Below, in pieces: positions 1 to 64,000 of a stretch of 64,000 bases of DNA (the stretch's first letter is position 1; each line of letters begins with the position of its first letter). This DNA is from Geothrix oryzae. Lineage in GTDB: Bacteria > Acidobacteriota > Holophagae > Holophagales > Holophagaceae. The stretch is taken from positions 2,170,001 through 2,234,000 of the forward strand of contig NZ_AP027079.1 of NCBI RefSeq assembly GCF_030295385.1, given 5' to 3'. The notes beneath the pieces are model-generated. The model did not search any database. It was not told where the DNA came from and saw nothing but the letters and a program-made list of their open reading frames with translations. The translations under genes and the position numbers were made by a program.

Positions 1-2832
1 GCGGGCCGTGAGCCCGTTGTCGGCGGGACCGCCGAAGATGATCAGGTCGCTGGTGGCCAAATCGGACTCGCGGGTCTCCGCATCGGCCTGGGTGGGCAGC
101 AGCACCTCGGTCATGTTGTCGGCCAGGGCGTCCCGGTAGGTCAAGGCGAGGGTGCGCTGGGCCTCCACCTCGCGGCCGGTTCCGTAGACCAGGCGCGTGG
201 CGCTCCAGTCGTCCAGCACATTGCCCGGCACCCAGAAGTTGGCGCGGGCCAGGGGAATGTCGTTCCCGGCATTGAAGACCAGGCGCGTGGGCCTGGCCTC
301 GCTGCGGAAGGTGAAGCTGGTCTTGCCGGCCTTGCCTTCGACGCGCTCCAACCGGGAGCCCTTCTCCGTCTCCAGGTTCACGAAGGCCACGAAGGGATAG
401 ACGGAACCTGTCTGCTCGAGATCCACCTTCACGTCATAGGCTTCGCCGGCCTTTTCGACCCGGGCCTGGATTTTGGGAGCCGGCAGGTCCGCGCGCTCGA
501 TCCAAGGTTTCAGGATCGGCGCCAGATCCTTTCCGGCGGCCTCAGACATCACCTTCAGAAGGTCCGCCGTCCGGGCAGGCTTCCCGTTGAATCGGGTGTG
601 AACCGCCTGCATGGCCTTGGCGAAGGCGGCGTTGCCCAGGTGCAGCCGCAGCTGGTGCAGCGCGAACACGCCGCGGATGCGCGGAATCTGGTAGGCGCCG
701 TAGCGGTCGTAGTCCGTGGTGGTGGCCAGGGGCGCCTTGGCGCCCTCCTTGGCCTCCAGCCAGAGGTGGCGGGTGTTCAGATCCGCCAGGGCGGCGCTCT
801 GGGTCTCGAAGGCCTTGGCCGGTGCGGCGGGAAGGTTCTTCATCTGCTGCCAGTAGGCCGCCGAGGCGCTGATGAACCAGTTCTCCGCATCGGAGGCCGG
901 TTTGACCGTTCCGGTCCAGAGTCCCTTCGCGTCGAAGCTGAACGCCTCCTTCGCACCACCGACTTCCGGCGCGGGCGCCGCCTTCATTCCCTTTTCCTGA
1001 CTCCAGGTCGCCCGGGCGGCCTGGAGCTTCGCGGTCACCCAGATGGGGCTGAACGCGGTGTACCCATGGGTCAGGTGCGGCGTGGCGCCCGGCAGGTCGG
1101 CGATCCAGCGCCCGCCCACCATCTTTTCCCGCTGGGTGGTCTTGCCCTGGTGGGCGATGAAGACGAGCTTCTCGGCCATCTCGGCGGTGGTGAGCTTGGC
1201 GTCGCAGGCGTGGGGGCGGTTGATGGGGCTGGTGGCCATGACGCGCGTGGCGATGTCGATGTCGAAGCCGGTGGGGCCGTAAGTCTTGAACACCTCCTGG
1301 AAGGCGATGTCGCGGTTCCAGGTGTTGAAGGCCAGGTCCGCCGGGGCGTTCTCGGGGTTCGCGCCGTACTCGCTGCGGACCTCCAGATCGCGGTTGTTGT
1401 TGTTGGCCCAGATGAAGTCCTTGTGGTTGCCCGGCGTGTCGGCGGGCTTGCCCTTGGTGCCCGTGCGCCACATCTTCGTCTTCTCGGTGCCCAGCAGGAA
1501 GCAGGCGCCCTCGTCGGTCTTGGCGTCGGCCATGGTCCAGTCGTTGGTGTAGAGACCGTTGTTCTGCTTGAAGAGGATGGCGGCCGCCTCGTCGATGCTG
1601 GAGGCGTACTGCACGGCCTTGCGGATGCGGTTGCTCTGCGGGGTGCCGTCGGCATGGAAGGGCGTCTGACCCACGGTGGTCTCGCCCATCACCAAGCCCG
1701 AGGCGTTGAGATACCAGTCGGTGCCGCTGTGGATACCGCCCGCGAAGGTCTGCATCACGACGCGGTGCCCCTTCTCGGGCACCACATCCAGCATCACATT
1801 CCACTCGGTGCCCGTGTAGCCGTTCCACATGAACATCTGCGTAAAGAGGAAGCGGCCGCTCTTGGTGGCGCCCTTGGTGGCCACGAAGGAGGAGCAGTGG
1901 TCGCCCTTCCCGCCTTTGTCCACTTCGTCATCGCCAGTCATGAAGGTGCGGCCCGTGAGGGGGTTCGGGGCGTGGGCGAGGCCGTCCTGCAGCGAGCTCA
2001 TGTCCACGGCGCTGTTGAGCGTCACGATGTCGAGGAGGTCGAGGTCCCGGCCCCTGAACTTCGCCCCGGCCTTCACGGCGCCGTCGGCGATGCCCTTCAT
2101 CTCCTCCAGGAATTCCACATCGTACTTCCGGAAGAAGAGGGCGTCCGCCGTCTGGCGCTGGTCGGCCCAGCCGCGCACGGGATCCGCCGCATTCTTCAGC
2201 ACGCCGAGCTTGGTGATGTAGCGCACGATCTCATCGGACATGAGCTCGCCGTGCTGGCGGCCCCGGGCGTAGGGCGCCCCTTCGATGTGCAGGAAGGTCC
2301 AGCCGCCCATCTCGTAGCGGAAACCCTTGCCCGCCCAGCGGACGGTCTGCAGGGGGACGAAGGCGGTGATGTCCTCCACCTTTTCGAGCTTGACGCCGCT
2401 GAAGGCCGCGGCTCCCGTGGCCTTGCCGTTGCGGCCCAGGTGGAGCTGCACACGGTCGGTGGAGCTGGTGGCCAGGAACAGCAGAGAGACTTTCCGCTCC
2501 GAGGTGCCGGCCACGCTCTGCGAAGCATTGGTGAAGGGGAAGCTCTCCATGGAAAGGCAGGCCCCCAGGGCCGTGGGGTAGCGGGCCTGGGCATCCGCCT
2601 TCACGCCTTCCGTGCGGATGGTGGCGCTCAGGCGATACAGCTCGCCGACTTTCAGCGCCACGGGGGCCGAGGCCAGCGTGGCCTCCGATCCCGCCGGGGC
2701 CGCCACGAGGCGCAGGTCCGCCACCGTCGCCGTGGAGCCCGGCTTCAGCGCCCAGCCCGACACGGGCAGATCGGATGCGGCGGCCTGGACTGCCACGGCC
2801 ATCAACAGCCCAACGCAAAGCCTTCGGATCAT
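1..2832 (-). CDS. Secreted C45-type acyltransferase/peptidase with M1-like C-terminal region (3' end cut by window edge)
   Basis: The gene starts at ATG 2832 and the frame is still open at base 1, so at least 944 residues are present and the C-terminus is missing. Residues 1-20 (MIRRLCVGLLMAVAVQAAAS) form a signal peptide. After a beta-rich N-terminal region, about residues 185-560 resemble the C45/phospholipase-B-like N-terminal-nucleophile family, with YARGRQHGELM and then DHCSSFVATKGA. In that family a Cys exposed by self-cleavage is the nucleophile, and the Cys of DHCSSF is the candidate. The C-terminal part (GAYQIPRIRGVFALHQLR, then ILKPWIERADLP) resembles the helical tail region of M1 aminopeptidases. 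The substrate is unknown; extracytoplasmic amide or ester hydrolysis is likely. It is divergent from the rluA-type gene across an 87-bp gap that holds a perfect palindrome. Confidence 0.72.
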   Translation of the reverse strand, partial: MIRRLCVGLLMAVAVQAAASDLPVSGWALKPGSTATVADLRLVAAPAGSEATLASAPVALKVGELYRLSATIRTEGVKADAQARYPTALGACLSMESFPFTNASQSVAGTSERKVSLLFLATSSTDRVQLHLGRNGKATGAAAFSGVKLEKVEDITAFVPLQTVRWAGKGFRYEMGGWTFLHIEGAPYARGRQHGELMSDEIVRYITKLGVLKNAADPVRGWADQRQTADALFFRKYDVEFLEEMKGIADGAVKAGAKFRGRDLDLLDIVTLNSAVDMSSLQDGLAHAPNPLTGRTFMTGDDEVDKGGKGDHCSSFVATKGATKSGRFLFTQMFMWNGYTGTEWNVMLDVVPEKGHRVVMQTFAGGIHSGTDWYLNASGLVMGETTVGQTPFHADGTPQSNRIRKAVQYASSIDEAAAILFKQNNGLYTNDWTMADAKTDEGACFLLGTEKTKMWRTGTKGKPADTPGNHKDFIWANNNNRDLEVRSEYGANPENAPADLAFNTWNRDIAFQEVFKTYGPTGFDIDIATRVMATSPINRPHACDAKLTTAEMAEKLVFIAHQGKTTQREKMVGGRWIADLPGATPHLTHGYTAFSPIWVTAKLQAARATWSQEKGMKAAPAPEVGGAKEAFSFDAKGLWTGTVKPASDAENWFISASAAYWQQMKNLPAAPAKAFETQSAALADLNTRHLWLEAKEGAKAPLATTTDYDRYGAYQIPRIRGVFALHQLRLHLGNAAFAKAMQAVHTRFNGKPARTADLLKVMSEAAGKDLAPILKPWIERADLPAPKIQARVEKAGEAYDVKVDLEQTGSVYPFVAFVNLETEKGSRLERVEGKAGKTSFTFRSEARPTRLVFNAGNDIPLARANFWVPGNVLDDWSATRLVYGTGREVEAQRTLALTYRDALADNMTEVLLPTQADAETRESDLATSDLIIFGGPADNGLTAR

Positions 2833-2865
2833 GGGAGCCTCCGTCTCCCAGCATGCCAAACCCAT

Positions 2866-2900
2866 CGCCAAATTGCCTCGCTTTTTGAGGCAATTTGGCG
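2866..2900. repeat. Perfect 14-bp inverted repeat between divergent genes
   Basis: CGCCAAATTGCCTC (2866-2879) and its exact reverse complement (2887-2900) flank the 7-base spacer GCTTTTT. It lies between two divergent start codons (2832 minus, 2920 plus) and overlaps the -35 region proposed for the plus-strand gene. It could be an operator or a transcript hairpin. The T-run lies in the loop rather than after the stem, so a terminator is unlikely. Confidence 0.7.
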
Positions 2901-2913
2901 CACCAGTTAGTCT
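2885..2913 (+). promoter_or_regulatory. Candidate promoter of the rluA-type gene, possibly leaderless
   Basis: TTGAGG (2885-2890), a 17-base spacer and TAGTCT (2908-2913) fit a sigma-70 type promoter. The -10 ends only 6 bases before the ATG at 2920, so transcription would begin at or next to the start codon. No Shine-Dalgarno sequence is visible, which fits a leaderless transcript. Confidence 0.4.
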
Positions 2914-2919
2914 GGAACC

Positions 2920-3789
2920 ATGACGCTGCGCAAATGGACCTTCACCGCTGACCCCGAAGACGCCGAACTGCGCCTGGATCAACTCATCGCGAAGCGCACG
3001 GAGCTGTCGCGGCGGGCGGCGCGGGAGGCCCTGAAGCTGGGCGGGGTGCAGGTGGACCGCAAGCGCGTGAAGGTGGCCGGCAAGCTCATCAAGCCCGGAA
3101 CGGAAGTCCGCGTGGCCTTCGACCCCGACCTGCCCCCGGTCCCGACCACCGCCATCCCCGTGGTGTTCGAGGACGCCTGGATCCTGGCCGTGGACAAGCC
3201 CGCAGGCATCGCCACCCAGGGCACCTGGGCCACGGACCGTCACGACCTGCTGGCCCTGCTGAAGACCCAGAGGCCGGACCTGAACCTGTTCCTGCACCAC
3301 CGCCTCGACCAGGGCACCTCGGGCCTGCTGGTGCTGGCCAAGGATCCGAAGGCCAACAAGGGCCTGGCCGCCGCCTTCGCGGGCCGGGATCTGGAGAAGC
3401 TCTACCTCGCCCGGATCTCCGCCCCCCTGGAGGCCTGCACCGTGGAGGCCCCCATCGGCCGCCTGCGGGGGGCCGACCCCGGCCGCTTCGGCTGCGAAGG
3501 CGACCTCATCGATCCCAAATCCGCCCGCACGGACTTCCGCCCCGCCACCGCGGAGGAAACCGCCGGGCTCACCCCCGGGTACTGGATCGTGGCGCGCATC
3601 CACACGGGCCGCACCCATCAGATCCGCGTCCACCTCACGCACCTGGGCCGCCCCATCCTCGGTGACAGCCTCTACGGGGGCGGGGCCTCGGACCGCCTCT
3701 GGCTTCATGCCTGGCGGCTGGGGCTGCAGCATCCCGTCACCGGAGCGGATCTGCGCCTGGAGGCGCCGCCCACGCGGTTCCAGGCATGA
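2920..3789 (+). CDS. RluA-family rRNA/tRNA pseudouridine synthase
   Basis: This 289-residue protein isomerises specific uridines in structured RNA, most likely 23S rRNA, to pseudouridine. An N-terminal S4 RNA-binding domain (about residues 12-70, ELRLDQLIAKRTELSRRAAR) is followed by the RluA catalytic domain. The signature HRLDQGTSGLLVLAKD at about residue 127 contains the catalytic Asp, and GRTHQIRVHLTHLGRPILGD is the conserved second motif. Length and domain order are typical for RluC/RluD relatives; which uridine is modified cannot be told. It overlaps the following lipid kinase gene by 4 bases (ATGA), so the two are probably cotranscribed. Confidence 0.9.
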   Translation: MTLRKWTFTADPEDAELRLDQLIAKRTELSRRAAREALKLGGVQVDRKRVKVAGKLIKPGTEVRVAFDPDLPPVPTTAIPVVFEDAWILAVDKPAGIATQGTWATDRHDLLALLKTQRPDLNLFLHHRLDQGTSGLLVLAKDPKANKGLAAAFAGRDLEKLYLARISAPLEACTVEAPIGRLRGADPGRFGCEGDLIDPKSARTDFRPATAEETAGLTPGYWIVARIHTGRTHQIRVHLTHLGRPILGDSLYGGGASDRLWLHAWRLGLQHPVTGADLRLEAPPTRFQA

Positions 3790-4733
3790 AACTCCCCCTC
3801 CTGTTCAACCCCGCCGCCGGTACCACGCCCAAGGATCCGGACGCGCTGCTGCGCCCCCTGCCGAAGGAGCTTCGGGATCGGGTGGAACCCCTCTCGTTCG
3901 GTCCGCCCTGGGACTTCGGGCCAGCCATCGATCAGGCCCTGCGCGCCGGAGGCCCCCTGCTGGTGTGGGGTGGAGACGGCACGATCCACCACGCCGCGAA
4001 GGCCCTGGTGCAGCGGGGCTGCCCGGTCCCCCTGGGCGCCCTCCCCGGCGGCAGCGGCAACGGCTTGGTGCGGGGGCTCCGCACCCCTCTGGAACCCGCG
4101 GGCGCCCTGCGCCGACTGCTGGAGGGCCGGGAACTGCGGCTGGACCTGCCGCGCCTGGATGGCGAGCCCTTCCTGAATGTCTGCGGCACCGGCTTCGAGG
4201 CCGCCGTGGCCCATCGCTTCGCCGCCCTGCCCGACCGCGGCTTCGGCACCTATGCCAAGGCGTGCTGGCAGCTGTGGCGCACCTGGCAGGCCGCGCCCCT
4301 GAGCTGGGACGCCGAGCTGGCCCCGGATCCCCGCCCCGCCAGCCGGCGGGAGAAGCTGCGGGCGGCATTCCGCGCCCCGCAGTCCGGCCTGCCGGAGGCC
4401 GCCTGGAGCCTCTGCTTCGCCAACCTCCCCACCTACGGCAGTGGTCTCTGGATCGCGCCCGGGGCCGACCCCACCGATGGCGCCCTGCAGTGGGCGACCC
4501 TGGCGCGCCCCTCCTGGTTCGACCTCATGGCGGAAGTGCCTGTGCTGTTCCGCGAGGGGGGACACACGCCCCTTCGGCATGAGGGCCGACTCCATCGCGC
4601 CGCGCTCCGCCTGGACCGCCCCCTGCCCTGGCACCTCGACGGCGAGCCCGTCCCCGCGCGCGACCGCGCCGAGCTCACCGTGGAGCCCCGGGCCTTCCGC
4701 ATGCAGGTGACGGGGGCCTGTCCTTGGGATTGA
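3786..4733 (+). CDS. Diacylglycerol-kinase-family lipid kinase (YegS/BmrU-like)
   Basis: The protein has 315 residues and a DAGK catalytic domain. KLPLLFNPAAG starts the fold, GGDGTIHHAAKAL at about residues 61-73 is the nucleotide-binding GGDGT motif, and GALPGGSGNGLVRGL is the following glycine-rich loop. NVCGTGFEA, later in the protein, matches the conserved second half of the family. Members phosphorylate diacylglycerol, sphingosine or related lipids at the membrane; the substrate here is not inferable. It is translationally coupled to the upstream pseudouridine synthase by ATGA and is followed by a strong hairpin at 4773-4799. Confidence 0.85.
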   Translation: MKLPLLFNPAAGTTPKDPDALLRPLPKELRDRVEPLSFGPPWDFGPAIDQALRAGGPLLVWGGDGTIHHAAKALVQRGCPVPLGALPGGSGNGLVRGLRTPLEPAGALRRLLEGRELRLDLPRLDGEPFLNVCGTGFEAAVAHRFAALPDRGFGTYAKACWQLWRTWQAAPLSWDAELAPDPRPASRREKLRAAFRAPQSGLPEAAWSLCFANLPTYGSGLWIAPGADPTDGALQWATLARPSWFDLMAEVPVLFREGGHTPLRHEGRLHRAALRLDRPLPWHLDGEPVPARDRAELTVEPRAFRMQVTGACPWD

Positions 4734-4772
4734 ACTTCCATGGGTAGATGGGCATGGGTAGATGGGAACAAG

Positions 4773-4799
4773 CCAAGGCCCGGCTCAGCCGGGCCTTGG
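4773..4799. terminator. Hairpin between convergent genes, probable bidirectional terminator
   Basis: CCAAGGCCCGGC (4773-4784) and its exact complement (4788-4799) make a 12-bp stem with the 3-base loop TCA. It sits between the ends of the plus-strand lipid kinase and the minus-strand secreted protein. No T-run follows in either direction, so efficiency is uncertain. Just before it, GGGTAGATGGG occurs twice in tandem. Confidence 0.6.
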
Positions 4800-4847
4800 T
4801 GCGGGGGTCTCGGGGGTATGCGCGCGGCGCGGGACCCCCGGAGAACA

Positions 4848-5711
4848 TCAGTGAGGATAGACCGCCGGTCCGGTTAGGCTGGGCCCGCGGAACTCGGCGC
4901 TGACGCTGGGACTGGCGCCCCAGATGCCCGCCACGATCTTCACCTTGCTCAGGTCCGTCTTGGCGGGATCCCAGTCCCGGCGGACGGCCAGGGTGTAGGG
5001 ATTCTTCGCGTCGGACCACCAGGCGGGATCGTCCACGATCACATAGACGGCCGTCGCGACCTTGTTCGGATTCTTGTAGGTCACAAGAACCGGCTGGTGC
5101 GCGATGGCGGCCTGCAGGATGCCGGGCCCCGGGGTCCCCGCGCTGGTCACGAGCATGAGCCGGAACCAAGCCAGGCTGGGATGTTTGACTTCGACCTGAA
5201 CGGTGCCGCCCACAGGCACGGAGATGCCGTAGGCCCGCCACCCGGCCGGCAGCTGGACATAGTCGGTCAGGGCGTCCACGCCGTCCCCCAGCGGAGTCAC
5301 CGGAATGAACCCCTTGCGTTGGAGCCACTTGATCTCAGCCATGAGGTCCCGTGTGCGCCAGTAGCCCATGTCGGGCAACGAGGTGCAGCGGTTCCAGGCG
5401 GGGGGCACCACCACCTGGGTGCCGGGGTAGACATCCACACGGGCCACCCGGGGGGCGGGGCCTGGGCGCGGCTCCATTTCGACCATGCGGGGGCCCGGGT
5501 GGCGGCGGGCGCCGACATCTCCGGTGGCCACGGGGGCCGGATTCGACTGGCGGGGGCCTTCGGACGCCACGCGCCCCCCCACGGGACCCTGAGGATGTGG
5601 CATTACACGACGGTCCTGCTCCCCCTGTGGCGAAGCACCACACAGGGTTGCGGCCATGACCAAACCCGCCATCACGGCACCGGCGCGGAACTGCGAACCA
5701 GGACGCCTCAT
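4848..5711 (-). CDS. Secreted protein of unknown function
   Basis: This 287-residue protein begins with a basic n-region and hydrophobic core (RAGAVMAGLVMAATLCGA), giving a signal peptide, possibly a lipoprotein-like one around Cys24. A low-complexity Pro/Arg-rich stretch (residues about 30-95) is followed by a folded domain with WWSDAKNPYTLAVRRDWDP near the end. The central segment DMGYWRTRDLMAEIKWLQRKGF resembles an S-layer/SLH-like motif only vaguely, and I do not assign it. I do not recognise a family. It is convergent with the lipid kinase and divergent from murC. Confidence 0.65.
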   Translation of the reverse strand: MRRPGSQFRAGAVMAGLVMAATLCGASPQGEQDRRVMPHPQGPVGGRVASEGPRQSNPAPVATGDVGARRHPGPRMVEMEPRPGPAPRVARVDVYPGTQVVVPPAWNRCTSLPDMGYWRTRDLMAEIKWLQRKGFIPVTPLGDGVDALTDYVQLPAGWRAYGISVPVGGTVQVEVKHPSLAWFRLMLVTSAGTPGPGILQAAIAHQPVLVTYKNPNKVATAVYVIVDDPAWWSDAKNPYTLAVRRDWDPAKTDLSKVKIVAGIWGASPSVSAEFRGPSLTGPAVYPH

Positions 5712-5823
5712 CGCGCACCTCCTTTGGGATGGATGGAACCTTCATCATGCCAGAGCCATGCCACCACCCTGCGTCAGGTCGCCTTGGCGGTATCCTGACG
5801 GTTTCAAACATGGGAGTCCTCTG

Positions 5824-7191
5824 GTGTTCGGCAAGATCCAGCACATCCATTTCGTGGGCATCGGCGGCATCGGCATGTCGGGCATCGCCGAGGTGCTCGC
5901 CAACCTGGGCTACCAGGTCTCGGGTTCTGACCTGAAGGAAAGCGCCGTCACCCAGCGCCTGAGGGGGCTGGGCATCACGGTCCACCTGGGCCACCACGGG
6001 CAGGCCATCGAGGGCGCCCAGGTCGTGGTCATCTCGTCGGCCGTGAAGGGCGACAACCCCGAGGTCGTGGCCGCCCACGCCGCCAAGGTGCCCGTCATTC
6101 CCCGCGGCGAGATGCTGGCGGAGCTGATGCGCATGAAGTACGGCATCGCCGTCGCCGGTTCCCACGGCAAGACCACCACCACCAGCATGGTGGCCCAGGT
6201 GCTGAGCCAGGGCGGCATCGACCCCACCATCGTCATCGGCGGGAAGCTCGGCACCATCGGCAGCAACGCCAAGCTGGGCAAGGGGCCCTTCCTGGTGGCG
6301 GAAGCCGACGAGAGCGACGGCAGCTTCCTCATGCTGAACCCCACCCTGGCCGCCATCACCAACATCGACCGCGAACACCTCGACCACTACAAGGACCTGG
6401 AGGAGATCCAGGACGCCTTCGTGATCTTCGCCAACAAGGTGCCCTTCTACGGATCCGTGTTCCTCTGCATGGACGATCCGAACGCCGCCGCCGTCCGCCC
6501 GCGCCTGAAGAAGCAGGTGCACACCTACGGCACCCACCCGCAGGTGGACATCCGCGCCCGGGAGATCCGCCAGGATGGCTTCCGCACCCACTTCCGGGTG
6601 AGCGCCTACGGCCAGGATCTCGGTGCCTTCAGCATGGGCGTTCCCGGCCACCACATGGTGCTGAACGCCCTGGCGGCCATCGGAATCGCCCTGGAACTGA
6701 ATGTCGAGCACGAGGTGATCCGCGCCAGCCTGGCCAGCTTCACCGGCGCGGACCGCCGCTTCCACCTCAAGGGCGAGAAGGGCGGTGTGCTTGTGGTGGA
6801 CGACTACGGCCACCACCCCACCGAGATCGCCGCCACCCTGGCCGCGGCCCGTGCGGGGTTCCCGGATCGCCGCATCGTCGCGGCCTTCCAGCCCCACCGG
6901 TACAGCCGCACCAAGGCCCTGCTCGAGGAATTCGGCACGGCTTTCTTCGAGGCCGACTCCGTCGTGATCACCGACATCTACGCCGCGGGCGAGCAGCCCA
7001 TCCAGGGCGTGGACGGGGCCACCGTGGCCGCGGCCCTGCGGTCCCACGGGCAGAAGGAAGTCCACCTGGTGGGCCGCGTGGAAGAGCTGCCCGCGGCCCT
7101 CAAGCAGCTGACCCGCGACGGGGACCTGCTCATCACCTTCGGCGCGGGTTCCATCACCCACGCCGGACCGGCCTTCCTGGAACTCGATTGA
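5824..7191 (+). CDS. murC: UDP-N-acetylmuramate--L-alanine ligase
   Basis: MurC adds L-alanine to UDP-MurNAc with ATP, the first peptide step of peptidoglycan synthesis in the cytoplasm. The N-terminal Rossmann motif HFVGIGGIGMSGIAEVL, the ATP loop AVAGSHGKTTTTSM, the central-domain NIDREHLDHY and the C-terminal DDYGHHPTEI with FQPHRYSRT are all present. I choose GTG 5824 (455 residues), where the GGGAG at 5812-5816 is correctly spaced and the Rossmann motif follows within 10 residues. The frame stays open upstream to 5656, but that stretch covers the intergenic region and has no family similarity. The gene stands alone rather than in a dcw cluster. Its stop overlaps an in-frame TTG of the next gene. 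Confidence 0.95.
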   Translation: MFGKIQHIHFVGIGGIGMSGIAEVLANLGYQVSGSDLKESAVTQRLRGLGITVHLGHHGQAIEGAQVVVISSAVKGDNPEVVAAHAAKVPVIPRGEMLAELMRMKYGIAVAGSHGKTTTTSMVAQVLSQGGIDPTIVIGGKLGTIGSNAKLGKGPFLVAEADESDGSFLMLNPTLAAITNIDREHLDHYKDLEEIQDAFVIFANKVPFYGSVFLCMDDPNAAAVRPRLKKQVHTYGTHPQVDIRAREIRQDGFRTHFRVSAYGQDLGAFSMGVPGHHMVLNALAAIGIALELNVEHEVIRASLASFTGADRRFHLKGEKGGVLVVDDYGHHPTEIAATLAAARAGFPDRRIVAAFQPHRYSRTKALLEEFGTAFFEADSVVITDIYAAGEQPIQGVDGATVAAALRSHGQKEVHLVGRVEELPAALKQLTRDGDLLITFGAGSITHAGPAFLELD

Positions 7192-7211
7192 GCGCGGGAA
7201 TGGGGCATCCG

Positions 7212-9830
7212 ATGCGGCGAATCCTCCCCGCCACACTCTGTGCGGCGCTCTGTGCGGCGCCGCTTGCGGCCGGCCTGCCGCCGGGCCTGCTCCCGGCCGC
7301 GGACCACCGGCCCGAAGTGCCCCTGCCGGACCTCGGCGTCCGCTACACGCCCCAGCACGCGCTGCTGGCCTATGTCCGCGCCCTGGCGGCCGCCGCCCCG
7401 GACCGCGTGCGGCTCACGACCCTGAACCTCACGGAGGAGGGCCACGAGCAGCCCTTCCTCGTCATCACCTCGCCCGGGAACCTGAAGCGCCTGGACGAGC
7501 TGCAGGCCCTCAACGCGAAGCTCGCCGACCCGAGATCCTGCGGAGAGGACGAGGCCCGGCGCATCACGGAGACCAACCCCGTCTTCGTCTGGCTGGGCTA
7601 CTCCGTCCACGGGTCCGAGGTCTCCGGTTCCGAAGCGGCCCTGGCCGTGGCCTACCACTTCGCCGCGGCACGCGATCCGGAAGTGCTGAAGCAGCTCGAC
7701 CGCGTGGTGATCCTCATGGACCTCACGCAGAACCCCGATGGACGGGTCCGGCACCTCCAGGCCGTGGCCGAGGCCACCACCCCCTTCAACGCCAACGATC
7801 CGCAGGACGCGCAGAACGCCGCCCGCTGGCCCAGCGGCCGTTTCAACCACCGGCTCTTCGACCTGAACCGCGACTGGGTCTGGCAGACCCAGGGGGAGAC
7901 CCGCGCCAAGACCGCCGCCTTCCTGCGCTGGAACCCGCAGGTGCTGGCCGATCACCACGAGATGTGGCCCGAGGCCTCGTACTACTTCCCCCCCACCATG
8001 CAGCCCATCCACCAGGGACTTCCGGAGCCGTTCGCGGGCCGCTGGCAGGGGGCCTTCGGCCAGGCCCTGGCACGGACTTTCGATGCCCGCGGCTGGGCCT
8101 ACTTCAGCCGCGATGTGTTCGATCTCTTCTACCCCGGCTACGGGGACACCTGGCCCACCTTTCAGGGCGCCGTGGGCATGACCTTCGAGGTGGCGGGCCA
8201 GGGGGGCCCCGCCTACAAGCGGCAGGACGGCGACATCCTCACCCTCGAGGGCCGCCTCAGGCGCCACACGGTCGCCAGCCTCGCCACGGTGGCCACGGCC
8301 GCGGCCGGACACCGGGCCCTGCTCTGGGATTTCCAGCGGACGCGGCGCGAACGCGCCGCCCTGGGCGACCGCGCGGGAGCCTTCCTGCTGGCGGAGGGCG
8401 AAGATCCCGGCCGGACCCGGGCCCTGGCGGACCTGCTGGCCCGCAACGGCATCGAGGTGCTGCGGACCCGGGCGGACCTGCCCACCACCGGACTGGAGGC
8501 CATCGGCCTGACCAAGGCCGCTGCCCTGCCGGCCGGCAGCTACCTGGTGCCTCTGGATCAGCCCCGAGGCGCCCTCGCCCAGGCCCTGCTCGAAGGCGAG
8601 GCCCACATGGGGCCGAAGCCCACCTACGACATCACGGCCTGGAGCCTTCCCCTGGCCTTCCATGTGCCCGCCTGGCACGCGAAGGCCCGGCCGAGGGTGG
8701 CGACCTCCCCCCTGGCCGCCGACGCCGAAAGCCCGCTTGCCGAAGCCGCCTGGGGCTACCTGATCCCCGCCGGTCACGAAGGCGCCGAGCGCACCCTGGC
8801 CGCCCTGCTCCAGGAGGGCTTCAAGGCCACGGCCCTGGCCGAGCCCGCCACCCTCAAGGAGCGCCAGTTCGGCGCCGGCACGGTGGTGCTCCCCAACCGC
8901 ACCAATCCGCCCGCCCTCAGGGCGCGCCTCCAGGCCCTGGCCGCCGCCAACCGCCACCCCGTCGCCGGCGTGGACTCGGCCCAGATGACCACGGGGCCGG
9001 ATCTGGGTTCCAACCGCAGCCTGATCCTGCGCGCCCCCCGCATCGCCGTCCTCATGGACCGGCCGGCCAATCCCATGGCCTTCGGCGCCGTGGCCCACAC
9101 GCTGATCGAATCCGGGCTCCCCTTCGTGCAGCTGCGCGCCGACCGCCTCGGCGCCACCTCGCTTGCGCGGTTCACCCATCTGGTGGTGGTGGACGACGGC
9201 GCCCAGGGCAAGGCCTGGCAGCAGCTCCTCGGCGAGGGCGGGGCGGCCAAGCTGAAGGCCTGGGTCCAGGAGGGCGGCAGCCTGCTGGCCTTCCAGGGCG
9301 GGGCCGTGTACGCCTCGCGCGCGGGGCTCGCCCAGGCCGGCTTCCACTTCCTGGCCAAGACCGCGGAGGAAGCCCGGCTGAAGGAGAAGGATCCCAAGCG
9401 CGAGGCGCCCAAGGCCGATCCCGCGGAGCTGGTGCGGCCCTGGGACAAGCGCGAGGAGCGCGCCCTGGAGGAGAGCATTCCCGGGGCCTTCCTCAAGGCG
9501 CAGGTGGACGGCAGCCACCCCCTGGCCTGGGGCCTCCATGCCGAAGCCGGCGGCGCGGTGCTGGACACCAGCGATCCCATCCTGGAGCTGAGCCCCGGCG
9601 GTGAAAATCCCATCCACTATGCCAAGGAGGACCTGAAGGTCTCCGGCCTGGTCCCCAAGGCCCTGGAGGCGAAGCTCCAACAGACCGCCTACGCCCTGCG
9701 GGAGCGCCTGGGCCAGGGTGCCGTGATCCTGGTGGCGGGCGATCCCGTGTTCCGCGGCCAGACGCCCTTCACCCGCCGCCTGCTGCACAACGCCATCTTC
9801 TTCGGGGCCTACCGGCCTGCGCCAGAATGA
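7212..9830 (+). CDS. Secreted M14 zinc carboxypeptidase with amidotransferase-like C-terminal domain
   Basis: This protein has 872 residues. The signal peptide (MRRILPATLCAALCAAPLAAG) is followed by an M14 metallopeptidase domain. SVHGSEVSGSEAAL carries the HxxE zinc ligands, ADHHEMWPEASYYF supplies a likely third ligand, and GMTFEVAGQGG holds the candidate catalytic Glu. Residues about 610-720 (RIAVLMDRPANPMAFG, then LKAWVQEGGSLLAFQGG) look like a class-I glutamine-amidotransferase-like fold, as in other large bacterial M14 proteins. I start at ATG 7212 because GGGG at 7202-7205 is well placed and the signal peptide begins there. ATG 7200 and TTG 7188 (overlapping the murC stop) are alternatives. 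It probably trims peptides in the periplasm. Confidence 0.85.
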   Translation: MRRILPATLCAALCAAPLAAGLPPGLLPAADHRPEVPLPDLGVRYTPQHALLAYVRALAAAAPDRVRLTTLNLTEEGHEQPFLVITSPGNLKRLDELQALNAKLADPRSCGEDEARRITETNPVFVWLGYSVHGSEVSGSEAALAVAYHFAAARDPEVLKQLDRVVILMDLTQNPDGRVRHLQAVAEATTPFNANDPQDAQNAARWPSGRFNHRLFDLNRDWVWQTQGETRAKTAAFLRWNPQVLADHHEMWPEASYYFPPTMQPIHQGLPEPFAGRWQGAFGQALARTFDARGWAYFSRDVFDLFYPGYGDTWPTFQGAVGMTFEVAGQGGPAYKRQDGDILTLEGRLRRHTVASLATVATAAAGHRALLWDFQRTRRERAALGDRAGAFLLAEGEDPGRTRALADLLARNGIEVLRTRADLPTTGLEAIGLTKAAALPAGSYLVPLDQPRGALAQALLEGEAHMGPKPTYDITAWSLPLAFHVPAWHAKARPRVATSPLAADAESPLAEAAWGYLIPAGHEGAERTLAALLQEGFKATALAEPATLKERQFGAGTVVLPNRTNPPALRARLQALAAANRHPVAGVDSAQMTTGPDLGSNRSLILRAPRIAVLMDRPANPMAFGAVAHTLIESGLPFVQLRADRLGATSLARFTHLVVVDDGAQGKAWQQLLGEGGAAKLKAWVQEGGSLLAFQGGAVYASRAGLAQAGFHFLAKTAEEARLKEKDPKREAPKADPAELVRPWDKREERALEESIPGAFLKAQVDGSHPLAWGLHAEAGGAVLDTSDPILELSPGGENPIHYAKEDLKVSGLVPKALEAKLQQTAYALRERLGQGAVILVAGDPVFRGQTPFTRRLLHNAIFFGAYRPAPE

Positions 9831-9852
9831 GACCCGGAATGAGGGGCGCTCC

Positions 9853-10437
9853 ATGACGAATCCCAGCGGCCTCCGCTTTACCCTCGCCATCACCGGCGCT
9901 TCGGGCTCCGCGTTCGGCGTGGCCGTCCTGCGGCGGATGTCCGCGAACCCGGCGGTGGCGCACATCGCGCTGCTGCTCTCGCCCACCGGGAAGCGCTGCC
10001 TGCTGGACGAGACCGGCCTCACCCCGAGGGACCTGGCCGCGCTGCCCAAGGTGGGCCTGCGGGACGAGCGGGACCTGGGCGCCGACATCTCCTCGGGCTC
10101 GTACCGCCTCGACGGCATGGCGCTCGTGCCTTGCAGCGCCGGGGCCCTGGGCCGCATCGCCTCGGGCGTGAGCGAATCCCTGGTGAGCCGCGCGGCGGAT
10201 GTGTGCCTGAAGGAGCGCCGGCCCCTCGTGCTCTGCCTGCGGGAGACCCCCCTGAACCGCGTGCACCTGGAGAACATGCTCCGCGTCCACGACGCGGGCG
10301 CCGTGGTCATGCCCATCATGCCCGGCTTCTACAGCGGCCCGAAGACGCTGGACGACCTGTTCGACACCTTCGCCACCCGCGTGCTGGATCAACTGGGCCT
10401 GCGCGAGGACGATCCGCGGCGGTGGCGGGAGCCCTGA
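9853..10437 (+). CDS. ubiX: UbiX-family flavin prenyltransferase
   Basis: UbiX attaches a dimethylallyl group to FMN to make prenylated FMN, the cofactor of UbiD-type decarboxylases. The 194-residue protein shows the flavin-binding start FTLAITGASGSAFGVAVLRRM and the conserved PCSAGALGRIASGVS. It continues with RPLVLCLRETPLNRVHLENML and VVMPIMPGFYSGPKTLDDL. All of this is typical of the family, as is the length. No ubiD is in the window, so the partner (quinone or aromatic-acid decarboxylase) cannot be named. It ends 4 bases before the convergent ftsX stop, with no terminator between. Confidence 0.93.
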   Translation: MTNPSGLRFTLAITGASGSAFGVAVLRRMSANPAVAHIALLLSPTGKRCLLDETGLTPRDLAALPKVGLRDERDLGADISSGSYRLDGMALVPCSAGALGRIASGVSESLVSRAADVCLKERRPLVLCLRETPLNRVHLENMLRVHDAGAVVMPIMPGFYSGPKTLDDLFDTFATRVLDQLGLREDDPRRWREP

Positions 10438-10441
10438 GGCT

Positions 10442-11371
10442 TCAGCCCGACCCTTCCATCAGCGCCGCCTCTTCGCGCTGGGCGCGGCGGGTGGTCCAGA
10501 AGGCCCACAGAGCGCCCAGGGCGCCGGTGCCCGCGCCGAGCAGGGCCAGGGCCAGCATGCTCCAGGGCGAGAAAAAGCCCAGCCGCGCCAGTTCCACCAG
10601 CAGCGGGGACAGGTTGCCAAAGCCCCGGGAGACGGGCAGCCACAGGCCGAAGAGACCCGCCAGGGCCAGCAGGCTGCCGCCCAGGCCCAGCAGCGCGCCC
10701 TCCAGCACCAGCGGCGTGCGGATGTAGCCTTCGGAGGCTCCCACTAGGCGCATGATCGTGATCTCTTCCTCGCGGGCCAGGATGCTCATGCGGATGACAT
10801 TGCCCGTGGCGAACCCCGCGGCCACCAGCAGCACCACGCCCAGGCTGGCCAGGGCGGAACGCAGCATGCGGGCCATGCGCTGCAGCTGCTCCAGCCGCTC
10901 CTGATCCGCCAGCACATCTCCGATGCCCGGCAGGCTCCGCAGGCTCTCGCCCACTTCCACGGACTTGCCCCCCGCGGCGAGGTCCTGGCGGAGGCTCAGC
11001 TCCAGGCTTTCGGGCAGCGCGTCCTGGCCGGCGCTTTCCAGCAGCAACCCGGCCTCGCGGGTGGCGGACTGGAACCGCTTGCGGTTCTCCTCGGCCGTGA
11101 CCCGGCGCACCTCGCGGAAGCGCGGGTCGCGGCGCAGGCGGGCCTCCGCTTCATCGAGGGACTTCCCCTCCGCGGCGTAGGCCACCACCTTGGCCATGCC
11201 CTCCAACTGCCCCACGAAGCGGTCGAGGCTTTCCACCAGCAGCAGCCCGCCGCCGGCCAGCAGGAGGCCGGAGGCCAGGGTCAGCACGGCCAGGAGGTAC
11301 TGGCCGCGATGGCGGAAGAGGTCCCGGGTCACATCCTGCAGCAGCAGGCCCAGCAACCTCAGGGTCGTCAT
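10442..11371 (-). CDS. ftsX: Cell-division permease-like protein FtsX
   Basis: FtsX pairs with the ATPase FtsE at the septum and controls cell-wall hydrolases. The 309-residue protein has one N-terminal membrane segment (YLLAVLTLASGLLLAGGGLLLV) and an extracytoplasmic domain of about 115 residues. Three C-terminal segments follow, with EEEITIMRLVGASEGYIRTPLVLEGALLG, the conserved FtsX core, just after the first of these. Topology and length match the family. Unusually, ftsE is not adjacent; the gene is instead coupled by ATGA to a lipoprotein gene. Confidence 0.88.
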   Translation of the reverse strand: MTTLRLLGLLLQDVTRDLFRHRGQYLLAVLTLASGLLLAGGGLLLVESLDRFVGQLEGMAKVVAYAAEGKSLDEAEARLRRDPRFREVRRVTAEENRKRFQSATREAGLLLESAGQDALPESLELSLRQDLAAGGKSVEVGESLRSLPGIGDVLADQERLEQLQRMARMLRSALASLGVVLLVAAGFATGNVIRMSILAREEEITIMRLVGASEGYIRTPLVLEGALLGLGGSLLALAGLFGLWLPVSRGFGNLSPLLVELARLGFFSPWSMLALALLGAGTGALGALWAFWTTRRAQREEAALMEGSG

Positions 11372-12450
11372 GAGGCGTTCCCGTCGATGGCCGCGCCCTT
11401 CAGGACCGACCCGGAGGGGGTCACCGTGACGACCTTCGCCGCCGTGCCGCCCAGGGGCGACTTCCAGAGGTAGATCGTGCCGTAGCCCACGGTGCCCTGG
11501 CCCGGCAGGCCCACCAGCCAGTCCTTGGTGCCGGGATGGGAGAGCACCCTGAGATTCGGCTGGTCCGTGGCGCTTCCCAGCGTGGCGGCCGGGGCCTGGT
11601 TGTAGGACAGGCCGAACTGCCCGACGCGGAAGGCCTGGATCGGCGCGGCGGTGCTGCCCGCATCCGTGTTGTGGCGGCCCACGAAGAGGTAGCCGTTGGC
11701 CGTGTCGAGGGCCATGACGCCGTAGATGCCGAGCCCCGTCGAGCTGCCGAGGATGACCTGGGCCGGGTCGAACCCGGCGGCGGTCCCCTTGCGGAGGCGC
11801 GGCCCCGTCAGGGCGTCCATGCCCACGGGATTGCCGTCCTTCAGGAAGGCGTAGACGACGCCCGAGGCCGCGGCCACGCCGGTACCCCCGGCATCCCCGC
11901 TCATCTGGATCGCCTGGAGGGAGACCGAGGCGTCCTGGAACTGGCCGCTGGCGCCGGGCACGGCCCAGATGCGCGTGCCGTTGTCTCCGGATTCGGTGAT
12001 GTAGAGGCTGTCGTTCTGGGTGTCGAGGCTGCTCTGGCCGAACTTCCCGTTGGTGAGGCGGTCGCCGCTGGACAGGCGGAAGGAGACCACATCGATGCTG
12101 GACACGGAGCCCGTCTGGGAGCGGATGCGGCTCAGCCGGACGATGTCGCCGGTGTCCGACACCAGGTAGAGCAGGCCGCGCTGGCTGTCGAAGCACACCC
12201 CGCCCCAGGCCAGGTTGGTGACCTTGCTGAACAGGTTGGAAGTGATCTGGTAGGTGGGCGCGAGCGCGGTGGTGCTGCTGTACAGCGCGTTCAGGTCCGT
12301 CCAGACGAACACCTTGCTGGTGGTGGTGTCGAAGGCGTAGAGGGCCGCGCCTCCGGTGCCCCCGGAAGAGCCGCCGGTGTCGGTCTCCTTGCAGGCCAGG
12401 GAGAGCAGCAGGACTGAGGCCAGGAGGCCCTGGAAGAGACGATTCATCAT
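11368..12450 (-). CDS. Lipoprotein with beta-propeller-like repeats
   Basis: This 360-residue protein starts with a lipoprotein signal (MNRLFQGLLASVLLLSLAC), with the lipid-carrying Cys at residue 20 of the MM start. A Gly/Ser/Thr linker follows. The rest has short repeating strands such as LYAFDTTTSKVFVW, CFDSQRGLLYLVSD, LDTQNDSLYITES and ALDTANGYLFVGR, spaced roughly 45-60 residues apart, as in beta-propeller or NHL-like folds. It is probably exported and anchored in the outer membrane. It lies between a DUF4388 gene and ftsX in one minus-strand operon, but a functional link to division is not shown. Confidence 0.75.
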   Translation of the reverse strand: MMNRLFQGLLASVLLLSLACKETDTGGSSGGTGGAALYAFDTTTSKVFVWTDLNALYSSTTALAPTYQITSNLFSKVTNLAWGGVCFDSQRGLLYLVSDTGDIVRLSRIRSQTGSVSSIDVVSFRLSSGDRLTNGKFGQSSLDTQNDSLYITESGDNGTRIWAVPGASGQFQDASVSLQAIQMSGDAGGTGVAAASGVVYAFLKDGNPVGMDALTGPRLRKGTAAGFDPAQVILGSSTGLGIYGVMALDTANGYLFVGRHNTDAGSTAAPIQAFRVGQFGLSYNQAPAATLGSATDQPNLRVLSHPGTKDWLVGLPGQGTVGYGTIYLWKSPLGGTAAKVVTVTPSGSVLKGAAIDGNAS

Positions 12451-12460
12451 GGTCGGCCGC

Positions 12461-13540
12461 CTACTTGGACGCGAAGAGCGCCTTCAGGTGCGTGTTCAGG
12501 GTGCGCACCATGTCAGCATCACAGCCCGCATCCACGGCGCCCCGGCTGATGGCCAGGGCCAATCCCTTCACCGCTTCGGGGCCATCGCCGGAGATGATCT
12601 GCTGGGTGGCCTTGGCCTGGAGCCGGTTGACCATCTCGTGCTGGACCTCGGGCAGGACCGTCTTCGCGGCCTGGGCGATGCGCTGGGTGAAGTTCATGAG
12701 CTTGACCATGCGCTGGGGGTCGTCCACGGGCGCGGGCTTGGGGGTCAGGGGCGGGGCACCGCCGGCGACGCCGCCACCCACCGTCACGGGGATGGCCTCG
12801 TCCCCGTCGGGGAAGCCCTGGGCCTGGGGGGGAGGCGCGTGGCGCTGGAGCGGCACGATGGCCGTGTCCTCCTCGCGGGAGTTGGTAATCACGGGCGGAG
12901 GCGCACCGCCGAGCAGCGCGGAGACCGGCACCAGATCCTGGCCCGGCTCCTTGGCCGGGGCCGCGGGCGCATCGACTTTGGGGGGCTTGCCGCTGCGGAG
13001 GCCCTTCAGCACCACATGGCCCGCCATCACCAGGCCATAGAGATCCTTGGCGATGGTCAGCACGGGCTTCTGCATCACCTCGGCCACTTCCGCCACGCTG
13101 AAATAGCCCGTGGCGAGCGCCAGGACCCGGGCCTCGCGGGGGTTGACGCCATGCGGGGTCTCGCCGGGAAGCAGCGTGGAAGCCGGATAGAGGTCCACGG
13201 ACGGGACCTTCTGGCTGATGACGCGCCATTCGTCCATGCGGCGGCCCAGCTCCATCAGGATGGAGGCGTTGGGTTTGTTGATGGTGGCCGGCACCTCCGG
13301 CGTCACCTCCTCGAACCGGTAGTTGCCTTCGAGCCAAAGGGCCACTTCCATGAGGGCCTCGAAGCCCTCCCCCGAGTGGGTGACCGCGTGGATGATGCGG
13401 CCATCCTTAAGGTAGATGCGGGCCTTGGAGGCTTCCTGCTGCACATGGAAGCACCCCGATTTCCCGCCCTGACTCACGAGCTGGATGATGTCGGGCAGCG
13501 GCGCCTCGCGCATGGAGCCTTGGATCACACCCTGGGACAT
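12461..13540 (-). CDS. DUF4388 domain protein
   Basis: Residues 1-110 of 359 match DUF4388, a domain related to the PatA N-terminus, with MREAPLPDIIQLVSQGGKSGCFHV followed by RIYLKDGRIIHAVTHSGEGFEALMEVALWLEGNYRF. These proteins often occur with two-component or c-di-GMP signalling in deltaproteobacteria and acidobacteria. Residues about 140-185 look like a small winged-helix-type segment (ARVLALATGYFSVAEVAEVM). A Pro/Ala-rich linker leads to a helical C-terminus. It is the first gene of the operon with the lipoprotein and ftsX. RBS AGAGGA lies upstream, and a weak -10 (TATAGG, 13570-13575) can be seen on the minus strand. Confidence 0.8.
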   Translation of the reverse strand: MSQGVIQGSMREAPLPDIIQLVSQGGKSGCFHVQQEASKARIYLKDGRIIHAVTHSGEGFEALMEVALWLEGNYRFEEVTPEVPATINKPNASILMELGRRMDEWRVISQKVPSVDLYPASTLLPGETPHGVNPREARVLALATGYFSVAEVAEVMQKPVLTIAKDLYGLVMAGHVVLKGLRSGKPPKVDAPAAPAKEPGQDLVPVSALLGGAPPPVITNSREEDTAIVPLQRHAPPPQAQGFPDGDEAIPVTVGGGVAGGAPPLTPKPAPVDDPQRMVKLMNFTQRIAQAAKTVLPEVQHEMVNRLQAKATQQIISGDGPEAVKGLALAISRGAVDAGCDADMVRTLNTHLKALFASK

Positions 13541-13644
13541 GGGTTGTTCCTCTCGGGGAAACTGACAGCCTATAAGAAGATGCTCAACCTTACCACGGAG
13601 TGCGCCCTTCCCCCCCGGCTCCTCCTGCGCGATGCTGGGGTTCC

Positions 13645-14778
13645 ATGAGCGACCGCCCCGACTCCCCCTTCGCCCCCATCGAGCAGGCCATCGAGGCCAT
13701 CCGGCAGGGTCACATGATCGTGGTCGTGGACGACGAGGACCGGGAGAATGAGGGGGACCTCACCCTGGCCGCCGAGCATGTCTCGCCGGAAGCCATCGCC
13801 TTCATGGCCACCCATGGGCGCGGACTCATCTGCGCCGCCCTGGAGGGCCCGGCCCTGGACCGCCTGCAGATCCCGCTCATGGTCCGGGACAACACCAGCC
13901 CCTTCGAGACGGCCTTCTGCGTGTCCGTGGAAGCCCGGGAAGGTACCACCACCGGGATCAGCGCCCAGGACCGCTCGCGCACCATCCAGGCCCTCATCGC
14001 CCCGGACGCCAAGCCCCAGCACTTCGTGAAGCCCGGCCATGTCTTCCCCCTGCGGGCCCGCCCGGGCGGCGTCCTCACCCGCACGGGCCAGACCGAGGCC
14101 AGCGTGGACCTGGCCCGGCTCGCGGGCCTGCATCCCAGCGGCGTGATCTGCGAAATCATGAAGGACGACGGGACCATGGCCCGGGTGCCGGACCTGATCC
14201 CCTTCTGCCGCCAGCACGGCCTGCTCCTCGTGACCGTGGCCGATCTCGTGGCCTACCGGCTCCGTCAGGAGCCCCTCGTCGCCCACCTCGAGACCCGCAC
14301 TATGTCCAGCCAGTGGGGCGATCTGAAGGTCCACCGCTTCCGCAGCCTGCTGGATGGCGGCAGCCACCTGGCCTTCGTGCTGGGCGACCTGGGCACCGGG
14401 GCCCCGCCCCTGGTCCGGGTCCATGTGGAGACCCTGCCGGACGACCTGCACGGATTCCAGACCGGCCTGTTCCAGAAGGCCATGGCCGCCCTGGCCAAGG
14501 AGGGTCGCGGCGCCCTCGTGTACCTCCGCCGCCATGCCCATACCCCCGGCGTCGCCGAGGAAGGGCAGGCCCAGCCCCAGGCCATGAGCGACCGCGATTT
14601 CGGCGTGGGCGCCCAGATCCTCCAGCAGCTCGGGATTGGAAAAATGCGCCTCCTCAGCAGGCATGAAACCAAGTACATTGGGCTTCGCGGCTTCGGCCTC
14701 GACATCTGCGCGCATGTGCCCCTGGAACCCTCCACGGACCAGGCCCTCCCGGAACACCCCTCCACGGAACCGCGTTGA
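13645..14778 (+). CDS. ribB: 3,4-dihydroxy-2-butanone-4-phosphate synthase fused to a degenerate GTP cyclohydrolase II domain (RibBX type)
   Basis: The N-terminal half (about residues 1-210 of 377) makes dihydroxybutanone phosphate from ribulose 5-phosphate for riboflavin. It has DDEDRENEGDL at 29-39 and LARLAGLHPSGVICEIMKDDGTMAR. The usual RxGHTEA motif reads RTGQTEA, with Gln149 where E. coli RibB has a metal-binding His. The C-terminal half aligns with RibA (GDLKVHRFRSLLDGGSHLAFV, then DFGVGAQILQQLG). However, the CxxGDxxxxxxCxC zinc motif is replaced by ETLPDDLHGFQTGLF, with no cysteines, so GTP cyclohydrolase II activity is unlikely. Start ATG 13645; ATG 13600 is less likely. Its stop overlaps the TTG start of the next gene. 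Confidence 0.9.
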   Translation: MSDRPDSPFAPIEQAIEAIRQGHMIVVVDDEDRENEGDLTLAAEHVSPEAIAFMATHGRGLICAALEGPALDRLQIPLMVRDNTSPFETAFCVSVEAREGTTTGISAQDRSRTIQALIAPDAKPQHFVKPGHVFPLRARPGGVLTRTGQTEASVDLARLAGLHPSGVICEIMKDDGTMARVPDLIPFCRQHGLLLVTVADLVAYRLRQEPLVAHLETRTMSSQWGDLKVHRFRSLLDGGSHLAFVLGDLGTGAPPLVRVHVETLPDDLHGFQTGLFQKAMAALAKEGRGALVYLRRHAHTPGVAEEGQAQPQAMSDRDFGVGAQILQQLGIGKMRLLSRHETKYIGLRGFGLDICAHVPLEPSTDQALPEHPSTEPR

Positions 14779-15269
14779 TCGACACCCGCTTCCTGACCCA
14801 GTCGCCCCTGTTCAGGAATCTGGACGAGGCCGAGCGCGCCCAGATCCTGATGATCGGCCGGGTCCGCCCCGTCCAGGCCGGCGAGGTGATCTTCAAGGAA
14901 GGCGATGCCGGGGACGGCCTGTTCATCGTGCTCAAGGGGTCGATCCGCATCTCCAAGCGCAGCGCCACCGGTGAGGAGGCCCTGGCCGTGCTGGAGCCGC
15001 CCGCCTACTTCGGCGAGATGGCCCTCATCGACCTCGCCGCCCGGGCCGCGGATGCCATCGCCAATGAGCCCTCCGAACTCTTCTTCATCCCCCTGCAGGA
15101 CCTCCAGGCCCTGATCGAATCCCAGCACAAGGTCGCCCTGAAGATCCTCTACGCCCTCTGTGAAGTGCTCGCCCAGCGTCTCCGCGAAACCAACGAACGC
15201 TACATGAACATCTTCACCATCGCCCAGTGGGGCGGCGCCAACCCCGACGGCCCCTCCCCCCTACCCTAA
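14775..15269 (+). CDS. Cyclic-nucleotide-binding-domain protein without a DNA-binding domain
   Basis: The whole 164-residue protein is one cNMP-binding fold. FLTQSPLFRNLDEAERAQIL is the entry helix, VIFKEGDAGDGLFIVLKGSIRI the beta-roll, and YFGEMALIDLAARAADAIA the phosphate-binding cassette. A single C-terminal helix follows. No Crp-type helix-turn-helix is present, so it is not a transcription factor on its own and may act through protein contacts. The start is TTG 14775, overlapping the ribB stop as TTGA. It lies in the ribB-cNMP-trxA cluster. Confidence 0.85.
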   Translation: MIDTRFLTQSPLFRNLDEAERAQILMIGRVRPVQAGEVIFKEGDAGDGLFIVLKGSIRISKRSATGEEALAVLEPPAYFGEMALIDLAARAADAIANEPSELFFIPLQDLQALIESQHKVALKILYALCEVLAQRLRETNERYMNIFTIAQWGGANPDGPSPLP

Positions 15270-15288
15270 GAACTTGAAAGGAGTTCCC

Positions 15289-15609
15289 ATGTCCGACCTC
15301 GTAGCCCACATCACCGACGCCGACTTCCCCCAGGCCGTCGCGCAGGGCGTCACCCTCGTGGATTTCTGGGCCCCCTGGTGCGGCCCCTGCAAGATGATCG
15401 CCCCCGTCCTGGACGAGCTGGCCGCCGAAATGAAGGGCCAGGCCAAGTTCGTGAAGATGAATGTGGACGAGAACCCCCAGGTCGCCGGCCAGTTCGGCAT
15501 CATGAGCATCCCCACGCTCATCGTCTTCAAGGACGGCAAGCCCGTGAACAAGCTCATCGGCGGCCAGCCCAAGCCCCAGCTCAAGGCCTTCGTCGAGAGC
15601 GCGTTCTAA
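15289..15609 (+). CDS. trxA: Thioredoxin
   Basis: This 106-residue thioredoxin has the active site FWAPWCGPCKMIAPVLDELA and the cis-Pro loop IMSIPTLIVFKDG. It keeps cytoplasmic protein thiols reduced and supplies electrons to reductases. The RBS AAAGGAG (15277-15283) is ideally spaced from ATG 15289. It is the last gene of the plus-strand run and is followed by a strong bidirectional terminator. Confidence 0.97.
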   Translation: MSDLVAHITDADFPQAVAQGVTLVDFWAPWCGPCKMIAPVLDELAAEMKGQAKFVKMNVDENPQVAGQFGIMSIPTLIVFKDGKPVNKLIGGQPKPQLKAFVESAF

Positions 15610-15626
15610 TCCGCGCCCGTCCCTGC

Positions 15627-15656
15627 GGAAAACGCGGCCTCCAGGCCGCGTTTTCC
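15627..15656. terminator. Bidirectional intrinsic terminator
   Basis: GGAAAACGCGGCCT (15627-15640) and AGGCCGCGTTTTCC (15643-15656) form a perfect 14-bp stem. The A-run and T-run at its base serve both the plus-strand trxA and the minus-strand regulator that converge here. Confidence 0.9.
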
Positions 15657-15662
15657 GTGTGG

Positions 15663-16574
15663 CTACTTCCTCCGGAGCACCATCCGGATCTGATTCCCCT
15701 TCTCGTTGAAGTGGACTTCGTCCATGACGAGGAGGATGAGCGGCAGGCCGCGGCCGCAGTGGGGGGCCATCTCGGAGTCCGGCGGCAGGGGCGACACCTG
15801 GCCCGCGTCGAAGCCCCGGCCTTCGTCGCTGATCTCCAGCTCGAAGCGCTCCGTGTCCATGGCGAGGCGCACCTCGATCAGGCGGCCCGCGTAGTGCGGG
15901 TCCTCCAGGCGCTTGGCGCGGAGGGCCGTGTAGGGGTCCTCCACCGCGAAGAGATCGCCCTTCAGCGCCGAATCCAGCTCGAAATTGCCGTGCTCCAGGG
16001 CGTTCACCAGGGCCTCGTGGAAGGCCATGGCGATGACATCGATGTTGCTGGCGGAGGCGAAGCCCATGGGCACCAGCCGGTCCGTGAGGTGGTGCATGAG
16101 GCTTGGAACATCCAGCTCGTCCGAGCGGAAGAGGAAGTGCCGGCGCTCGTTCACCAGCCCCCGCAACCCGTTGTCCGCCAGGCGCAGCTCGCGATGCAGG
16201 TCCACCAGGTGGAACACATTCTGCACCAGGTCGCGCAGGGCGATGGGCTTCATGAACAGGTTCGAGGCACCCATGCGCATGGCCCTGATCGCGTATTCCA
16301 CCGAGGCCTGGCCGGTCATCAGGACCACCGGCAGATGCGGCTGCGTCGCCTTCACCTTGTGGATGACATCGAAGCCGTCCAGCCCCTCCATGTTGATGTC
16401 GCTGATCACCAGATCGAACTCCGGCACCCCGGGGGTCTGAAGGAAATCCACCGCCTGGGCCGCATCGGGATAGGCGTGGACCTCCATGCCGTAGTGCGAG
16501 AGGGCCGCCTGCACCATCTCCAGCACCGCAGTGTCGTCATCGATCAGGAGGATGTGCGTCCCGTGGCGCGTCAT
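15663..16574 (-). CDS. Response regulator with C-terminal HATPase (anti-sigma-kinase-like) output domain
   Basis: Residues 1-125 of 303 are a receiver domain: acidic pocket LIDDDTAVLEM, phospho-acceptor Asp in LVISDINMEGLDG, switch Thr in LMTGQAS, Lys in MKPI. Residues about 160-303 form a GHKL ATPase with N-box HEALVNALEHGN, G1 box DEGRGFD and G2 box GRGLPLI, most like RsbW/SpoIIAB serine kinases rather than sensor kinases. No phospho-acceptor His domain is visible. Phosphorylation of the receiver probably controls an anti-sigma or kinase output. Start ATG 16574 has GGAG upstream. It lies 22 bases after waaA on the same strand. Confidence 0.85.
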   Translation of the reverse strand: MTRHGTHILLIDDDTAVLEMVQAALSHYGMEVHAYPDAAQAVDFLQTPGVPEFDLVISDINMEGLDGFDVIHKVKATQPHLPVVLMTGQASVEYAIRAMRMGASNLFMKPIALRDLVQNVFHLVDLHRELRLADNGLRGLVNERRHFLFRSDELDVPSLMHHLTDRLVPMGFASASNIDVIAMAFHEALVNALEHGNFELDSALKGDLFAVEDPYTALRAKRLEDPHYAGRLIEVRLAMDTERFELEISDEGRGFDAGQVSPLPPDSEMAPHCGRGLPLILLVMDEVHFNEKGNQIRMVLRRK

Positions 16575-16596
16575 GAAGGCTCCGTGTTCCTGGATT

Positions 16597-17892
16597 CTAG
16601 GGCCCCATCCGGGGGATGGGAACGGGCCGAGTCCCGACCAGGGCCGCAAGGTACGGTTCAAGCAAGGTCAAGGTGCGGTCGAGGGTGCCCCGAAGCCCCT
16701 CCGGCAGGGGGGCCTCGCCCGTGGAGCGGAGCGGTGCCGCGGCCAGGGCCCCCTGCAGGGCGGACGCCAGGTCCGGGGCCTCCACCACCTGGAGCAGACC
16801 GGCCTCCCGCAGGGATGGAACGAGGTCCTCGAAGTTGGCGAAGCCCGGCCCCAGGAGCGTCGGAATCCCGGCCCGGACGGGCTCCAGCGGATTGTGCCCG
16901 CCCGGGGCGGCCCAGCCTCCGGCCACCAGAGCCACGGTGCCCTCGGCATAGACCGCCGGCAGGTCGCCCAGCGTGTCCAGCAGGAGCACCTCCGTCGAGG
17001 CCCAAGAGGCGTCGGAGGGCCCTGCGGGAGACCAGGCGGAAGCTCGCCGGAAGGGCGTTCCCCGCGCCGCCAGGACCGCGGCGGCGGCCTCGAAACGGCG
17101 AGGCTGGCGCGGCGCCAGGATGAGCCGGAGCCCCGGGAACCGTCCGCGCGCCTGGGCCCAGGCTTCAAGAATCGATGCCTCCTCGCCTTCCACCGTGTTC
17201 CCCGCCACCACCACGGGGTACCCGGCCCAGGCCTCCCGCAGGGCCGCCCACCCTTCATGCAGGGGCCGGGGGGGCGGAAGGTCCGCCTTGAGGTTGCCGC
17301 CGAGCGCCACCACCGGCGCCCCCAGATGCCGGAAGGCTTCGGCGCTGGCCTCGTCCCGGGCCGCCACCAGACTGAGGCGCGAAGCCGCCCGGCGGAGCCA
17401 GGGGCCGCCCCGCTCGAGGGATTTCTCCGTCAAGCGGCCATTCACGATCAGGCGCGGAATGCCGCGGGCCTCGAGCGCCGCCAGCAGCCCCGGCCAGAGC
17501 TCCGTCTCCAGGGCGAGAAAGGCCCCGGGAGCGCGGCGCAGGAACGGCTCCAGGCCCGCGGGATCATCCAGGGGAAAGGCGCCGCCTCTCACGCGGCCGG
17601 TGTCTCCGTCCCAGGCTGGGAGCCGCTGGGCCAGCAGCGCCAGCCCCGCCGGGGTGCCCGTGCTGAGGTGAAGGGTATGACCTGCATCCCGCAGGCGCCG
17701 CACCAGTCCCTCGGCCAGCAGCAGCTCGCCCACGCTCACCGCATGCAGCCAGATCCATCGGTTCGCGGGCAGGTCCGGCGCCTCCGCCTCCAGGCGCATC
17801 CGCCATCCCGCAGGCAGGCCCCGGGCGCAGGCCCGCGCGGCGGCACCCGCCAGAGAGACCGCCACCAGGTAGCTGAGGTCGAGGCTATCCAC
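16597..17892 (-). CDS. waaA: 3-deoxy-D-manno-octulosonic acid (Kdo) transferase
   Basis: WaaA/KdtA transfers Kdo from CMP-Kdo to lipid IVA at the inner face of the inner membrane, the start of the LPS core. The 431-residue protein has the N-terminal IWLHAVSVGELLLAEGLVRRL and LALETELWPGLL. The diagnostic GGHNPLEPVRAGIPTLLGPG is in the C-terminal glycosyltransferase fold, preceded by YAEGTVALVAGGW. Length is typical. Its presence shows the organism makes Kdo-containing LPS. Confidence 0.93.
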   Translation of the reverse strand: MDSLDLSYLVAVSLAGAAARACARGLPAGWRMRLEAEAPDLPANRWIWLHAVSVGELLLAEGLVRRLRDAGHTLHLSTGTPAGLALLAQRLPAWDGDTGRVRGGAFPLDDPAGLEPFLRRAPGAFLALETELWPGLLAALEARGIPRLIVNGRLTEKSLERGGPWLRRAASRLSLVAARDEASAEAFRHLGAPVVALGGNLKADLPPPRPLHEGWAALREAWAGYPVVVAGNTVEGEEASILEAWAQARGRFPGLRLILAPRQPRRFEAAAAVLAARGTPFRRASAWSPAGPSDASWASTEVLLLDTLGDLPAVYAEGTVALVAGGWAAPGGHNPLEPVRAGIPTLLGPGFANFEDLVPSLREAGLLQVVEAPDLASALQGALAAAPLRSTGEAPLPEGLRGTLDRTLTLLEPYLAALVGTRPVPIPRMGP

Positions 17893-17937
17893 GCATCCAC
17901 GCTCTCACATTTCGCATTCAAACGGCATCATGGAGGG

Positions 17938-18948
17938 ATGACCGATCGCGCCCCCCTGGAAGTCCTCATCGTCACCGGCCCCCTGGGCGCCGGGAAGACC
18001 ACGGTCGTGAACCGCCTACTGAAGGCCGAGGTGGCGGCGGGCCGACGGGTGGCGGTGCTCATCAACGAGTTCGGCGCCGTCAGCGTGGACGGCACCCTGG
18101 TGGACGCGGAGCGGCCCGAGCTGGCGGGCGTGGAGAACCTGGTGAACGGCTGCGTCTGCTGCAGCCTGCGCAACGATGTGGTCGCCACCCTCCAGGCCTG
18201 GTGCGACCAGCCCGAGGGTCAGCGCCCCGAACGCGTGGTGCTGGAGACCACGGGCCTCGCCGATCCCACGGACCTCCTCGATCTGGAACAGGAGCCGGCC
18301 CTGGTCGGGCGCCTGCGCCTGGCGGGCCTGCTCACCGTCATCTCCTGCCTGGCTCCCGTGGATCATCTCAAGACCAAGCCCCTGCTCCACCGCCAGGCGG
18401 CACTGGCCAGCCTCATCCACCTCAGCAAGGGCGATCTCGATCCTTCGGCGGCGGTGGCCTGGGAAGGCGAGCTGCGCACGGCCTTCCGGCAGATCCCGCT
18501 GGTGCCCACGCGCCACGGCGAGGCCCCCGAGGGCGGGCCCGATCCCTGGCGGGGCGATCTGCGTCCGCTTCCCGAAGGCTGGGAAGCCGCCGGTGACACC
18601 AGCTTCGCAGCGGCGCGCTCTTTCAGCCTGCACTGGGATCACCCGGTGGACCCGGCGGCCCTGGAAGCCCTGCTCCTGGCGCCTCCAGCCCAGGGCGAGC
18701 TCCTGCGCGCCAAGGGCGTCTGCGTCTTCGAGGGCTGGGCCGTCCGCAACGACGGCAGCGACCGCTGGGCGTTCCAGCTGGCGGATGGCCGCCTGGAAAT
18801 TTCACCCCTGCCGCTGCAGGGGGACGGCACGGCCTCAGCCTGCGTGGCTGTGGTGATCGGCACGGGCCTCGACGCCCTCCATTGGAAGAAAACCTTGCGT
18901 TCGCTGGAGCGCGCCCCCGCGGGCCAGCGACGGAAAATCTCGCTCTGA
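17938..18948 (+). CDS. CobW/COG0523-family GTP-binding metallochaperone
   Basis: This 336-residue P-loop GTPase has Walker A TGPLGAGKTT (residues about 12-21), the metal-binding CxCC motif in NGCVCCSLRNDV, and the Walker-B-like LETTGLADP. COG0523 proteins deliver Zn, Co or other metals to client enzymes in the cytoplasm. The C-terminal CobW_C domain (AARSFSLHWDHPVDPAALEALLL) is present. The substrate metal is not inferable, since no client or Zur box is seen. TGGAGGG abuts ATG 17938. It is divergent from waaA. Confidence 0.88.
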   Translation: MTDRAPLEVLIVTGPLGAGKTTVVNRLLKAEVAAGRRVAVLINEFGAVSVDGTLVDAERPELAGVENLVNGCVCCSLRNDVVATLQAWCDQPEGQRPERVVLETTGLADPTDLLDLEQEPALVGRLRLAGLLTVISCLAPVDHLKTKPLLHRQAALASLIHLSKGDLDPSAAVAWEGELRTAFRQIPLVPTRHGEAPEGGPDPWRGDLRPLPEGWEAAGDTSFAAARSFSLHWDHPVDPAALEALLLAPPAQGELLRAKGVCVFEGWAVRNDGSDRWAFQLADGRLEISPLPLQGDGTASACVAVVIGTGLDALHWKKTLRSLERAPAGQRRKISL

Positions 18949-19035
18949 CGCCGATCTGGACCCCAGAGGAGGCCAGATCCGCGCCCCCTTGGTATCATCG
19001 CCTTTCCCCCGATTTCGGGAGCGCAAGGAGCAGGT

Positions 19036-21561
19036 GTGGATCAAGTGCTCGACCTCATGGCCAAGGAGCTGAAGCTCCCCCGCGCTGGCGTGGCCGCCAT
19101 CGTGGCGCTGCTGGAGGAGGGCAACACGGTGCCCTTCATCGCCCGCTACCGAAAGGAGGCGACCGGCTCGCTCGACGAGGTGGCCATCCGCGCCGTCGAA
19201 GACCGGCATGCCTACTACAAGGATCTGCTCGACCGCCGGAAGACGGTGCTGAAGTCCATCGACGAGCAGGGCAAGCTGACGCCCGAACTGAGGACCAAGA
19301 TCGAGACCACCTGGGTGAAGGCGGAACTCGAGGATCTCTACCTGCCCTACAAGCCCAAGAAGCGCACCAAGGCCACGGTGGCGAGGGAGCGGGGCCTGGA
19401 GCCCCTGCTGGATTCCCTGCTGGCCGACGAGAGCGGGGCCGACCCCTTCGTCATCGCGGAACCCTTCATCAAGGACGAGGACGGCCTGCGGTCGCCTTCG
19501 GAGTGCATGGAGGGCGCGGGCCACATCCTGGCGGAGCGGCTGTCCGAGGATGCCGTCCTCCGCGCCTGGCTGCGCCTGGAGTTCCATGAGCACGGCGTGC
19601 TGAAGTCCGAGGTCCGTGAGGAGCGCAAGGCCGACCAGGCCGCGCTGCGGTTCAAGCCCTACTTCGACTTCTCCGAGCCCATCCGCAAGATCCCCAGCCA
19701 TCGCCTGCTGGCCCTGCGCCGCGGCGAGAAGGAGGAGATCCTCACCGTCAAGCTCCTGGTGGAGCGCGAGAACCTGGTCTCCCAGCTGGTCTCCAAGGTT
19801 CCGGCGAACCCCGGCAGCGGCTACCGTCGCTTCCTCAACGAGGTGGCGGGCGATGCCTTCGACCGCCTGCTGGCCCCCACCATCGAATCCGAAGTCCGCT
19901 ACGAGGCCAAGAAGAAGGCCGACGCCGAGGCCATCAAGGTGTTCCAGACCAACCTGGATCACCTGCTGCTGGCGCCCCCCGCCGGCCAGCGCTGCACCCT
20001 GGGCGTGGATCCCGGCATCCGCACCGGCTGCAAGCTGGTGGTCATCAACCGTCTGGGCCAGCTGGTGCAGAACGAGGTGATCTACCCCCTGGAGCCCAAG
20101 CGCGATCTCGATGGCAGCCGGGCCATCCTCGAGAAGCTCTGCGCCGGGAACCCCATCGAGGCCATCGCCATCGGCAACGGCACCGGCGGCCGCGAGGTGG
20201 AGGCCTTCATCCGCGAGTGGCTGAAGGAGACGAACCGCACAGGCCTCATCTGCGTGAGCGTGAGCGAGGCGGGCGCCTCGGTCTACTCCGCCAGCGACAT
20301 CGCCCGGGAGGAGTTCCCCGAGCACGATGTCACCGTGCGCGGCGCCGTGAGCATCGCCCGGCGCTTCCAGGATCCCCTGGCCGAACTGGTGAAGGTCGAT
20401 CCCAAGAGCATCGGCGTGGGCCAGTACCAGCACGATGTGAACCAGACCGCCCTCAAGAAGGGCCTGGACGATGTGGTGGAGAGCTGCGTGAACCGCGTGG
20501 GCGTGGATCTCAACAGCGCCTCGTACAAGCTGCTGGCCTATGTGGCGGGCATCGGTGAGGGGCTGGCGAAGAACATCGTGACCCACCGCTTCGAGCACGG
20601 CGCCTTCAAGCGCCGTGAGCAGCTCCTGGAGATCAGCCGCTTCGGCGCCAAGGCCTTCCAGCAGGCCGCGGGCTTCCTCCGCATCCACGACGGCGAGGAT
20701 CCCCTGGACGCCTCCGCCGTGCACCCCGAGAGCTATCCCGTGGTGCAGCGCATCTGCCAGCTGGCGGGCAAGACCGTGCCCGAGCTCATCGGCAACGACG
20801 CCGTGCTGGACGCCCTGGATCCGAAGCTGCTCGTCGATGAGAAGTTCGGCGTGGAGACGGTGAAGGACATCCTGGCCGAGCTGAAGAAGCCCGGCCGCGA
20901 CCCCCGGCACCAGTTCGAGATCGTCCAGTTCCGCGAGGGCGTGAACAAGCCCAGCGACCTGGAGGTGGGCATGGAGCTCCAGGGCATCGTCACGAATGTG
21001 ACCGACTTCGGCGCCTTCGTGGATGTGGGCGTCCACCAGGACGGCCTGGTGCACCTCTCCGAGATCGCCCACCGCTATGTGAAGAACCCCGCCGACGCCC
21101 TCAGCGTAGGCCAGGCCGTGAAGGTGAAGGTGCTGGCAGTGGACCTGCAGGCCAAGCGCATCGCCCTGTCCATCAAGGCCCTGCTGGCGGCCCCCCAGGG
21201 CGCGATTGGCGGCGCGGCCGGGGCTCCGCCCCAGCACCGCCGCCGGCCCAACCGGCCCGAGGGCAACGCAGCCAGACCCCAGGCCGGCGCCCGCCCGCCC
21301 CGGATCGACGGTCCCCGCCCCCCCCGGGCCGAGGGCGCCCGTCCACCCCGCCCCCAGGGGCCCCGTCCGTCCCGCCCCGAAGGGGCCGGCGCGCTCCGGC
21401 CTGAAGGAACCCGCCCGCCCCGGCCCGAAGGCGCCCGTCCCCCGCGCCCCGAGCGGGAGGCCCGCCCCATGCAGTCCCCGGCCAAACGCGAGCCCGTGGC
21501 CCCGGCCACCAACTCCTCGCTGTCCGATCTGATGGCCAAGTTCAACAAGGGGCCCCGCTGA
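19036..21561 (+). CDS. tex: Tex-family S1 RNA-binding protein with a long basic/proline tail
   Basis: Tex is a nucleic-acid-binding transcription accessory factor. Of 841 residues, the N-terminal helical Tex domain fills 1-310 and the YqgF-like nuclease fold begins at about 318 (LGVDPGIRTGCKLVVI). Helix-hairpin-helix segments (SYKLLAYVAGIGEGLAKNIV) lie near 500, and an S1 domain spans about 640-715 (ELQGIVTNVTDFGAFVDVGV). Residues 716-841 are a low-complexity tail built from repeats such as RPEGARPPRP, longer than in most Tex proteins. It resembles RNA-helicase tails that bind RNA. The start is GTG 19036, 5 bases after AAGGAG (19025-19030). Confidence 0.94.
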   Translation: MDQVLDLMAKELKLPRAGVAAIVALLEEGNTVPFIARYRKEATGSLDEVAIRAVEDRHAYYKDLLDRRKTVLKSIDEQGKLTPELRTKIETTWVKAELEDLYLPYKPKKRTKATVARERGLEPLLDSLLADESGADPFVIAEPFIKDEDGLRSPSECMEGAGHILAERLSEDAVLRAWLRLEFHEHGVLKSEVREERKADQAALRFKPYFDFSEPIRKIPSHRLLALRRGEKEEILTVKLLVERENLVSQLVSKVPANPGSGYRRFLNEVAGDAFDRLLAPTIESEVRYEAKKKADAEAIKVFQTNLDHLLLAPPAGQRCTLGVDPGIRTGCKLVVINRLGQLVQNEVIYPLEPKRDLDGSRAILEKLCAGNPIEAIAIGNGTGGREVEAFIREWLKETNRTGLICVSVSEAGASVYSASDIAREEFPEHDVTVRGAVSIARRFQDPLAELVKVDPKSIGVGQYQHDVNQTALKKGLDDVVESCVNRVGVDLNSASYKLLAYVAGIGEGLAKNIVTHRFEHGAFKRREQLLEISRFGAKAFQQAAGFLRIHDGEDPLDASAVHPESYPVVQRICQLAGKTVPELIGNDAVLDALDPKLLVDEKFGVETVKDILAELKKPGRDPRHQFEIVQFREGVNKPSDLEVGMELQGIVTNVTDFGAFVDVGVHQDGLVHLSEIAHRYVKNPADALSVGQAVKVKVLAVDLQAKRIALSIKALLAAPQGAIGGAAGAPPQHRRRPNRPEGNAARPQAGARPPRIDGPRPPRAEGARPPRPQGPRPSRPEGAGALRPEGTRPPRPEGARPPRPEREARPMQSPAKREPVAPATNSSLSDLMAKFNKGPR

Positions 21562-22163
21562 TGCACGCGGCCTGGAAGATTCTGGTACCCGCCGCCCTGG
21601 TGTTCGCGCTGGCCTGCCAGCCCCGCGCGGCCGCCCCGGTCTACGCACCCTGGGAGGAGGGGCTGACCCTCGCGTTCGAAGATCCCTCCCTGCCCCAGCC
21701 TCAGCGCTCCCAGGATCGCCTGCAGGTCCGGGTCGCCCGTTCTTCCGTGAGCCCCGGCGCCCCCCGCCTCGTCCAGCTCGACCTCACCAGCCTCCGGGGC
21801 CAGCTGAGCTTCGTGGCCCGGCACCAGGATGGGGGCATCACCCTGCTCGGGGAGGATGGCCGCGCATTGGCCCAGACGCTGCCGCCGGGCTTCCCCGAAA
21901 CCGCCACCTGGGAGGACCGGGGCACGCAGTTCCGCGTCATCGGGCGAGCGGCCTGGGACGGCGCGGCCATCCTGCCGGCCACCGCCGCCACCGTGGGTGT
22001 GTGGGTGGAAGCCCGGCCGCTCCAGGGGCCTCGGCACCGCACCCTCTACCTGCCCAACCTGGGCGAGGTGGAGTCCCAGGAGGAGCGCGCCGGCACCTGG
22101 GTGACCGTCAACCGGCTGGTGGCCCGGGGCTTCGTGGACCTGCCCACCAGCCCGCGTCCCTGA
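21561..22163 (+). CDS. Putative lipoprotein of unknown function
   Basis: This 200-residue protein has a lipoprotein signal (KILVPAALVFALAC, Cys at residue 19). The remainder is beta-rich with no motif I recognise; WEDRGTQFRVIGRAAWDGAA and RTLYLPNLGEVESQEE are the most distinctive parts. Its start overlaps the tex stop (TGATG), so it is translated with tex, and lepB follows after 21 bases. Confidence 0.7.
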   Translation: MHAAWKILVPAALVFALACQPRAAAPVYAPWEEGLTLAFEDPSLPQPQRSQDRLQVRVARSSVSPGAPRLVQLDLTSLRGQLSFVARHQDGGITLLGEDGRALAQTLPPGFPETATWEDRGTQFRVIGRAAWDGAAILPATAATVGVWVEARPLQGPRHRTLYLPNLGEVESQEERAGTWVTVNRLVARGFVDLPTSPRP

Positions 22164-22184
22164 CCGACCCTTTCCGGAGCCTTC

Positions 22185-23063
22185 ATGGCCGCTGACACCG
22201 CCCCCGACCCGACCGCCGAGACCGAGATCGCCCTGCCGCCCGGTGCCGCCAAGGGGGCTGTGCGCGACAACCTGGAAGTGATCTGCTTCGCCATGGTGCT
22301 GATCCTGTTCTTCAAGGCCTTCGTGGGCCAGCAGTTCAAGATCCCCTCGGCCTCCATGCGCAACACGCTGATGATCGGCGACCACCTGCTGGCCAACAAG
22401 TTCGTCTTCGCCCAGCCCCAGTGGGCCTGGGAAGAGGCCCTCTTCCCCATGCGCGGCGTGAAGCGCGGCGACATCATCGTGTTCCGCTACCCCATCGACC
22501 GCGACCAGGACTATGTGAAGCGCTGCGTGGCCCTGCCGGGCGACACCGTGGAGATGCGCAACAAGCGCCTCTATGTGAACGGCAAGCAGGTCACCGGCCC
22601 CTTCGAGCACCAGTTCGGCCGCAGCCCCGAAGGCCCCACGCCCGGCCCCTGGCCCCCCGAACGGTATGCCGGCGAGGCCGAGCGCCCCGTGGGCCTCTGG
22701 CGCCATGCCGATGCCGAAGTGATGGCGCTCCACGCGCGGAACCAGATGCAGTCCATGAACAGCCTCATCCAGGAGGGGTTCAAGGACAACCTGGGCCCCG
22801 TCACCGTGCCGCCGGGCCACCTCTTCGCCATGGGCGACAACCGGGACAACAGCATGGACAGCCGCTACTGGGGCTTCCTGCCCGTGGACCACCTGCGGGG
22901 CCGTCCCTTCATCGTATGGTGGAGCTTCCGCGAGGGCGATACCGACAACGACAACGGCCGGGTACCCGAGGGCCCCGCGGATGTGGCCACCGACTTCATC
23001 GACGCCGCCCGCCACTTCTTCACCCGCACCCGCTGGGAGCGGACCGGGACGATTCCCGAGTAG
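22185..23063 (+). CDS. lepB: Signal peptidase I
   Basis: LepB removes signal peptides of exported preproteins at the outer face of the inner membrane. The 292-residue protein has one N-terminal membrane segment (VICFAMVLILFFKAFVG). The nucleophile Ser lies in FKIPSASMRNTL, the general-base Lys in DYVKRCVALPGD, and the box E motif is MGDNRDNSMDSRYWG. A roughly 70-residue insertion between the Lys motif and box E makes it somewhat longer than minimal forms. It is the last gene of the tex operon and is followed by a hairpin repeat. Confidence 0.95.
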   Translation: MAADTAPDPTAETEIALPPGAAKGAVRDNLEVICFAMVLILFFKAFVGQQFKIPSASMRNTLMIGDHLLANKFVFAQPQWAWEEALFPMRGVKRGDIIVFRYPIDRDQDYVKRCVALPGDTVEMRNKRLYVNGKQVTGPFEHQFGRSPEGPTPGPWPPERYAGEAERPVGLWRHADAEVMALHARNQMQSMNSLIQEGFKDNLGPVTVPPGHLFAMGDNRDNSMDSRYWGFLPVDHLRGRPFIVWWSFREGDTDNDNGRVPEGPADVATDFIDAARHFFTRTRWERTGTIPE

Positions 23064-23072
23064 TCCCCGCGT

Positions 23073-23199
23073 AAAAAAACCTCCACGAATGACACGAATT
23101 TGCCCTTCGGGCACTCGAAGGGCACGAATGATGTCTCCGTTATTCGTGTCCTTTCAAGCTTTCCTTCGTGTCCTTCGTGTCCTTCGTGGAGGTCTTTTT
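23073..23199. repeat. Imperfect long-hairpin intergenic repeat (CACGAA / TTCGTG family)
   Basis: The ends, 23073-23098 and 23174-23199, are inverted copies (26 bases, 2 mismatches) that begin with an A-run and end with a T-run. The right half carries TTCGTGTCC-type units in tandem, and the left half has the matching CACGAA units. The transcript could fold into one long stem and end transcription in both directions. It is much richer in A+T than its neighbours. Confidence 0.7.
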
Positions 23200-23218
23200 C
23201 AGTGACTGGCCAGAATCC

Positions 23219-24046
23219 ATGAAGATCCTCCTCCTGCTGCTCCTGACGGCCCTGCCCCTGTCCGCCTGGGGCGACAAGGGCCACCGGATCGCCAGCGCCC
23301 TGGCGTTGAAGGGCCTGCCTCCGGGTCCGCGCGCCTGGTTCGCGGGCCGCGAGGGCGAGGTGGAGGACCACGCCTCCGATCCCGACCGTTGGCGCCAGGA
23401 TCGCAAGGAGGGCCCCCGGCACTTCCTGGACATGGAACCCTACGGCGGGCCCGACCACCTTCCGCGCACCCTCGAGGAGGCCCACGAGCGGCTCGGGGGC
23501 GACTACCACCGGCTGGGCGTGGTGCCCTGGATCATCCAGGACCGCTGGCGCGACCTGGTCGAGGCCTTCCGCTCCGGCGATCCGGCCCGGGTGGCCCTCG
23601 CCACCTCGATCCTGGGCCACTACATCGCGGATTCGCATGTGCCCCTGCACACCACCCTGAACCACGACGGCCAGGCCACGGACCAGCGAGGCATCCACAG
23701 CCGCTGGGAGACCGGACTGGTGGAACGGTTCCTCCAGCCGGGGGATCTGGAAGCCCTGCCGGCGGAGGCGGATCCCACCTTCCTGACCCGCCCCTGGGAC
23801 TGGCTCCGAGCTTCCCACGCGCTCCTGCCGCAGCTGCTGGAGGACGACCGCAGCGCCGACCGCACCACCCCTGCGGGAGATCGCGGCAAGCTCCGCACCC
23901 AGGCCTACTGGATGATGTTCTGGGCCAAACAGGGCCCCGGGGTGAAGCGGCAACTCCAGCTGTCCGGAAAGCACCTCGGCGACGCCGTGCTCAACGCCTG
24001 GATCGCGGCCGGGCGGCCCGTTCCACCGGCCAAGGCGGCCCCCTGA
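23219..24046 (+). CDS. S1/P1-family zinc nuclease (secreted)
   Basis: The protein has 275 residues. The signal peptide MKILLLLLLTALPLSA is cut before WGDKGHRIA, which would leave Trp at the mature N-terminus, as in fungal P1 nuclease where that Trp binds zinc. Further ligands are in GHYIADSHVPLHTTLNHDGQ and GIHSRWETGLVERF. The family degrades single-stranded nucleic acids or removes 3' phosphates, so a role in scavenging extracellular nucleic acid is likely. ATG 23219 follows the repeat by 19 bases; no clear RBS is seen. Confidence 0.86.
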   Translation: MKILLLLLLTALPLSAWGDKGHRIASALALKGLPPGPRAWFAGREGEVEDHASDPDRWRQDRKEGPRHFLDMEPYGGPDHLPRTLEEAHERLGGDYHRLGVVPWIIQDRWRDLVEAFRSGDPARVALATSILGHYIADSHVPLHTTLNHDGQATDQRGIHSRWETGLVERFLQPGDLEALPAEADPTFLTRPWDWLRASHALLPQLLEDDRSADRTTPAGDRGKLRTQAYWMMFWAKQGPGVKRQLQLSGKHLGDAVLNAWIAAGRPVPPAKAAP

Positions 24047-24091
24047 GATCATCGCGCACGCGGCCATCTCAGCAGGAATGAGGACGGGAGC

Positions 24092-24571
24092 CTACTTCCC
24101 CTCCTCCCACCGCTTCCGGTCGAGCCACACCTGCTCGTCCCGGCCCCGGAGGTCCTTGCCCCGCCAGTGGAGCTTCAAGGGGCCCTGAGCATCCTTCTTC
24201 TGGACGGACACCCCGGCCCCTTCGCCGGTGCGGAGCAGGCGCAGCAGGGCCTCGACGCTGGCCACCTGGGGGAGGAAGGGCAGCGGCAAGGCGGCGAGGG
24301 AGCCCGCCTTCTGATCGAGCTTCTGCCGTGGCACCTGGAGTCGGTACCCGGCGGCCCGGTCGCCCTCCAGCAGCAGCAGCCGTTCGCCCAGCCCATGCAG
24401 CTCGGCCACGAGACGACCCGAGCCCGGCTCCATGAGCAGGCTGAGGGTACCCGTGCCCTCGCCGTCGGCGCCGGAATACCCCCATCCGTACTGGGCGCGG
24501 ATGGGTGTCGCCGGTGCCGGGGCGGCCAGTGCAGGAGGGGCAGGAGGGGCGGGAGGAACCTGGAGCGGCAT
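24092..24571 (-). CDS. Small protein of unknown function, weakly LolB-like
   Basis: This 159-residue protein has an Ala/Pro-rich N-terminus followed by a beta-rich domain (GTLSLLMEPGSGRLVAELHGLGERLLLLEG). The run of strands and the final RWEEGK recall LolB/DUF4292-type lipoprotein acceptors, but no lipobox or clear signal peptide is present, so this is a weak analogy. ATG 24571 overlaps the TPR gene stop (TGATG), so the two are coupled. It ends the minus-strand operon. Confidence 0.6.
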   Translation of the reverse strand: MPLQVPPAPPAPPALAAPAPATPIRAQYGWGYSGADGEGTGTLSLLMEPGSGRLVAELHGLGERLLLLEGDRAAGYRLQVPRQKLDQKAGSLAALPLPFLPQVASVEALLRLLRTGEGAGVSVQKKDAQGPLKLHWRGKDLRGRDEQVWLDRKRWEEGK

Positions 24572-26454
24572 CAAGGCTGGTCCTCCCCGTCGTCGTCGGG
24601 CACGGGATCAGGCACGGGATCGACGCCCGACACCGGAGGAGGGGTCTCCTGGACCTTCTTGGCCTGCTCCTTGGCCATGCGGATGCGGAGCTCGCCCAGG
24701 CGCTTCTCCAGGGCGCTCCGGTCCGGGAAGACGAAGGCCAGGGCGCGCTCCCACTGCTCGGCGGCTTCGGCCAGCTTCCCCTGCTTCACCAGGACTTCGC
24801 CGAGGTGCTTGCGGACCTCGGGACTGAACGGGCTCACCTCCGCCGCGCGGCGGAGGGTGGCTTCGGCCTCGTCGAGGCGGCCCAGCTTGAACTGGGCCCA
24901 GCCCAGGCTGTCCACCACATTGCCGTTGTCCGGCGTGGCCTTGGCGCTGGCCTCGATGAGGGTTGCGGCCTCCTCCAGGTTCAGTTCCCGCTCCAGGAGG
25001 AGGTAGCCGAGGTTGTTCTGCACCAGGGGATTGGTCGGGTCCATCTTCTGGGCCTCGCGCAGCACCCGCAGCGAATCGTCGGGACGGCCCACCTGCTCGT
25101 AGGCGCTGCTCTGCATGATCAGGATGTCCGCGCCCCGCACGGGCCCCAGGGTCCGGGCCTTCTCGAGGCACTCGAGGCACTTGTCCCAGCGCCGGAATTC
25201 GGACCAGATGGCGGCCATGCCCTCGAGATGGAGCTGCTCGAGGGCCGCACGGGCCTCCTTGCGGGCGAAGAACCGGTACTCCAGATACTTGGGCGGAAGC
25301 TCGGAGGCCTGCTGGAAGAAGGGCACCTTGGGGAACTTTGCGATGCCCTCCTGCAAGGAGGCCAGCGCGCTCTTCCAGTCGTTGCCGCTGATGTGGGCCT
25401 GGCAGGTGAAGACCTGGAGTTCGCCCGCGACCCGGGGCCGCGCCGGGTGGTGGCGCAGGAAATCCAGCAGCTCGCGCCCCTTGCCCTGGAGGAGGAGGGC
25501 CTCGGCATAGAGGGCCTGGGCCCCGTCGGCGATGCGCGCCTCCTCGATGTCCTGGTCCACCAGCTTCCGGAGCCGCGCTTCGGCCGCCGGGAACTGCCCC
25601 AGGTTCATCTGGGCCAGCGCCGTGTTGAAGGAGAGGCGGGGCGTGGGCTTCAGGGCCTCCGCGCGGGCCAGGGTCTCCAGGGCCTCCTCGAACCGGGAGG
25701 TCTGCAGCCTCACCAGGGCCACATTCTCCCAAAGCCCGGGTTCCTGGGGCAGGTGCCGGGCCAGGAGCAGGAAGCTCTCTTCGGCGTGCGCCAGATAACC
25801 GGCCTGGATCTGCTCCCGGGCCAGCTCCTCCAGCATGCGGAGGTGGCGATCCTCGGGATTCCGGGCGTTCAGGGCCAGCACCGACTCCCGCCGTCCCTCG
25901 TAGTTCTGCTGGGCCCGCGCCTGGATGGCCGCATGTTCCCAGGCCGGCATGAAGCTCGGGCGGATGCGGCCCAGGCGGAGCCAGGCACGCAGGGCCCCTT
26001 CGCCGTCCTTCACCTGCTCGGAGGTCTCCCCCAGGCGGGCCCAGAGCTCGGGATCCTGGGGCAGCAGGATGGTCGCCGCCCGCAGCTCCTTCGCGGCTTC
26101 CGGCCACCGCGCCGGATCCTTCTGGGCGAGCTGGTAGAGCAGCAGGCCCAGGTGGGCCCGGGCCTCGGCATTGCCCGGCGCCAATTCCACGGCCCGGCGG
26201 GCCGAGGCCAGCGCGGCGGCTGGATCCTGGGCTTCCTGGAGGGCCTCGGACAGCCGCAGGTGGGCCTCCGCGCTGCCCGGCACCAGGGCCACCACGCGCT
26301 TGTAGAGCGCCGCCGCCGCGGCGGGATCCTCGCCCCCGCCCCGCAGCTGGAGGGCGCGGGCCTGGAGCATCAGCGCGCGCGCATCGTCCGGAGGCGCGGC
26401 GTGAAGGGAGGCCGCGAGGAGGGCCCCGAGGAGGGGGAGTCGGACATCAGGCAC
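24571..26454 (-). CDS. Secreted tetratricopeptide-repeat protein
   Basis: About 627 residues, almost entirely TPR units. Clear examples are PGSAEAHLRLSEALQEAQDP, PGNAEARAHLGLLLYQLAQ, PTNPLVQNNLGYLLLERELN and PFSPEVRKHLGEVLVKQGKL. The GTG start 26454 gives a signal peptide (VRLPLLGALLAASLHA) and overlaps the aroB stop by 8 bases. An ATG at 26493 is possible but would add residues before the signal peptide. It probably acts as a periplasmic scaffold for protein contacts; partners are unknown. The C-terminus is acidic (DDDGEDQP). Confidence 0.82.
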   Translation of the reverse strand: MPDVRLPLLGALLAASLHAAPPDDARALMLQARALQLRGGGEDPAAAAALYKRVVALVPGSAEAHLRLSEALQEAQDPAAALASARRAVELAPGNAEARAHLGLLLYQLAQKDPARWPEAAKELRAATILLPQDPELWARLGETSEQVKDGEGALRAWLRLGRIRPSFMPAWEHAAIQARAQQNYEGRRESVLALNARNPEDRHLRMLEELAREQIQAGYLAHAEESFLLLARHLPQEPGLWENVALVRLQTSRFEEALETLARAEALKPTPRLSFNTALAQMNLGQFPAAEARLRKLVDQDIEEARIADGAQALYAEALLLQGKGRELLDFLRHHPARPRVAGELQVFTCQAHISGNDWKSALASLQEGIAKFPKVPFFQQASELPPKYLEYRFFARKEARAALEQLHLEGMAAIWSEFRRWDKCLECLEKARTLGPVRGADILIMQSSAYEQVGRPDDSLRVLREAQKMDPTNPLVQNNLGYLLLERELNLEEAATLIEASAKATPDNGNVVDSLGWAQFKLGRLDEAEATLRRAAEVSPFSPEVRKHLGEVLVKQGKLAEAAEQWERALAFVFPDRSALEKRLGELRIRMAKEQAKKVQETPPPVSGVDPVPDPVPDDDGEDQP

Positions 26455-27511
26455 GGTGGGCCTCGCGGTCGAGCAGGTCGATGAGACGGGCATGGGGGAC
26501 TTCCCAGACGCGGGGCGCCAGCGCGCGCTGGATCGCGGATTCGCCGGGGCGCGGCAGGATGCAGTGGATTTCCGTGGCGGGCGCCTCCTCGGTGTGGCCG
26601 GACGCGCGCTTGGCCTTCTTGTCGCGGTGCAGCAGCGGCAGGCAGGCGGGCCAGGGGGCGATGAGGGGCGCCAGGGGTGTCAGGCGCCGGACCAGGAGGT
26701 CGAGAAGGTCCGGGGGGAAGGACTTCAGGCCCTGCTCCTCCGCCAGCAGGCAGGCGCCCAGCAGACCCAGCCCCACCGCCTCGCCATGGAGCAGCCGGTA
26801 GCCCGAGGCGGCTTCGAGGGCATGACCGAGGGTGTGGCCCAGGTTCAGCAGGCGCCGCTCGCCCGCCTCGCGGGGATCGCGGTGCACCACCCCGGCCTTG
26901 TAGGCGAGGGCCCGCTCCACCCAGGCGAACCGGACCGGCCCGTCCTGGAGCATCTCCATCGCCCAGGCCATCTCGCCCAGGATCAGGGCGGTCTTGATCA
27001 GCTCCCAGCGGCCGTTCTCGAGGTGGCGCGCAGGGAGGTCCTTCAGGAATCCGGTGCAGGCCACGAGGCGCTTGGGGGGGTGGAAGGCTCCCACCAGATT
27101 CTTGCCGGCGGCCAGATCCGCGCCGGTCTTGCCTCCCAGGGAGGCATCCGCCATGGCCAGAAGGGTCGTGGGCCAGACCTGCCAGGCCACGCCGCGCAGG
27201 TAGAGCGCCGCGCCCAGCCCCACCAGGTCCGAGACCACGCCGCCGCCCAGGGCCACGACCGTAGCGTCCCGGTGGAGGGGCACGCGGGCCCAATGCTCCA
27301 GCCAGGGGATCACGGTGCGCAGCTTCTTCTCCTCTTCGGGCACCGTCACCCACAGGGCATCGCCCGGCTCGGGCATGCCCGCGCCGGTCCAGGCCTCCCG
27401 CAGGCGCATGTCGCCCACCAGGGTCCAGTGGCCATCCGGCAACAGGCCCTTGTCCGGGGCCTCCAGCAGGAAGACCTCCGTGGCGAAGCCGGAGGGCGTG
27501 GCGAGCCTCAT
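26447..27511 (-). CDS. aroB: 3-dehydroquinate synthase
   Basis: AroB converts DAHP to 3-dehydroquinate in the shikimate pathway, using NAD and a divalent metal. The 354-residue protein has the NAD-binding ALGGGVVSDLVGLGAALYLRG and TTLLAMADASLGGKTGADL. Metal ligands lie in NLGHTLGHALE and LLHGEAVGLG. Length and motif order are standard. ATG 27511 overlaps the M28 stop (ATGA). A shikimate kinase domain lies 3.7 kb away on the opposite strand as part of a fusion. Confidence 0.95.
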   Translation of the reverse strand: MRLATPSGFATEVFLLEAPDKGLLPDGHWTLVGDMRLREAWTGAGMPEPGDALWVTVPEEEKKLRTVIPWLEHWARVPLHRDATVVALGGGVVSDLVGLGAALYLRGVAWQVWPTTLLAMADASLGGKTGADLAAGKNLVGAFHPPKRLVACTGFLKDLPARHLENGRWELIKTALILGEMAWAMEMLQDGPVRFAWVERALAYKAGVVHRDPREAGERRLLNLGHTLGHALEAASGYRLLHGEAVGLGLLGACLLAEEQGLKSFPPDLLDLLVRRLTPLAPLIAPWPACLPLLHRDKKAKRASGHTEEAPATEIHCILPRPGESAIQRALAPRVWEVPHARLIDLLDREAHRA

Positions 27512-29265
27512 GGGCGGCCCCGCAGGGTGGCTTCCGCCTGCATGGTCTGCTCGCCGCGCAGCCATTGGATCAGGGCCTTGTCGCCGGGCTTGTGGGCGCC
27601 CAGGGCAGCCATGAAATCGTAGATGCTCTTGATGGGCCGCTCGCCGAACTTCGTGAGGATGTCGCCGGCCTGGAGGCCGAGGGCCTCGGCGGTGGAGCCC
27701 TTGGAGACGCCGTTGATGCGGAACCCCTTCGGATTGTCCGAGTAGTCCGGGATGGTGCCGAAGGCGATGCGCATGGGGCCGCCGTCGCCCTTCATGGGCA
27801 GCTTGGCGGTCTCGGGGTCGAAGGCGGGCAGCGTGTCGGCGTTGGCCAGATCCAGCGCCACCGCCCGCCCGAAGGGCGCGAGCTTCGCCATGCCCTCGAA
27901 GTTGATGCGGTCCGCCGTGTCCGTGGGCCGGTGGTACTCGCCGTGGATGCCGGTGAAGAAGAAGAAGGTGGGGATCTTCGCCTGCGAGAAGCTCATGTGG
28001 TCCGAGCCGCCCACGCTGGCGCCCACATCGGCGCTGATGGCGAAGCCCTCGGGGGCGAGCTTCTTCGCCGCCTCCACGGCGGATTTCGGGGCGCCCAGGC
28101 CGCCCATCATCAGCTTGGGCGCCTTGGGATCCAGGCGGCCCACCATGTCGAAGTTGAGCATGAACTTCACGGATTCCAGAGGGTGGGTCGGGTGCTGCAC
28201 CCAGTAGCTCGAGCCCAGCAGGCCCTCCTCCTCGCCTCCGAAATGCATCAGCAGGATGGAGCGCCGGGGCCGGGCCTTCTTCAGCTCCCGCGCCAGTTCC
28301 ACCACCATCGCCGTTCCCGAGGCGTTGTCGTCGGCGCCGGGATGCACCTGGCCGCGGGTCTCGGCGCCGCCCATGCTGTGCCGCTCGCCCAGGCCGAGGT
28401 GGTCGAGGTGCGCGCCGAGGACGATGTATTCCTTCCTGAGCTTGGGATCTCGGCCGGGGATCACCGCCACCACATTGGGCACCTGGGCTTCTTCGCGGCG
28501 GAGCTTCAGCTTCAGCGTAAGGGCGGTCCAGGGCGCGTAGATGAAGTCCTGGCTGGCGGGCTTGCCCGTCGCCTTGATGGTCTTGAACCGGGCCTGGAGA
28601 TCGCCGCAGGCCGCGCCGAGCGCCTCCGGGGAGAGGCCCAGGACCGGGATGTCGAACTTCACCGGCCCCTCTTCCCGCTGCAGGGGCCGGAGCCCGCCCT
28701 CTTCCAGCACGAGGACCGCGGCCACCTGGGCCGTCTCCAGGCGCTTGAGGCGGGCCAGCAGGCTCCGCTCGCCCCGGGGCAGGTGGGCGAAGGCGTCCAG
28801 ATCCGGCACGGCCCGGGCGATCACCGCCACGCGACCCTTCAGTTCGATGCCCGCCAGGTCGTCGTACCCGCCGGGGATCTGCACGCCGTAGCCCAGGAAG
28901 GCCAGGGGCTTGTTCCGGAAATCCGCGTCGCCGCTGAAACCCAGGGCCTCGAGGTCTCGGCCCCACACCAGGGGCCGGCCCTCGTCGCCGTGAAGCAGCA
29001 CGGCCTCCTGCTGCTCGCGCACCACCTTGGCGATGAACGGGAACCGCTGGATCTCCGCCTTCAGGCCCAGGGCCTTCCACTCCCGCGCGATGCGACCGGC
29101 GGCCTGCTCCAGCTCGGGGTAGCCGTTGCCGCGGCCCTTGAGGGCCGGCGAGGCCAGGTAGTCCACATCGCGGCGCAACCGGGCGGCCACGGCCGTCTCG
29201 GAGCCGGAGGGCGGCACCGGCGCCACGAGGGCCGCGGCGAGGAAGGCAAAAGTCCAGGGGCCCAT
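27508..29265 (-). CDS. Secreted M28 zinc aminopeptidase with PA and PDZ domains
   Basis: The protein has 585 residues, starting with a signal peptide (MGPWTFAFLAAALVAPVPPSG). A protease-associated domain lies at about 105-230, within the M28 fold. Zinc and catalytic residues appear in VLGAHLDHLGLG, HPGADDNASGTAMV, HFGGEEEGLLGS, FDMVGRLD and GEYHRPTDTADR. A PDZ domain (RINGVSKGSTAEALGLQAGDIL) closes the protein. It removes N-terminal residues from peptides outside the cytoplasm. It is the first gene of the M28-aroB-TPR-unknown operon. Confidence 0.92.
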   Translation of the reverse strand: MGPWTFAFLAAALVAPVPPSGSETAVAARLRRDVDYLASPALKGRGNGYPELEQAAGRIAREWKALGLKAEIQRFPFIAKVVREQQEAVLLHGDEGRPLVWGRDLEALGFSGDADFRNKPLAFLGYGVQIPGGYDDLAGIELKGRVAVIARAVPDLDAFAHLPRGERSLLARLKRLETAQVAAVLVLEEGGLRPLQREEGPVKFDIPVLGLSPEALGAACGDLQARFKTIKATGKPASQDFIYAPWTALTLKLKLRREEAQVPNVVAVIPGRDPKLRKEYIVLGAHLDHLGLGERHSMGGAETRGQVHPGADDNASGTAMVVELARELKKARPRRSILLMHFGGEEEGLLGSSYWVQHPTHPLESVKFMLNFDMVGRLDPKAPKLMMGGLGAPKSAVEAAKKLAPEGFAISADVGASVGGSDHMSFSQAKIPTFFFFTGIHGEYHRPTDTADRINFEGMAKLAPFGRAVALDLANADTLPAFDPETAKLPMKGDGGPMRIAFGTIPDYSDNPKGFRINGVSKGSTAEALGLQAGDILTKFGERPIKSIYDFMAALGAHKPGDKALIQWLRGEQTMQAEATLRGRP

Positions 29266-29356
29266 GGCATCTCCGGGGATCCCTCTACTTTACCGGCGCT
29301 CCGGAGATCCGTCCCGGTTCCCGCAGGATTTGGGCCGCCTGTGGGAGAATGGCCTC

Positions 29357-31144
29357 ATGTCCGAACAGGGAGCTTTCTTCCAATCCGACCGGGTCGACCA
29401 GCGCCCCATGCGCCATGCCCTGCTGTGGCGCCTCGCCGGCTACCTCCGGCCCCAGTGGGCGGCACTCCTGGCCCTCCTGGTCCTGATGGCCCTCGGCGCT
29501 TTCCTGGAAGTGCTGCCCTCGGAACTCACCCTGCGCCTCATCAACCGCTTCATGGGCCAGGGCAGCCTGAAGGGTGCCGCCCCCATGGTGGCGGGCTTCT
29601 TCGGCGTGCTCATCGCGGGCTTCCTCGTCAGCTTCGCCCGCTACTTCCTCCTGGCCAAGGTCGGCCAGAAGGCCATGCTCGACCTCCGCGTCCAGCTCTT
29701 CGCGCACCTCATGGGCCGCAGCACGGAGTTCTTCCACCGGAATCCCGTGGGCCGCCTCATGACCCGCGTCACCAGCGATGTCCAGAACCTGAACGAAATG
29801 TTCGCCTCGGGCTTCGTAGCCATCGTGGGGGACGCCCTGTCCCTGCTGGCCATCGTGGCCTGGATGTTCTGGACCCACCCCGGCATGGCCCTGGTGGCGC
29901 TGGGCATCCTGCCCTTCCTGCTGGTGGCCACGGAGGTCTTCCGCCGCCGGGCGGGCGAGGCCTTCCGCGAAACCCAGCGGCGCTACGCCGCCATCAACGC
30001 CTTCCTCCAGGAGCAGATCTCCGGCATGGGCCTGGTGCAGGTCAACGCCCAGGAAGCGCACAGCAGCCAGCAGTTCCGCAACCTCAACGAGGACTACTTC
30101 CAGGCCTTCCTGCGCACGATCTTCGCCTACGCCGTGTTCTTCCCCGTGGTGGAGTTCATCACCTCCGGCACCCTGGCGGCGCTCATCTTCTACGCGGGCT
30201 TCAAGCTCCAGGCCGGGGCCATCACCTGGGGCCTGCTGCTGGCCTTCATCCAGCAGTCCAGCCGCTTCTTCCGGCCCATCCGTGAACTGGCCGAACGCTA
30301 CAATGTGATGCAGACCGCCCTGGCTTCCAGCGAACGCATCTTCCGGCTGTTGGACAACCGCGAGGAGATCCCCGAAGCGCCGGGGGCCAAGCCCGCCGTC
30401 TTCGCGGGGGAGATCCGGTTCGACGAAGTGACCTTCGCCTACGAGGAGGGCGGCCGGAAGGTCGTGCGCGCCCTCAGCGGCCTCATCCCCAAGGGCAAGC
30501 GCATCGCCGTGGTGGGCCACACCGGGGCCGGCAAGAGCACCCTCATCAACCTGCTGATGCGCTTCTACGATGTGCACGAGGGCCGGATCACCGTGGATGG
30601 CGTGGATGTGCGAGAGCTCAAGATCCGCAGCCTGCGCGACCTCTTCGGCCTGGTGCTCCAGGATGTCTTCGTCTTTTCCGGCACCCTACGCGACAACATC
30701 GTGCTGGACCGGCCCATGGACGAGGCCCGCCTGACCTCGGTCCTGGAGCAGAGCCAGCTCAAGGACCTGGTGGGCCGCCTGCCCCAGGGCCTGGATACCC
30801 AGGTGGGCGAGCGCGGGCAGAAGCTCAGCGCCGGGGAGCGGCAGCTGCTGGCCTTCGCCCGCATGCTCTACCTGGAGCCCGCCGTCCTGCTGCTCGACGA
30901 GGCCACGGCCAACATCGATTCCGAGACCGAGGCCAAGATCCAGACCGTCATCGAGCGCGTGAGCCACCGCCTCACCACCTTCACCATCGCCCACCGCCTG
31001 TCCACCATCCGCGACGCCGACGAGATCTGGGTCATGGACCAGGGCGCCCTCGTCGAGCGCGGCACCCATGACGGCCTCATCAGCCAGGATGGCGTCTACG
31101 CCAAGCTGGTGCGGCTGCAGTTCGCGGACGGCGAGGCGGCCTAG
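29357..31144 (+). CDS. ABC exporter, fused membrane and ATPase domains (MsbA-like)
   Basis: This 595-residue half-transporter has six membrane segments in residues about 25-310 (AALLALLVLMALGAFL to ITWGLLLAFIQQ). The ATPase domain has Walker A VGHTGAGKSTLINLLMRF, Q-loop VLQDVFVF, signature LSAGERQLLAFARML (LSAGE in place of LSGGQ), Walker B AVLLLDEATANID and the switch His in IAHRLSTI. It probably works as a homodimer exporting lipid or peptide. Its place near LPS genes would suit MsbA but does not prove it. Start ATG 29357. Confidence 0.9.
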   Translation: MSEQGAFFQSDRVDQRPMRHALLWRLAGYLRPQWAALLALLVLMALGAFLEVLPSELTLRLINRFMGQGSLKGAAPMVAGFFGVLIAGFLVSFARYFLLAKVGQKAMLDLRVQLFAHLMGRSTEFFHRNPVGRLMTRVTSDVQNLNEMFASGFVAIVGDALSLLAIVAWMFWTHPGMALVALGILPFLLVATEVFRRRAGEAFRETQRRYAAINAFLQEQISGMGLVQVNAQEAHSSQQFRNLNEDYFQAFLRTIFAYAVFFPVVEFITSGTLAALIFYAGFKLQAGAITWGLLLAFIQQSSRFFRPIRELAERYNVMQTALASSERIFRLLDNREEIPEAPGAKPAVFAGEIRFDEVTFAYEEGGRKVVRALSGLIPKGKRIAVVGHTGAGKSTLINLLMRFYDVHEGRITVDGVDVRELKIRSLRDLFGLVLQDVFVFSGTLRDNIVLDRPMDEARLTSVLEQSQLKDLVGRLPQGLDTQVGERGQKLSAGERQLLAFARMLYLEPAVLLLDEATANIDSETEAKIQTVIERVSHRLTTFTIAHRLSTIRDADEIWVMDQGALVERGTHDGLISQDGVYAKLVRLQFADGEAA

Positions 31145-31177
31145 CTGGCGGGTTTTGAGCCTGTAGACTGGATCTCC

Positions 31178-32326
31178 ATGCTCTCCTTGCCGCCCCTCTA
31201 CCCCATCACCGACGCCAGCCTCGTGGAGCCGCTGTCGGCGCAGATCCGACGGTTGGGCGAGGCCGGCTTTCCGCTGGTGCAGTTCCGGGGCAAACCGCTC
31301 GGCGCGAAAGAGCAATGGATCGAATTACGCACCGCCCTGGCGGAAGCCGCGGCGAACGGCGGCTGGCCCATGGTCTGCGTGAACGACCGGGCCGACCTCG
31401 CCCTCCTGGCGGCCCGGGAGGGTCTGGTGCCCTGGGGTCTGCACCTGGGCCAGGGCGACCTGCCTGCCGCCGAGGCGAAGCGGCTGCCCGGTCTGGCCGA
31501 AGCGCACCTGGGCGCCTCCACCCATGAGGCCGGCGAATGGGAAGCCGTGGACGCCGCCTGCGACCATGCCGGGGTGGGACCCTTCCGCGGCACGCGCACC
31601 AAGGCCGGCCACGCCGCGCCCATCGGGCTGGAGGGACTCCGGGCCGGCTGTGCCGCGCTGCGGGCCCAGGACCTCGCGCCCGTGGCCATCGGGGGCCTGA
31701 CGCTCGCGGATGCCGCGGCCTGCTTCGAGGCCGGGGCCGAGTCCCTGGCCATGGTGGGTGAGGTCCACCGGACGGACGATCCCGCGGCCCTGGGCTGGGA
31801 GGTCCAGCGGCAGCGCTGGCGGGTGCGCCCGCCGTTCCGGCGCGGCCAGGGCCTCGCGATTGTCGGCGGCAGCGGGGCCGGCAAGACCACCCTGGGCCGC
31901 GAGCTGGCCCGGCGTCTGGCCCTGCCCTTCCACGACCTGGACGGGGCCATCGAGGCCCGGGAGGGGCGCCCGGTGGCCGCGATCTTCTCCGCCGGTGGCG
32001 AGTCCGCCTTCCGGGCGCTGGAATCGGCCCTCCTCCCGGACCTGCTGGCCACGCCGGCCGTGGTGGCCCTGGGGGGCGGGGCCTGGGAATCCCCCGTCAA
32101 CCGGGAGGCGGTGCGAACCGCCGGTTTCGCCCCTCTCTGGCTGGCGGAAGCGCCCGCCCGGGCCTGGGTACGGGCCGGGCAGGACCCCAACCGCCCCCTG
32201 GCCCAGGACCGGGCCGCCTTCATGGCCCGGTGGGCCGCCCGGCAGCCCGCCTGGTCGCTGGCGCCGATGGCCCTCGCCTTTGGTCACAGTTCCCGGGAGC
32301 TGGCTTCGGCCTTGCTAGACTGGTGA
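31178..32326 (+). CDS. Fusion of a ThiE/TenI-like domain with shikimate kinase
   Basis: The protein has 382 residues. Residues 1-205 follow the thiamine-phosphate synthase/TenI pattern: PLVQFRGKPLGAKEQ, CVNDRADLALLAA, GLHLGQGDLPAAEAKRL, GASTHEAGEW, GVGPFRGTRTKAGHAAPIGL and VAIGGLTLADAAACFEAGA. Residues 222-382 are a shikimate kinase: GGSGAGKTTLGRELARRL, HDLDGAIEAREG, FRALESALLPDLL, GGGAW, NRPLAQDR and RWAARQPAW. The kinase makes shikimate 3-phosphate. The first half joins the thiazole and pyrimidine of thiamine, or is a TenI-like regulator. No stop or frameshift separates them. TAGACT lies 8 bases before the ATG, so the transcript may be leaderless. Confidence 0.85.
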   Translation: MLSLPPLYPITDASLVEPLSAQIRRLGEAGFPLVQFRGKPLGAKEQWIELRTALAEAAANGGWPMVCVNDRADLALLAAREGLVPWGLHLGQGDLPAAEAKRLPGLAEAHLGASTHEAGEWEAVDAACDHAGVGPFRGTRTKAGHAAPIGLEGLRAGCAALRAQDLAPVAIGGLTLADAAACFEAGAESLAMVGEVHRTDDPAALGWEVQRQRWRVRPPFRRGQGLAIVGGSGAGKTTLGRELARRLALPFHDLDGAIEAREGRPVAAIFSAGGESAFRALESALLPDLLATPAVVALGGGAWESPVNREAVRTAGFAPLWLAEAPARAWVRAGQDPNRPLAQDRAAFMARWAARQPAWSLAPMALAFGHSSRELASALLDW

Positions 32327-32345
32327 CACTCCCCCGAGCCTCCCC

Positions 32346-33086
32346 TTGGATCTGATCCTGTCCGATCTGCACTCGAACCTGCACGCCCTCCGGGCCGTGC
32401 TGCGCTTCGCGCGGCGGCGGGCCATCCACCGCTTCGTCCTGCTGGGCGACCTGGTGGGCTACGGCGCCCATCCCAACCAGCTGCTGGACAAGGTGCGGGA
32501 GCTGCGGCCCCGCTTCATGGTGCGGGGCAATCACGACAAGGTCTGCGCGGGTCTGGAGCCCGATTCCAGCTTCAGCCTGCCCGCCCGGCAGGCCGCGGAC
32601 TGGACCCGGGAGAAGCTGCGGCAGGACAACTGGCGCTTCCTGGTGGACCTGCCGGTAGGGCCCCTCTGGGTGGGCGAGGACTACCAGATCGCCCACGGGT
32701 CACCCGTGGACGAAGACGCCTATCTGCTTCACATGCGCGAGATCAGCCAGGCTTTCGATGCCTTCGAGTGCCAGCTCTGCTTCTTCGGCCACACCCACCT
32801 GCCCGGCTGCTTCGAGCTGGACGAGATCCAGGGCCGCCTGAACTGGATCAGCCCCGAGCCCGGGGAATGGTTCGAGCTCCAGGCGCACTGTCGCTACCTG
32901 GTGAATCCGGGCTCCGTGGGCCAGCCCCGGGACCGCGATCCCCGCGTGTCCTTCATGACCTTCGACCCCAAGCGCCGCCGTCTGCGCCTGCACCGCCTCG
33001 ATTACGATGTGAAGGGCGCGGCCAAGGCCATCCTGGCCGCGGGGCTGCACCGCAACCTGGCAGACCGGCTGGGCCAAGGCATTTGA
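32346..33086 (+). CDS. Calcineurin-like metallophosphoesterase (YfcE/MPP superfamily)
   Basis: This 246-residue protein carries the dimetal motifs SDLHSNLHAL, LGDLVGYG, VRGNHDKV, AHGSPVDED and FGHTHLPG. Such enzymes hydrolyse phosphodiesters or phosphomonoesters; DNA, cyclic nucleotides and protein phosphates are all possible substrates. The start is TTG 32346, placed so that the first metal motif begins at residue 6, as in the family. An upstream alternative is not evident. The C-terminus is basic. It precedes a PilZ-like gene by 13 bases. Confidence 0.88.
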   Translation: MDLILSDLHSNLHALRAVLRFARRRAIHRFVLLGDLVGYGAHPNQLLDKVRELRPRFMVRGNHDKVCAGLEPDSSFSLPARQAADWTREKLRQDNWRFLVDLPVGPLWVGEDYQIAHGSPVDEDAYLLHMREISQAFDAFECQLCFFGHTHLPGCFELDEIQGRLNWISPEPGEWFELQAHCRYLVNPGSVGQPRDRDPRVSFMTFDPKRRRLRLHRLDYDVKGAAKAILAAGLHRNLADRLGQGI

Positions 33087-33099
33087 AAGGCAGGATCCC

Positions 33100-33798
33100 A
33101 TGGGACACGCATCCTCTCTGTCCGCTCCCGTGCTCGAGCAGTTCCTCATCCAGGCCCGGCTCACCAAGGCCGTGGGGAGCCTGAGGCTCCAGGGCGTCAA
33201 CTCCCGCCTGCTGGGGGATCTGCACATCCATGGATTCCGTCCGGGATCGGTCCTGGAGCTGTCCGGCCTCCACCCCCGCGATTCGGTGCCCCCAGAGGGC
33301 ACGGCCGTGGCCCTTACAATCCTCCTGGGCGACGAAGTACTCACGCTCGAGTCCCTCCTCCTCCCCCCCGTACTCGACGAGGCCGGCAACACCCTCCTGC
33401 GCCTGGACTGGCCGCACGAATCAGCGCACCTCCACCACCGGCGGAACCTGCGGGTGGCCGCGCCCGACCAGTCGCCCCTGAAAGTGAAGGTGGCGCACGG
33501 CGGGCGCCAGTACGAAGCGCTGCTGGTGAACCTCACGGAGACCGGCGTGGGGCTCGCCCTGGAGGAGCCCCTGATGGTGGACCTCCACGACGCCGTCGAG
33601 ATCGATGCGGAGCTGCCGGATGGCACCCTCCTGCATTGCCCCGGCGAGGTGCTGCACCTCATCTACCTCGAAGGTCAGCCCCACCCCACCCGCCTGGGCC
33701 TCATCCTGCAGCCCCGGCCCGATACGGATCTCGAGGCCATCCACCGCTTCATCCAGGCCCGGCGCACCGACCGCTCGCAGAGCTTCCGGAAGAGCTGA
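33100..33798 (+). CDS. PilZ-like domain protein
   Basis: This 232-residue protein ends in a beta-barrel domain (about 108-215) that fits PilZ. HHRRNLRVAA supplies the RxxxR-type arginine motif, and NLTETGVGLALEEPL stands at the usual D/NxSxxG position as NxTxxG. PilZ domains bind cyclic di-GMP and control motility or exopolysaccharide. The preceding 100 residues may be a YcgR-type N-terminal barrel. The Ser-to-Thr change is conservative, so binding is plausible. The gene ends 7 bases before the 311-bp inverted-repeat element. Confidence 0.7.
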   Translation: MGHASSLSAPVLEQFLIQARLTKAVGSLRLQGVNSRLLGDLHIHGFRPGSVLELSGLHPRDSVPPEGTAVALTILLGDEVLTLESLLLPPVLDEAGNTLLRLDWPHESAHLHHRRNLRVAAPDQSPLKVKVAHGGRQYEALLVNLTETGVGLALEEPLMVDLHDAVEIDAELPDGTLLHCPGEVLHLIYLEGQPHPTRLGLILQPRPDTDLEAIHRFIQARRTDRSQSFRKS

Positions 33799-33805
33799 AG
33801 GGCTC

Positions 33806-34116
33806 AGAGGTCGTAACAAAACCCCGCGCCACCGCGATGGAGCCAGGCGGGATGCGCCGCAGATATCTGTTTGTCTCGTGTATCGCCGCAGGCGATACCG
33901 AGAGGGAAGCGCCCGCAGGGCGATGCGGGACATCGTTCAAGGGCGGTGACGCCGCGGAGCGCCCGCCTGGCTCCATCCCTCCGGGTGAGGGGCGGCGGGC
34001 GTCGCGATGCTGCGTCAGGCTCGGATCGCGTAGTACCCGCTACGCTCACCTCGCCTTCCTGGCCTCGCTCGCCCGGCGCCCCTCGCGCGGTGTCGTAGGG
34101 TTTTGTTACGACCTCT
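33806..34116. repeat. 311-bp structured element with 19-bp terminal inverted repeats and nested palindromes
   Basis: AGAGGTCGTAACAAAACCC (33806-33824) is exactly inverted at 34098-34116. Inside, GATGGAGCCAGGCGGG (33836-33851) is exactly inverted at 33962-33977. A small hairpin GTATCGCC-GCA-GGCGATAC lies at 33880-33898, and GCGTAG/CTACGC pairs at 34028-34045. No target-site duplication or transposase is visible. Short frames inside look non-coding (Arg/Pro/Ala-rich in several frames). Its right end supplies the last base of the TAA stop of the POT transporter. It could be a MITE-like element, a large structured RNA or a terminator. Confidence 0.75.
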
Positions 34117-35591
34117 TAGGGCTTCCGGAGGCTCACCGCGGTGCCGCTGGCGCCGAGGATCAGCATGATCACGGCCTGGACCATCGTCTTGTAGGAAATC
34201 TCCGCGCCGCCGAAGACCGCGGACCGCAGGAACAGCAGGCCCAGGACGAGCAGCAGGGCGTAGATCCCCAGCATCACCTTCCGGGCCTTGGCGTTCGTCT
34301 CCGGCGTGTCCTCGGCGAAGATCCGGTCGTAGAAGATCAGGCCGATGGCGGCCAGCACATTGAGGGCGACGAAGAGGAGCCAGAAGGTCCGCGCGGCCGC
34401 CGCGGCGCCGGGCTGCCCCACCAGGGGCTTGAGCATGGAGCCGTAGAGCATGCCGCCCAGGCTCGATCCGATGAGGCTGCCGATCACGCCGTACAGGAAG
34501 GCGTAGCCCATGTAGACGGCCTTCTTGTCCGCCGGGGCCACCAGGCCCACATAGCTGTAGTACTTCGGATGGGCGGTCATCTCCCCGATGGAGAACACCG
34601 AGATGCCGAGGATGAAGACCCAGGCATTGGTGGAGGCGGCGAGGCACAGGAAGCCCACGGTCCCGATCACGATGCCCGCCACCATGGTCGGCAGCGGCCG
34701 GGTCTTCTTGACGATCCGGCTGACGAGCACCTGGAGCAGGATGATGGTCCCGCCGTTGACCACCGTGACATGCTCCGCGTCGAACTTGAGGGGGATGCCC
34801 ATCGACGCGAAGAACGCGTTCACGGGCGTGGCGTCCACGAAGTCGCGGAGGTACCACAGCACGGATCCGAAGTTCTGGAAGTAGAGGATCCAGAAGCCGG
34901 AATAGACGACGATCATCAGCATGAAGCGCGCGTCGCCCAGCACCATGGCCGCGCCGTGGGCGACCTCCCGGAGGCTCTTGGTGTTCTCCGGTTTGGGCGG
35001 ATCCTTGAAGAGGAAGATCGTCGGCAGCAGCATGGCGGCGCAGTAGACCGCGGAGGCGATGAAGACATAGCGCCAGGAGAAGCCCTTCAGCACGCTGACG
35101 ATGAGCGGCGCCAGGAAGGCCCCGATGTTGATCATCCAGTAGTAGATCCCGAAGCCGAACCCCGAGTTCTCCTCGGTGGTGCTCCGGGCCAGGGTCCCCG
35201 AGATGATGGGCTTGAACAGGCCGGCGCCCGTGGCCATCACCAGGAGCGCCGCGAACACGGCCCCGTAGGAGGTGACATTCCCGGCGATGAAGTAGCCCGC
35301 CGCCAGGATCGAGAAGGCGAAGAGCAGCATGCGCCGGTAGCCGTAGCGGTCGGCCAGGGCGCCCCCCGCGATGGGGATGACATAGGTGAAGGCGTAGATC
35401 AGGCTCTGGAGGAAGCCGACCGATTGCTCGGTGAAGCCCAGGCCCCCCGCCGCCACCTGGTTGGTGAGGTAGACGGCGAGCACCGAGTTGAGGCCGTAAT
35501 AGGCCGCGCGCTCGAAGAGCTCCATGACATTCGCCAGCCAGAAGACGGGCGGGAAGGAGCGGAGGACACCGGCGGATCGTTGAGTCTTCAT
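34116..35591 (-). CDS. POT/PTR-type major facilitator transporter
   Basis: This 491-residue membrane protein has about 12-14 hydrophobic segments. The first helix carries the proton-coupled oligopeptide transporter signature ExxERxxYYG as ELFERAAYYGLNSVLAVYL. GALADRYGYRRMLLFAF is the MFS loop 2-3 motif, and FKPIISGTLARSTTEENSGFGFGIYYW the POT PTR2-like motif. Proton-driven uptake of di- or tripeptides is likely and would fit the many secreted peptidases in the window. Start ATG 35591 leaves the helix-1 motif at residue 23. The stop codon (34118-34116) abuts the structured repeat. Confidence 0.85.
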   Translation of the reverse strand: MKTQRSAGVLRSFPPVFWLANVMELFERAAYYGLNSVLAVYLTNQVAAGGLGFTEQSVGFLQSLIYAFTYVIPIAGGALADRYGYRRMLLFAFSILAAGYFIAGNVTSYGAVFAALLVMATGAGLFKPIISGTLARSTTEENSGFGFGIYYWMINIGAFLAPLIVSVLKGFSWRYVFIASAVYCAAMLLPTIFLFKDPPKPENTKSLREVAHGAAMVLGDARFMLMIVVYSGFWILYFQNFGSVLWYLRDFVDATPVNAFFASMGIPLKFDAEHVTVVNGGTIILLQVLVSRIVKKTRPLPTMVAGIVIGTVGFLCLAASTNAWVFILGISVFSIGEMTAHPKYYSYVGLVAPADKKAVYMGYAFLYGVIGSLIGSSLGGMLYGSMLKPLVGQPGAAAAARTFWLLFVALNVLAAIGLIFYDRIFAEDTPETNAKARKVMLGIYALLLVLGLLFLRSAVFGGAEISYKTMVQAVIMLILGASGTAVSLRKP

Positions 35592-35665
35592 CCGGCGAGT
35601 ATACGGGACGAGGAGGTCACACATCACCCCGGAGATGCCCTCCCGCAGGGCCGGTTCCTGCGAAT

Positions 35666-35953
35666 TCAGCCCCCGCCCCTCTGGAACCCGCGATGGAACC
35701 GGGCCAGGAAGGCCTCGGCCTCGTCCTCCGGATAGCCCTCGAGCTGGATCTCCACACGGTGGCGCGGCAAGGCCAGGCTGCCCAGCCGCTGCTCCACCAG
35801 GGGCGTGACCCGGATCCGCCAGCGCCGGGCCCCTTCGACGCGGCTGTAGGTGTCACCCTCCTCCCGCATCGGGGCGGCGCCTACCGCTCCCGGCAGCAGC
35901 CGGCGGAATTCCTCGCGATCGATGCTCATGTCCAGGCTGAGGCGGATCCCCAT
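35666..35953 (-). CDS. Small protein of the AOR operon, unknown function
   Basis: This 95-residue protein (MGIRLSLDMSIDREEFRRLL) has a central beta-like stretch GARRWRIRVTPLVEQRLG and HRVEIQLEGYPEDEAEAFLARFHRGF at the end. I recognise no family. Its ATG directly follows the stop of the MoaD-like gene (TAG-ATG), and it ends the AOR operon. The placement suggests a role in cofactor handling or AOR assembly, which is inference. Confidence 0.65.
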   Translation of the reverse strand: MGIRLSLDMSIDREEFRRLLPGAVGAAPMREEGDTYSRVEGARRWRIRVTPLVEQRLGSLALPRHRVEIQLEGYPEDEAEAFLARFHRGFQRGGG

Positions 35954-36208
35954 CTACCCGCCCGCCACCGGCGGCCAGATGGCCAGGACCTCTCCTTCGC
36001 TGAGCACGCGGGTGGCCCGCTCCGCCGCGGCCACCCAGACGCCATCCACCAGCACGATCGCGCACTGGTCGGCGGGAATGCCCTGGTGCCGGATCAGGTC
36101 CAGCACCGTGGTGCCGGGCCCAATCTCGAGGTCGATCCGGTGCTGGGATCTCACCTCGGCGGGGAGGTGCCGGGCCAGGGAGGCGAACAGCTTGAGCGTG
36201 ATCTTCAT
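35954..36208 (-). CDS. MoaD/ThiS-family sulfur carrier
   Basis: This 84-residue ubiquitin-fold protein (KITLKLFASLARHLPAEV, then VLDLIRHQGIPADQCAIVLVDG) ends in VAGG. The C-terminal Gly-Gly is the thiocarboxylated end of MoaD/ThiS proteins. MoaD-like genes are common beside aldehyde:ferredoxin oxidoreductase genes and probably serve the pterin cofactor of that enzyme. The preceding FAD protein gene overlaps it by ATGA. No MoaE or activating enzyme is in the window. Confidence 0.88.
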   Translation of the reverse strand: MKITLKLFASLARHLPAEVRSQHRIDLEIGPGTTVLDLIRHQGIPADQCAIVLVDGVWVAAAERATRVLSEGEVLAIWPPVAGG

Positions 36209-37449
36209 GCCACGCGATGGGCCGCCGCCAAATAGGCCTGCATGATCTGAGTGGGGTCCTGCATCAGGCGCTGCTTCCAGACGCCCAGCCGCACCCGCCC
36301 CTCGATGAGTCCCCGGAAGGCGCCCACATGGTCGGCGAAGCCCACGCAGTTCGCGCCGACCAGCCGGTCGCCGTCGAACTGCAGGTTCAAGTAGCGGTAG
36401 CGGGCCTCATCCAGGACTTCGGTGGACTCGCCGCCCGGCACCCCCTGCCACTCCCCGAAGGAGGAGGACACCAGCCCGAGGGTGGTGAGCACATTGAAGA
36501 CGAAGCTGCCCCGGAACTGGGCGGGCTTCCCGGCCATGTTCAGCGCGGCGATGCGGCCCTGTTCCACGGCATTGGGCTGGATGGCGTTGAGCTGGCGCTT
36601 GCCGGTGAGGCAATCCGTAGCCTCGGCCACATCTCCCGCCGCGTAGATGCCGGGAATGCTGCTCTGCATCGCGGCATCCACCCGGATGCCGTGGCCCATG
36701 TCCAGGCCGCTGCCCGCCAGGAAGTCGAGGTTGGGATCCACGCCCACGACGCTGAGGTAGAGATCCGCCGGCAGCTGGCGGCCATCGGCCAGGTCCACCT
36801 GGAGGGCTCCGTCTGCGCCACGGATGCCCCGGGGCTGGGTATGGGTGAGGATCCGCACGCCCTTGGCCTCGCACCAGGAGCGGATCAGGCCGCTGGCAGT
36901 GGGGTTCATCATGCGGCGGACCATGTAGCCGCTGCGCACCAGGATGGTCAGATCCACGCCCCGCGAGAGCAGGCCCTCCATGATGATGCAGCCCACGAAA
37001 CCCGCGCCCATCTGGACGATGCGGGTGCCGGGCCGGGCCTTGGCGAGGATGGTCCGGGCGTCTTCGAGGGTCCAGCAGCTGTGGACGCCGGGCAGGTCCA
37101 TGCCGGGGATGGTCTCCAGGCTGGGGCGCGACCCCGTGGCGATGAGCAGCCGGTCGAAGGGCAGGCTGCGTCCGCCGCCCAGGTCCACGATGCGGCGGAC
37201 GGCGTCGATGGCCTGGGCACGGGCCTGCACCAGCTGGATGCGCAGGCGGTCGTAGTGGTCAGCCTCCTTGCGGAGGTGGGTCCCCGCTTCGGTGATCTCA
37301 CCCTTCAGCAGGTAGGGGATGGCCATGCGGGAGTAGGGCGGCTCCCCCTCGCCGCAGAGCAGGGTGATCTCCGCGGCGGGGTCGGCCTTGCGCAGGGTCT
37401 CCGCCGCAACCACGCCGGCGGGCCCGCTTCCGATGATGAGGTGTTTCAT
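36205..37449 (-). CDS. FAD-dependent pyridine nucleotide-disulphide-type oxidoreductase
   Basis: The protein has 414 residues. The N-terminal FAD Rossmann motif is HLIIGSGPAGVVAAETL, and a second nucleotide-binding region is GTRIVQMGAGFVGCIIMEGLL. The FAD-binding GIYAAGDVAEATDC comes later. It lacks the CxxxxC redox pair of glutathione reductase, so it resembles ferredoxin/rubredoxin reductases or the AOR-linked NAD(P)H oxidoreductases. It probably passes electrons between AOR ferredoxin and NAD(P). Start ATG 37449; it lies 17 bases after the AOR stop. Confidence 0.87.
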   Translation of the reverse strand: MKHLIIGSGPAGVVAAETLRKADPAAEITLLCGEGEPPYSRMAIPYLLKGEITEAGTHLRKEADHYDRLRIQLVQARAQAIDAVRRIVDLGGGRSLPFDRLLIATGSRPSLETIPGMDLPGVHSCWTLEDARTILAKARPGTRIVQMGAGFVGCIIMEGLLSRGVDLTILVRSGYMVRRMMNPTASGLIRSWCEAKGVRILTHTQPRGIRGADGALQVDLADGRQLPADLYLSVVGVDPNLDFLAGSGLDMGHGIRVDAAMQSSIPGIYAAGDVAEATDCLTGKRQLNAIQPNAVEQGRIAALNMAGKPAQFRGSFVFNVLTTLGLVSSSFGEWQGVPGGESTEVLDEARYRYLNLQFDGDRLVGANCVGFADHVGAFRGLIEGRVRLGVWKQRLMQDPTQIMQAYLAAAHRVA

Positions 37450-37466
37450 GGGAGCCCCATCGCTGG

Positions 37467-39317
37467 TCATACGCCGAGACGCGAACGCGTCTCGGCGGTG
37501 GGAACGCCCTCCGGCGTCCAACCCCGCAATTGGTAGTACTCCGGCAGCATGACATCGAGCTTCGACACGGCGCCCTTCTGCGGGCCGGTCTGGGCGGGCT
37601 CTTTCATCAGCCGCGGCGGGAGGTTGTCGTCCTTGGCGGTGAAGCCGGCCGCGAGGTTGAACTCCCGCTCCAGGTTCCAGATGCGTTCACCCACCAGCAG
37701 CAGCCGCTCCTCGGACCAGTCGCCCTCGCAGGCGGCCTGGATCTGCGGCTGGATGTCCGACAGGCCCCAGGCGAAGGTGGTGAAGAGGCAGATGCCCGCG
37801 GAATCCACCACGGCCGTGAGGTCCTGGAAGGCCTTCAGCATGGCGGGCTTCCCCTCCGTGGCCTGGGGCTCCATCTTCACGGGGATGCCCAGCACTTCGG
37901 GGGAGACCATGTAGCCGCGCAGGTGGCAGGCGCCGCGGTTGTTGGTGGCGTAGGCCAATCCCATGCCCTGAAGGGCGCGCCCATCATAGGCTGGGAACTC
38001 CTGGCTCTTGACGGTCATGGACAGTTCGGGATGGCCATACTTCGTGCAGAGCCGCTTGGAGCCCAGGCCCATGACCTTGCCGAAGCCCTCGCCCTTGGCG
38101 GTCATCTCCGCGAGCTTGACCATGCCCTCCGTGGAGCCGAAGGGCAGCTTGAAGCCCACCTCCTGCTCCGTGAGGACGCCCATCTCGTAGAGCTCCATGG
38201 CCGCGCCCACGGTGGCACCGAAGGTGATGGGGTCGAAGCCGTCCTCGTTGCAGAGGAAGTTGGCGTAGGTGAGGGCCTCCAGGTCATTCACGCCGTTGGC
38301 GGCGCCCAGGGCCCAGGCGGCCTCGTATTCCACGCCGCCGGAGGCCCCGTGGTACTGGGGCTTGTCCTTGACGCTGAAGTGGCCGGGGTCCATGCGCGAG
38401 ATGCGGCCGCAGGCGATGGTGCAGCCAAAACAGGCGCCGTTGGTCACGAGGTTCGCCTTGCCATCCGTGGGCCGCTTCTCATGCATGGCCTCGCCGCCGA
38501 TGGCCATGGCCCCCTCGAACTGCACCTCGCGGTGGTTGCGGGTGGGCAGCGCCCCCAGCTCGTTGATGACATTCATGAGCACCTGGGTGCCGTAGGTGGG
38601 AAGCCCCTGGCCGGTCACACCGTTGGCGGCCAGCACCTTCTTGCCCGCCTCGGTGGCGGCGAAGAAGGCCTCGGGGTCGGCCAAGTGGTAGGCATCGGTC
38701 CGCGTGCCGCGCACGGCCACGGCCTTGAGGTTCTTCGAACCCATCACGGCGCCCACGCCGGAGCGTCCCGCGGCGCGGTGCAGGTCGTTCACGATGGCGG
38801 CGTAGAGCACGCGGTTTTCGCCGGCCCGGCCGATGGAGGCCACGCGGATCTGGGGATCCTGGTGATGCGCCTTGATGATCTCCTCGGTCTCCCAGACGGT
38901 CTTCCCCCAGAGGTGGCCGGCGTCCACCAGCTCGGCCTTGCCGTCGGTGATGAGGAGGTAGACGGGCTTCGGAGAAGCCCCCTCGAAGATCACCATGTCC
39001 CAGCCCGCGAACTTCAGCTCGGCGCCAAAGTAGCCGCCGGAGTTCGAGCAGGCGATGGCGCCCGTGAGCGGGCCCTTGGTGACCACCGAATAGCGTCCGC
39101 CCGTGGCGGCCATGGTGCCGGTGAGCGGCCCCGTCACGAAGATGAGCTTGTTCTTGGGGGAGAAGGGATCGACCTTCGGGTCGATTTCAGACACGAGGTA
39201 CTTGGTGGCGAGGCCCCGCTGGCCCAGGTAGTCCTGGGCCCACTGCAGGTTCAGCGGCTCGGTAGTGCAGGTGCCGGCCTCAAGGTTCACGCGAAGGAGA
39301 TTCTTGGTCCATGCCAT
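37467..39317 (-). CDS. aor: Aldehyde:ferredoxin oxidoreductase (tungsten/molybdopterin family)
   Basis: AOR oxidises aldehydes to acids, or reduces acids, with a bis-pterin tungsten centre and one 4Fe-4S cluster. The 616-residue protein has the family start WTKNLLRVNLEAG, ATGGRYSVVTKGPLTG near the cofactor, and IGRAGENRVLYAAIVND. The cluster cysteines are in GACFGCTIACGR and in DSAGICLFT near the C-terminus. NRGACHLRGYMVSPEVLG also matches. Length is standard. With the ferredoxin, FAD protein and MoaD-like carrier it forms one functional unit. The true aldehyde substrate is unknown. Confidence 0.95.
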   Translation of the reverse strand: MAWTKNLLRVNLEAGTCTTEPLNLQWAQDYLGQRGLATKYLVSEIDPKVDPFSPKNKLIFVTGPLTGTMAATGGRYSVVTKGPLTGAIACSNSGGYFGAELKFAGWDMVIFEGASPKPVYLLITDGKAELVDAGHLWGKTVWETEEIIKAHHQDPQIRVASIGRAGENRVLYAAIVNDLHRAAGRSGVGAVMGSKNLKAVAVRGTRTDAYHLADPEAFFAATEAGKKVLAANGVTGQGLPTYGTQVLMNVINELGALPTRNHREVQFEGAMAIGGEAMHEKRPTDGKANLVTNGACFGCTIACGRISRMDPGHFSVKDKPQYHGASGGVEYEAAWALGAANGVNDLEALTYANFLCNEDGFDPITFGATVGAAMELYEMGVLTEQEVGFKLPFGSTEGMVKLAEMTAKGEGFGKVMGLGSKRLCTKYGHPELSMTVKSQEFPAYDGRALQGMGLAYATNNRGACHLRGYMVSPEVLGIPVKMEPQATEGKPAMLKAFQDLTAVVDSAGICLFTTFAWGLSDIQPQIQAACEGDWSEERLLLVGERIWNLEREFNLAAGFTAKDDNLPPRLMKEPAQTGPQKGAVSKLDVMLPEYYQLRGWTPEGVPTAETRSRLGV

Positions 39318-39329
39318 GGCAGTCGCTCC

Positions 39330-39806
39330 TCACACCGTCGCCGGGTTCGTGTCGGTCTTGCCGGCCCACTGGCGCATCTTCCCGAGTCCCGTCCAGTCGG
39401 CATCCACATAGGTGATGGCGCCCGTTGGACAGGCCTTGGCGCAGGCCGGTTCGCCGCCGCAAAGATCGCACTTCTGGACCTTGCCGGTCTGGGCCACATA
39501 GTTGATGGTGCCGAAGGGGCAGGCGATCGTGCACACCTTGCAGCCCACGCAGGTGGGCTCCAGCACGATCTTCGCGCCCGTGACGGGATCGAGGCGGATG
39601 GCATCCACGGGGCAGGCCGTCATGCACCAGGCCTCGTCGCACTGAGTGCAGGTGTAGGGCACGAAGCGGCCTTCGCGGTGGAAGCTGAAGACCTTGATGC
39701 GGGACTTGGCGACCGTGAAGCTCCGGTAGTTCTCCCAGGCGCAGGCCATTTCGCACTGGAGACAGCCCGTGCACTTGTTCGGATCGAGATGGAGGGACTT
39801 CTGCAT
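39330..39806 (-). CDS. Multi-cluster 4Fe-4S ferredoxin partner of AOR
   Basis: This 158-residue polyferredoxin has four cysteine-rich groups: CTGCLQCEMAC, CTQCDEAWCMTACP, CVGCKVCTIACP and CDLCGGEPACAKACP. This is the DMSO-reductase-B/AorB pattern of about four 4Fe-4S clusters. It should carry electrons from AOR to the FAD protein. The start ATG 39806 has AGGAGG (minus strand, 39814-39819) at good spacing; an upstream start at 39857 would add unrelated sequence. It is the first gene of the AOR operon. Confidence 0.93.
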   Translation of the reverse strand: MQKSLHLDPNKCTGCLQCEMACAWENYRSFTVAKSRIKVFSFHREGRFVPYTCTQCDEAWCMTACPVDAIRLDPVTGAKIVLEPTCVGCKVCTIACPFGTINYVAQTGKVQKCDLCGGEPACAKACPTGAITYVDADWTGLGKMRQWAGKTDTNPATV

Positions 39807-40078
39807 GGCAAAACCTCCTGGAGATGGCACCTGACGGGATGAGACCGCGACGATCATAGATCCGATGACGAGGGCTTGATCGTCTTTTTCTGAACTCTTT
39901 CACCGGATCTCGCAAAGCCAGTCGGTACGGCCATCTGCGGGGGGGGTAAGCACGGGAGTCTCTGTCTCATTTTTGGCCCCCTGATACGGGCCGGAAACGA
40001 CCTCCGGGCTCCATCGCCTTGTGGCGGGCTCCATTCGCGGGTGGAATGGAACCTTCAAGAGCCGTTCAAGGAACCCGC
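39807..40078. promoter_or_regulatory. Divergent promoter region, AOR operon and arnD-like gene
   Basis: 272 bases without a gene. On the minus strand TATGAT (39853-39858 region) is a fair -10 for the AOR operon; no good -35 is seen at the right distance. The T-rich stretch at 39888-39898 and 39969-39975 lies further out. CGGGCTCCAT occurs twice (near 40005 and 40026). No palindromic operator is convincing. Confidence 0.35.
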
Positions 40079-40969
40079 ATGAAAGCCATTTCCCTCCGCG
40101 TGGATGTCGACACCCTGGAAGGCTCGATCACGGGCATTCCCACCCTGCTGCGCCTGCTGGACAAGCACCAGATGCGGGCCAGCTTCTATTTCAGCTTCGG
40201 GCCCGACAACAGCGGCAAGGCCATCCGGCGGATCTTCCGCAAGGGCTTCCTGGCCAAGATGCGCCGCACGAACGCCACCAAGCTCTACGGGTTCAAGACC
40301 ATGATGTACGGCGTGCTCATCCCCGCGCCCATCATCTGGAAGCGGGCCGCCACCGAGATGCGGGCCGCGAAAGCCGCGGGCCATGAGGTGGGCATCCACG
40401 CCTGGGACCATGTGCAGTACCACGACCTGCTGGACCGGAAGTCGCGCCGGTGGCTGTCCGACTGGTACTCGAATGCCCACGAGGCCTTCGGCACCGTCTT
40501 CGGCGAAAAACCCCTGGGCGCCGTGAGTCCCGCATGGCGCTGCAACGACACCACGCTGGAGCTGCAGGAAACCTATGGCCTGGCCTACGCCGGCGATTGC
40601 CGCGGCGCCGCGCCGTTCTATCCCATCGTGAAGGGCCGGACCCTCCAGACCCTCCAGATCCCCACCACCCTGCCCACCCTGGACGAACTCCTGGGCCTGG
40701 ATGGACGCACACCAGACCAGGTGAACCGCGAAGTCTGGGATCTGGTGCGGGAGGACGCCCTGAATGTCTACGCCCTGCACACCGAAGTCGAGGGCGGCGC
40801 GCTGTTCGAGACCTTTGATGCTTTCCTGGGCGGCCTGCGGGAACGCGGCGTCCAGGCCCGGACCCACGCGGATTGGCTGCCGGAGCTGAGGGCCGCCAAT
40901 CCGCCCGCCAAGGCCGTATCCCGCCGGGAGATCCCAGGCCGGGCGGGCTGGGTGAGCTGGGAAGGCTGA
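40079..40969 (+). CDS. arnD: ArnD-like deformylase / polysaccharide deacetylase
   Basis: This 296-residue protein matches E. coli ArnD across its length. SLRVDVDTLEGSITGIPTLLRLL has the metal-binding Asp. FSFGPDNSGKAIRRIF, KMRRTNATKLYGF, HEVGIHAWDHVQYH (metal His), AGDCRGAAPFYP, IPTTLPTLDELLG and VYALHTEVEGGALF follow in order. ArnD removes the formyl group from undecaprenyl-phosphate-Ara4FN before L-Ara4N is moved to lipid A, which lowers polymyxin binding. No other arn gene is nearby, so a related deacetylation remains possible. Start ATG 40079. Confidence 0.88.
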   Translation: MKAISLRVDVDTLEGSITGIPTLLRLLDKHQMRASFYFSFGPDNSGKAIRRIFRKGFLAKMRRTNATKLYGFKTMMYGVLIPAPIIWKRAATEMRAAKAAGHEVGIHAWDHVQYHDLLDRKSRRWLSDWYSNAHEAFGTVFGEKPLGAVSPAWRCNDTTLELQETYGLAYAGDCRGAAPFYPIVKGRTLQTLQIPTTLPTLDELLGLDGRTPDQVNREVWDLVREDALNVYALHTEVEGGALFETFDAFLGGLRERGVQARTHADWLPELRAANPPAKAVSRREIPGRAGWVSWEG

Positions 40970-41027
40970 CCCTCGCAAGACGATGGCCATTGCAGTACCC
41001 TCGGGACAACTCTTCCCTGAGGTGGCC

Positions 41028-42041
41028 ATGCGCCTTCCGGTTCCGCTCCTGCTCTGCACCCTCGCCCTTCCGCCCCTGGCGGCCCAGGCCCCCGAGGAAG
41101 GGCGCCTCAAGCGGGTGGAAAGCCGGGTGAACGGCCTCCACTGGGAGCTGGACGCCGTGCGGAAGGCCGCAGACGACCAGCTCTGGTTCCTGCGCCTTTC
41201 CGATGTGGCGGTGGTGGACAAGGTGACCTACACAGGTCCGCCGAACCCCAAGGGGGAGGAGACCTACGGCATCAAGAACGAGCGGCACCCGCTGAAGATC
41301 CAGCAGTATGTGTTCATCCCCCGCAAGGCCGAGGCGGGCCGGAAGCTGCCCCTCATCGTCCTGCCCCACGGCGGCGTCCATGGTGATTTCGGCACCTACC
41401 ACGCCCACATCGTCCGCGAGATGCTGGAGCGCGGCTACATCGTGATCGCGCCGGACTACCGCGGATCCACGGGGTACGGCAAGGGCTTCTACGAGGCCAT
41501 CGACTACGGCGGCCTGGAGATCGACGATGTGGTGGCCGGGCGGGACTGGGCGGTGGAACACCTGCCCGTGGACCCGAAGCGCTGCGCCATCGTGGGATGG
41601 AGCCACGGCGGCCTCATCGCCCTCATGGCGGTCTTCGACCACCCCGAGAAGTTCGCCGCCTCCTATGCCGGCGTGCCCGTGTCCGACCTCATCACGCGCC
41701 TCGGCTACCTCGGACAGGACTATGTGGCCGAGTTCTCCGCCAAATACCACATCGGCAAGGAGCCCAAGGACGCCGTGGAGGAATACCGGCGTCGCAGTCC
41801 CGTGTGGAGCGTCCAGAAGCTCCGCACGCCCCTGCTCGTCCACACGAACACCAATGACCGGGATGTGAATGTGGTGGAGGTCGAGCAGCTCATCAACGCC
41901 CTCAAGGCCGCCGGCAAGCGCTTCGACTACAAGATCTACCAGGACGCCCCCGGCGGCCACAGCTTCAACCGCATCGACACCACCGTGGCCAAGGAATCCC
42001 GCAAGGAGATTTATGCGTTCCTGGAGAAGCACCTGAAGTAG
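41028..42041 (+). CDS. Secreted alpha/beta hydrolase, prolyl-oligopeptidase (S9) type
   Basis: The protein has 337 residues. A signal peptide (MRLPVPLLLCTLALPPLAAQA) leads to an alpha/beta-hydrolase domain with nucleophile GWSHGGLIALM, catalytic Asp probably in TNTNDRDVNVVE and His in APGGHSFNRID. VIAPDYRGSTGYGKGFYEAIDYGG is typical of S9 peptidases, but the beta-propeller of true prolyl oligopeptidases is missing. It may be a dipeptidyl-peptidase-like or esterase-type enzyme. ATG 41028 is preferred over 40983 because of the signal peptide. Confidence 0.86.
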   Translation: MRLPVPLLLCTLALPPLAAQAPEEGRLKRVESRVNGLHWELDAVRKAADDQLWFLRLSDVAVVDKVTYTGPPNPKGEETYGIKNERHPLKIQQYVFIPRKAEAGRKLPLIVLPHGGVHGDFGTYHAHIVREMLERGYIVIAPDYRGSTGYGKGFYEAIDYGGLEIDDVVAGRDWAVEHLPVDPKRCAIVGWSHGGLIALMAVFDHPEKFAASYAGVPVSDLITRLGYLGQDYVAEFSAKYHIGKEPKDAVEEYRRRSPVWSVQKLRTPLLVHTNTNDRDVNVVEVEQLINALKAAGKRFDYKIYQDAPGGHSFNRIDTTVAKESRKEIYAFLEKHLK

Positions 42042-42051
42042 TCGCATACGA

Positions 42052-42081
42052 AAAAACGCGGCCCGGATGGGCCGCGTTTTT
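42052..42081. terminator. Bidirectional intrinsic terminator
   Basis: AAAAACGCGGCCC (42052-42064) and GGGCCGCGTTTTT (42069-42081) make a perfect 13-bp stem with loop GGAT. It ends both the S9-type hydrolase and the convergent secDF. Confidence 0.93.
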
Positions 42082-42098
42082 CGCAGGGCTGAAAAGCC

Positions 42099-44945
<2,847 letters not shown>

Positions 44946-44966
44946 GGGGCACTCCTCACAGAAGGC

Positions 44967-44987
44967 GGGCCGGATCGGATCCGGCCC
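44967..44987. other. Intercistronic hairpin, yajC-secDF
   Basis: GGGCCGGAT and ATCCGGCCC (9 bp, 3-base loop CGG) lie in the 57-base gap between yajC and secDF. No T-run follows on the minus strand, so it may affect mRNA stability or processing rather than end transcription. Confidence 0.5.
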
Positions 44988-45002
44988 GGGAGGTCAGGAA
45001 GG

Positions 45003-45314
45003 TCAGTTCTTGGTTTCCGGTTCGCTGGCCAGGGAGGCCACGGCCGCGCGCCGGGCCTTGACCACGGAGCCGCCGAGCTTCACCCAGATGTGCTTGTCCT
45101 CGACCCGGTCGATGGTGGCGTAGAGGCCGGAGGTCAGCACGACCTCGTCGCCGGCCTTCAGCTTGGACAGGCGGGCCTCCATCTCCTTCCGGGCCTTGCT
45201 CTGGGGCCGGATGAGAAGGAAGTAGAACATCAGGGCCATGCCGCCGATGAACACGAACTGGGTCCAGCCCGGAGGGCCGGCCGGGGCGGGCGACTGCAGA
45301 AGGGCGTACATCAT
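45003..45314 (-). CDS. yajC: Preprotein translocase subunit YajC
   Basis: This 103-residue protein has one N-terminal membrane segment (FVFIGGMALMFYFLLIRPQSKARKEME). RPQ and the KAGDEVVLTSGLYATIDRVED region are the family marks. YajC joins SecDF in the holotranslocon. The first ATG (45314) lies directly after the tgt stop, and ATG 45311 is the alternative. The cytoplasmic tail has an Ala/Arg-rich stretch. Confidence 0.94.
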   Translation of the reverse strand: MMYALLQSPAPAGPPGWTQFVFIGGMALMFYFLLIRPQSKARKEMEARLSKLKAGDEVVLTSGLYATIDRVEDKHIWVKLGGSVVKARRAAVASLASEPETKN

Positions 45315-46463
45315 TCAGGGCTCCTCGGTCATCCATCCGGAACGCGCGGACTGGGCGAAAGCTGGAAAACGGTTCTCCAGCAGGGCCTGCCGCGCGGCAC
45401 GGGTGAGCCCCACAGTGTAGCTCAGGTTGTGGATCGTGTTCAGCGTGAAGCCCAGCAGCTCTCCGCAGCGGAACAGGTGGTGCAGGTAGGCCCGGCTGAA
45501 GGTTCGGCAGGTGTAGCAGGAGCAGGCGGGATCCAGAGGCAGGTCCCCCTCCCGGTGGCGGGCGTTCTTCAGGTTGAGCCGCCCCCGGCTAGTGAGGATG
45601 CGGCCATGACGGGCCTCCCGGCTGGGCAGCACGCAGTCGAAGAGGTCCACCCCCTGTTCGATGCCGAAGAGCAGGTCCTCCGGCGTCCCCACGCCCATGA
45701 GGTAGCGGGGGCGATCCTGGGGCAGCTCCTTCACGAACTCCGCCAGCACGGCGTTCATCTCCACCTTGGGCTCTCCTACGCTGAGGCCCCCCACCGCGAA
45801 GCCCTGGAAGGGGGTCTTGGCGTCGAGCTCCAGGGCCTCTGCCAGGTGGCGACGGCGCAGGTCCAGGTGGGTCCCCCCCTGATTGATGGCGAAGAGGCCC
45901 TGGTGAGGCTGCAGCGGCACGGCCCGGCTGCGGGCCAGCCAGCGGGTGGTGCGGGCCATGCTGATCTCAAGCTTCGCGCGCTCCATGCGTCCGGGCGGGC
46001 ACTCGTCCAGGGCCATGCAGATGTCCGAACCCAGGTTGCGCTGGATCTCCATGCTCCGTTCCGGCGACAGGAACTGGGGGCTGCCGTCGATATGGCTCTG
46101 GAAGGTGACGCCTTCCTCCGTCATCTTCCGCATGGAGGCCAGGGAAAAGACCTGGAATCCGCCGGAATCCGTGAGGATGGGGCCCTCCCAGCCCATGAAG
46201 CGGTGCAGGCCGCCCATCTGGGCCACCAGCGCATCCCCCGGCCGCAGGCCTAGGTGATAGGTGTTCCCGAGAATGACCTGGGGGCCGATCTCCCGAAGCT
46301 GGACCGGCGTAATGCCCTTCACGGTGCCCTGGGTGCCCACCGGCATGAAGGCCGGGGTCAGGACCTCGCCATGAGAGGTAAGGAAGCGCCCGGCCCTGGC
46401 TGGGCGCTGGGCCTCGCCCGTTTCGGGGATGAATGAGAAATCGCGACTTGTGATTTTCGACAT
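45315..46463 (-). CDS. tgt: Queuine tRNA-ribosyltransferase
   Basis: Tgt exchanges guanine 34 of GUN-anticodon tRNAs for preQ1 on the way to queuosine. The 382-residue protein has the substrate-binding GPILTDSGGFQVFSLA, nucleophile Asp in QGVDLFDCVLPSREARHG, GFAVGGLSVGEPK, and the zinc site CSCYTCRTFSRAYLHHLF. All are intact. It leads the classical tgt-yajC-secDF operon. Start ATG 46463. Confidence 0.97.
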   Translation of the reverse strand: MSKITSRDFSFIPETGEAQRPARAGRFLTSHGEVLTPAFMPVGTQGTVKGITPVQLREIGPQVILGNTYHLGLRPGDALVAQMGGLHRFMGWEGPILTDSGGFQVFSLASMRKMTEEGVTFQSHIDGSPQFLSPERSMEIQRNLGSDICMALDECPPGRMERAKLEISMARTTRWLARSRAVPLQPHQGLFAINQGGTHLDLRRRHLAEALELDAKTPFQGFAVGGLSVGEPKVEMNAVLAEFVKELPQDRPRYLMGVGTPEDLLFGIEQGVDLFDCVLPSREARHGRILTSRGRLNLKNARHREGDLPLDPACSCYTCRTFSRAYLHHLFRCGELLGFTLNTIHNLSYTVGLTRAARQALLENRFPAFAQSARSGWMTEEP

Positions 46464-46727
46464 GGGGCGGACCAGACTTCCTTACTAAAAATTAACAATC
46501 CCATCCTTTGGGGGGGTGGATAGGTGTCGCGGTAGGCAGTAAAAAACCGGGAGACACCGTATTTACGGGGTATTCCGCCCGTTATCCGGGCTTGACCTGC
46601 CGCCGACCCTTTGCCATCTTAGCCGTTGGGCTCGTCCCAGTTCTTTACCCTATTTCTCGGTGGCCGATTCGATGTTCCCGTCGTATCGGCTCGCTGTTTT
46701 TTCCCCTGGATCTTTCAAGGGAGTCGC
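46464..46727. promoter_or_regulatory. Divergent intergenic region, tgt and tonB
   Basis: 264 bases without a gene. Next to tgt is an A+T-rich patch (46480-46500, AAAAATTAAC). Upstream of tonB, TTGACC (46592-46597) with CATCTT (46615-46620) at a 17-base spacing is a weak promoter candidate. GGTGTC/GACACC (about 46525 and 46553) could form a small stem. I see no Fur-like box. Confidence 0.35.
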
Positions 46728-47528
<801 letters not shown>

Positions 47529-47577
47529 TCCGCACTCCTTCCCACGCCACTCACTCTTCCTCCCATAAGGAACTCTC

Positions 47578-48300
47578 ATGAACCTGCTTTTCGCTCCCCT
47601 GATGCTCGCCGAAGGCGGCGCCGACGCCTTCTCCGCCGCTGAAATCTGGCGCGCAGCTTCCATCGCCAACAAGTTCATCATCACCGTCCTCTTCATCCTG
47701 ATGGCGTACCAGATCTATGTCGCCATCGAGCGCTTCGTGACCTACGCGCAGAGCAAGCAGGCCTCCGACAAGTTCCTCAAGCTCTTCATGGACACCCTCC
47801 GCCGCGGTGACTTCGAGGCCGCCAAGCGCGCCGCGACCACCCACAACAAGAGCCACATCGCCCTCGTGCTCAAGCACGGGCTGGACATCTTCCAGTACGA
47901 GAAGCAGCTCAAGACCATGAACCCCAACCACGACGCCATCCAGCCCGTGGAGCGCGCCATCCAGCGCGGCACCGCCGAAGTCGTCGAACTCCTCAAGAAG
48001 GGCATGAGCGGCCTGGGCACCATCGGCGCGCTGGCCCCCTTCATCGGCCTGCTCGGCACCGTGATCGGCATCATCAAGGTCTTCTCCGACCTGAAGACCA
48101 AGGGCGCCGGCGACATCAACGCCCTGGCCGGCTCCATCGGTGAGGCCCTGGCCACCACCGCGCTCGGCCTGTTCGTCGCCATCCCGGCCGTGTGGATCTA
48201 CAACCTGCTGACCACCAAGCAGGATGTGGTCGTCACCAACATCAACAACGCGGCCTCCCAGATGATCGACGAGTTCATCCGCCGCGAGAGCCAGAGCTAG
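47578..48300 (+). CDS. exbB: ExbB/TolQ/MotA-family proton channel protein
   Basis: This 240-residue protein has three membrane segments (FIITVLFILMAYQIYV; LGTIGALAPFIGLLGTVIGIIKVF; ALATTALGLFVAIPAVWIYNLL). The conserved APFIGLLGTVIGI and ATTALGLFVAIPA are the MotA/TolQ/ExbB marks. It forms the pentameric stator that powers TonB. The RBS AAGGAAC precedes ATG 47578. A hairpin separates it from the first exbD. Confidence 0.94.
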   Translation: MNLLFAPLMLAEGGADAFSAAEIWRAASIANKFIITVLFILMAYQIYVAIERFVTYAQSKQASDKFLKLFMDTLRRGDFEAAKRAATTHNKSHIALVLKHGLDIFQYEKQLKTMNPNHDAIQPVERAIQRGTAEVVELLKKGMSGLGTIGALAPFIGLLGTVIGIIKVFSDLKTKGAGDINALAGSIGEALATTALGLFVAIPAVWIYNLLTTKQDVVVTNINNAASQMIDEFIRRESQS

Positions 48301-48313
48301 GTTTTTCCACCCC

Positions 48314-48339
48314 CGCCCGGGGGCGCAAGCTCCCGGGCG
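48314..48339. other. Intercistronic hairpin between exbB and exbD
   Basis: CGCCCGGG (48314-48321) and CCCGGGCG (48332-48339) pair, and ATTTTC follows. This looks like a weak terminator or RNA-processing stem inside the operon and could lower exbD expression relative to exbB. Confidence 0.55.
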
Positions 48340-48360
48340 ATTTTCTGAGGAGAACACACC

Positions 48361-48861
48361 ATGGATGCAGGTGGTTCCAAGGGTGGGATGAAGTCCGACA
48401 TCAACGTCACGCCCCTCGTGGACATCGTGCTCGTGCTGTTGATCATCTTCATCGTGATCACGCCCGCCGTGAACGACAGCGTGAAGCTGCCGCTCTCCAA
48501 GCACAGCCCGAAGGTGGAGAAGGACCAGGGTGCCAAGTACCTCACCCTGATGCTGGCCTCCAAGCGCAACGCCAAATATGAAGTGATCGGCCCCGGTGCC
48601 GTGACCATCGACGACCGGGAAGCCAAGGACGAGCGGTTCTTCATCAACAACGAGGCCGAACGCCAGAAGCTCGAAGACTACATCAATCGCAATGTCTCCC
48701 AGCTGAACGACAAGCGCGTGTTCGTCAAGGCCGATGCCGACCTTCCCTTCAAGTACATCAATGACCTGTTCCAGTCCTGCCGGAAGGGTGGCGCCGACGA
48801 GGCCTCCATCGTGACCAGCGAAGTCAAGGACACGGACAAGAAGCCGGAAGGGGGCAAGTAA
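48361..48861 (+). CDS. exbD: ExbD/TolR-family protein (first copy)
   Basis: This 166-residue protein has a short cytoplasmic start (MKSDINVTPLVDIVLVLLIIFIVITPAV) containing the membrane helix with its essential Asp in PLVDIVLVLLIIF. A periplasmic domain follows. Two ExbD helices sit in the ExbB pore. RBS GAGGAG lies upstream. The stop overlaps the next exbD start (TAATG). Confidence 0.94.
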   Translation: MDAGGSKGGMKSDINVTPLVDIVLVLLIIFIVITPAVNDSVKLPLSKHSPKVEKDQGAKYLTLMLASKRNAKYEVIGPGAVTIDDREAKDERFFINNEAERQKLEDYINRNVSQLNDKRVFVKADADLPFKYINDLFQSCRKGGADEASIVTSEVKDTDKKPEGGK

Positions 48862-49361
48862 TGGACGCCGGTGGTGCCAAGGGCAAAGCCAAAACCGATA
48901 TCAATGTCACCCCCCTGATCGACATCGTGCTGGTGCTCCTGATCGTGTTCATCGTGATGGTGCCCGGCCTCAGCAGGGCCATGAAGGTGGTGGTTCCCCA
49001 GGTCCAGGTGACCTCGGCCCCGCCCAAGCCCGATCCGAACAACATCCTGATCCAGGTGGACCAGGACGGATCGCTCATGCTCCAGTCCGAGAAGATCGAC
49101 GCCGAGGGCATCAAGAGCAAGCTCCCCGACGCGGTCATGCTCCAGCCCCTCAACTACCGGAAGGTCTTCCTGAAGGTGGACGAGGATGTGAAGTACCAGG
49201 TCATGGTGGATGTGCTCGATGCCATCCGCGTGGCTTCGGACTCGGCCAAGAAGAAGTCTCTGGAACAGCTCGACAAGTTCCAGGGCCAGGACGGCGGCGA
49301 TGTGAAAGTGGCCGTCTCCCTGAAGCGCCGGGCCGCCGCTGCGACCGCACCGGTCAGCTAG
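48861..49361 (+). CDS. exbD: ExbD/TolR-family protein (second copy)
   Basis: Also 166 residues, with TDINVTPLIDIVLVLLIVFIVMVPGL and the membrane Asp in PLIDIVLVLLIVF. The periplasmic parts differ from the first copy, so this is an old duplication. A heteromeric ExbD1/ExbD2 stator, or pairs for different TonB clients, is likely. Translation is coupled by TAATG, and a strong terminator follows. Confidence 0.94.
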   Translation: MDAGGAKGKAKTDINVTPLIDIVLVLLIVFIVMVPGLSRAMKVVVPQVQVTSAPPKPDPNNILIQVDQDGSLMLQSEKIDAEGIKSKLPDAVMLQPLNYRKVFLKVDEDVKYQVMVDVLDAIRVASDSAKKKSLEQLDKFQGQDGGDVKVAVSLKRRAAAATAPVS

Positions 49362-49379
49362 AACGCTTCAACGACGACG

Positions 49380-49405
49380 AAAAGGGCCCCGATCGGGGCC
49401 CTTTT
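49380..49405. terminator. Bidirectional intrinsic terminator
   Basis: AAAAGGGCCCC (49380-49390) and GGGGCCCTTTT (49395-49405) flank the self-complementary loop GATC. It ends the tonB operon and the convergent EamA gene. Confidence 0.93.
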
Positions 49406-50311
49406 TCATGCCCGGCGCCGGTGACCGAAGAGGGTGCCGTAGGTCACGCCGGCAACGGTGATGAGCACCCCGGCCAAGCCGAAGGCCGTGGCGCGTTCGC
49501 CGAGCAGCGGCACGGCCAGCAGGAACTGGACGATGGGCAGCAGCTGGAGCCAGACCGCCGCCTCCGACACGGACAAGGTGCCGTAGGCCTCCGACATCAG
49601 GAGCTGCCCCCCGTAGGCCAGGAGACTCATCAGGACCGCCAGACCCCAGATGCCGAAGGCTCCCCCCAGACGGGGCCAGGGGTCCAGGGCGAAGGGCAGC
49701 ACCACGGGCAGGCCCGCCAGGCAGAAATAGAAAAAGATGGTGGCCGCGTTTTCCGTGTGCCGGGCCGCCCGGATGGCGTTGGCGCTGGTGGCCGCGAAGA
49801 CCGCCGCCGCCAGCGCCGCCACCCCGCCCCGGCCCAGGCTCAGTCCCGCATGGCCCTGCCCCAGCACCAGCACCACGCCCAGGGAGGCCGCCAGCACCGC
49901 CAGCCAGAGGTGGATCGTGGGGCGCTCCTGGAAGAGGAACAGGGACATCACCACCGCGATCACCGGGAACACATTGTAGAGAATGCCCGCCTCGCCGGCG
50001 GGCATGTGGGCCAGGGCGTAGAAGTAGAGCACCACCACGGCGCCGCCGGACAGGCCCCGGGTCACCAGCAGCCGGTAGTTGCTGGGCCGGTAGAGGCCCG
50101 GCAGCAGCCGGAAGGCCGCGAGGCTCGCCAGGGCCCCGACCACGAAGCGCAGCACCGCCAGATGCCCGGCCGTGAACCCCGCGCCGGGCAGCGTGAGCTT
50201 CCGCGCGAGAATGGCCATCAACCCGAAGCAGACGGCGGAACCCGCCAATTCCGCCCGGGCCACCAGGCGGCGGCGGGACAGGGCGGCGGTGGCGGCGGGC
50301 ATGTCCTCCAT
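49406..50311 (-). CDS. EamA/DMT-family transporter
   Basis: This 301-residue protein has ten membrane segments in two EamA repeats (AELAGSAVCFGLMAILARKL; PAGEAGILYNVFPVIAVVMSLFLFQERP; then LSVSEAAVWLQLLPIVQFLLAVPLLGER). Family members export amino acids or metabolites; the substrate is unknown. The start could be 50311 or 50302 (a GGAGG lies between). It follows the DUF512 gene by 24 bases on the same strand. Confidence 0.85.
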   Translation of the reverse strand: MEDMPAATAALSRRRLVARAELAGSAVCFGLMAILARKLTLPGAGFTAGHLAVLRFVVGALASLAAFRLLPGLYRPSNYRLLVTRGLSGGAVVVLYFYALAHMPAGEAGILYNVFPVIAVVMSLFLFQERPTIHLWLAVLAASLGVVLVLGQGHAGLSLGRGGVAALAAAVFAATSANAIRAARHTENAATIFFYFCLAGLPVVLPFALDPWPRLGGAFGIWGLAVLMSLLAYGGQLLMSEAYGTLSVSEAAVWLQLLPIVQFLLAVPLLGERATAFGLAGVLITVAGVTYGTLFGHRRRA

Positions 50312-50335
50312 CCTGCCGTGAATGCCGCCTTCAGG

Positions 50336-51811
50336 TCAGGGGTTGTACGCCCCTTGCGGAAGGTTCAGGCCCGCGGCGTGGAAGGCCGACTGGAGGGCCC
50401 CTCCCCGGAAGGCCCCGCGGTCCGCGGCCTCCAGGTGGTCCAGCAGGTGGGACAGGTTGGCGCCGCTGGGCACCGCGGGCACCCCGAGCTCCGCCGCCAG
50501 CTGGGGCAGGGTCAGGTCGTCCAGGAAGGTGCCCTCCTCCCGCACCACGGCGCCCCGCAGGGTGTACTGGTCGGTGGGGCCCGTGTGGGTCCTCAGGCTG
50601 GCGGAAGGCACCACCACGGCATCCACCCAGCCGGGACCCCCCTTGGCCTCGCGGTCGGCGTGGGCTGCGTACTTCAGGTCCTCGCCGCAGAGCAGGCCCG
50701 CCACGGTGACGCTGTCGCCGAAGCTGAAGTTCTGGGCGGGCACCACGCGCAGATGGCTGCCCACGGCCCGGTTCAGTTCGGCGGCCACGCGGGAGAGCGT
50801 GGGCGCGAAGCTCGACCCCGTCAGCAGCAGCACCCGGCGGCCGGCGAACCCCTTCGCCCGGGGGCTCTTGATGAAGCGGCGGCTGTGTTCCAGGAAGCGG
50901 CGCACCAGGCCCACCCCGTTTTCCAGCTGGGCCCAGGATTTCGAGTAGAAGGCCCGGCCCGGCACCTCGATGCCCGCCCGGGTGAACCATTCGTCCGCCA
51001 GCAGCAGCCAGGGCTCGCCGTCGCTGGCCTTGGCGTATTTCCGGACCTCCGGCGTCCAGCGGGCCACCCAGTCCCGGGCGAAGGCCGCGTCCACATCCTG
51101 CACCGAAGGCAGGTGCTCCCGGTGAGTCGTGAGGCCCACGGGCACGCAGGACAGGCTCAGCACGCTGCCCCGCCCCGCACGATGACGGGCCCAGAGGTCA
51201 TCCACGGTCTGCTGCCAGATGGCTCCATCGTTGAGTCCCGGCGCCACCACAGCCTGGGTGTGGACATCGATGCCGCCCTCCAGCAGCCGGTCGATCTTGC
51301 GGAGGATGTCGCCCTCCCGGGGGTTGCCCACCACCCTCACCCGGGCCGCGGGGTCCGTGGCGTGGACCGACACATGGATGGGGCTCAGGCGCTCGCGCAC
51401 GATGCGGTCCAGCTCGGCATCGTCGCTGCTCGACAGGGTGGTGAAGTGGCCGTAGAGGAAGGACAGGCGGACATCCTCGTCCTTCAGGTAGAGCGACTTG
51501 CGGAAACCCTTGGGCATCTGGTGCACGAAGCAGAAGACGCAGTTCTGCTTGCAGACCTTGACCTCGTCCTGGGCCAGGTCCACCCCGATGCCCTCGCCGC
51601 CGTTCTCCACGAAGGCCTCGAACGAGCTCCCGTCCGGCCGCTGGACGAGCAGCGCCGCCTCGTCCTCCCGGGTGATGAGGAACTGGTAGTTCAGCTGGTC
51701 CAGCACCGCCTCGCCGTGGATCTCCAGCAGGGTGTCTCCCGGACGGATCCCGGCCTCCTCGGCCAGGCTGCCGGGTTCCACGGTGATGATCTGTACGCCC
51801 TTCTGTGCCAA
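50336..51811 (-). CDS. DUF512 radical-SAM-like protein with PDZ domain
   Basis: The protein has 491 residues. A PDZ-like domain (TVEPGSLAEEAGIRPGDTLLEIHG) is followed by a CxxxCxxC group, CKQNCVFCFVHQMPKG. DUF512 and radical-SAM-like regions follow (RLSFLYGHFTTLSSSDDAELDRI, HVSVHATDPAARVRVVGNP, TQAVVAPGLNDGA). This architecture is widespread in bacteria as a putative iron-sulfur oxidoreductase with no known reaction. Start ATG 51811. Confidence 0.87.
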   Translation of the reverse strand: MAQKGVQIITVEPGSLAEEAGIRPGDTLLEIHGEAVLDQLNYQFLITREDEAALLVQRPDGSSFEAFVENGGEGIGVDLAQDEVKVCKQNCVFCFVHQMPKGFRKSLYLKDEDVRLSFLYGHFTTLSSSDDAELDRIVRERLSPIHVSVHATDPAARVRVVGNPREGDILRKIDRLLEGGIDVHTQAVVAPGLNDGAIWQQTVDDLWARHRAGRGSVLSLSCVPVGLTTHREHLPSVQDVDAAFARDWVARWTPEVRKYAKASDGEPWLLLADEWFTRAGIEVPGRAFYSKSWAQLENGVGLVRRFLEHSRRFIKSPRAKGFAGRRVLLLTGSSFAPTLSRVAAELNRAVGSHLRVVPAQNFSFGDSVTVAGLLCGEDLKYAAHADREAKGGPGWVDAVVVPSASLRTHTGPTDQYTLRGAVVREEGTFLDDLTLPQLAAELGVPAVPSGANLSHLLDHLEAADRGAFRGGALQSAFHAAGLNLPQGAYNP

Positions 51812-51825
51812 TGCGCCGCTCCATG

Positions 51826-51853
51826 CTCCGGATTCCCTGGCGGGAATCCGGAG
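51826..51853. other. 12-bp perfect hairpin upstream of the DUF512 gene
   Basis: CTCCGGATTCCC (51826-51837) and GGGAATCCGGAG (51842-51853) pair with loop TGGC. It lies 15 bases before the DUF512 start codon on the minus strand and after the EF-G-like gene, so it could be a terminator remnant or a 5'-UTR stem. No T-run is present. Confidence 0.55.
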
Positions 51854-51894
51854 ATAGATTGTCTCATTCGAAAGGCTCTATGGCTTTTCCTATT

Positions 51895-51917
51895 CTCCGG
51901 CCCCCCCAGGGCCGGAG
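51895..51917. terminator. Hairpin after the EF-G-like gene
   Basis: CTCCGGCCC (51895-51903) and GGGCCGGAG (51909-51917) form a 9-bp stem just 3' of the minus-strand EF-G-like gene stop. A weak or T-less terminator is possible. Confidence 0.45.
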
Positions 51918-51923
51918 CCAAGC

Positions 51924-53963
51924 TCAGGCGGTCGCCTTCGCCTGTTTCCGCGCCTCGACCACCTTGTCGGCATCCCGGCCGACCAGTTCCTGCAGGTGGT
52001 GGAAGGCCCAGGTGAAGGAGCCGACACCCATGGTGAGGCTGCGGAGTTCCACGATGACATCGCTCATCTCGGCCTGGGGGATGTAGGCGGAGACCACATC
52101 CCAACCGTTCCAGCCAGGCTTGGCGTCGAAGCCGAGGACCTGGCCTCCGCGCCTTCCCGTCACCAGGCGCTGGGCCTTGGGCGTGAACTCGCTGGGGACG
52201 CTGATGTGGACCTCGGAGATGGGCTCCAACAGCACGGGATGGCAGACGGGGGCGGCCTCGGTCATGCCGATGCGGGCGGCCGTCTTGAAGGCCATGTCGG
52301 AGCTGTCCACGGTGTGGTAGCTGCCGTCCACCAGGGCCACATGGATGTCCACGACCGGGAAGCCCAAGGGGCCCCGCTTCATCCACTCCACCACGCCGTG
52401 CTCGACGGCGCCGAAGAAGTTCTTGGGCACCACACCGCCCACGATGCGCTCCTCGAACTGGAAGCCGGTGCCGCGCGGCAGGGGCTTGATCTCCAGCCAC
52501 ACATCGCCGAACTGGCCATGGCCGCCCGTCTGGTGCTTGTGGCGGCCGTGGACCTTGGCGGCCTTCGTGAAGGTCTCCCGGTAGGGGACCAGGGGGGGAT
52601 GCTGCTGGACATCGAGGCCGAAGCGGCTCTTCAGGCGGTCCAGGGCGCACTTGAGGTGCACCTCGCCCTGACCCCAGAGGATGCGTTCCTGGGTCTCGGC
52701 GTTCTGCTCCACCTGCAGGGAGGCGTCCTCCTCGCAAAGCTTCTGCAGCGCGAGGGAGAGCTTCACATCGTCGCCGCTCTTGGTGGTGTGCAGGCTGAGG
52801 GCCAGCATGGGCTGGAGGGGCTCCGGCCAGGCCAGCTCGACCTTGGCGGAAGGCGTGAGGGCCTCGCTGGTCTTCACTTCGTCCATGCGGCCCAGGGCCA
52901 CCACCTCACCCGCCGAGGCCTTCTGCTGCTTGATCTGCTGGGCGCCGAACAGGCGGTTGATGCCGCTCACGCGGTTGCCGGCCAGGGAGGTGCCATCGAC
53001 CACCTCGCCCCGCCACACGCGGGAGATGCTGAGCTTGCCCACATGCTGGGCATGGACGGTCTTGAACACCTGCACCAGGGCGTCCTTGCCCTCGGGGAGC
53101 CCCAGGCGCCTGGCCGTGGCGTCCACCCGCGGGGCCTCTTCGCAGAGGGCCTGGAAGAGCCGTCGGACACCGGTGTCCTTGTCGGCGGAGCCGAAGAAGA
53201 CGGGCACCAGCAGGTCGTCGCGCACATCCTTGGCCATGTCCTCCGCCACCTCCTCCAGCGTCGGCACCATGTCGCTGAGCAGCTCCTCCATGAGGTGGTC
53301 GTCGAAGTCGGCCAGCTTCTCCAGCATCTGCTGGCGGGCCTCCCGCTCCTCGGGCAGCACGGACTCGGGCATCTGCAGGAGGTCCGCATCCTTGTCGGCC
53401 TCGTACCGGTAGGCGTGCTCGCTGATGAGATCGACATAGCCCGTGACCTGGTCGCCCTCGCGGATGGGGACCTCCACCAGGACCAGCGGCCGCTCCGAAA
53501 TGATCTGCAGGGCGTTGAGGGCGTCCTTGAGCTTCGAGGCGCTGCCGGGGGCCTCCATCTTGTTGATGAAGACCACATGGGGAATCTGGTGATCGTCGAG
53601 GAACTTCAGGGCGGGCGCGGCCATGAGGGCCCGGGCCGGATCGGGATCGCAGACCACCACGGCGATGTCGGCGGCCATGAGCGCGTGGACCGTCTCCTGC
53701 CGGAACTCCACGGAGCCGGGGCAGTCGATGAGGGTCCAGGCCTCACCCTGGAACTCGCATGAGGCCAGGCTGGCTTCCACGCTCATCTGGCGCGCCTTGG
53801 CCTCCATGGAGGCGTCGCCCACGGTATTCCCCTCCTTGACGGAGCCCTTGCGCGGCAGCGCGCCCGCCGCGAAGAGAAGGCTCTCCATCAAGGAGGTCTT
53901 TCCAGAGAGGTAGGGACCCACGATGGCCGCTACGCGTGGAGTTGACTGAGAATTTCCGCTCAC
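51924..53963 (-). CDS. EF-G-like translational GTPase (second EF-G type)
   Basis: The protein has 679 residues and EF-G domain order. The G domain differs from housekeeping EF-G: G1 is GPYLSGKTSL (residues 16-25), G3 DCPGSVEF and G4 NKME, as in the FusA2-like group of other bacteria. Domain IV contains YRETFTKAAKVHGRHKHQTGGHGQFGDVWLEI, and the C-terminus matches domain V. Its role is not known; stress or ribosome recycling has been suggested for relatives. GTG 53963 is chosen because AGGAGG lies 5 bases upstream. An extended frame to 54044 lacks homology. Confidence 0.88.
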   Translation of the reverse strand: MSGNSQSTPRVAAIVGPYLSGKTSLMESLLFAAGALPRKGSVKEGNTVGDASMEAKARQMSVEASLASCEFQGEAWTLIDCPGSVEFRQETVHALMAADIAVVVCDPDPARALMAAPALKFLDDHQIPHVVFINKMEAPGSASKLKDALNALQIISERPLVLVEVPIREGDQVTGYVDLISEHAYRYEADKDADLLQMPESVLPEEREARQQMLEKLADFDDHLMEELLSDMVPTLEEVAEDMAKDVRDDLLVPVFFGSADKDTGVRRLFQALCEEAPRVDATARRLGLPEGKDALVQVFKTVHAQHVGKLSISRVWRGEVVDGTSLAGNRVSGINRLFGAQQIKQQKASAGEVVALGRMDEVKTSEALTPSAKVELAWPEPLQPMLALSLHTTKSGDDVKLSLALQKLCEEDASLQVEQNAETQERILWGQGEVHLKCALDRLKSRFGLDVQQHPPLVPYRETFTKAAKVHGRHKHQTGGHGQFGDVWLEIKPLPRGTGFQFEERIVGGVVPKNFFGAVEHGVVEWMKRGPLGFPVVDIHVALVDGSYHTVDSSDMAFKTAARIGMTEAAPVCHPVLLEPISEVHISVPSEFTPKAQRLVTGRRGGQVLGFDAKPGWNGWDVVSAYIPQAEMSDVIVELRSLTMGVGSFTWAFHHLQELVGRDADKVVEARKQAKATA

Positions 53964-54030
53964 AGTGCCTCCTGATTGTCTGGTTCCATGTTGGACCGCC
54001 CCAAGTGTTCCGATCTGCCGTAACGCTGGC

Positions 54031-54065
54031 AACACAAAAAACAACCGCCTCGGAAAAGGCGGCTT
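54031..54065 (-). terminator. Intrinsic terminator of the beta-oxidation operon
   Basis: On the minus strand GCCGCCTTTTCCGAGGCGG folds (CCGCCT/AGGCGG; plus strand 54045-54050 and 54057-54062). It is followed by TTGTTTTTTGTG. It lies after the multifunctional hydratase gene and before the EF-G-like gene. Confidence 0.75.
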
Positions 54066-54111
54066 AGGTCACAAATCCTGACGGCGCTGCACCCTTCTCT
54101 GGTCTTTTTTT

Positions 54112-54195
54112 AACCACACAGGACACAGAGGGCGCAGAGGATAACGGGGTCGCCCGTTCCGCCCTCTTCGCCCTCTGCATCCTCTGCCGTTACCT
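54112..54195. repeat. Imperfect hairpin repeat of the ACCACACAGGACACAGAGG type
   Basis: AAACCACACAGGACACAGAGG-like units occur on the plus strand at the left (54112-54145). Matching CCCTCTGCATCCTCTGCCG units appear at the right on the opposite sense (54163-54190). AGAGGGCGCAGAGG pairs with CCTCTTCGCCCTCT with one mismatch. It is an intergenic repeat of the type seen scattered in many environmental genomes and resembles the element at 23073-23199 in layout. Confidence 0.6.
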
Positions 54196-54200
54196 CTTCA

Positions 54201-56564
54201 CTAGTTTCTCAGCGGCTTGCCGGTCTTCAGGATGGCGTCCATGCGGGCCTGGGTCTTCTCGTAGCCGCACAGACGGGTGAAGGCCTGCCGTTCGAGTTCG
54301 AGGATGCGCTCCTCGGTGATCTCCTGCACGAGGCTCACATCCCCGCCGCACAGGATGTTGGCCAGCTCGCCCATGATGACGGCGTCGTGCTCGCTGGCGA
54401 GGCCCTGCAGCTGGAAGTCGCGCACGGCCATCTTGAGGGCTTCGCTGCCCCCCCGACCCGGCAGGCGCAGGGTGCGCTCCTTCACCGGCTGGAAGTCCGC
54501 GGCCATCTTCAGGACCTCCTGCTTGGCTTCGTGCAGCAGGAAGGCCTTGTTCATCACGCGGCGGTCCGTGCGGCGCAGGTAGCCGTTGCGCTGGGCCTCG
54601 TCGAAGCTGGTGTTCACATTCGCCGTGCCGATGGCCTGGAAGGCCGCCTTCACCTTGGGCATGGGGCCCAGCTCGCCCTTGGCGGCCATGGCCTCTTCCA
54701 TGCGGAGCAGCATCTGGAGGCAGCCGCCGCCCGCCGGGATGACGCCCACGCCCACTTCCACCAGACCGATGTAGAGCTCGGCGTGGCCCACCGTCCGCTG
54801 GCAGGCCATGGTCATCTCGCAGCCGCCGCCGAGGGCCAGGTTGAAGGGCGCCGACACCGTGGGGAACGGGGCGTAGGTGAGCATGCGGCCGGCGTACTGC
54901 AGGCGCCGGGCCACTTCCTCGATCAGGTCGAACTGCTTGTCCTTGGCCGCGTTCAGCACCATCACCAGGTTGGCGCCGGCGCTGAAGTGCTGGCCCTGGT
55001 TGCCCAGCACCAGTCCCTTGAAGCGACCGGGCACATGCTTCTGGACGGTGTCCTCCATCAGGCCGATGATGCCGTCATCCAGGGCGTTCATCTTGCTGCG
55101 GAAGCTGAGGCAGGCCACATCGTCGCCCAGATCGTAGAGCTGGCAGCTGCCGTTCTCCGCGATCACCTTGCCCCGGCCCTCCTCGCGCTTGAGGATGATC
55201 ACGCGCCGGTCTTCGAGGATGGGATCGTAGGCCAGGGTCTTCGGATTGAGCTGGGCCACGGGGACGCCGTGCTCCCAGCGGTAGAAGCTGGTGATGCCCT
55301 TGGCCAGCATCTGCTCGACGAGCGGCGCGATGGGCTGCTCCTCGAACCGCATGCGGGCCGCGACCCGCTCGACGCCCAGGGTGTCCCAGGTCTCGAAGGG
55401 CCCCAGCTCGAAGGCGAAGCCGTTCTTGATGGCGCGATCCACATTGAGGGGGCCATCCGTCACCTCGCCCAGCCGGTTCACGGCGTAGGTAAGGTTCGGC
55501 GCGATGCAGCGCCAGGCCAGGCGGCCGGCTTCGGTGTCGCTGGTGAGCAGCGTCTTCACCTTCTCCGCCGGATCATCGAGACCCTTCAGCTCCTTCAGGA
55601 TGGGCCAGTCCCGCTTCACCTGCGGGATGTACTCGCGGGTGGCGGGATCCAGGGCCAGGAAGGTCTTCTTGCCCTTGGCGTCCTTGGGGCCCTTCTTGAA
55701 GAAGCCCTGCTTCGTCTTGTTGCCCAGGAGCTTGTTGTCCAGCATGTACTGGAGGAACTCCGGGAATTTGAAGGTGTCGCGCACCTCGTCGTTCGGGCAG
55801 AGGTCGTAGACATTCTTGGCCGTGGCCGCGAGGATGTCCACGCCCGCGAGATCCGCGGTCCGGAAGGCCGCGCTCTTGGCCCGGGCCGCCGCATCGCCCA
55901 GCACCGAATCCAGCACCTCGAAGGGGATCTTCTCGGCCAGCGCCATGTGCAGGGTGGCCATGATGCCGTGGATGCCGATGCGGTTGCCGATGAAGGTGGG
56001 GCTGTCAAAGGCCGGTACCACCTCTTTGCCGAGGGCCTCCTCCAGCCAGGTGCGGAAGGCCAGGGCCTCCGCCTCGTCCACTTCGGGGCCCTTCACGAAC
56101 TCCAGCAGCCGCAGGTAGCGCACGGGGTTGAAGAAGTGGGTGATGACGAAGTGCTTCCGGAAGGCGTCGGTCCGCCCCTCCACCAGCAGCTTCAGCGGAA
56201 TGCCCGAGGTGTTCGAGGTGACCCAGGCGCCCGCCTTCAGCTGGGGCTCCAGGCGGCCGTACAGCTCGCGCTTGATGGCCAGATCCTCCTTCACCACTTC
56301 CACCACCCAGTCGCAGTCCGCCAGACGGTCGAGGTGGTCGCGCAGGTTGCCGGGCCGGATCTTCTTCAGGAAGGAGGCGTGCATGGCCAGCGCCGGCTTG
56401 GACTTCGCCAGCGCCGCCAGGGCGCCCTCCGCCAACTTGTCCGGCGCCGCCTCGTCGATGACGATGTCCAGCAACTCCACCTGGCAGCCCGCCGACGCCA
56501 CATGCGCCGCGATGCCCGAGCCCATCACGCCCGATCCGAGGACTCCGATCTTCTTGATGTTCAT
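54201..56564 (-). CDS. 3-hydroxyacyl-CoA dehydrogenase/enoyl-CoA hydratase (FadB/FadN type)
   Basis: This 787-residue bifunctional beta-oxidation enzyme starts with the NAD-binding IGVLGSGVMGSGIAAHVASAG. NTSGIPLKLLVEGR and HFFNPVRYLRLLEFVKGPEVDE belong to the dehydrogenase. The C-terminal crotonase domain has GQHFSAGANLVMVL (oxyanion hole) and FNLALGGGCEMTMAC. The dehydrogenase-first order matches FadN rather than E. coli FadB. Start ATG 56564, with AGGAGG 6 bases upstream. It follows the thiolase by 34 bases. Confidence 0.93.
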   Translation of the reverse strand: MNIKKIGVLGSGVMGSGIAAHVASAGCQVELLDIVIDEAAPDKLAEGALAALAKSKPALAMHASFLKKIRPGNLRDHLDRLADCDWVVEVVKEDLAIKRELYGRLEPQLKAGAWVTSNTSGIPLKLLVEGRTDAFRKHFVITHFFNPVRYLRLLEFVKGPEVDEAEALAFRTWLEEALGKEVVPAFDSPTFIGNRIGIHGIMATLHMALAEKIPFEVLDSVLGDAAARAKSAAFRTADLAGVDILAATAKNVYDLCPNDEVRDTFKFPEFLQYMLDNKLLGNKTKQGFFKKGPKDAKGKKTFLALDPATREYIPQVKRDWPILKELKGLDDPAEKVKTLLTSDTEAGRLAWRCIAPNLTYAVNRLGEVTDGPLNVDRAIKNGFAFELGPFETWDTLGVERVAARMRFEEQPIAPLVEQMLAKGITSFYRWEHGVPVAQLNPKTLAYDPILEDRRVIILKREEGRGKVIAENGSCQLYDLGDDVACLSFRSKMNALDDGIIGLMEDTVQKHVPGRFKGLVLGNQGQHFSAGANLVMVLNAAKDKQFDLIEEVARRLQYAGRMLTYAPFPTVSAPFNLALGGGCEMTMACQRTVGHAELYIGLVEVGVGVIPAGGGCLQMLLRMEEAMAAKGELGPMPKVKAAFQAIGTANVNTSFDEAQRNGYLRRTDRRVMNKAFLLHEAKQEVLKMAADFQPVKERTLRLPGRGGSEALKMAVRDFQLQGLASEHDAVIMGELANILCGGDVSLVQEITEERILELERQAFTRLCGYEKTQARMDAILKTGKPLRN

Positions 56565-56598
56565 GTCCAACCTCCTGATGTCGATTCGCGTGGTTGGA

Positions 56599-57747
56599 TC
56601 AGAGCTTCTCGATGATGGACGCGATGCCCTGGCCGCCGCCGATGCACATGGTGGCGATGCCGTACCTGCCGCCGTCGGTCTCGAGGCGGTTGAGCAGGGT
56701 CGTCAGGATGCGGGCGCCGCTGGCGCCGAGGGGGTGGCCGATGGCGATGGCGCCACCCCAGGCGTTCACCTTCGCCAGGTCGTAGCCGCCCTCGCGGATC
56801 ACGGCCAGGCTCTGCGCGGCGAATGCCTCGTTCAGCTCCATGGCGTCGATCTGGTCGAGCTTCAGGCCGAAGCGGTCCAGCGCCTTCCGCACGGCGGGCA
56901 CCGGGCCGATGCCCATGCGGTCCGGCTCCACGCCGGCCACGGCCCCGCCGAGGATGCGGGCGCGGGCCTTCAGGCCGAGGGACTTCGCGAGGCCCTCTTC
57001 CATGACCAGCAGGAAGGCGGCGCCATCGGTGATGGGCGAGCTGTTGCCGGCGGTGACGCACCCGTCGGCCAGGAAGGCGGGCTTCAGCTCGCCCAGCTTC
57101 TCCAGGCTGGTGTCGGCGCGGACGCACTCGTCCTGCTTGAGGGTGACGGGCTTGCCGTCCAGCCCCTTGGCCTCGAAGCGGACCACCTCGTTCTCGAACT
57201 TCCCGGCCTTCCAGGCGGCGGCGGCCTTCTGGTGACTCTGGTAGGCGAACTCGTCCTGCTCCTTGCGGCTGATCTTGTATTCCTTGGCCAGGTTCTCAGC
57301 CGTGATGCCCATGGAGCAGTAGGCCTCGGGGTAGGTCTCGGCGATGAAGGGATCCACGCTGGGGTTGAACCCCATCATGGGCACCTTGGACATGCTCTCC
57401 ACGCCCCCGGCGAGGAAGAGGTCGCCCTGGTTGGCCATGATGGCCCGGGCGGCCATGAGCATGGTTTCCTGGCTGCTGCCGCAGAAGCGGTTGATGGTGG
57501 CGGCGCCCGCGGTGATGGGCAGGCCCGCGCGGAAGCTGACGAGGCGGGCCATGTTCATGCCCTGTTCCCCTTCGGGCATGGCGCAGCCCACCAGCACATC
57601 CTCCAGCCCCGACCAGTCCTTCAGGAGGGGCTTGATGGCCTCGATCACGACCGCGCCCAGCTGTTCGGGACGGGTGGCGGCGTAGGAGCCCTTGATGCCC
57701 CGGCCGACGGGAGTGCGCTTGGCTTCGACGATGACTGCGGATCGCAT
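56599..57747 (-). CDS. Acetyl-CoA acyltransferase (thiolase)
   Basis: This 382-residue thiolase cleaves 3-ketoacyl-CoA in the last step of beta-oxidation. The nucleophile Cys is in TINRFCGSSQETMLMAARA, the catalytic His in AIGHPLGASGARIL and the second Cys in ATMCIGGGQGIA. NEAFAAQSLAVI also matches. GGAGG precedes ATG 57747. With the downstream dehydrogenase/hydratase it forms a fatty-acid oxidation operon. Confidence 0.95.
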   Translation of the reverse strand: MRSAVIVEAKRTPVGRGIKGSYAATRPEQLGAVVIEAIKPLLKDWSGLEDVLVGCAMPEGEQGMNMARLVSFRAGLPITAGAATINRFCGSSQETMLMAARAIMANQGDLFLAGGVESMSKVPMMGFNPSVDPFIAETYPEAYCSMGITAENLAKEYKISRKEQDEFAYQSHQKAAAAWKAGKFENEVVRFEAKGLDGKPVTLKQDECVRADTSLEKLGELKPAFLADGCVTAGNSSPITDGAAFLLVMEEGLAKSLGLKARARILGGAVAGVEPDRMGIGPVPAVRKALDRFGLKLDQIDAMELNEAFAAQSLAVIREGGYDLAKVNAWGGAIAIGHPLGASGARILTTLLNRLETDGGRYGIATMCIGGGQGIASIIEKL

Positions 57748-57895
57748 GGGTCCTCCGGTGACGATGGTTTGGAGATCTGGGAATCCGCTGAGCCTAGCAC
57801 CCGCCGGAATCGGCGGAAGCACTTACCGTAGGTCAACGGGAGCGTTCCGGCCGGGAGCCATTCAAGTCAAGATGGGAGAACTTCCGGGACACCCC

Positions 57896-58846
57896 ATGGC
57901 CGCCTCCACCACCCCTCTGGAACCTCTGCTCGCCGAATGCCGAAAGGTGATCGTGGGCCAGCCCCAGCTGCTGAACCGCCTGCTGGTGGCCCTGCTCTGC
58001 CGCGGCCATGTGCTGCTGGAGGGCCTGCCCGGCCTGGCGAAGACGCGCACCATCAAGACGCTGGCCTCCGCCAGCCACACCAGCTTCCGCCGCATCCAGT
58101 TCACGCCGGACCTGCTGCCCAGCGATGTGGTGGGCACCCTCATCTTCGACCCCAAGCAGCTCACCTTCACGCCCAAGCGGGGCCCCATCTTCGCGAACCT
58201 GCTGCTGGCCGACGAGATCAACCGCGCCCCTTCCAAGGTGCAGGCCGCCCTGCTCGAGGCCATGGAGGAGCGGCAGGTGACCCTGGGTGACGAGAGCTTC
58301 CCCCTGCCCAACCCGTTCCTGGTGCTGGCCACGCAGAACCCCCTGGAGCAGGAGGGCACCTTCCCCCTGCCCGAAGCCCAGATGGACCGCTTCCTCTTCA
58401 AGCTCCGCGTGGACTATCCCAAGCAGGAGGAGGAGATCGAGGTGCTGCGCCGGGCCCACCTGAATGGCGATGAGGTCCGGCCGGTGGTGGACGGCCCCGG
58501 CCTGCTGGCGGTGGGTCGCGAGGCCGAGCAGGTCCGGCTCGACGAGGCCATCCGCTCGTACATCGTGCGGCTCGTCCAGGCCACCCGGCCCGGCCACGGC
58601 AAGGCCTGGAAGGGCAAGGAGCTGCTCCGCTGCGGCGCCAGCCCCCGGGCCTCCCTGGCCCTGCAGGCCTCCTCGCGCGCCCTGGCCTACCTCCAGGGCC
58701 GCGACCATGTCCTGCCCCAGGATGTGGTCGACCTGGCGCCCGATGTGCTGCGCCACCGCCTGCTCCTCACCTTCGAGAGCGAGGCGGACGGGGCCACCAC
58801 GGACCACGCCATCGCCCAGCTGCTCCAGGCCGTGCCGAGGCCCTGA
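57896..58846 (+). CDS. MoxR-family AAA+ ATPase
   Basis: This 316-residue ATPase has the Walker A variant LLEGLPGLAKTRTIKTLA, Walker B NLLLADEINRAPSKVQAAL, sensor 1 LATQNPLEQEGTFPLPEAQMDRFLF and sensor 2 near GASPRASLALQASSRA. MoxR proteins act as chaperones that insert metal cofactors or activate VWA-domain partners. Usually a DUF58 or VWA gene follows; here an ABC importer does. ATG 57896 is preferred (CCGGGA upstream); ATG 57872 is an alternative. Confidence 0.9.
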   Translation: MAASTTPLEPLLAECRKVIVGQPQLLNRLLVALLCRGHVLLEGLPGLAKTRTIKTLASASHTSFRRIQFTPDLLPSDVVGTLIFDPKQLTFTPKRGPIFANLLLADEINRAPSKVQAALLEAMEERQVTLGDESFPLPNPFLVLATQNPLEQEGTFPLPEAQMDRFLFKLRVDYPKQEEEIEVLRRAHLNGDEVRPVVDGPGLLAVGREAEQVRLDEAIRSYIVRLVQATRPGHGKAWKGKELLRCGASPRASLALQASSRALAYLQGRDHVLPQDVVDLAPDVLRHRLLLTFESEADGATTDHAIAQLLQAVPRP

Positions 58847-58895
58847 GCTTCCGGCGAGGGCCCGCCCGGGATTCCGATCGCTCCTCCTTAACGGG

Positions 58896-58925
58896 TTGAC
58901 CCGGGGGTGGTCCGAGGGGCAGACT
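58896..58925 (+). promoter_or_regulatory. Candidate promoter of the ABC importer-porin operon
   Basis: TTGACC (58896-58901), an 18-base spacer and CAGACT (58920-58925) make the best sigma-70-like promoter in the window. Transcription would begin near 58932, just before the structured leader. Confidence 0.5.
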
Positions 58926-58941
58926 GGCCCTTGGCCCTGGC

Positions 58942-59037
58942 GCCGGAAAGGAGGTTCGATGGGACGACAAGCCGACCTCTCCGAACCTCCGTCGAGTTGC
59001 GCCGCCCGCTAAGGCGGCACCTCTACGCTCTTCCGGC
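58942..59037 (+). ncRNA. Candidate structured leader RNA of the ABC importer
   Basis: Three stems can form. P1 is GCCGGAA (58942-58948) with TTCCGGC (59031-59037). P2 is GGAGGTTCG (58950-58958) with CGAACCTCC (58982-58990). P3 is GCCGCC (59001-59006) with GGCGGC (59013-59018). GAGGT (58951-58955) can also pair with ACCTC (59019-59023), which competes with P2. P2 hides the Shine-Dalgarno of the leader ORF. I do not match it with confidence to any known riboswitch; a resemblance to GGGACGCAAAGCC of GEMM or to Moco RNA is only superficial. Confidence 0.5.
58959..59012 (+). CDS. Candidate 17-residue leader peptide
   Basis: ATG 58959 follows AAAGGAGG (58947-58954) by 4 bases, one of the best ribosome sites in the window. 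It opens a 17-codon ORF (MGRQADLSEPPSSCAAR) that ends at TAA 59010-59012 inside the P3 loop. No larger gene starts here, and the permease gene begins 97 bases later. Translation of the ORF would break P2 and so change the leader structure, as in attenuation. It contains one Cys and two Ser near the end, so Cys-sensing is possible, but no sensing is proven. Confidence 0.45.
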   Translation: MGRQADLSEPPSSCAAR

Positions 59038-59109
59038 TCCCCCGAATCCGCACCCTGAACGGGATGTCGGCGCACCCGATCGCGCCGCATCCATCCGATC
59101 GGACCGGCC

Positions 59110-60858
59110 ATGATCCACCGCTTCCTCGACACAGTCTGGGGCCAGGCGATGAACCTGTTGACGGCGCCCATCCGGCACCGTCGCTGGATCGACCTGCTCG
59201 TGCTGGCGGCCCTCGTCGGCACGCTGGCGGCGCTCTGGCTGGTGGGGAAGGAATGGACCGCCGTCCAGCGGCCCACGGTGGAGATCGCCCTGAGCGCCTG
59301 GGCCCTGCCCAAGTACCTCCTGCTCTCCCTCATCCGCGCGATCGCCGCCTATATCGTGTCGCTTGCCTTCACCCTCGTGGTGGCCTACTGGGCCGCCAAG
59401 GATCCGATGGCCGAGCGCATCCTGGTGCCCATCCTCGACATCCTCCAGAGCGTGCCCCTGCTGGCCTTCCTGCCGCCGGTACTGCTGCTCATGCTGACGA
59501 TCTTCCCCCACAGCAACATCGGGCTCGAGCTGTCGGCGGTGCTGCTCATCGTCACCTGCCAGGCCTGGAACATGGCCTTCAGCTTCTACCAGTCCCTGAA
59601 GACGCTGCCCAAGGAGCTGGAGGAGACCTCCAGCCTCTATGGCTTCACCTGGATCCAGAAGCTCCGCTGGGTCGAAGTCCCCTTCGCCACGCCCGGCCTG
59701 GTGTGGAACTCCATGGTGAGCGTGGCGAACAGCTGGTTCTTCCTCATGTCCGCCGAGGCCTTCCGCGCCGGCAACAAGAACTTCCAGCTCCCCGGCCTGG
59801 GTTCGTACATGAACACGGCGGTGGAGCAGGGGAACACCCGCGCCCAGATCTACGCCATCCTCACCATGCTCCTGCTGGTCGTGCTGCTGGATCAGCTGGT
59901 CTGGCGGCCCGTGGTGGCCTGGTCCCAGCGCTTCCAGGTGGATGAGGGCGCCGAGGTGGATCCCGGCGACAACTGGCTGCTCCGCCTCTTCCGGCGCTCG
60001 CGCCTCCTGAAGTGGCTGGAGCGCCGCAGGAACCAGCGCCTGCACCTCCGGACCCCCAGCCCGGCCATCATCCGCAAGGCCCAAGAGGAATTCCGGCGTC
60101 CCGGCCGGCTCGGGTCCTGGGTGGCCACCTCCGCCATGCTCGGCGCCCTCGCGCTGCTGGCGCTGGGGGGAATTTCCGTGGTGCAGCTCCTGGCGGAAGT
60201 GAGCGGCGCCAAGTGGCTGACCCTGCTCAAGGCCGGTGCCGCCTCCCTCTCCCGCGTGCTGCTCTCCACCTTCCTGGCCACCCTGTGGACCCTGCCCGTG
60301 GGCCTGTGGATCGGCATGTCCCCCAAATGGTCCCGCCGGCTCCAGTCCGTGGTGCAGGTGGCCGCCTCGTTCCCCTCCTCCCTGCTCTTCGCCACCCTCA
60401 TCCTGCTGTTCCAGTCGATGGGCATCGGCCTCGGCGTGAGCTGCGTCCTGCTGATGGTGCTCTCCACCCAGTGGTACCTGCTCTTCAACATCATCGCGGG
60501 GGCCCAGGCCATTCCGTCGGATCTCCGCGAGGCGGCCACGGCCTATCGGATGTCCCTCTGGAAGCGCTGCTGGAACCTCTACTTCCCAGCGGTGTTCCCC
60601 TTCCTGGTGACGGGCTGGGTGACCGCCACGGGCGGCGCCTGGAACGCGAGCATCATCACGGAGATCGTGACCGCCAAGCAGCAGACACTCCGGACCTTCG
60701 GCTTGGGCGCCGAGGTGGTACTGGCCACGGAGCAGGGCTCCATGCCCCACCTGGCCGCCAGCGCCCTGCTCATGGCCGCCCTGGTCGTCCTCTTCAACCG
60801 TCTCGTCTGGGTGCCCCTCTACCGCCTGGCCGAAACCCGCTATGCGCTCAACCGCTGA
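59110..60858 (+). CDS. ABC importer permease, two fused BPD_transp domains (NitT/TauT-like)
   Basis: This 582-residue inner-membrane protein has two permease halves. The first spans LLVLAALVGTLAALWLV to LLLVVLLDQLVW, with the EETSSLYGFTWIQKLRWVEVPFATPGLVWN coupling loop. The second is about 320-575, with LREAATAYRMSLWKRCWNLYFPAVFPFLVTG. Both coupling loops match nitrate/sulfonate-type importers. No substrate-binding protein gene is nearby. It is cotranscribed with its ATPase and a porin. The substrate is unknown. Confidence 0.87.
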   Translation: MIHRFLDTVWGQAMNLLTAPIRHRRWIDLLVLAALVGTLAALWLVGKEWTAVQRPTVEIALSAWALPKYLLLSLIRAIAAYIVSLAFTLVVAYWAAKDPMAERILVPILDILQSVPLLAFLPPVLLLMLTIFPHSNIGLELSAVLLIVTCQAWNMAFSFYQSLKTLPKELEETSSLYGFTWIQKLRWVEVPFATPGLVWNSMVSVANSWFFLMSAEAFRAGNKNFQLPGLGSYMNTAVEQGNTRAQIYAILTMLLLVVLLDQLVWRPVVAWSQRFQVDEGAEVDPGDNWLLRLFRRSRLLKWLERRRNQRLHLRTPSPAIIRKAQEEFRRPGRLGSWVATSAMLGALALLALGGISVVQLLAEVSGAKWLTLLKAGAASLSRVLLSTFLATLWTLPVGLWIGMSPKWSRRLQSVVQVAASFPSSLLFATLILLFQSMGIGLGVSCVLLMVLSTQWYLLFNIIAGAQAIPSDLREAATAYRMSLWKRCWNLYFPAVFPFLVTGWVTATGGAWNASIITEIVTAKQQTLRTFGLGAEVVLATEQGSMPHLAASALLMAALVVLFNRLVWVPLYRLAETRYALNR

Positions 60859-60865
60859 GGTGGAC

Positions 60866-62164
60866 ATGCAGCAGCCCTACACCTCCCCCATCTGTGAACT
60901 CCGCGGCGTCCAGATGCGCTTCCCCGGCCCCAGGGGCGGCGTCCAGCGCGTGCTCGAGGACATCCGCCTCGATGTGCGCCCGGACGAGATCCTCTGCCTC
61001 ATCGGCCCCAACGGCTCCGGCAAGTCCACGCTGCTGCGGCTGCTCGCGGGCCTCATGCCGCCCACCCAGGGCGAGGTCCGGCACCACGGCGAGAAGCTCG
61101 ACGGCCTGAACCCAGGCGTGGCAATGGTCTTCCAGAGCTTCGCCCTCTATCCCTGGATGACCGTGGAGGAGAATGTCCGCGTGGTGCTGCGCGCCCGCGA
61201 CATGCCCGAGGGTGAAGTCCGCGAGCGGGCCCACCAGGCCATCCGGAAAGTGGGTCTCGAGGGGTTCGAGGAGGCCTTCCCCCGTGAGCTCTCCCGGGGC
61301 ACCAAGCAGCGCGTGGGCGTGGCCCGGGCCCTGGCCGTGGACCCCGAGATCCTCGTCATGGACGAGCCTTTCAGCCAGGTGGACGCCCTCACGGCGGAAG
61401 CCCTGCGGGCCGAGATCATGGACATCTGGGCGGACAAGGAGCGCAACCCCTCGGCCATCGTCATGGTGAGCCAGTCCATCCGCGAGGCCCTGCTCATGGC
61501 CGACCGTGTGGCCATCCTCTCCGGCAGCCCCGGCACGCTACGGACCGTCGTCGAAGTGCCCATGCCCCGGCCCCGGGACAGCCGGTCGCCGGAGTTCATG
61601 AAGCTGGTGGACCACCTCCACGACATCTTCACCAGTGCGGAGCTGCCGGATGTGCAGGTCACCGCGCCCGTGCCCAGCGCCGCCGCGCAGGATGACCAGG
61701 TGGAACCCCTGCCCATGGCCCAGAGCGGCGACATCCTCGGTCTGCTGGAATTCCTGGAGACCCAGGGCGGCACCAGCGACCTCTTCCAGGTGGCCTCGCA
61801 CACCCATGTTCCCTTTGAAAAGGTGCTCACCACCGTGAAGGCCGCCGAGATGCTGGACCTGGTGGACACCCCCAAGCGCGCCGTGCTGCTCACCCCCCTC
61901 GGCAAGCGGTTCGTGAACGCCAACATGGACGACCGCAAAGACCTGTGGCGGGCCCAGCTCCTGGAACTGCAGCTCTTCCGCGTCGTGCAGGAGATGATCC
62001 ACCTGGAGGATGGCGAACTGTCCGAGGAGACCCTTCTCCAGGAGCTGGCCACGCGCCTGCCCATGGAGGACCCGGAGAAGACCTTCGAGACCCTCGTCGC
62101 CTGGGGCCGATTCGGAGAGCTCTTCGCCTACCGCGAGGAACGGGGCGTCCTCACGCCGGAGTAG
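60866..62164 (+). CDS. ABC importer ATPase with C-terminal AAA-associated domain
   Basis: The protein has 432 residues. Residues 1-245 are a NitT/TauT-type ATPase: Walker A LIGPNGSGKSTLLRLL, signature ELSRGTKQRVGVARAL, Walker B ILVMDEPFSQVDA and switch His replaced by SQSIREA. Residues about 290-432 form an AAA-associated domain (SGDILGLLEFLETQGGTSDLFQVA and LRE-like helices), known from this subfamily and possibly regulatory. ATG 60866 is preferred (GAGG at 60857-60860); ATG 60842 overlaps the permease end. Confidence 0.87.
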   Translation: MQQPYTSPICELRGVQMRFPGPRGGVQRVLEDIRLDVRPDEILCLIGPNGSGKSTLLRLLAGLMPPTQGEVRHHGEKLDGLNPGVAMVFQSFALYPWMTVEENVRVVLRARDMPEGEVRERAHQAIRKVGLEGFEEAFPRELSRGTKQRVGVARALAVDPEILVMDEPFSQVDALTAEALRAEIMDIWADKERNPSAIVMVSQSIREALLMADRVAILSGSPGTLRTVVEVPMPRPRDSRSPEFMKLVDHLHDIFTSAELPDVQVTAPVPSAAAQDDQVEPLPMAQSGDILGLLEFLETQGGTSDLFQVASHTHVPFEKVLTTVKAAEMLDLVDTPKRAVLLTPLGKRFVNANMDDRKDLWRAQLLELQLFRVVQEMIHLEDGELSEETLLQELATRLPMEDPEKTFETLVAWGRFGELFAYREERGVLTPE

Positions 62165-62166
62165 CC

Positions 62167-63507
62167 ATGCGAATGTTTCGGACCGCCTTCCTGGGCCTCG
62201 CCCTGCCTGCCCTCCTGGCGGCGCAGGGCCCTGTACCCGAGCTGCTGGGCCTCCAGGCCACTCTCATCGGCCAGGACCTGCGGCCCTTCCCCAGCCCCTA
62301 CGCGGGGCCGAACAGCCTCACGGGCGGCGGGGACCGGGCCGTCACGCAGACCTACGGAGCCTACTTCGGAGTCCAGCTCACGACCCGCTTCCAGGTCTAC
62401 CTGGATGTGGAGCTGTTCCGGGGATCGGGCGTCGGGAAGACCGTCGGCCTGGCCGGCCTGCCGAATGGGGATGCGGTGCGCCAGGGTTCCGGCGACCTCG
62501 GGCAGAGCCCCTATCTCGCCCGGCTTTTCGGCCGCTGGACCTTGCCCCTGGGAGGAGCCGAGGAAACCATCGGCCGCGCCATGGACCAGCTGCCAGGGCG
62601 GGTTCCCGCCCGGCGCCTGGTTCTCACGGCAGGCAAACTGGCCGCCAACGATCTGTTCGACACCAGCGCCTTCGCCGGCGCGCCGCGGACCCAGTTCATG
62701 AACTGGAGCCTGTTCAACGCCCCGGCCTGGGACTTCGCGGCCGATACCCGCGGCTACACCCGTGGCCTGGCCGCGGAGCTGTACCAGCCGGGCTGGGCCC
62801 TGGCCCTGGGCCGTTTCCAGATGCCCACCGAGGCCAACGGCAACCAGCTCGACGCCGACCTGCCCCGGGCCCACAGCGACAATGTCCAGCTCACCCTCCA
62901 GCCGGACGGGGGCCCCGTCATCCGCCTGCTGGCCTTCGCGAACCACGCCCGGATGGGCGACTACGCGGCGGCCCTCGCCGGGGCCAACACTGGGGCCAAC
63001 ACCGGGGTCAGCACCGGGGTCAGCACCGGGGCCAGTGCCGGAGCCCCTGACATCACCGCCACCCGCCGCCCCGGCCGCGCCAAACGCGGCTGGGTGCTGA
63101 ACCTGGAGCGGCCCCTCGACCCCGAAGGGGCGCAGGGTTTGTTCCTCCGACTGGCCTCGAATGACGGCCGCACCGAATCGTTCGCCTTCACCGAGGCCGA
63201 TCGCTCGCTCGCCTTCGGAGGCCAGGCCCGGGGCCGGGGGAGCGAGGACCGGTGGGGCCTGGCGCTCTCCATCCAGGATCTGTCCCCCGGCCACCGGGCC
63301 TACCTGGCCGCGGGCGGGCAGGGCTTCGTCCTGGGCGATGGCCGGCTGGCGGCCGCCCGCGAGCAGGTGGTCGAGGCCTACTATGCCTGGGCGCCCCGGC
63401 CCTGGCTGCGGCTGTCGCCCGACCTGCAGTGGATCCGCAACCCCGGCTACAACCGCGACCGGGGACCGGCCAAGGTCCTGGGCCTTCGGCTGCGCCTCAG
63501 CGTCTGA
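62167..63507 (+). CDS. OprB-like outer-membrane porin
   Basis: This 446-residue protein has a signal peptide (RMFRTAFLGLALPALLAAQ). Amphipathic strands run throughout: TYGAYFGVQLTTRFQVYLDVELFRG, RLVLTAGKLAANDLFD and GWALALGRFQMPTEANGN. The C-terminus ends in strands VLGLRLRLSV. The pattern resembles OprB carbohydrate-selective porins. Residues 272-291 are a 12-bp tandem repeat (62980-63039; ANTG/VSTG) in a predicted surface loop. As part of the importer operon it probably admits the same substrate through the outer membrane. Confidence 0.8.
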   Translation: MRMFRTAFLGLALPALLAAQGPVPELLGLQATLIGQDLRPFPSPYAGPNSLTGGGDRAVTQTYGAYFGVQLTTRFQVYLDVELFRGSGVGKTVGLAGLPNGDAVRQGSGDLGQSPYLARLFGRWTLPLGGAEETIGRAMDQLPGRVPARRLVLTAGKLAANDLFDTSAFAGAPRTQFMNWSLFNAPAWDFAADTRGYTRGLAAELYQPGWALALGRFQMPTEANGNQLDADLPRAHSDNVQLTLQPDGGPVIRLLAFANHARMGDYAAALAGANTGANTGVSTGVSTGASAGAPDITATRRPGRAKRGWVLNLERPLDPEGAQGLFLRLASNDGRTESFAFTEADRSLAFGGQARGRGSEDRWGLALSIQDLSPGHRAYLAAGGQGFVLGDGRLAAAREQVVEAYYAWAPRPWLRLSPDLQWIRNPGYNRDRGPAKVLGLRLRLSV

Positions 63508-64000
63508 CCTCCGGTTCGCCGATCGCCACGGGCGGCGCGAAGGCACAGGCGGCGATGCCGGCCAGCACCAGGAGCGTGCCGACGCCCTGCAGGGGCCGCA
63601 CCGATTCGCCCAGCAACAGCCAGCCCAGGATCACCGTGGCCACGGGCTGGACCATCAGGCCCATGGCGCCCAGGTTGGTGGGCACATGGCCCATGCCCCA
63701 GGTGATGAGCCACCAGGCCACCACCTGCACCCCCAGCCCGAGCCCTGCTAGGGCCCACCAGGCCTGGGGCGGGTACCCGTGGAAGGCCTCTCCCTGGGCG
63801 AGGCCGAGCGCCCCGAATCCCGCCGTGCAACAGAGGATGACCCAGAACAGGGCCTCGGGCGCGCTGAGGTCGCGCCGGGCCCGCCCCAGGGCCAGGGTGA
63901 AGGCGCCGTAGGCGAGGGAGGCCAGGGCGCCAAGCAGCTCGCCCAGGCCCGTGCCCCAACGGGCCCCCTTGGCGAAGCCCAGCACCAGGGCTCCCGCCAG
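63497..64000 (-). CDS. EamA/DMT-family transporter (start cut by window edge)
   Basis: The frame is open at 64000 and stops at 63497-63499, giving at least 167 C-terminal residues. Membrane segments LGELLGALASLAYGAFTLALG, ALFWVILCCTAGFGALGLAQG and VQPVATVILGWLLLGESVRPLQGVGTLLVLAG match the second EamA repeat. It overlaps the end of the convergent porin gene by 11 bases. It is a different gene from the EamA transporter at 49.4 kb. Confidence 0.8.
   Translation of the reverse strand: MAGALVLGFAKGARWGTGLGELLGALASLAYGAFTLALGRARRDLSAPEALFWVILCCTAGFGALGLAQGEAFHGYPPQAWWALAGLGLGVQVVAWWLITWGMGHVPTNLGAMGLMVQPVATVILGWLLLGESVRPLQGVGTLLVLAGIAACAFAPPVAIGEPEVRR

Follow-up and report, generated by a model that had tools for sequence, protein, structure and literature searches.

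In the 64,000-nucleotide stretch of Geothrix oryzae analysed here (the window), a single gene codes for a ThiE-type barrel and a shikimate kinase (SK) in one protein, with a transporter gene upstream and a phosphoesterase gene and a PilZ-domain gene downstream (Table 1). Genomes, loci, families and genera are designated by labels beginning with G, L, f and g, respectively.

Table 1. Features at the fused locus and around it, in window positions or residues of the fused protein
Feature	Position	Strand	Basis
MsbA-like ABC transporter gene, upstream context	29264..31144	+	profile search
thiE-aroK fusion gene, 382 aa	31178..32326	+	ATG start, TGA stop; one frame; conserved across Holophagales
ThiE-type TIM-barrel domain, N-terminal, residues 1-204	31178..31789	+	Pfam TMP-TENI, 1g4t alignment, residue table, fold
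ThiE-domain active-site equivalents	residues Q35 R37 K39 N69 D70 Q92 D94 S114 T139 T141 K142 G172 G173		1g4t alignment, residue table
Linker helix and junction, residues 205-225	31790..31852	+	W207, Q210, G225 invariant; helix 202-216 in predicted model
Shikimate kinase (SK) domain, C-terminal, residues 226-382	31853..32323	+	Pfam SKI, 1l4u alignment, residue table, fold
SK-domain site residues	P-loop G230-T237, D253, D255, R279, G299-G301, R339, R355		1l4u alignment, residue table
Calcineurin-like phosphoesterase gene, downstream context	32346..33086	+	Pfam Metallophos_2, synteny
PilZ-domain gene, downstream context	33100..33798	+	profile search

Two enzyme domains in one frame

The frame runs through its 382 codons without an internal stop. 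Pfam TMP-TENI matches residues 7-195 with 100.5 bits (cut-off 27), covering positions 1-179 of a profile of 180, and Pfam SKI matches residues 233-347 with 100.1 bits (cut-off 22.1). In an AlphaFold2 model of the fusion built from 16 sequences (mean pLDDT 92.1, pTM 0.90), predicted residues 1-218 match the ThiE structure 1xi3 (Z 23.6, rmsd 2.5, 200 residues aligned) and predicted residues 222-382 match AroK 1kag_A (Z 20.9, rmsd 1.7, 152 residues aligned). Alignment with solved structures equates the two halves with the thiamin phosphate synthase of B. subtilis and the shikimate kinase of M. tuberculosis, and the aligned residues comprise the QxRxK, ND, D, S, TxTK and GG blocks of a ThiE site for HMP-PP/Mg and thiazole phosphate as well as the P-loop, the D/R/GGG residues for shikimate and the LID arginines of an SK. 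S130A and K159A are named as mutants of B. subtilis ThiE in an excerpt of PMC3144219 and also figure in a PDB title. The sequence-only reading, in which a full-motif ThiE and a complete SK share an uninterrupted frame, is borne out by the Pfam matches, the site residues and the fold, all of which are present; it is confirmed that a ThiE/TenI barrel and an SK form one protein in the window.

Neither half reaches the NCBIfam cut-offs, which are annotation and naming thresholds rather than biochemical features: the ThiE domain scores 95.4 bits against the 145.1 of the thiE model TIGR00693, and the protein misses all the shikimate kinase cut-offs, the best match being NF010552 with 92.1 bits against 186. 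A fused relative from outside Holophagales (G332) does pass the TIGR00693 threshold (154.5 vs 145.1 bits). An identity as TenI instead of ThiE is ruled out by the residues and by a score of 20.7 bits for NF005819 (cut-off 251). We file the domain as a member of the TMP-TENI family that is predicted to work like ThiE.

The genome consists of a single contig of 3.27 Mb, in which the fusion is the sole full-motif ThiE and the sole SKI match above the Pfam cut-off; the best candidate for a second SK elsewhere reaches 16.4 bits, below the cut-off of 22.1. As to whether another thiE or aroK exists, a question raised with the original observation, the answer for SK is that no further match exceeds the Pfam cut-off, and for ThiE that one weak TenI-like paralogue is present (L002:1456-2013, + strand, about 40-41.6 bits). 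This paralogue was rejected as a real ThiE on account of its low score (about 40 bits) and its altered equivalents of N69, D70, Q92 and S114; weak second TMP-TENI matches of this kind are common in Holophagales genomes. ThiC, ThiG and a ThiD-family kinase are also present, and the thiamine genes found are scattered (thiC at L113, thiG at L114, the thiD-family gene at L115 and the fusion in the window).

Conservation across Holophagales and loss of the ThiE site

A search for the same domain pair in relatives found the fusion at full length and in a single frame in 67 of the 77 Holophagales genomes, with identities of 41-100%. The junction is spanned in five further genomes, in four of which the gene ends at the contig end (G034, G079, G084, G085) and in one of which it is interrupted by a run of N (G010). 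Three genomes have fragments alone (G005, G021, G090) and two have no fusion match (G033, G082); in none of the 77 do thiE and aroK occur as two separate genes. The possibility that the orthologues are always two genes therefore fails within Holophagales (77 genomes), while outside the order separate genes are the usual state among the genomes searched. In genus g16, whose genomes measure 0.9-1.2 Mb, identity falls to 41% and the frame is still single. Named records encoding close relatives of the fusion come from Geothrix, other Holophagaceae and one Acidobacteria bacterium. A probable pseudogene fragment, L123 (G004:C12:4237-4392), is a 54% identical piece of fusion residues 4-55 with an internal TAA, and an intact copy lies elsewhere in G004.

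Purifying selection acts on both halves of the fusion. Of 18 hand-picked pairs in all, 11 were chosen within the genus; their dN/dS values are 0.09-0.26 in the ThiE domain and 0.08-0.47 in the SK domain, and in ten of the 11 the ThiE value is the lower one. The residue table covers 62 of the 67 full-length Holophagales fusions, with G063, G067, G069, G071, G072 and the partial genes left out. Five SK residues (K236, D255, R279, R339 and R355) are kept in all 62 rows, 12 of which have alanine as the central residue of the SK GGG motif. Seven ThiE residues (Q35, R37, K39, N69, D70, D94 and K142) show no change in 60 rows, the exceptions being G074 and G095. Proline replaces T139 in the three g16 rows, and the fused protein of G187 has arginine at the K142 position; both are small departures that weigh against a working ThiE site.

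Profile searches of 28 Holophagales genomes (limits of E 1e-4 for SKI and ThiG, 0.001 for ThiC and 1e-10 for ThiD) allowed us to place the fused domains in their genomic context. The fused SK is the sole SKI match in 27 of them; the second match in G092 comes from an assembly that is 8% contaminated. The fused ThiE domain is the sole TMP-TENI match above 60 bits in 20 of the 28, and ThiC was found in 19 of these 20, including three g16 genomes of 0.9-1.2 Mb. The exception, G084 (about 330 contigs), has no ThiC or ThiD matches, yet its readable ThiE residues are intact. A further strong TMP-TENI gene occurs in seven genomes (G073, G074, G086, G088, G089, G092 and G093), and G095 has no TMP-TENI match above 60 bits, its fused domain scoring 43.5. 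A new role for the first domain, which had been offered as one explanation of the pairing, is unlikely as its main role, given the seven residues kept in 60 of 62 rows and the many genomes where it is the sole strong TMP-TENI match, nearly always in the company of ThiC.

Three fused ThiE domains, those of G074, G095 and G533, are predicted from their residues to be dead, and the corresponding loci L062, L078 and L176 are listed here as candidate pseudoenzyme fusions. G074 has lost Q35, K39, N69, D70, Q92, D94 and K142 and kept the SK residues; its fused domain escapes the Pfam TMP-TENI model, and two other TMP-TENI genes are present in the genome. G095, 89% complete, has lost R37, K39, N69, Q92, D94 and K142, also with the SK residues kept, and it has no ThiC, ThiG or ThiD match at the limits given above. 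G533, from family f33 outside the order, carries a fusion in which the Q, R, K, N, D, D and K positions are lost and the SK residues kept, and no other TMP-TENI match was found in it (E 1e-5). The branches of G074 and G095 measure 1.19 and 0.44 in the ThiE tree (0.05 for the sister G073 and 0.13 for G094), as against 0.24 and 0.31 in the SK tree (0.10 for the sister and 0.23 for G094). For G074, dN/dS amounts to 0.52 in the ThiE domain and 0.34 in the SK domain; for G095 against G094, the ThiE-domain value of 0.11 is not raised, at a dS of 2.67 that is saturated. The ThiE site is thus lost where its step is covered elsewhere or where thiamine genes were not found. The fused site is retained, however, in six Holophagales genomes that possess another canonical ThiE, so that redundancy alone is no predictor of site loss.

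Gene order and number of fusion events

Of 62 Holophagales loci, 53 have a homologue of the phosphoesterase behind the fusion; those lacking it, nine in all, belong to g16, g17 and g25, and one of them, L080, leaves no space for it before the contig end. Outside the order, 60 aroK loci from the class of G257 were chosen by hand from the listed SK matches. They include nine with a thiE already noticed nearby (G229, G236, G325, G401, G443, G460, G482, G492 and G496) as well as G533. Within this sample, in which proportions are not frequencies, a same-strand thiE lies upstream of aroK with no transporter between in 16 loci (32-576 bases between domain ends), lies beyond one transporter gene in 12, is fused in one (G533) and is absent in 31, where aroK is still there; thiE on the opposite strand occurs in none of the 60. 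The separating transporter is a gene of the sodium:neurotransmitter-symporter family. Upstream accC (biotin carboxylase) is present in 55 of these 60 chosen loci and the downstream phosphoesterase in 51. At L184 and L190 the stop of thiE overlaps the nearest aroK start by 4 bases, and in several genomes of the class of G257 thiE and aroK are same-strand neighbours among the matches listed. Other arrangements exist: in G042, from the window's own class, accC adjoins aroK without thiE, and in G168 (L127, family f21) thiE and aroK are adjacent but convergent on opposite strands. The most likely ancestral order is accC>thiE>aroK>phosphoesterase. As thiE and aroK are neighbours in this string of the phylum, where fusions are found too, the fusion most likely joined old neighbours.

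The presence of ThiE outside the order tracks the aroK locus. Thirty genomes were compared, 29 of the class of G257 together with G187: TMP-TENI is present in all 17 whose aroK string contains thiE or whose aroK is fused to it, whereas the 13 without thiE at the aroK locus gave no TMP-TENI match (E 1e-5). Likewise, six f33 genomes besides G533 have aroK with no adjoining thiE and no TMP-TENI match at the same limit.

Single-frame matches to both domains were detected outside Holophagales in at least G257, G332 and G187 by the phylum search (396 genomes, up to four candidates scored per genome), and in at least G525, G526 and G527 by a search of the class of G257 (148 genomes, up to 13 candidates); G533 was recognised from its locus. 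With these counts as lower bounds, ThiE-SK fusions occur in at least four family groups of the phylum, namely f1, f66 with f77, f53 and f33.

Trees were calculated with 21 of the 62 Holophagales rows, and these form one clade with both the ThiE and the SK domains (support 100/100 and 100/99). Thirty of the 62 rows, comprising all rows outside g1 and five of g1, were sampled for the linker, and W207, Q210 and G225 are invariant in all of them, the two ThiE-dead ones included; the W207/Q210 junction is not shared by the fusions outside Holophagales. The SK tree rejects one origin for all fusions (28 rows against 54; p-AU 0.00067), and the seven outside rows require three changes on starred branches there. 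A single origin is not rejected by the ThiE tree (p-AU 0.37, with the three ThiE-dead rows and L083, L084, L085, L087, L088, L090, L137 and L138 omitted). The outside fusions cluster in that tree with support of 95/83, and in the ThiE tree that includes the dead rows with 79/87. Several fusions are the simplest reading; one early fusion followed by later splits is possible.

Function of the fused protein and relation to known systems

We consider it probable that the gene codes for a bifunctional housekeeping enzyme with two independent working sites, formed by the joining of the old neighbours thiE and aroK. The N-terminal barrel would perform the ThiE step, in which thiamine phosphate is formed from HMP-pyrophosphate and thiazole phosphate; the C-terminal domain would perform the AroK step, the phosphorylation of shikimate with ATP; and each active site would operate independently of the other. 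The two genes, neighbours in the accC>thiE>aroK>phosphoesterase string of Acidobacteriota, would have become one frame by the base of Holophagales at the latest, and the same probably happened in other families too.

It is unlikely that the barrel is instead, or also, a structural or dimerising scaffold needed by SK, with catalysis secondary and losable. Such a role would account for the three fusions in which the barrel is retained with a ruined ThiE site (G074, G095 and G533), which a purely catalytic role leaves unexplained, and the confidence of the predicted model as a whole (pTM 0.90) may point the same way. The conserved linker, with W207 and Q210 invariant in the 30 sampled rows, dead ones included, makes a structural role possible when taken together with the dead barrels. 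A regulatory variant, which we regard as similarly improbable, would have the barrel co-opted to support or regulate SK, the W207/Q210 helix fixing the domains and ligand binding in the barrel tuning the kinase, and the barrels of G074, G095 and G533 would then be pseudoenzymes that serve only SK. However, the six other genomes of the family of G533 have an SK without ThiE beside aroK, the seven site residues are kept in nearly all Holophagales rows, and the ThiE domain of G074 evolves fast, with a higher dN/dS than its SK. A frameshift or stop in a fused relic would also kill SK, and inertia may therefore be enough to preserve a dead barrel.

The sequence-only reading had suggested that the fusion might coordinate the two pathways while pointing out that they share no step, which is true of the two reactions themselves. 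Transketolase requires TPP and supplies erythrose 4-phosphate, and by this route TPP would bear on the shikimate pathway; thiazole is made from tyrosine in some bacteria. TPP is named as the transketolase cofactor in the excerpt of PMC3144219. A fusion that coupled the pathways, for example with thiamine phosphate or TPP controlling SK, would be in keeping with the occurrence of the fusion in at least four family groups and with a linker conserved within Holophagales. We nevertheless judge such coupling very unlikely: recurrence is explained by the neighbouring genes, 12 of the 60 chosen loci have thiE and aroK parted by a sodium:neurotransmitter-symporter-family gene unrelated to either, and thiE is gone from the string in 31, aroK remaining. 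Nothing was found in support of coordination, and the older adjacency accounts for the pair.

Riboswitch control of the fusion was likewise not supported: an Rfam scan of the 64-kb window gave no match, and at the Rfam threshold the fused, thiC, thiG and thiD loci of the window genome contain no TPP riboswitch. The only match at these loci is a lysine riboswitch aptamer (RF00168, 74 bits, L114:4635-4814, + strand) about 2 kb from thiG. Between 30900 and 33900, no promoter-like site was detected and two terminator-like sites were, both on the minus strand, within and just past the PilZ gene.

A sequencing or assembly artefact, in which a missing stop merges two genes, has practically no chance of being the explanation and is refuted by the conservation of the one-frame fusion, full length in 67 of 77 Holophagales genomes at 41-100% identity and in at least seven genomes outside the order.

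The bifunctional enzyme predicted here would bridge two unrelated essential pathways, and its gene is retained in nearly all Holophagales genomes searched, reduced ones included. Fusions of this kind are usually read as a sign of a functional link between the partners. A single phylum contains neighbouring genes, genes split by a transporter, fusions, fusions with a predicted dead ThiE and loci that lack ThiE, which makes the rule that fusion means functional link directly testable; the anatomy of the locus favours history, that is, old gene order, over coupling. The gene is also an annotation trap, since naming it ThiE alone or SK alone conceals the other enzyme, and a ThiE label can mislead for the three domains predicted to be dead.

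In comparison with known enzymes, the barrel fold of ThiE from B. subtilis (2tps/1g4t) and P. furiosus (1xi3) is shared over residues 1-219 (Z 21-24) with the site residues kept, whereas the window domain is 24-28% identical to them, is fused to SK and falls under the NCBIfam thiE cut-off. Residues 222-382 have the fold of AroK/AroL from E. coli (1kag) and M. tuberculosis (2iyq) (Z 20-21), and the P-loop, shikimate-binding and LID residues are also kept; the differences are an identity of 28-34%, the fusion itself and scores under the NCBIfam cut-offs.

The pairing of ThiE with SK is indeed unusual, as had been supposed, for known fusions of either domain join other partners. In THI6 of Candida glabrata (3nl6) and in the multifunctional ThiE model NF007070, ThiE is likewise N-terminal in a multi-enzyme chain, but the partners belong to the thiamine pathway, unlike the shikimate-pathway kinase of the window. 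SK is one domain of a multi-enzyme chain in AroK-AroB (NF010556, NF010627) and AROM (6hqv) as well, and the partners there and in aroE-aroK are other shikimate-pathway enzymes. The available part of PMC11237513 reports an aroE-aroK fusion in Methanomicrobiales along with aroD-aroE fusions, and mentions thiamin-pathway fusions without details.

Domains of both types are also found joined to unrelated ones, in proteins whose roles presumably differ from that of the window fusion. Such combinations are represented by a Nudix family protein with a ThiE-like part (NF006530) and by the SK-like regulator BzdR (NF006015; excerpt of PMC3602430), and in both the partner differs from that in the window. 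Among the titles and abstract starts listed from the open PMC library for this pair or its hosts, none describes a ThiE-SK fusion, and the words fusion, fused and bifunctional are absent from the portion of PMC9137983 available; domain-architecture databases may list the combination uncommented. Finally, in G037, G039 and G041, three genomes of family f2 in the same class as the window, SK lies within open frames of 438-441 aa, which leave room for another SK fusion.
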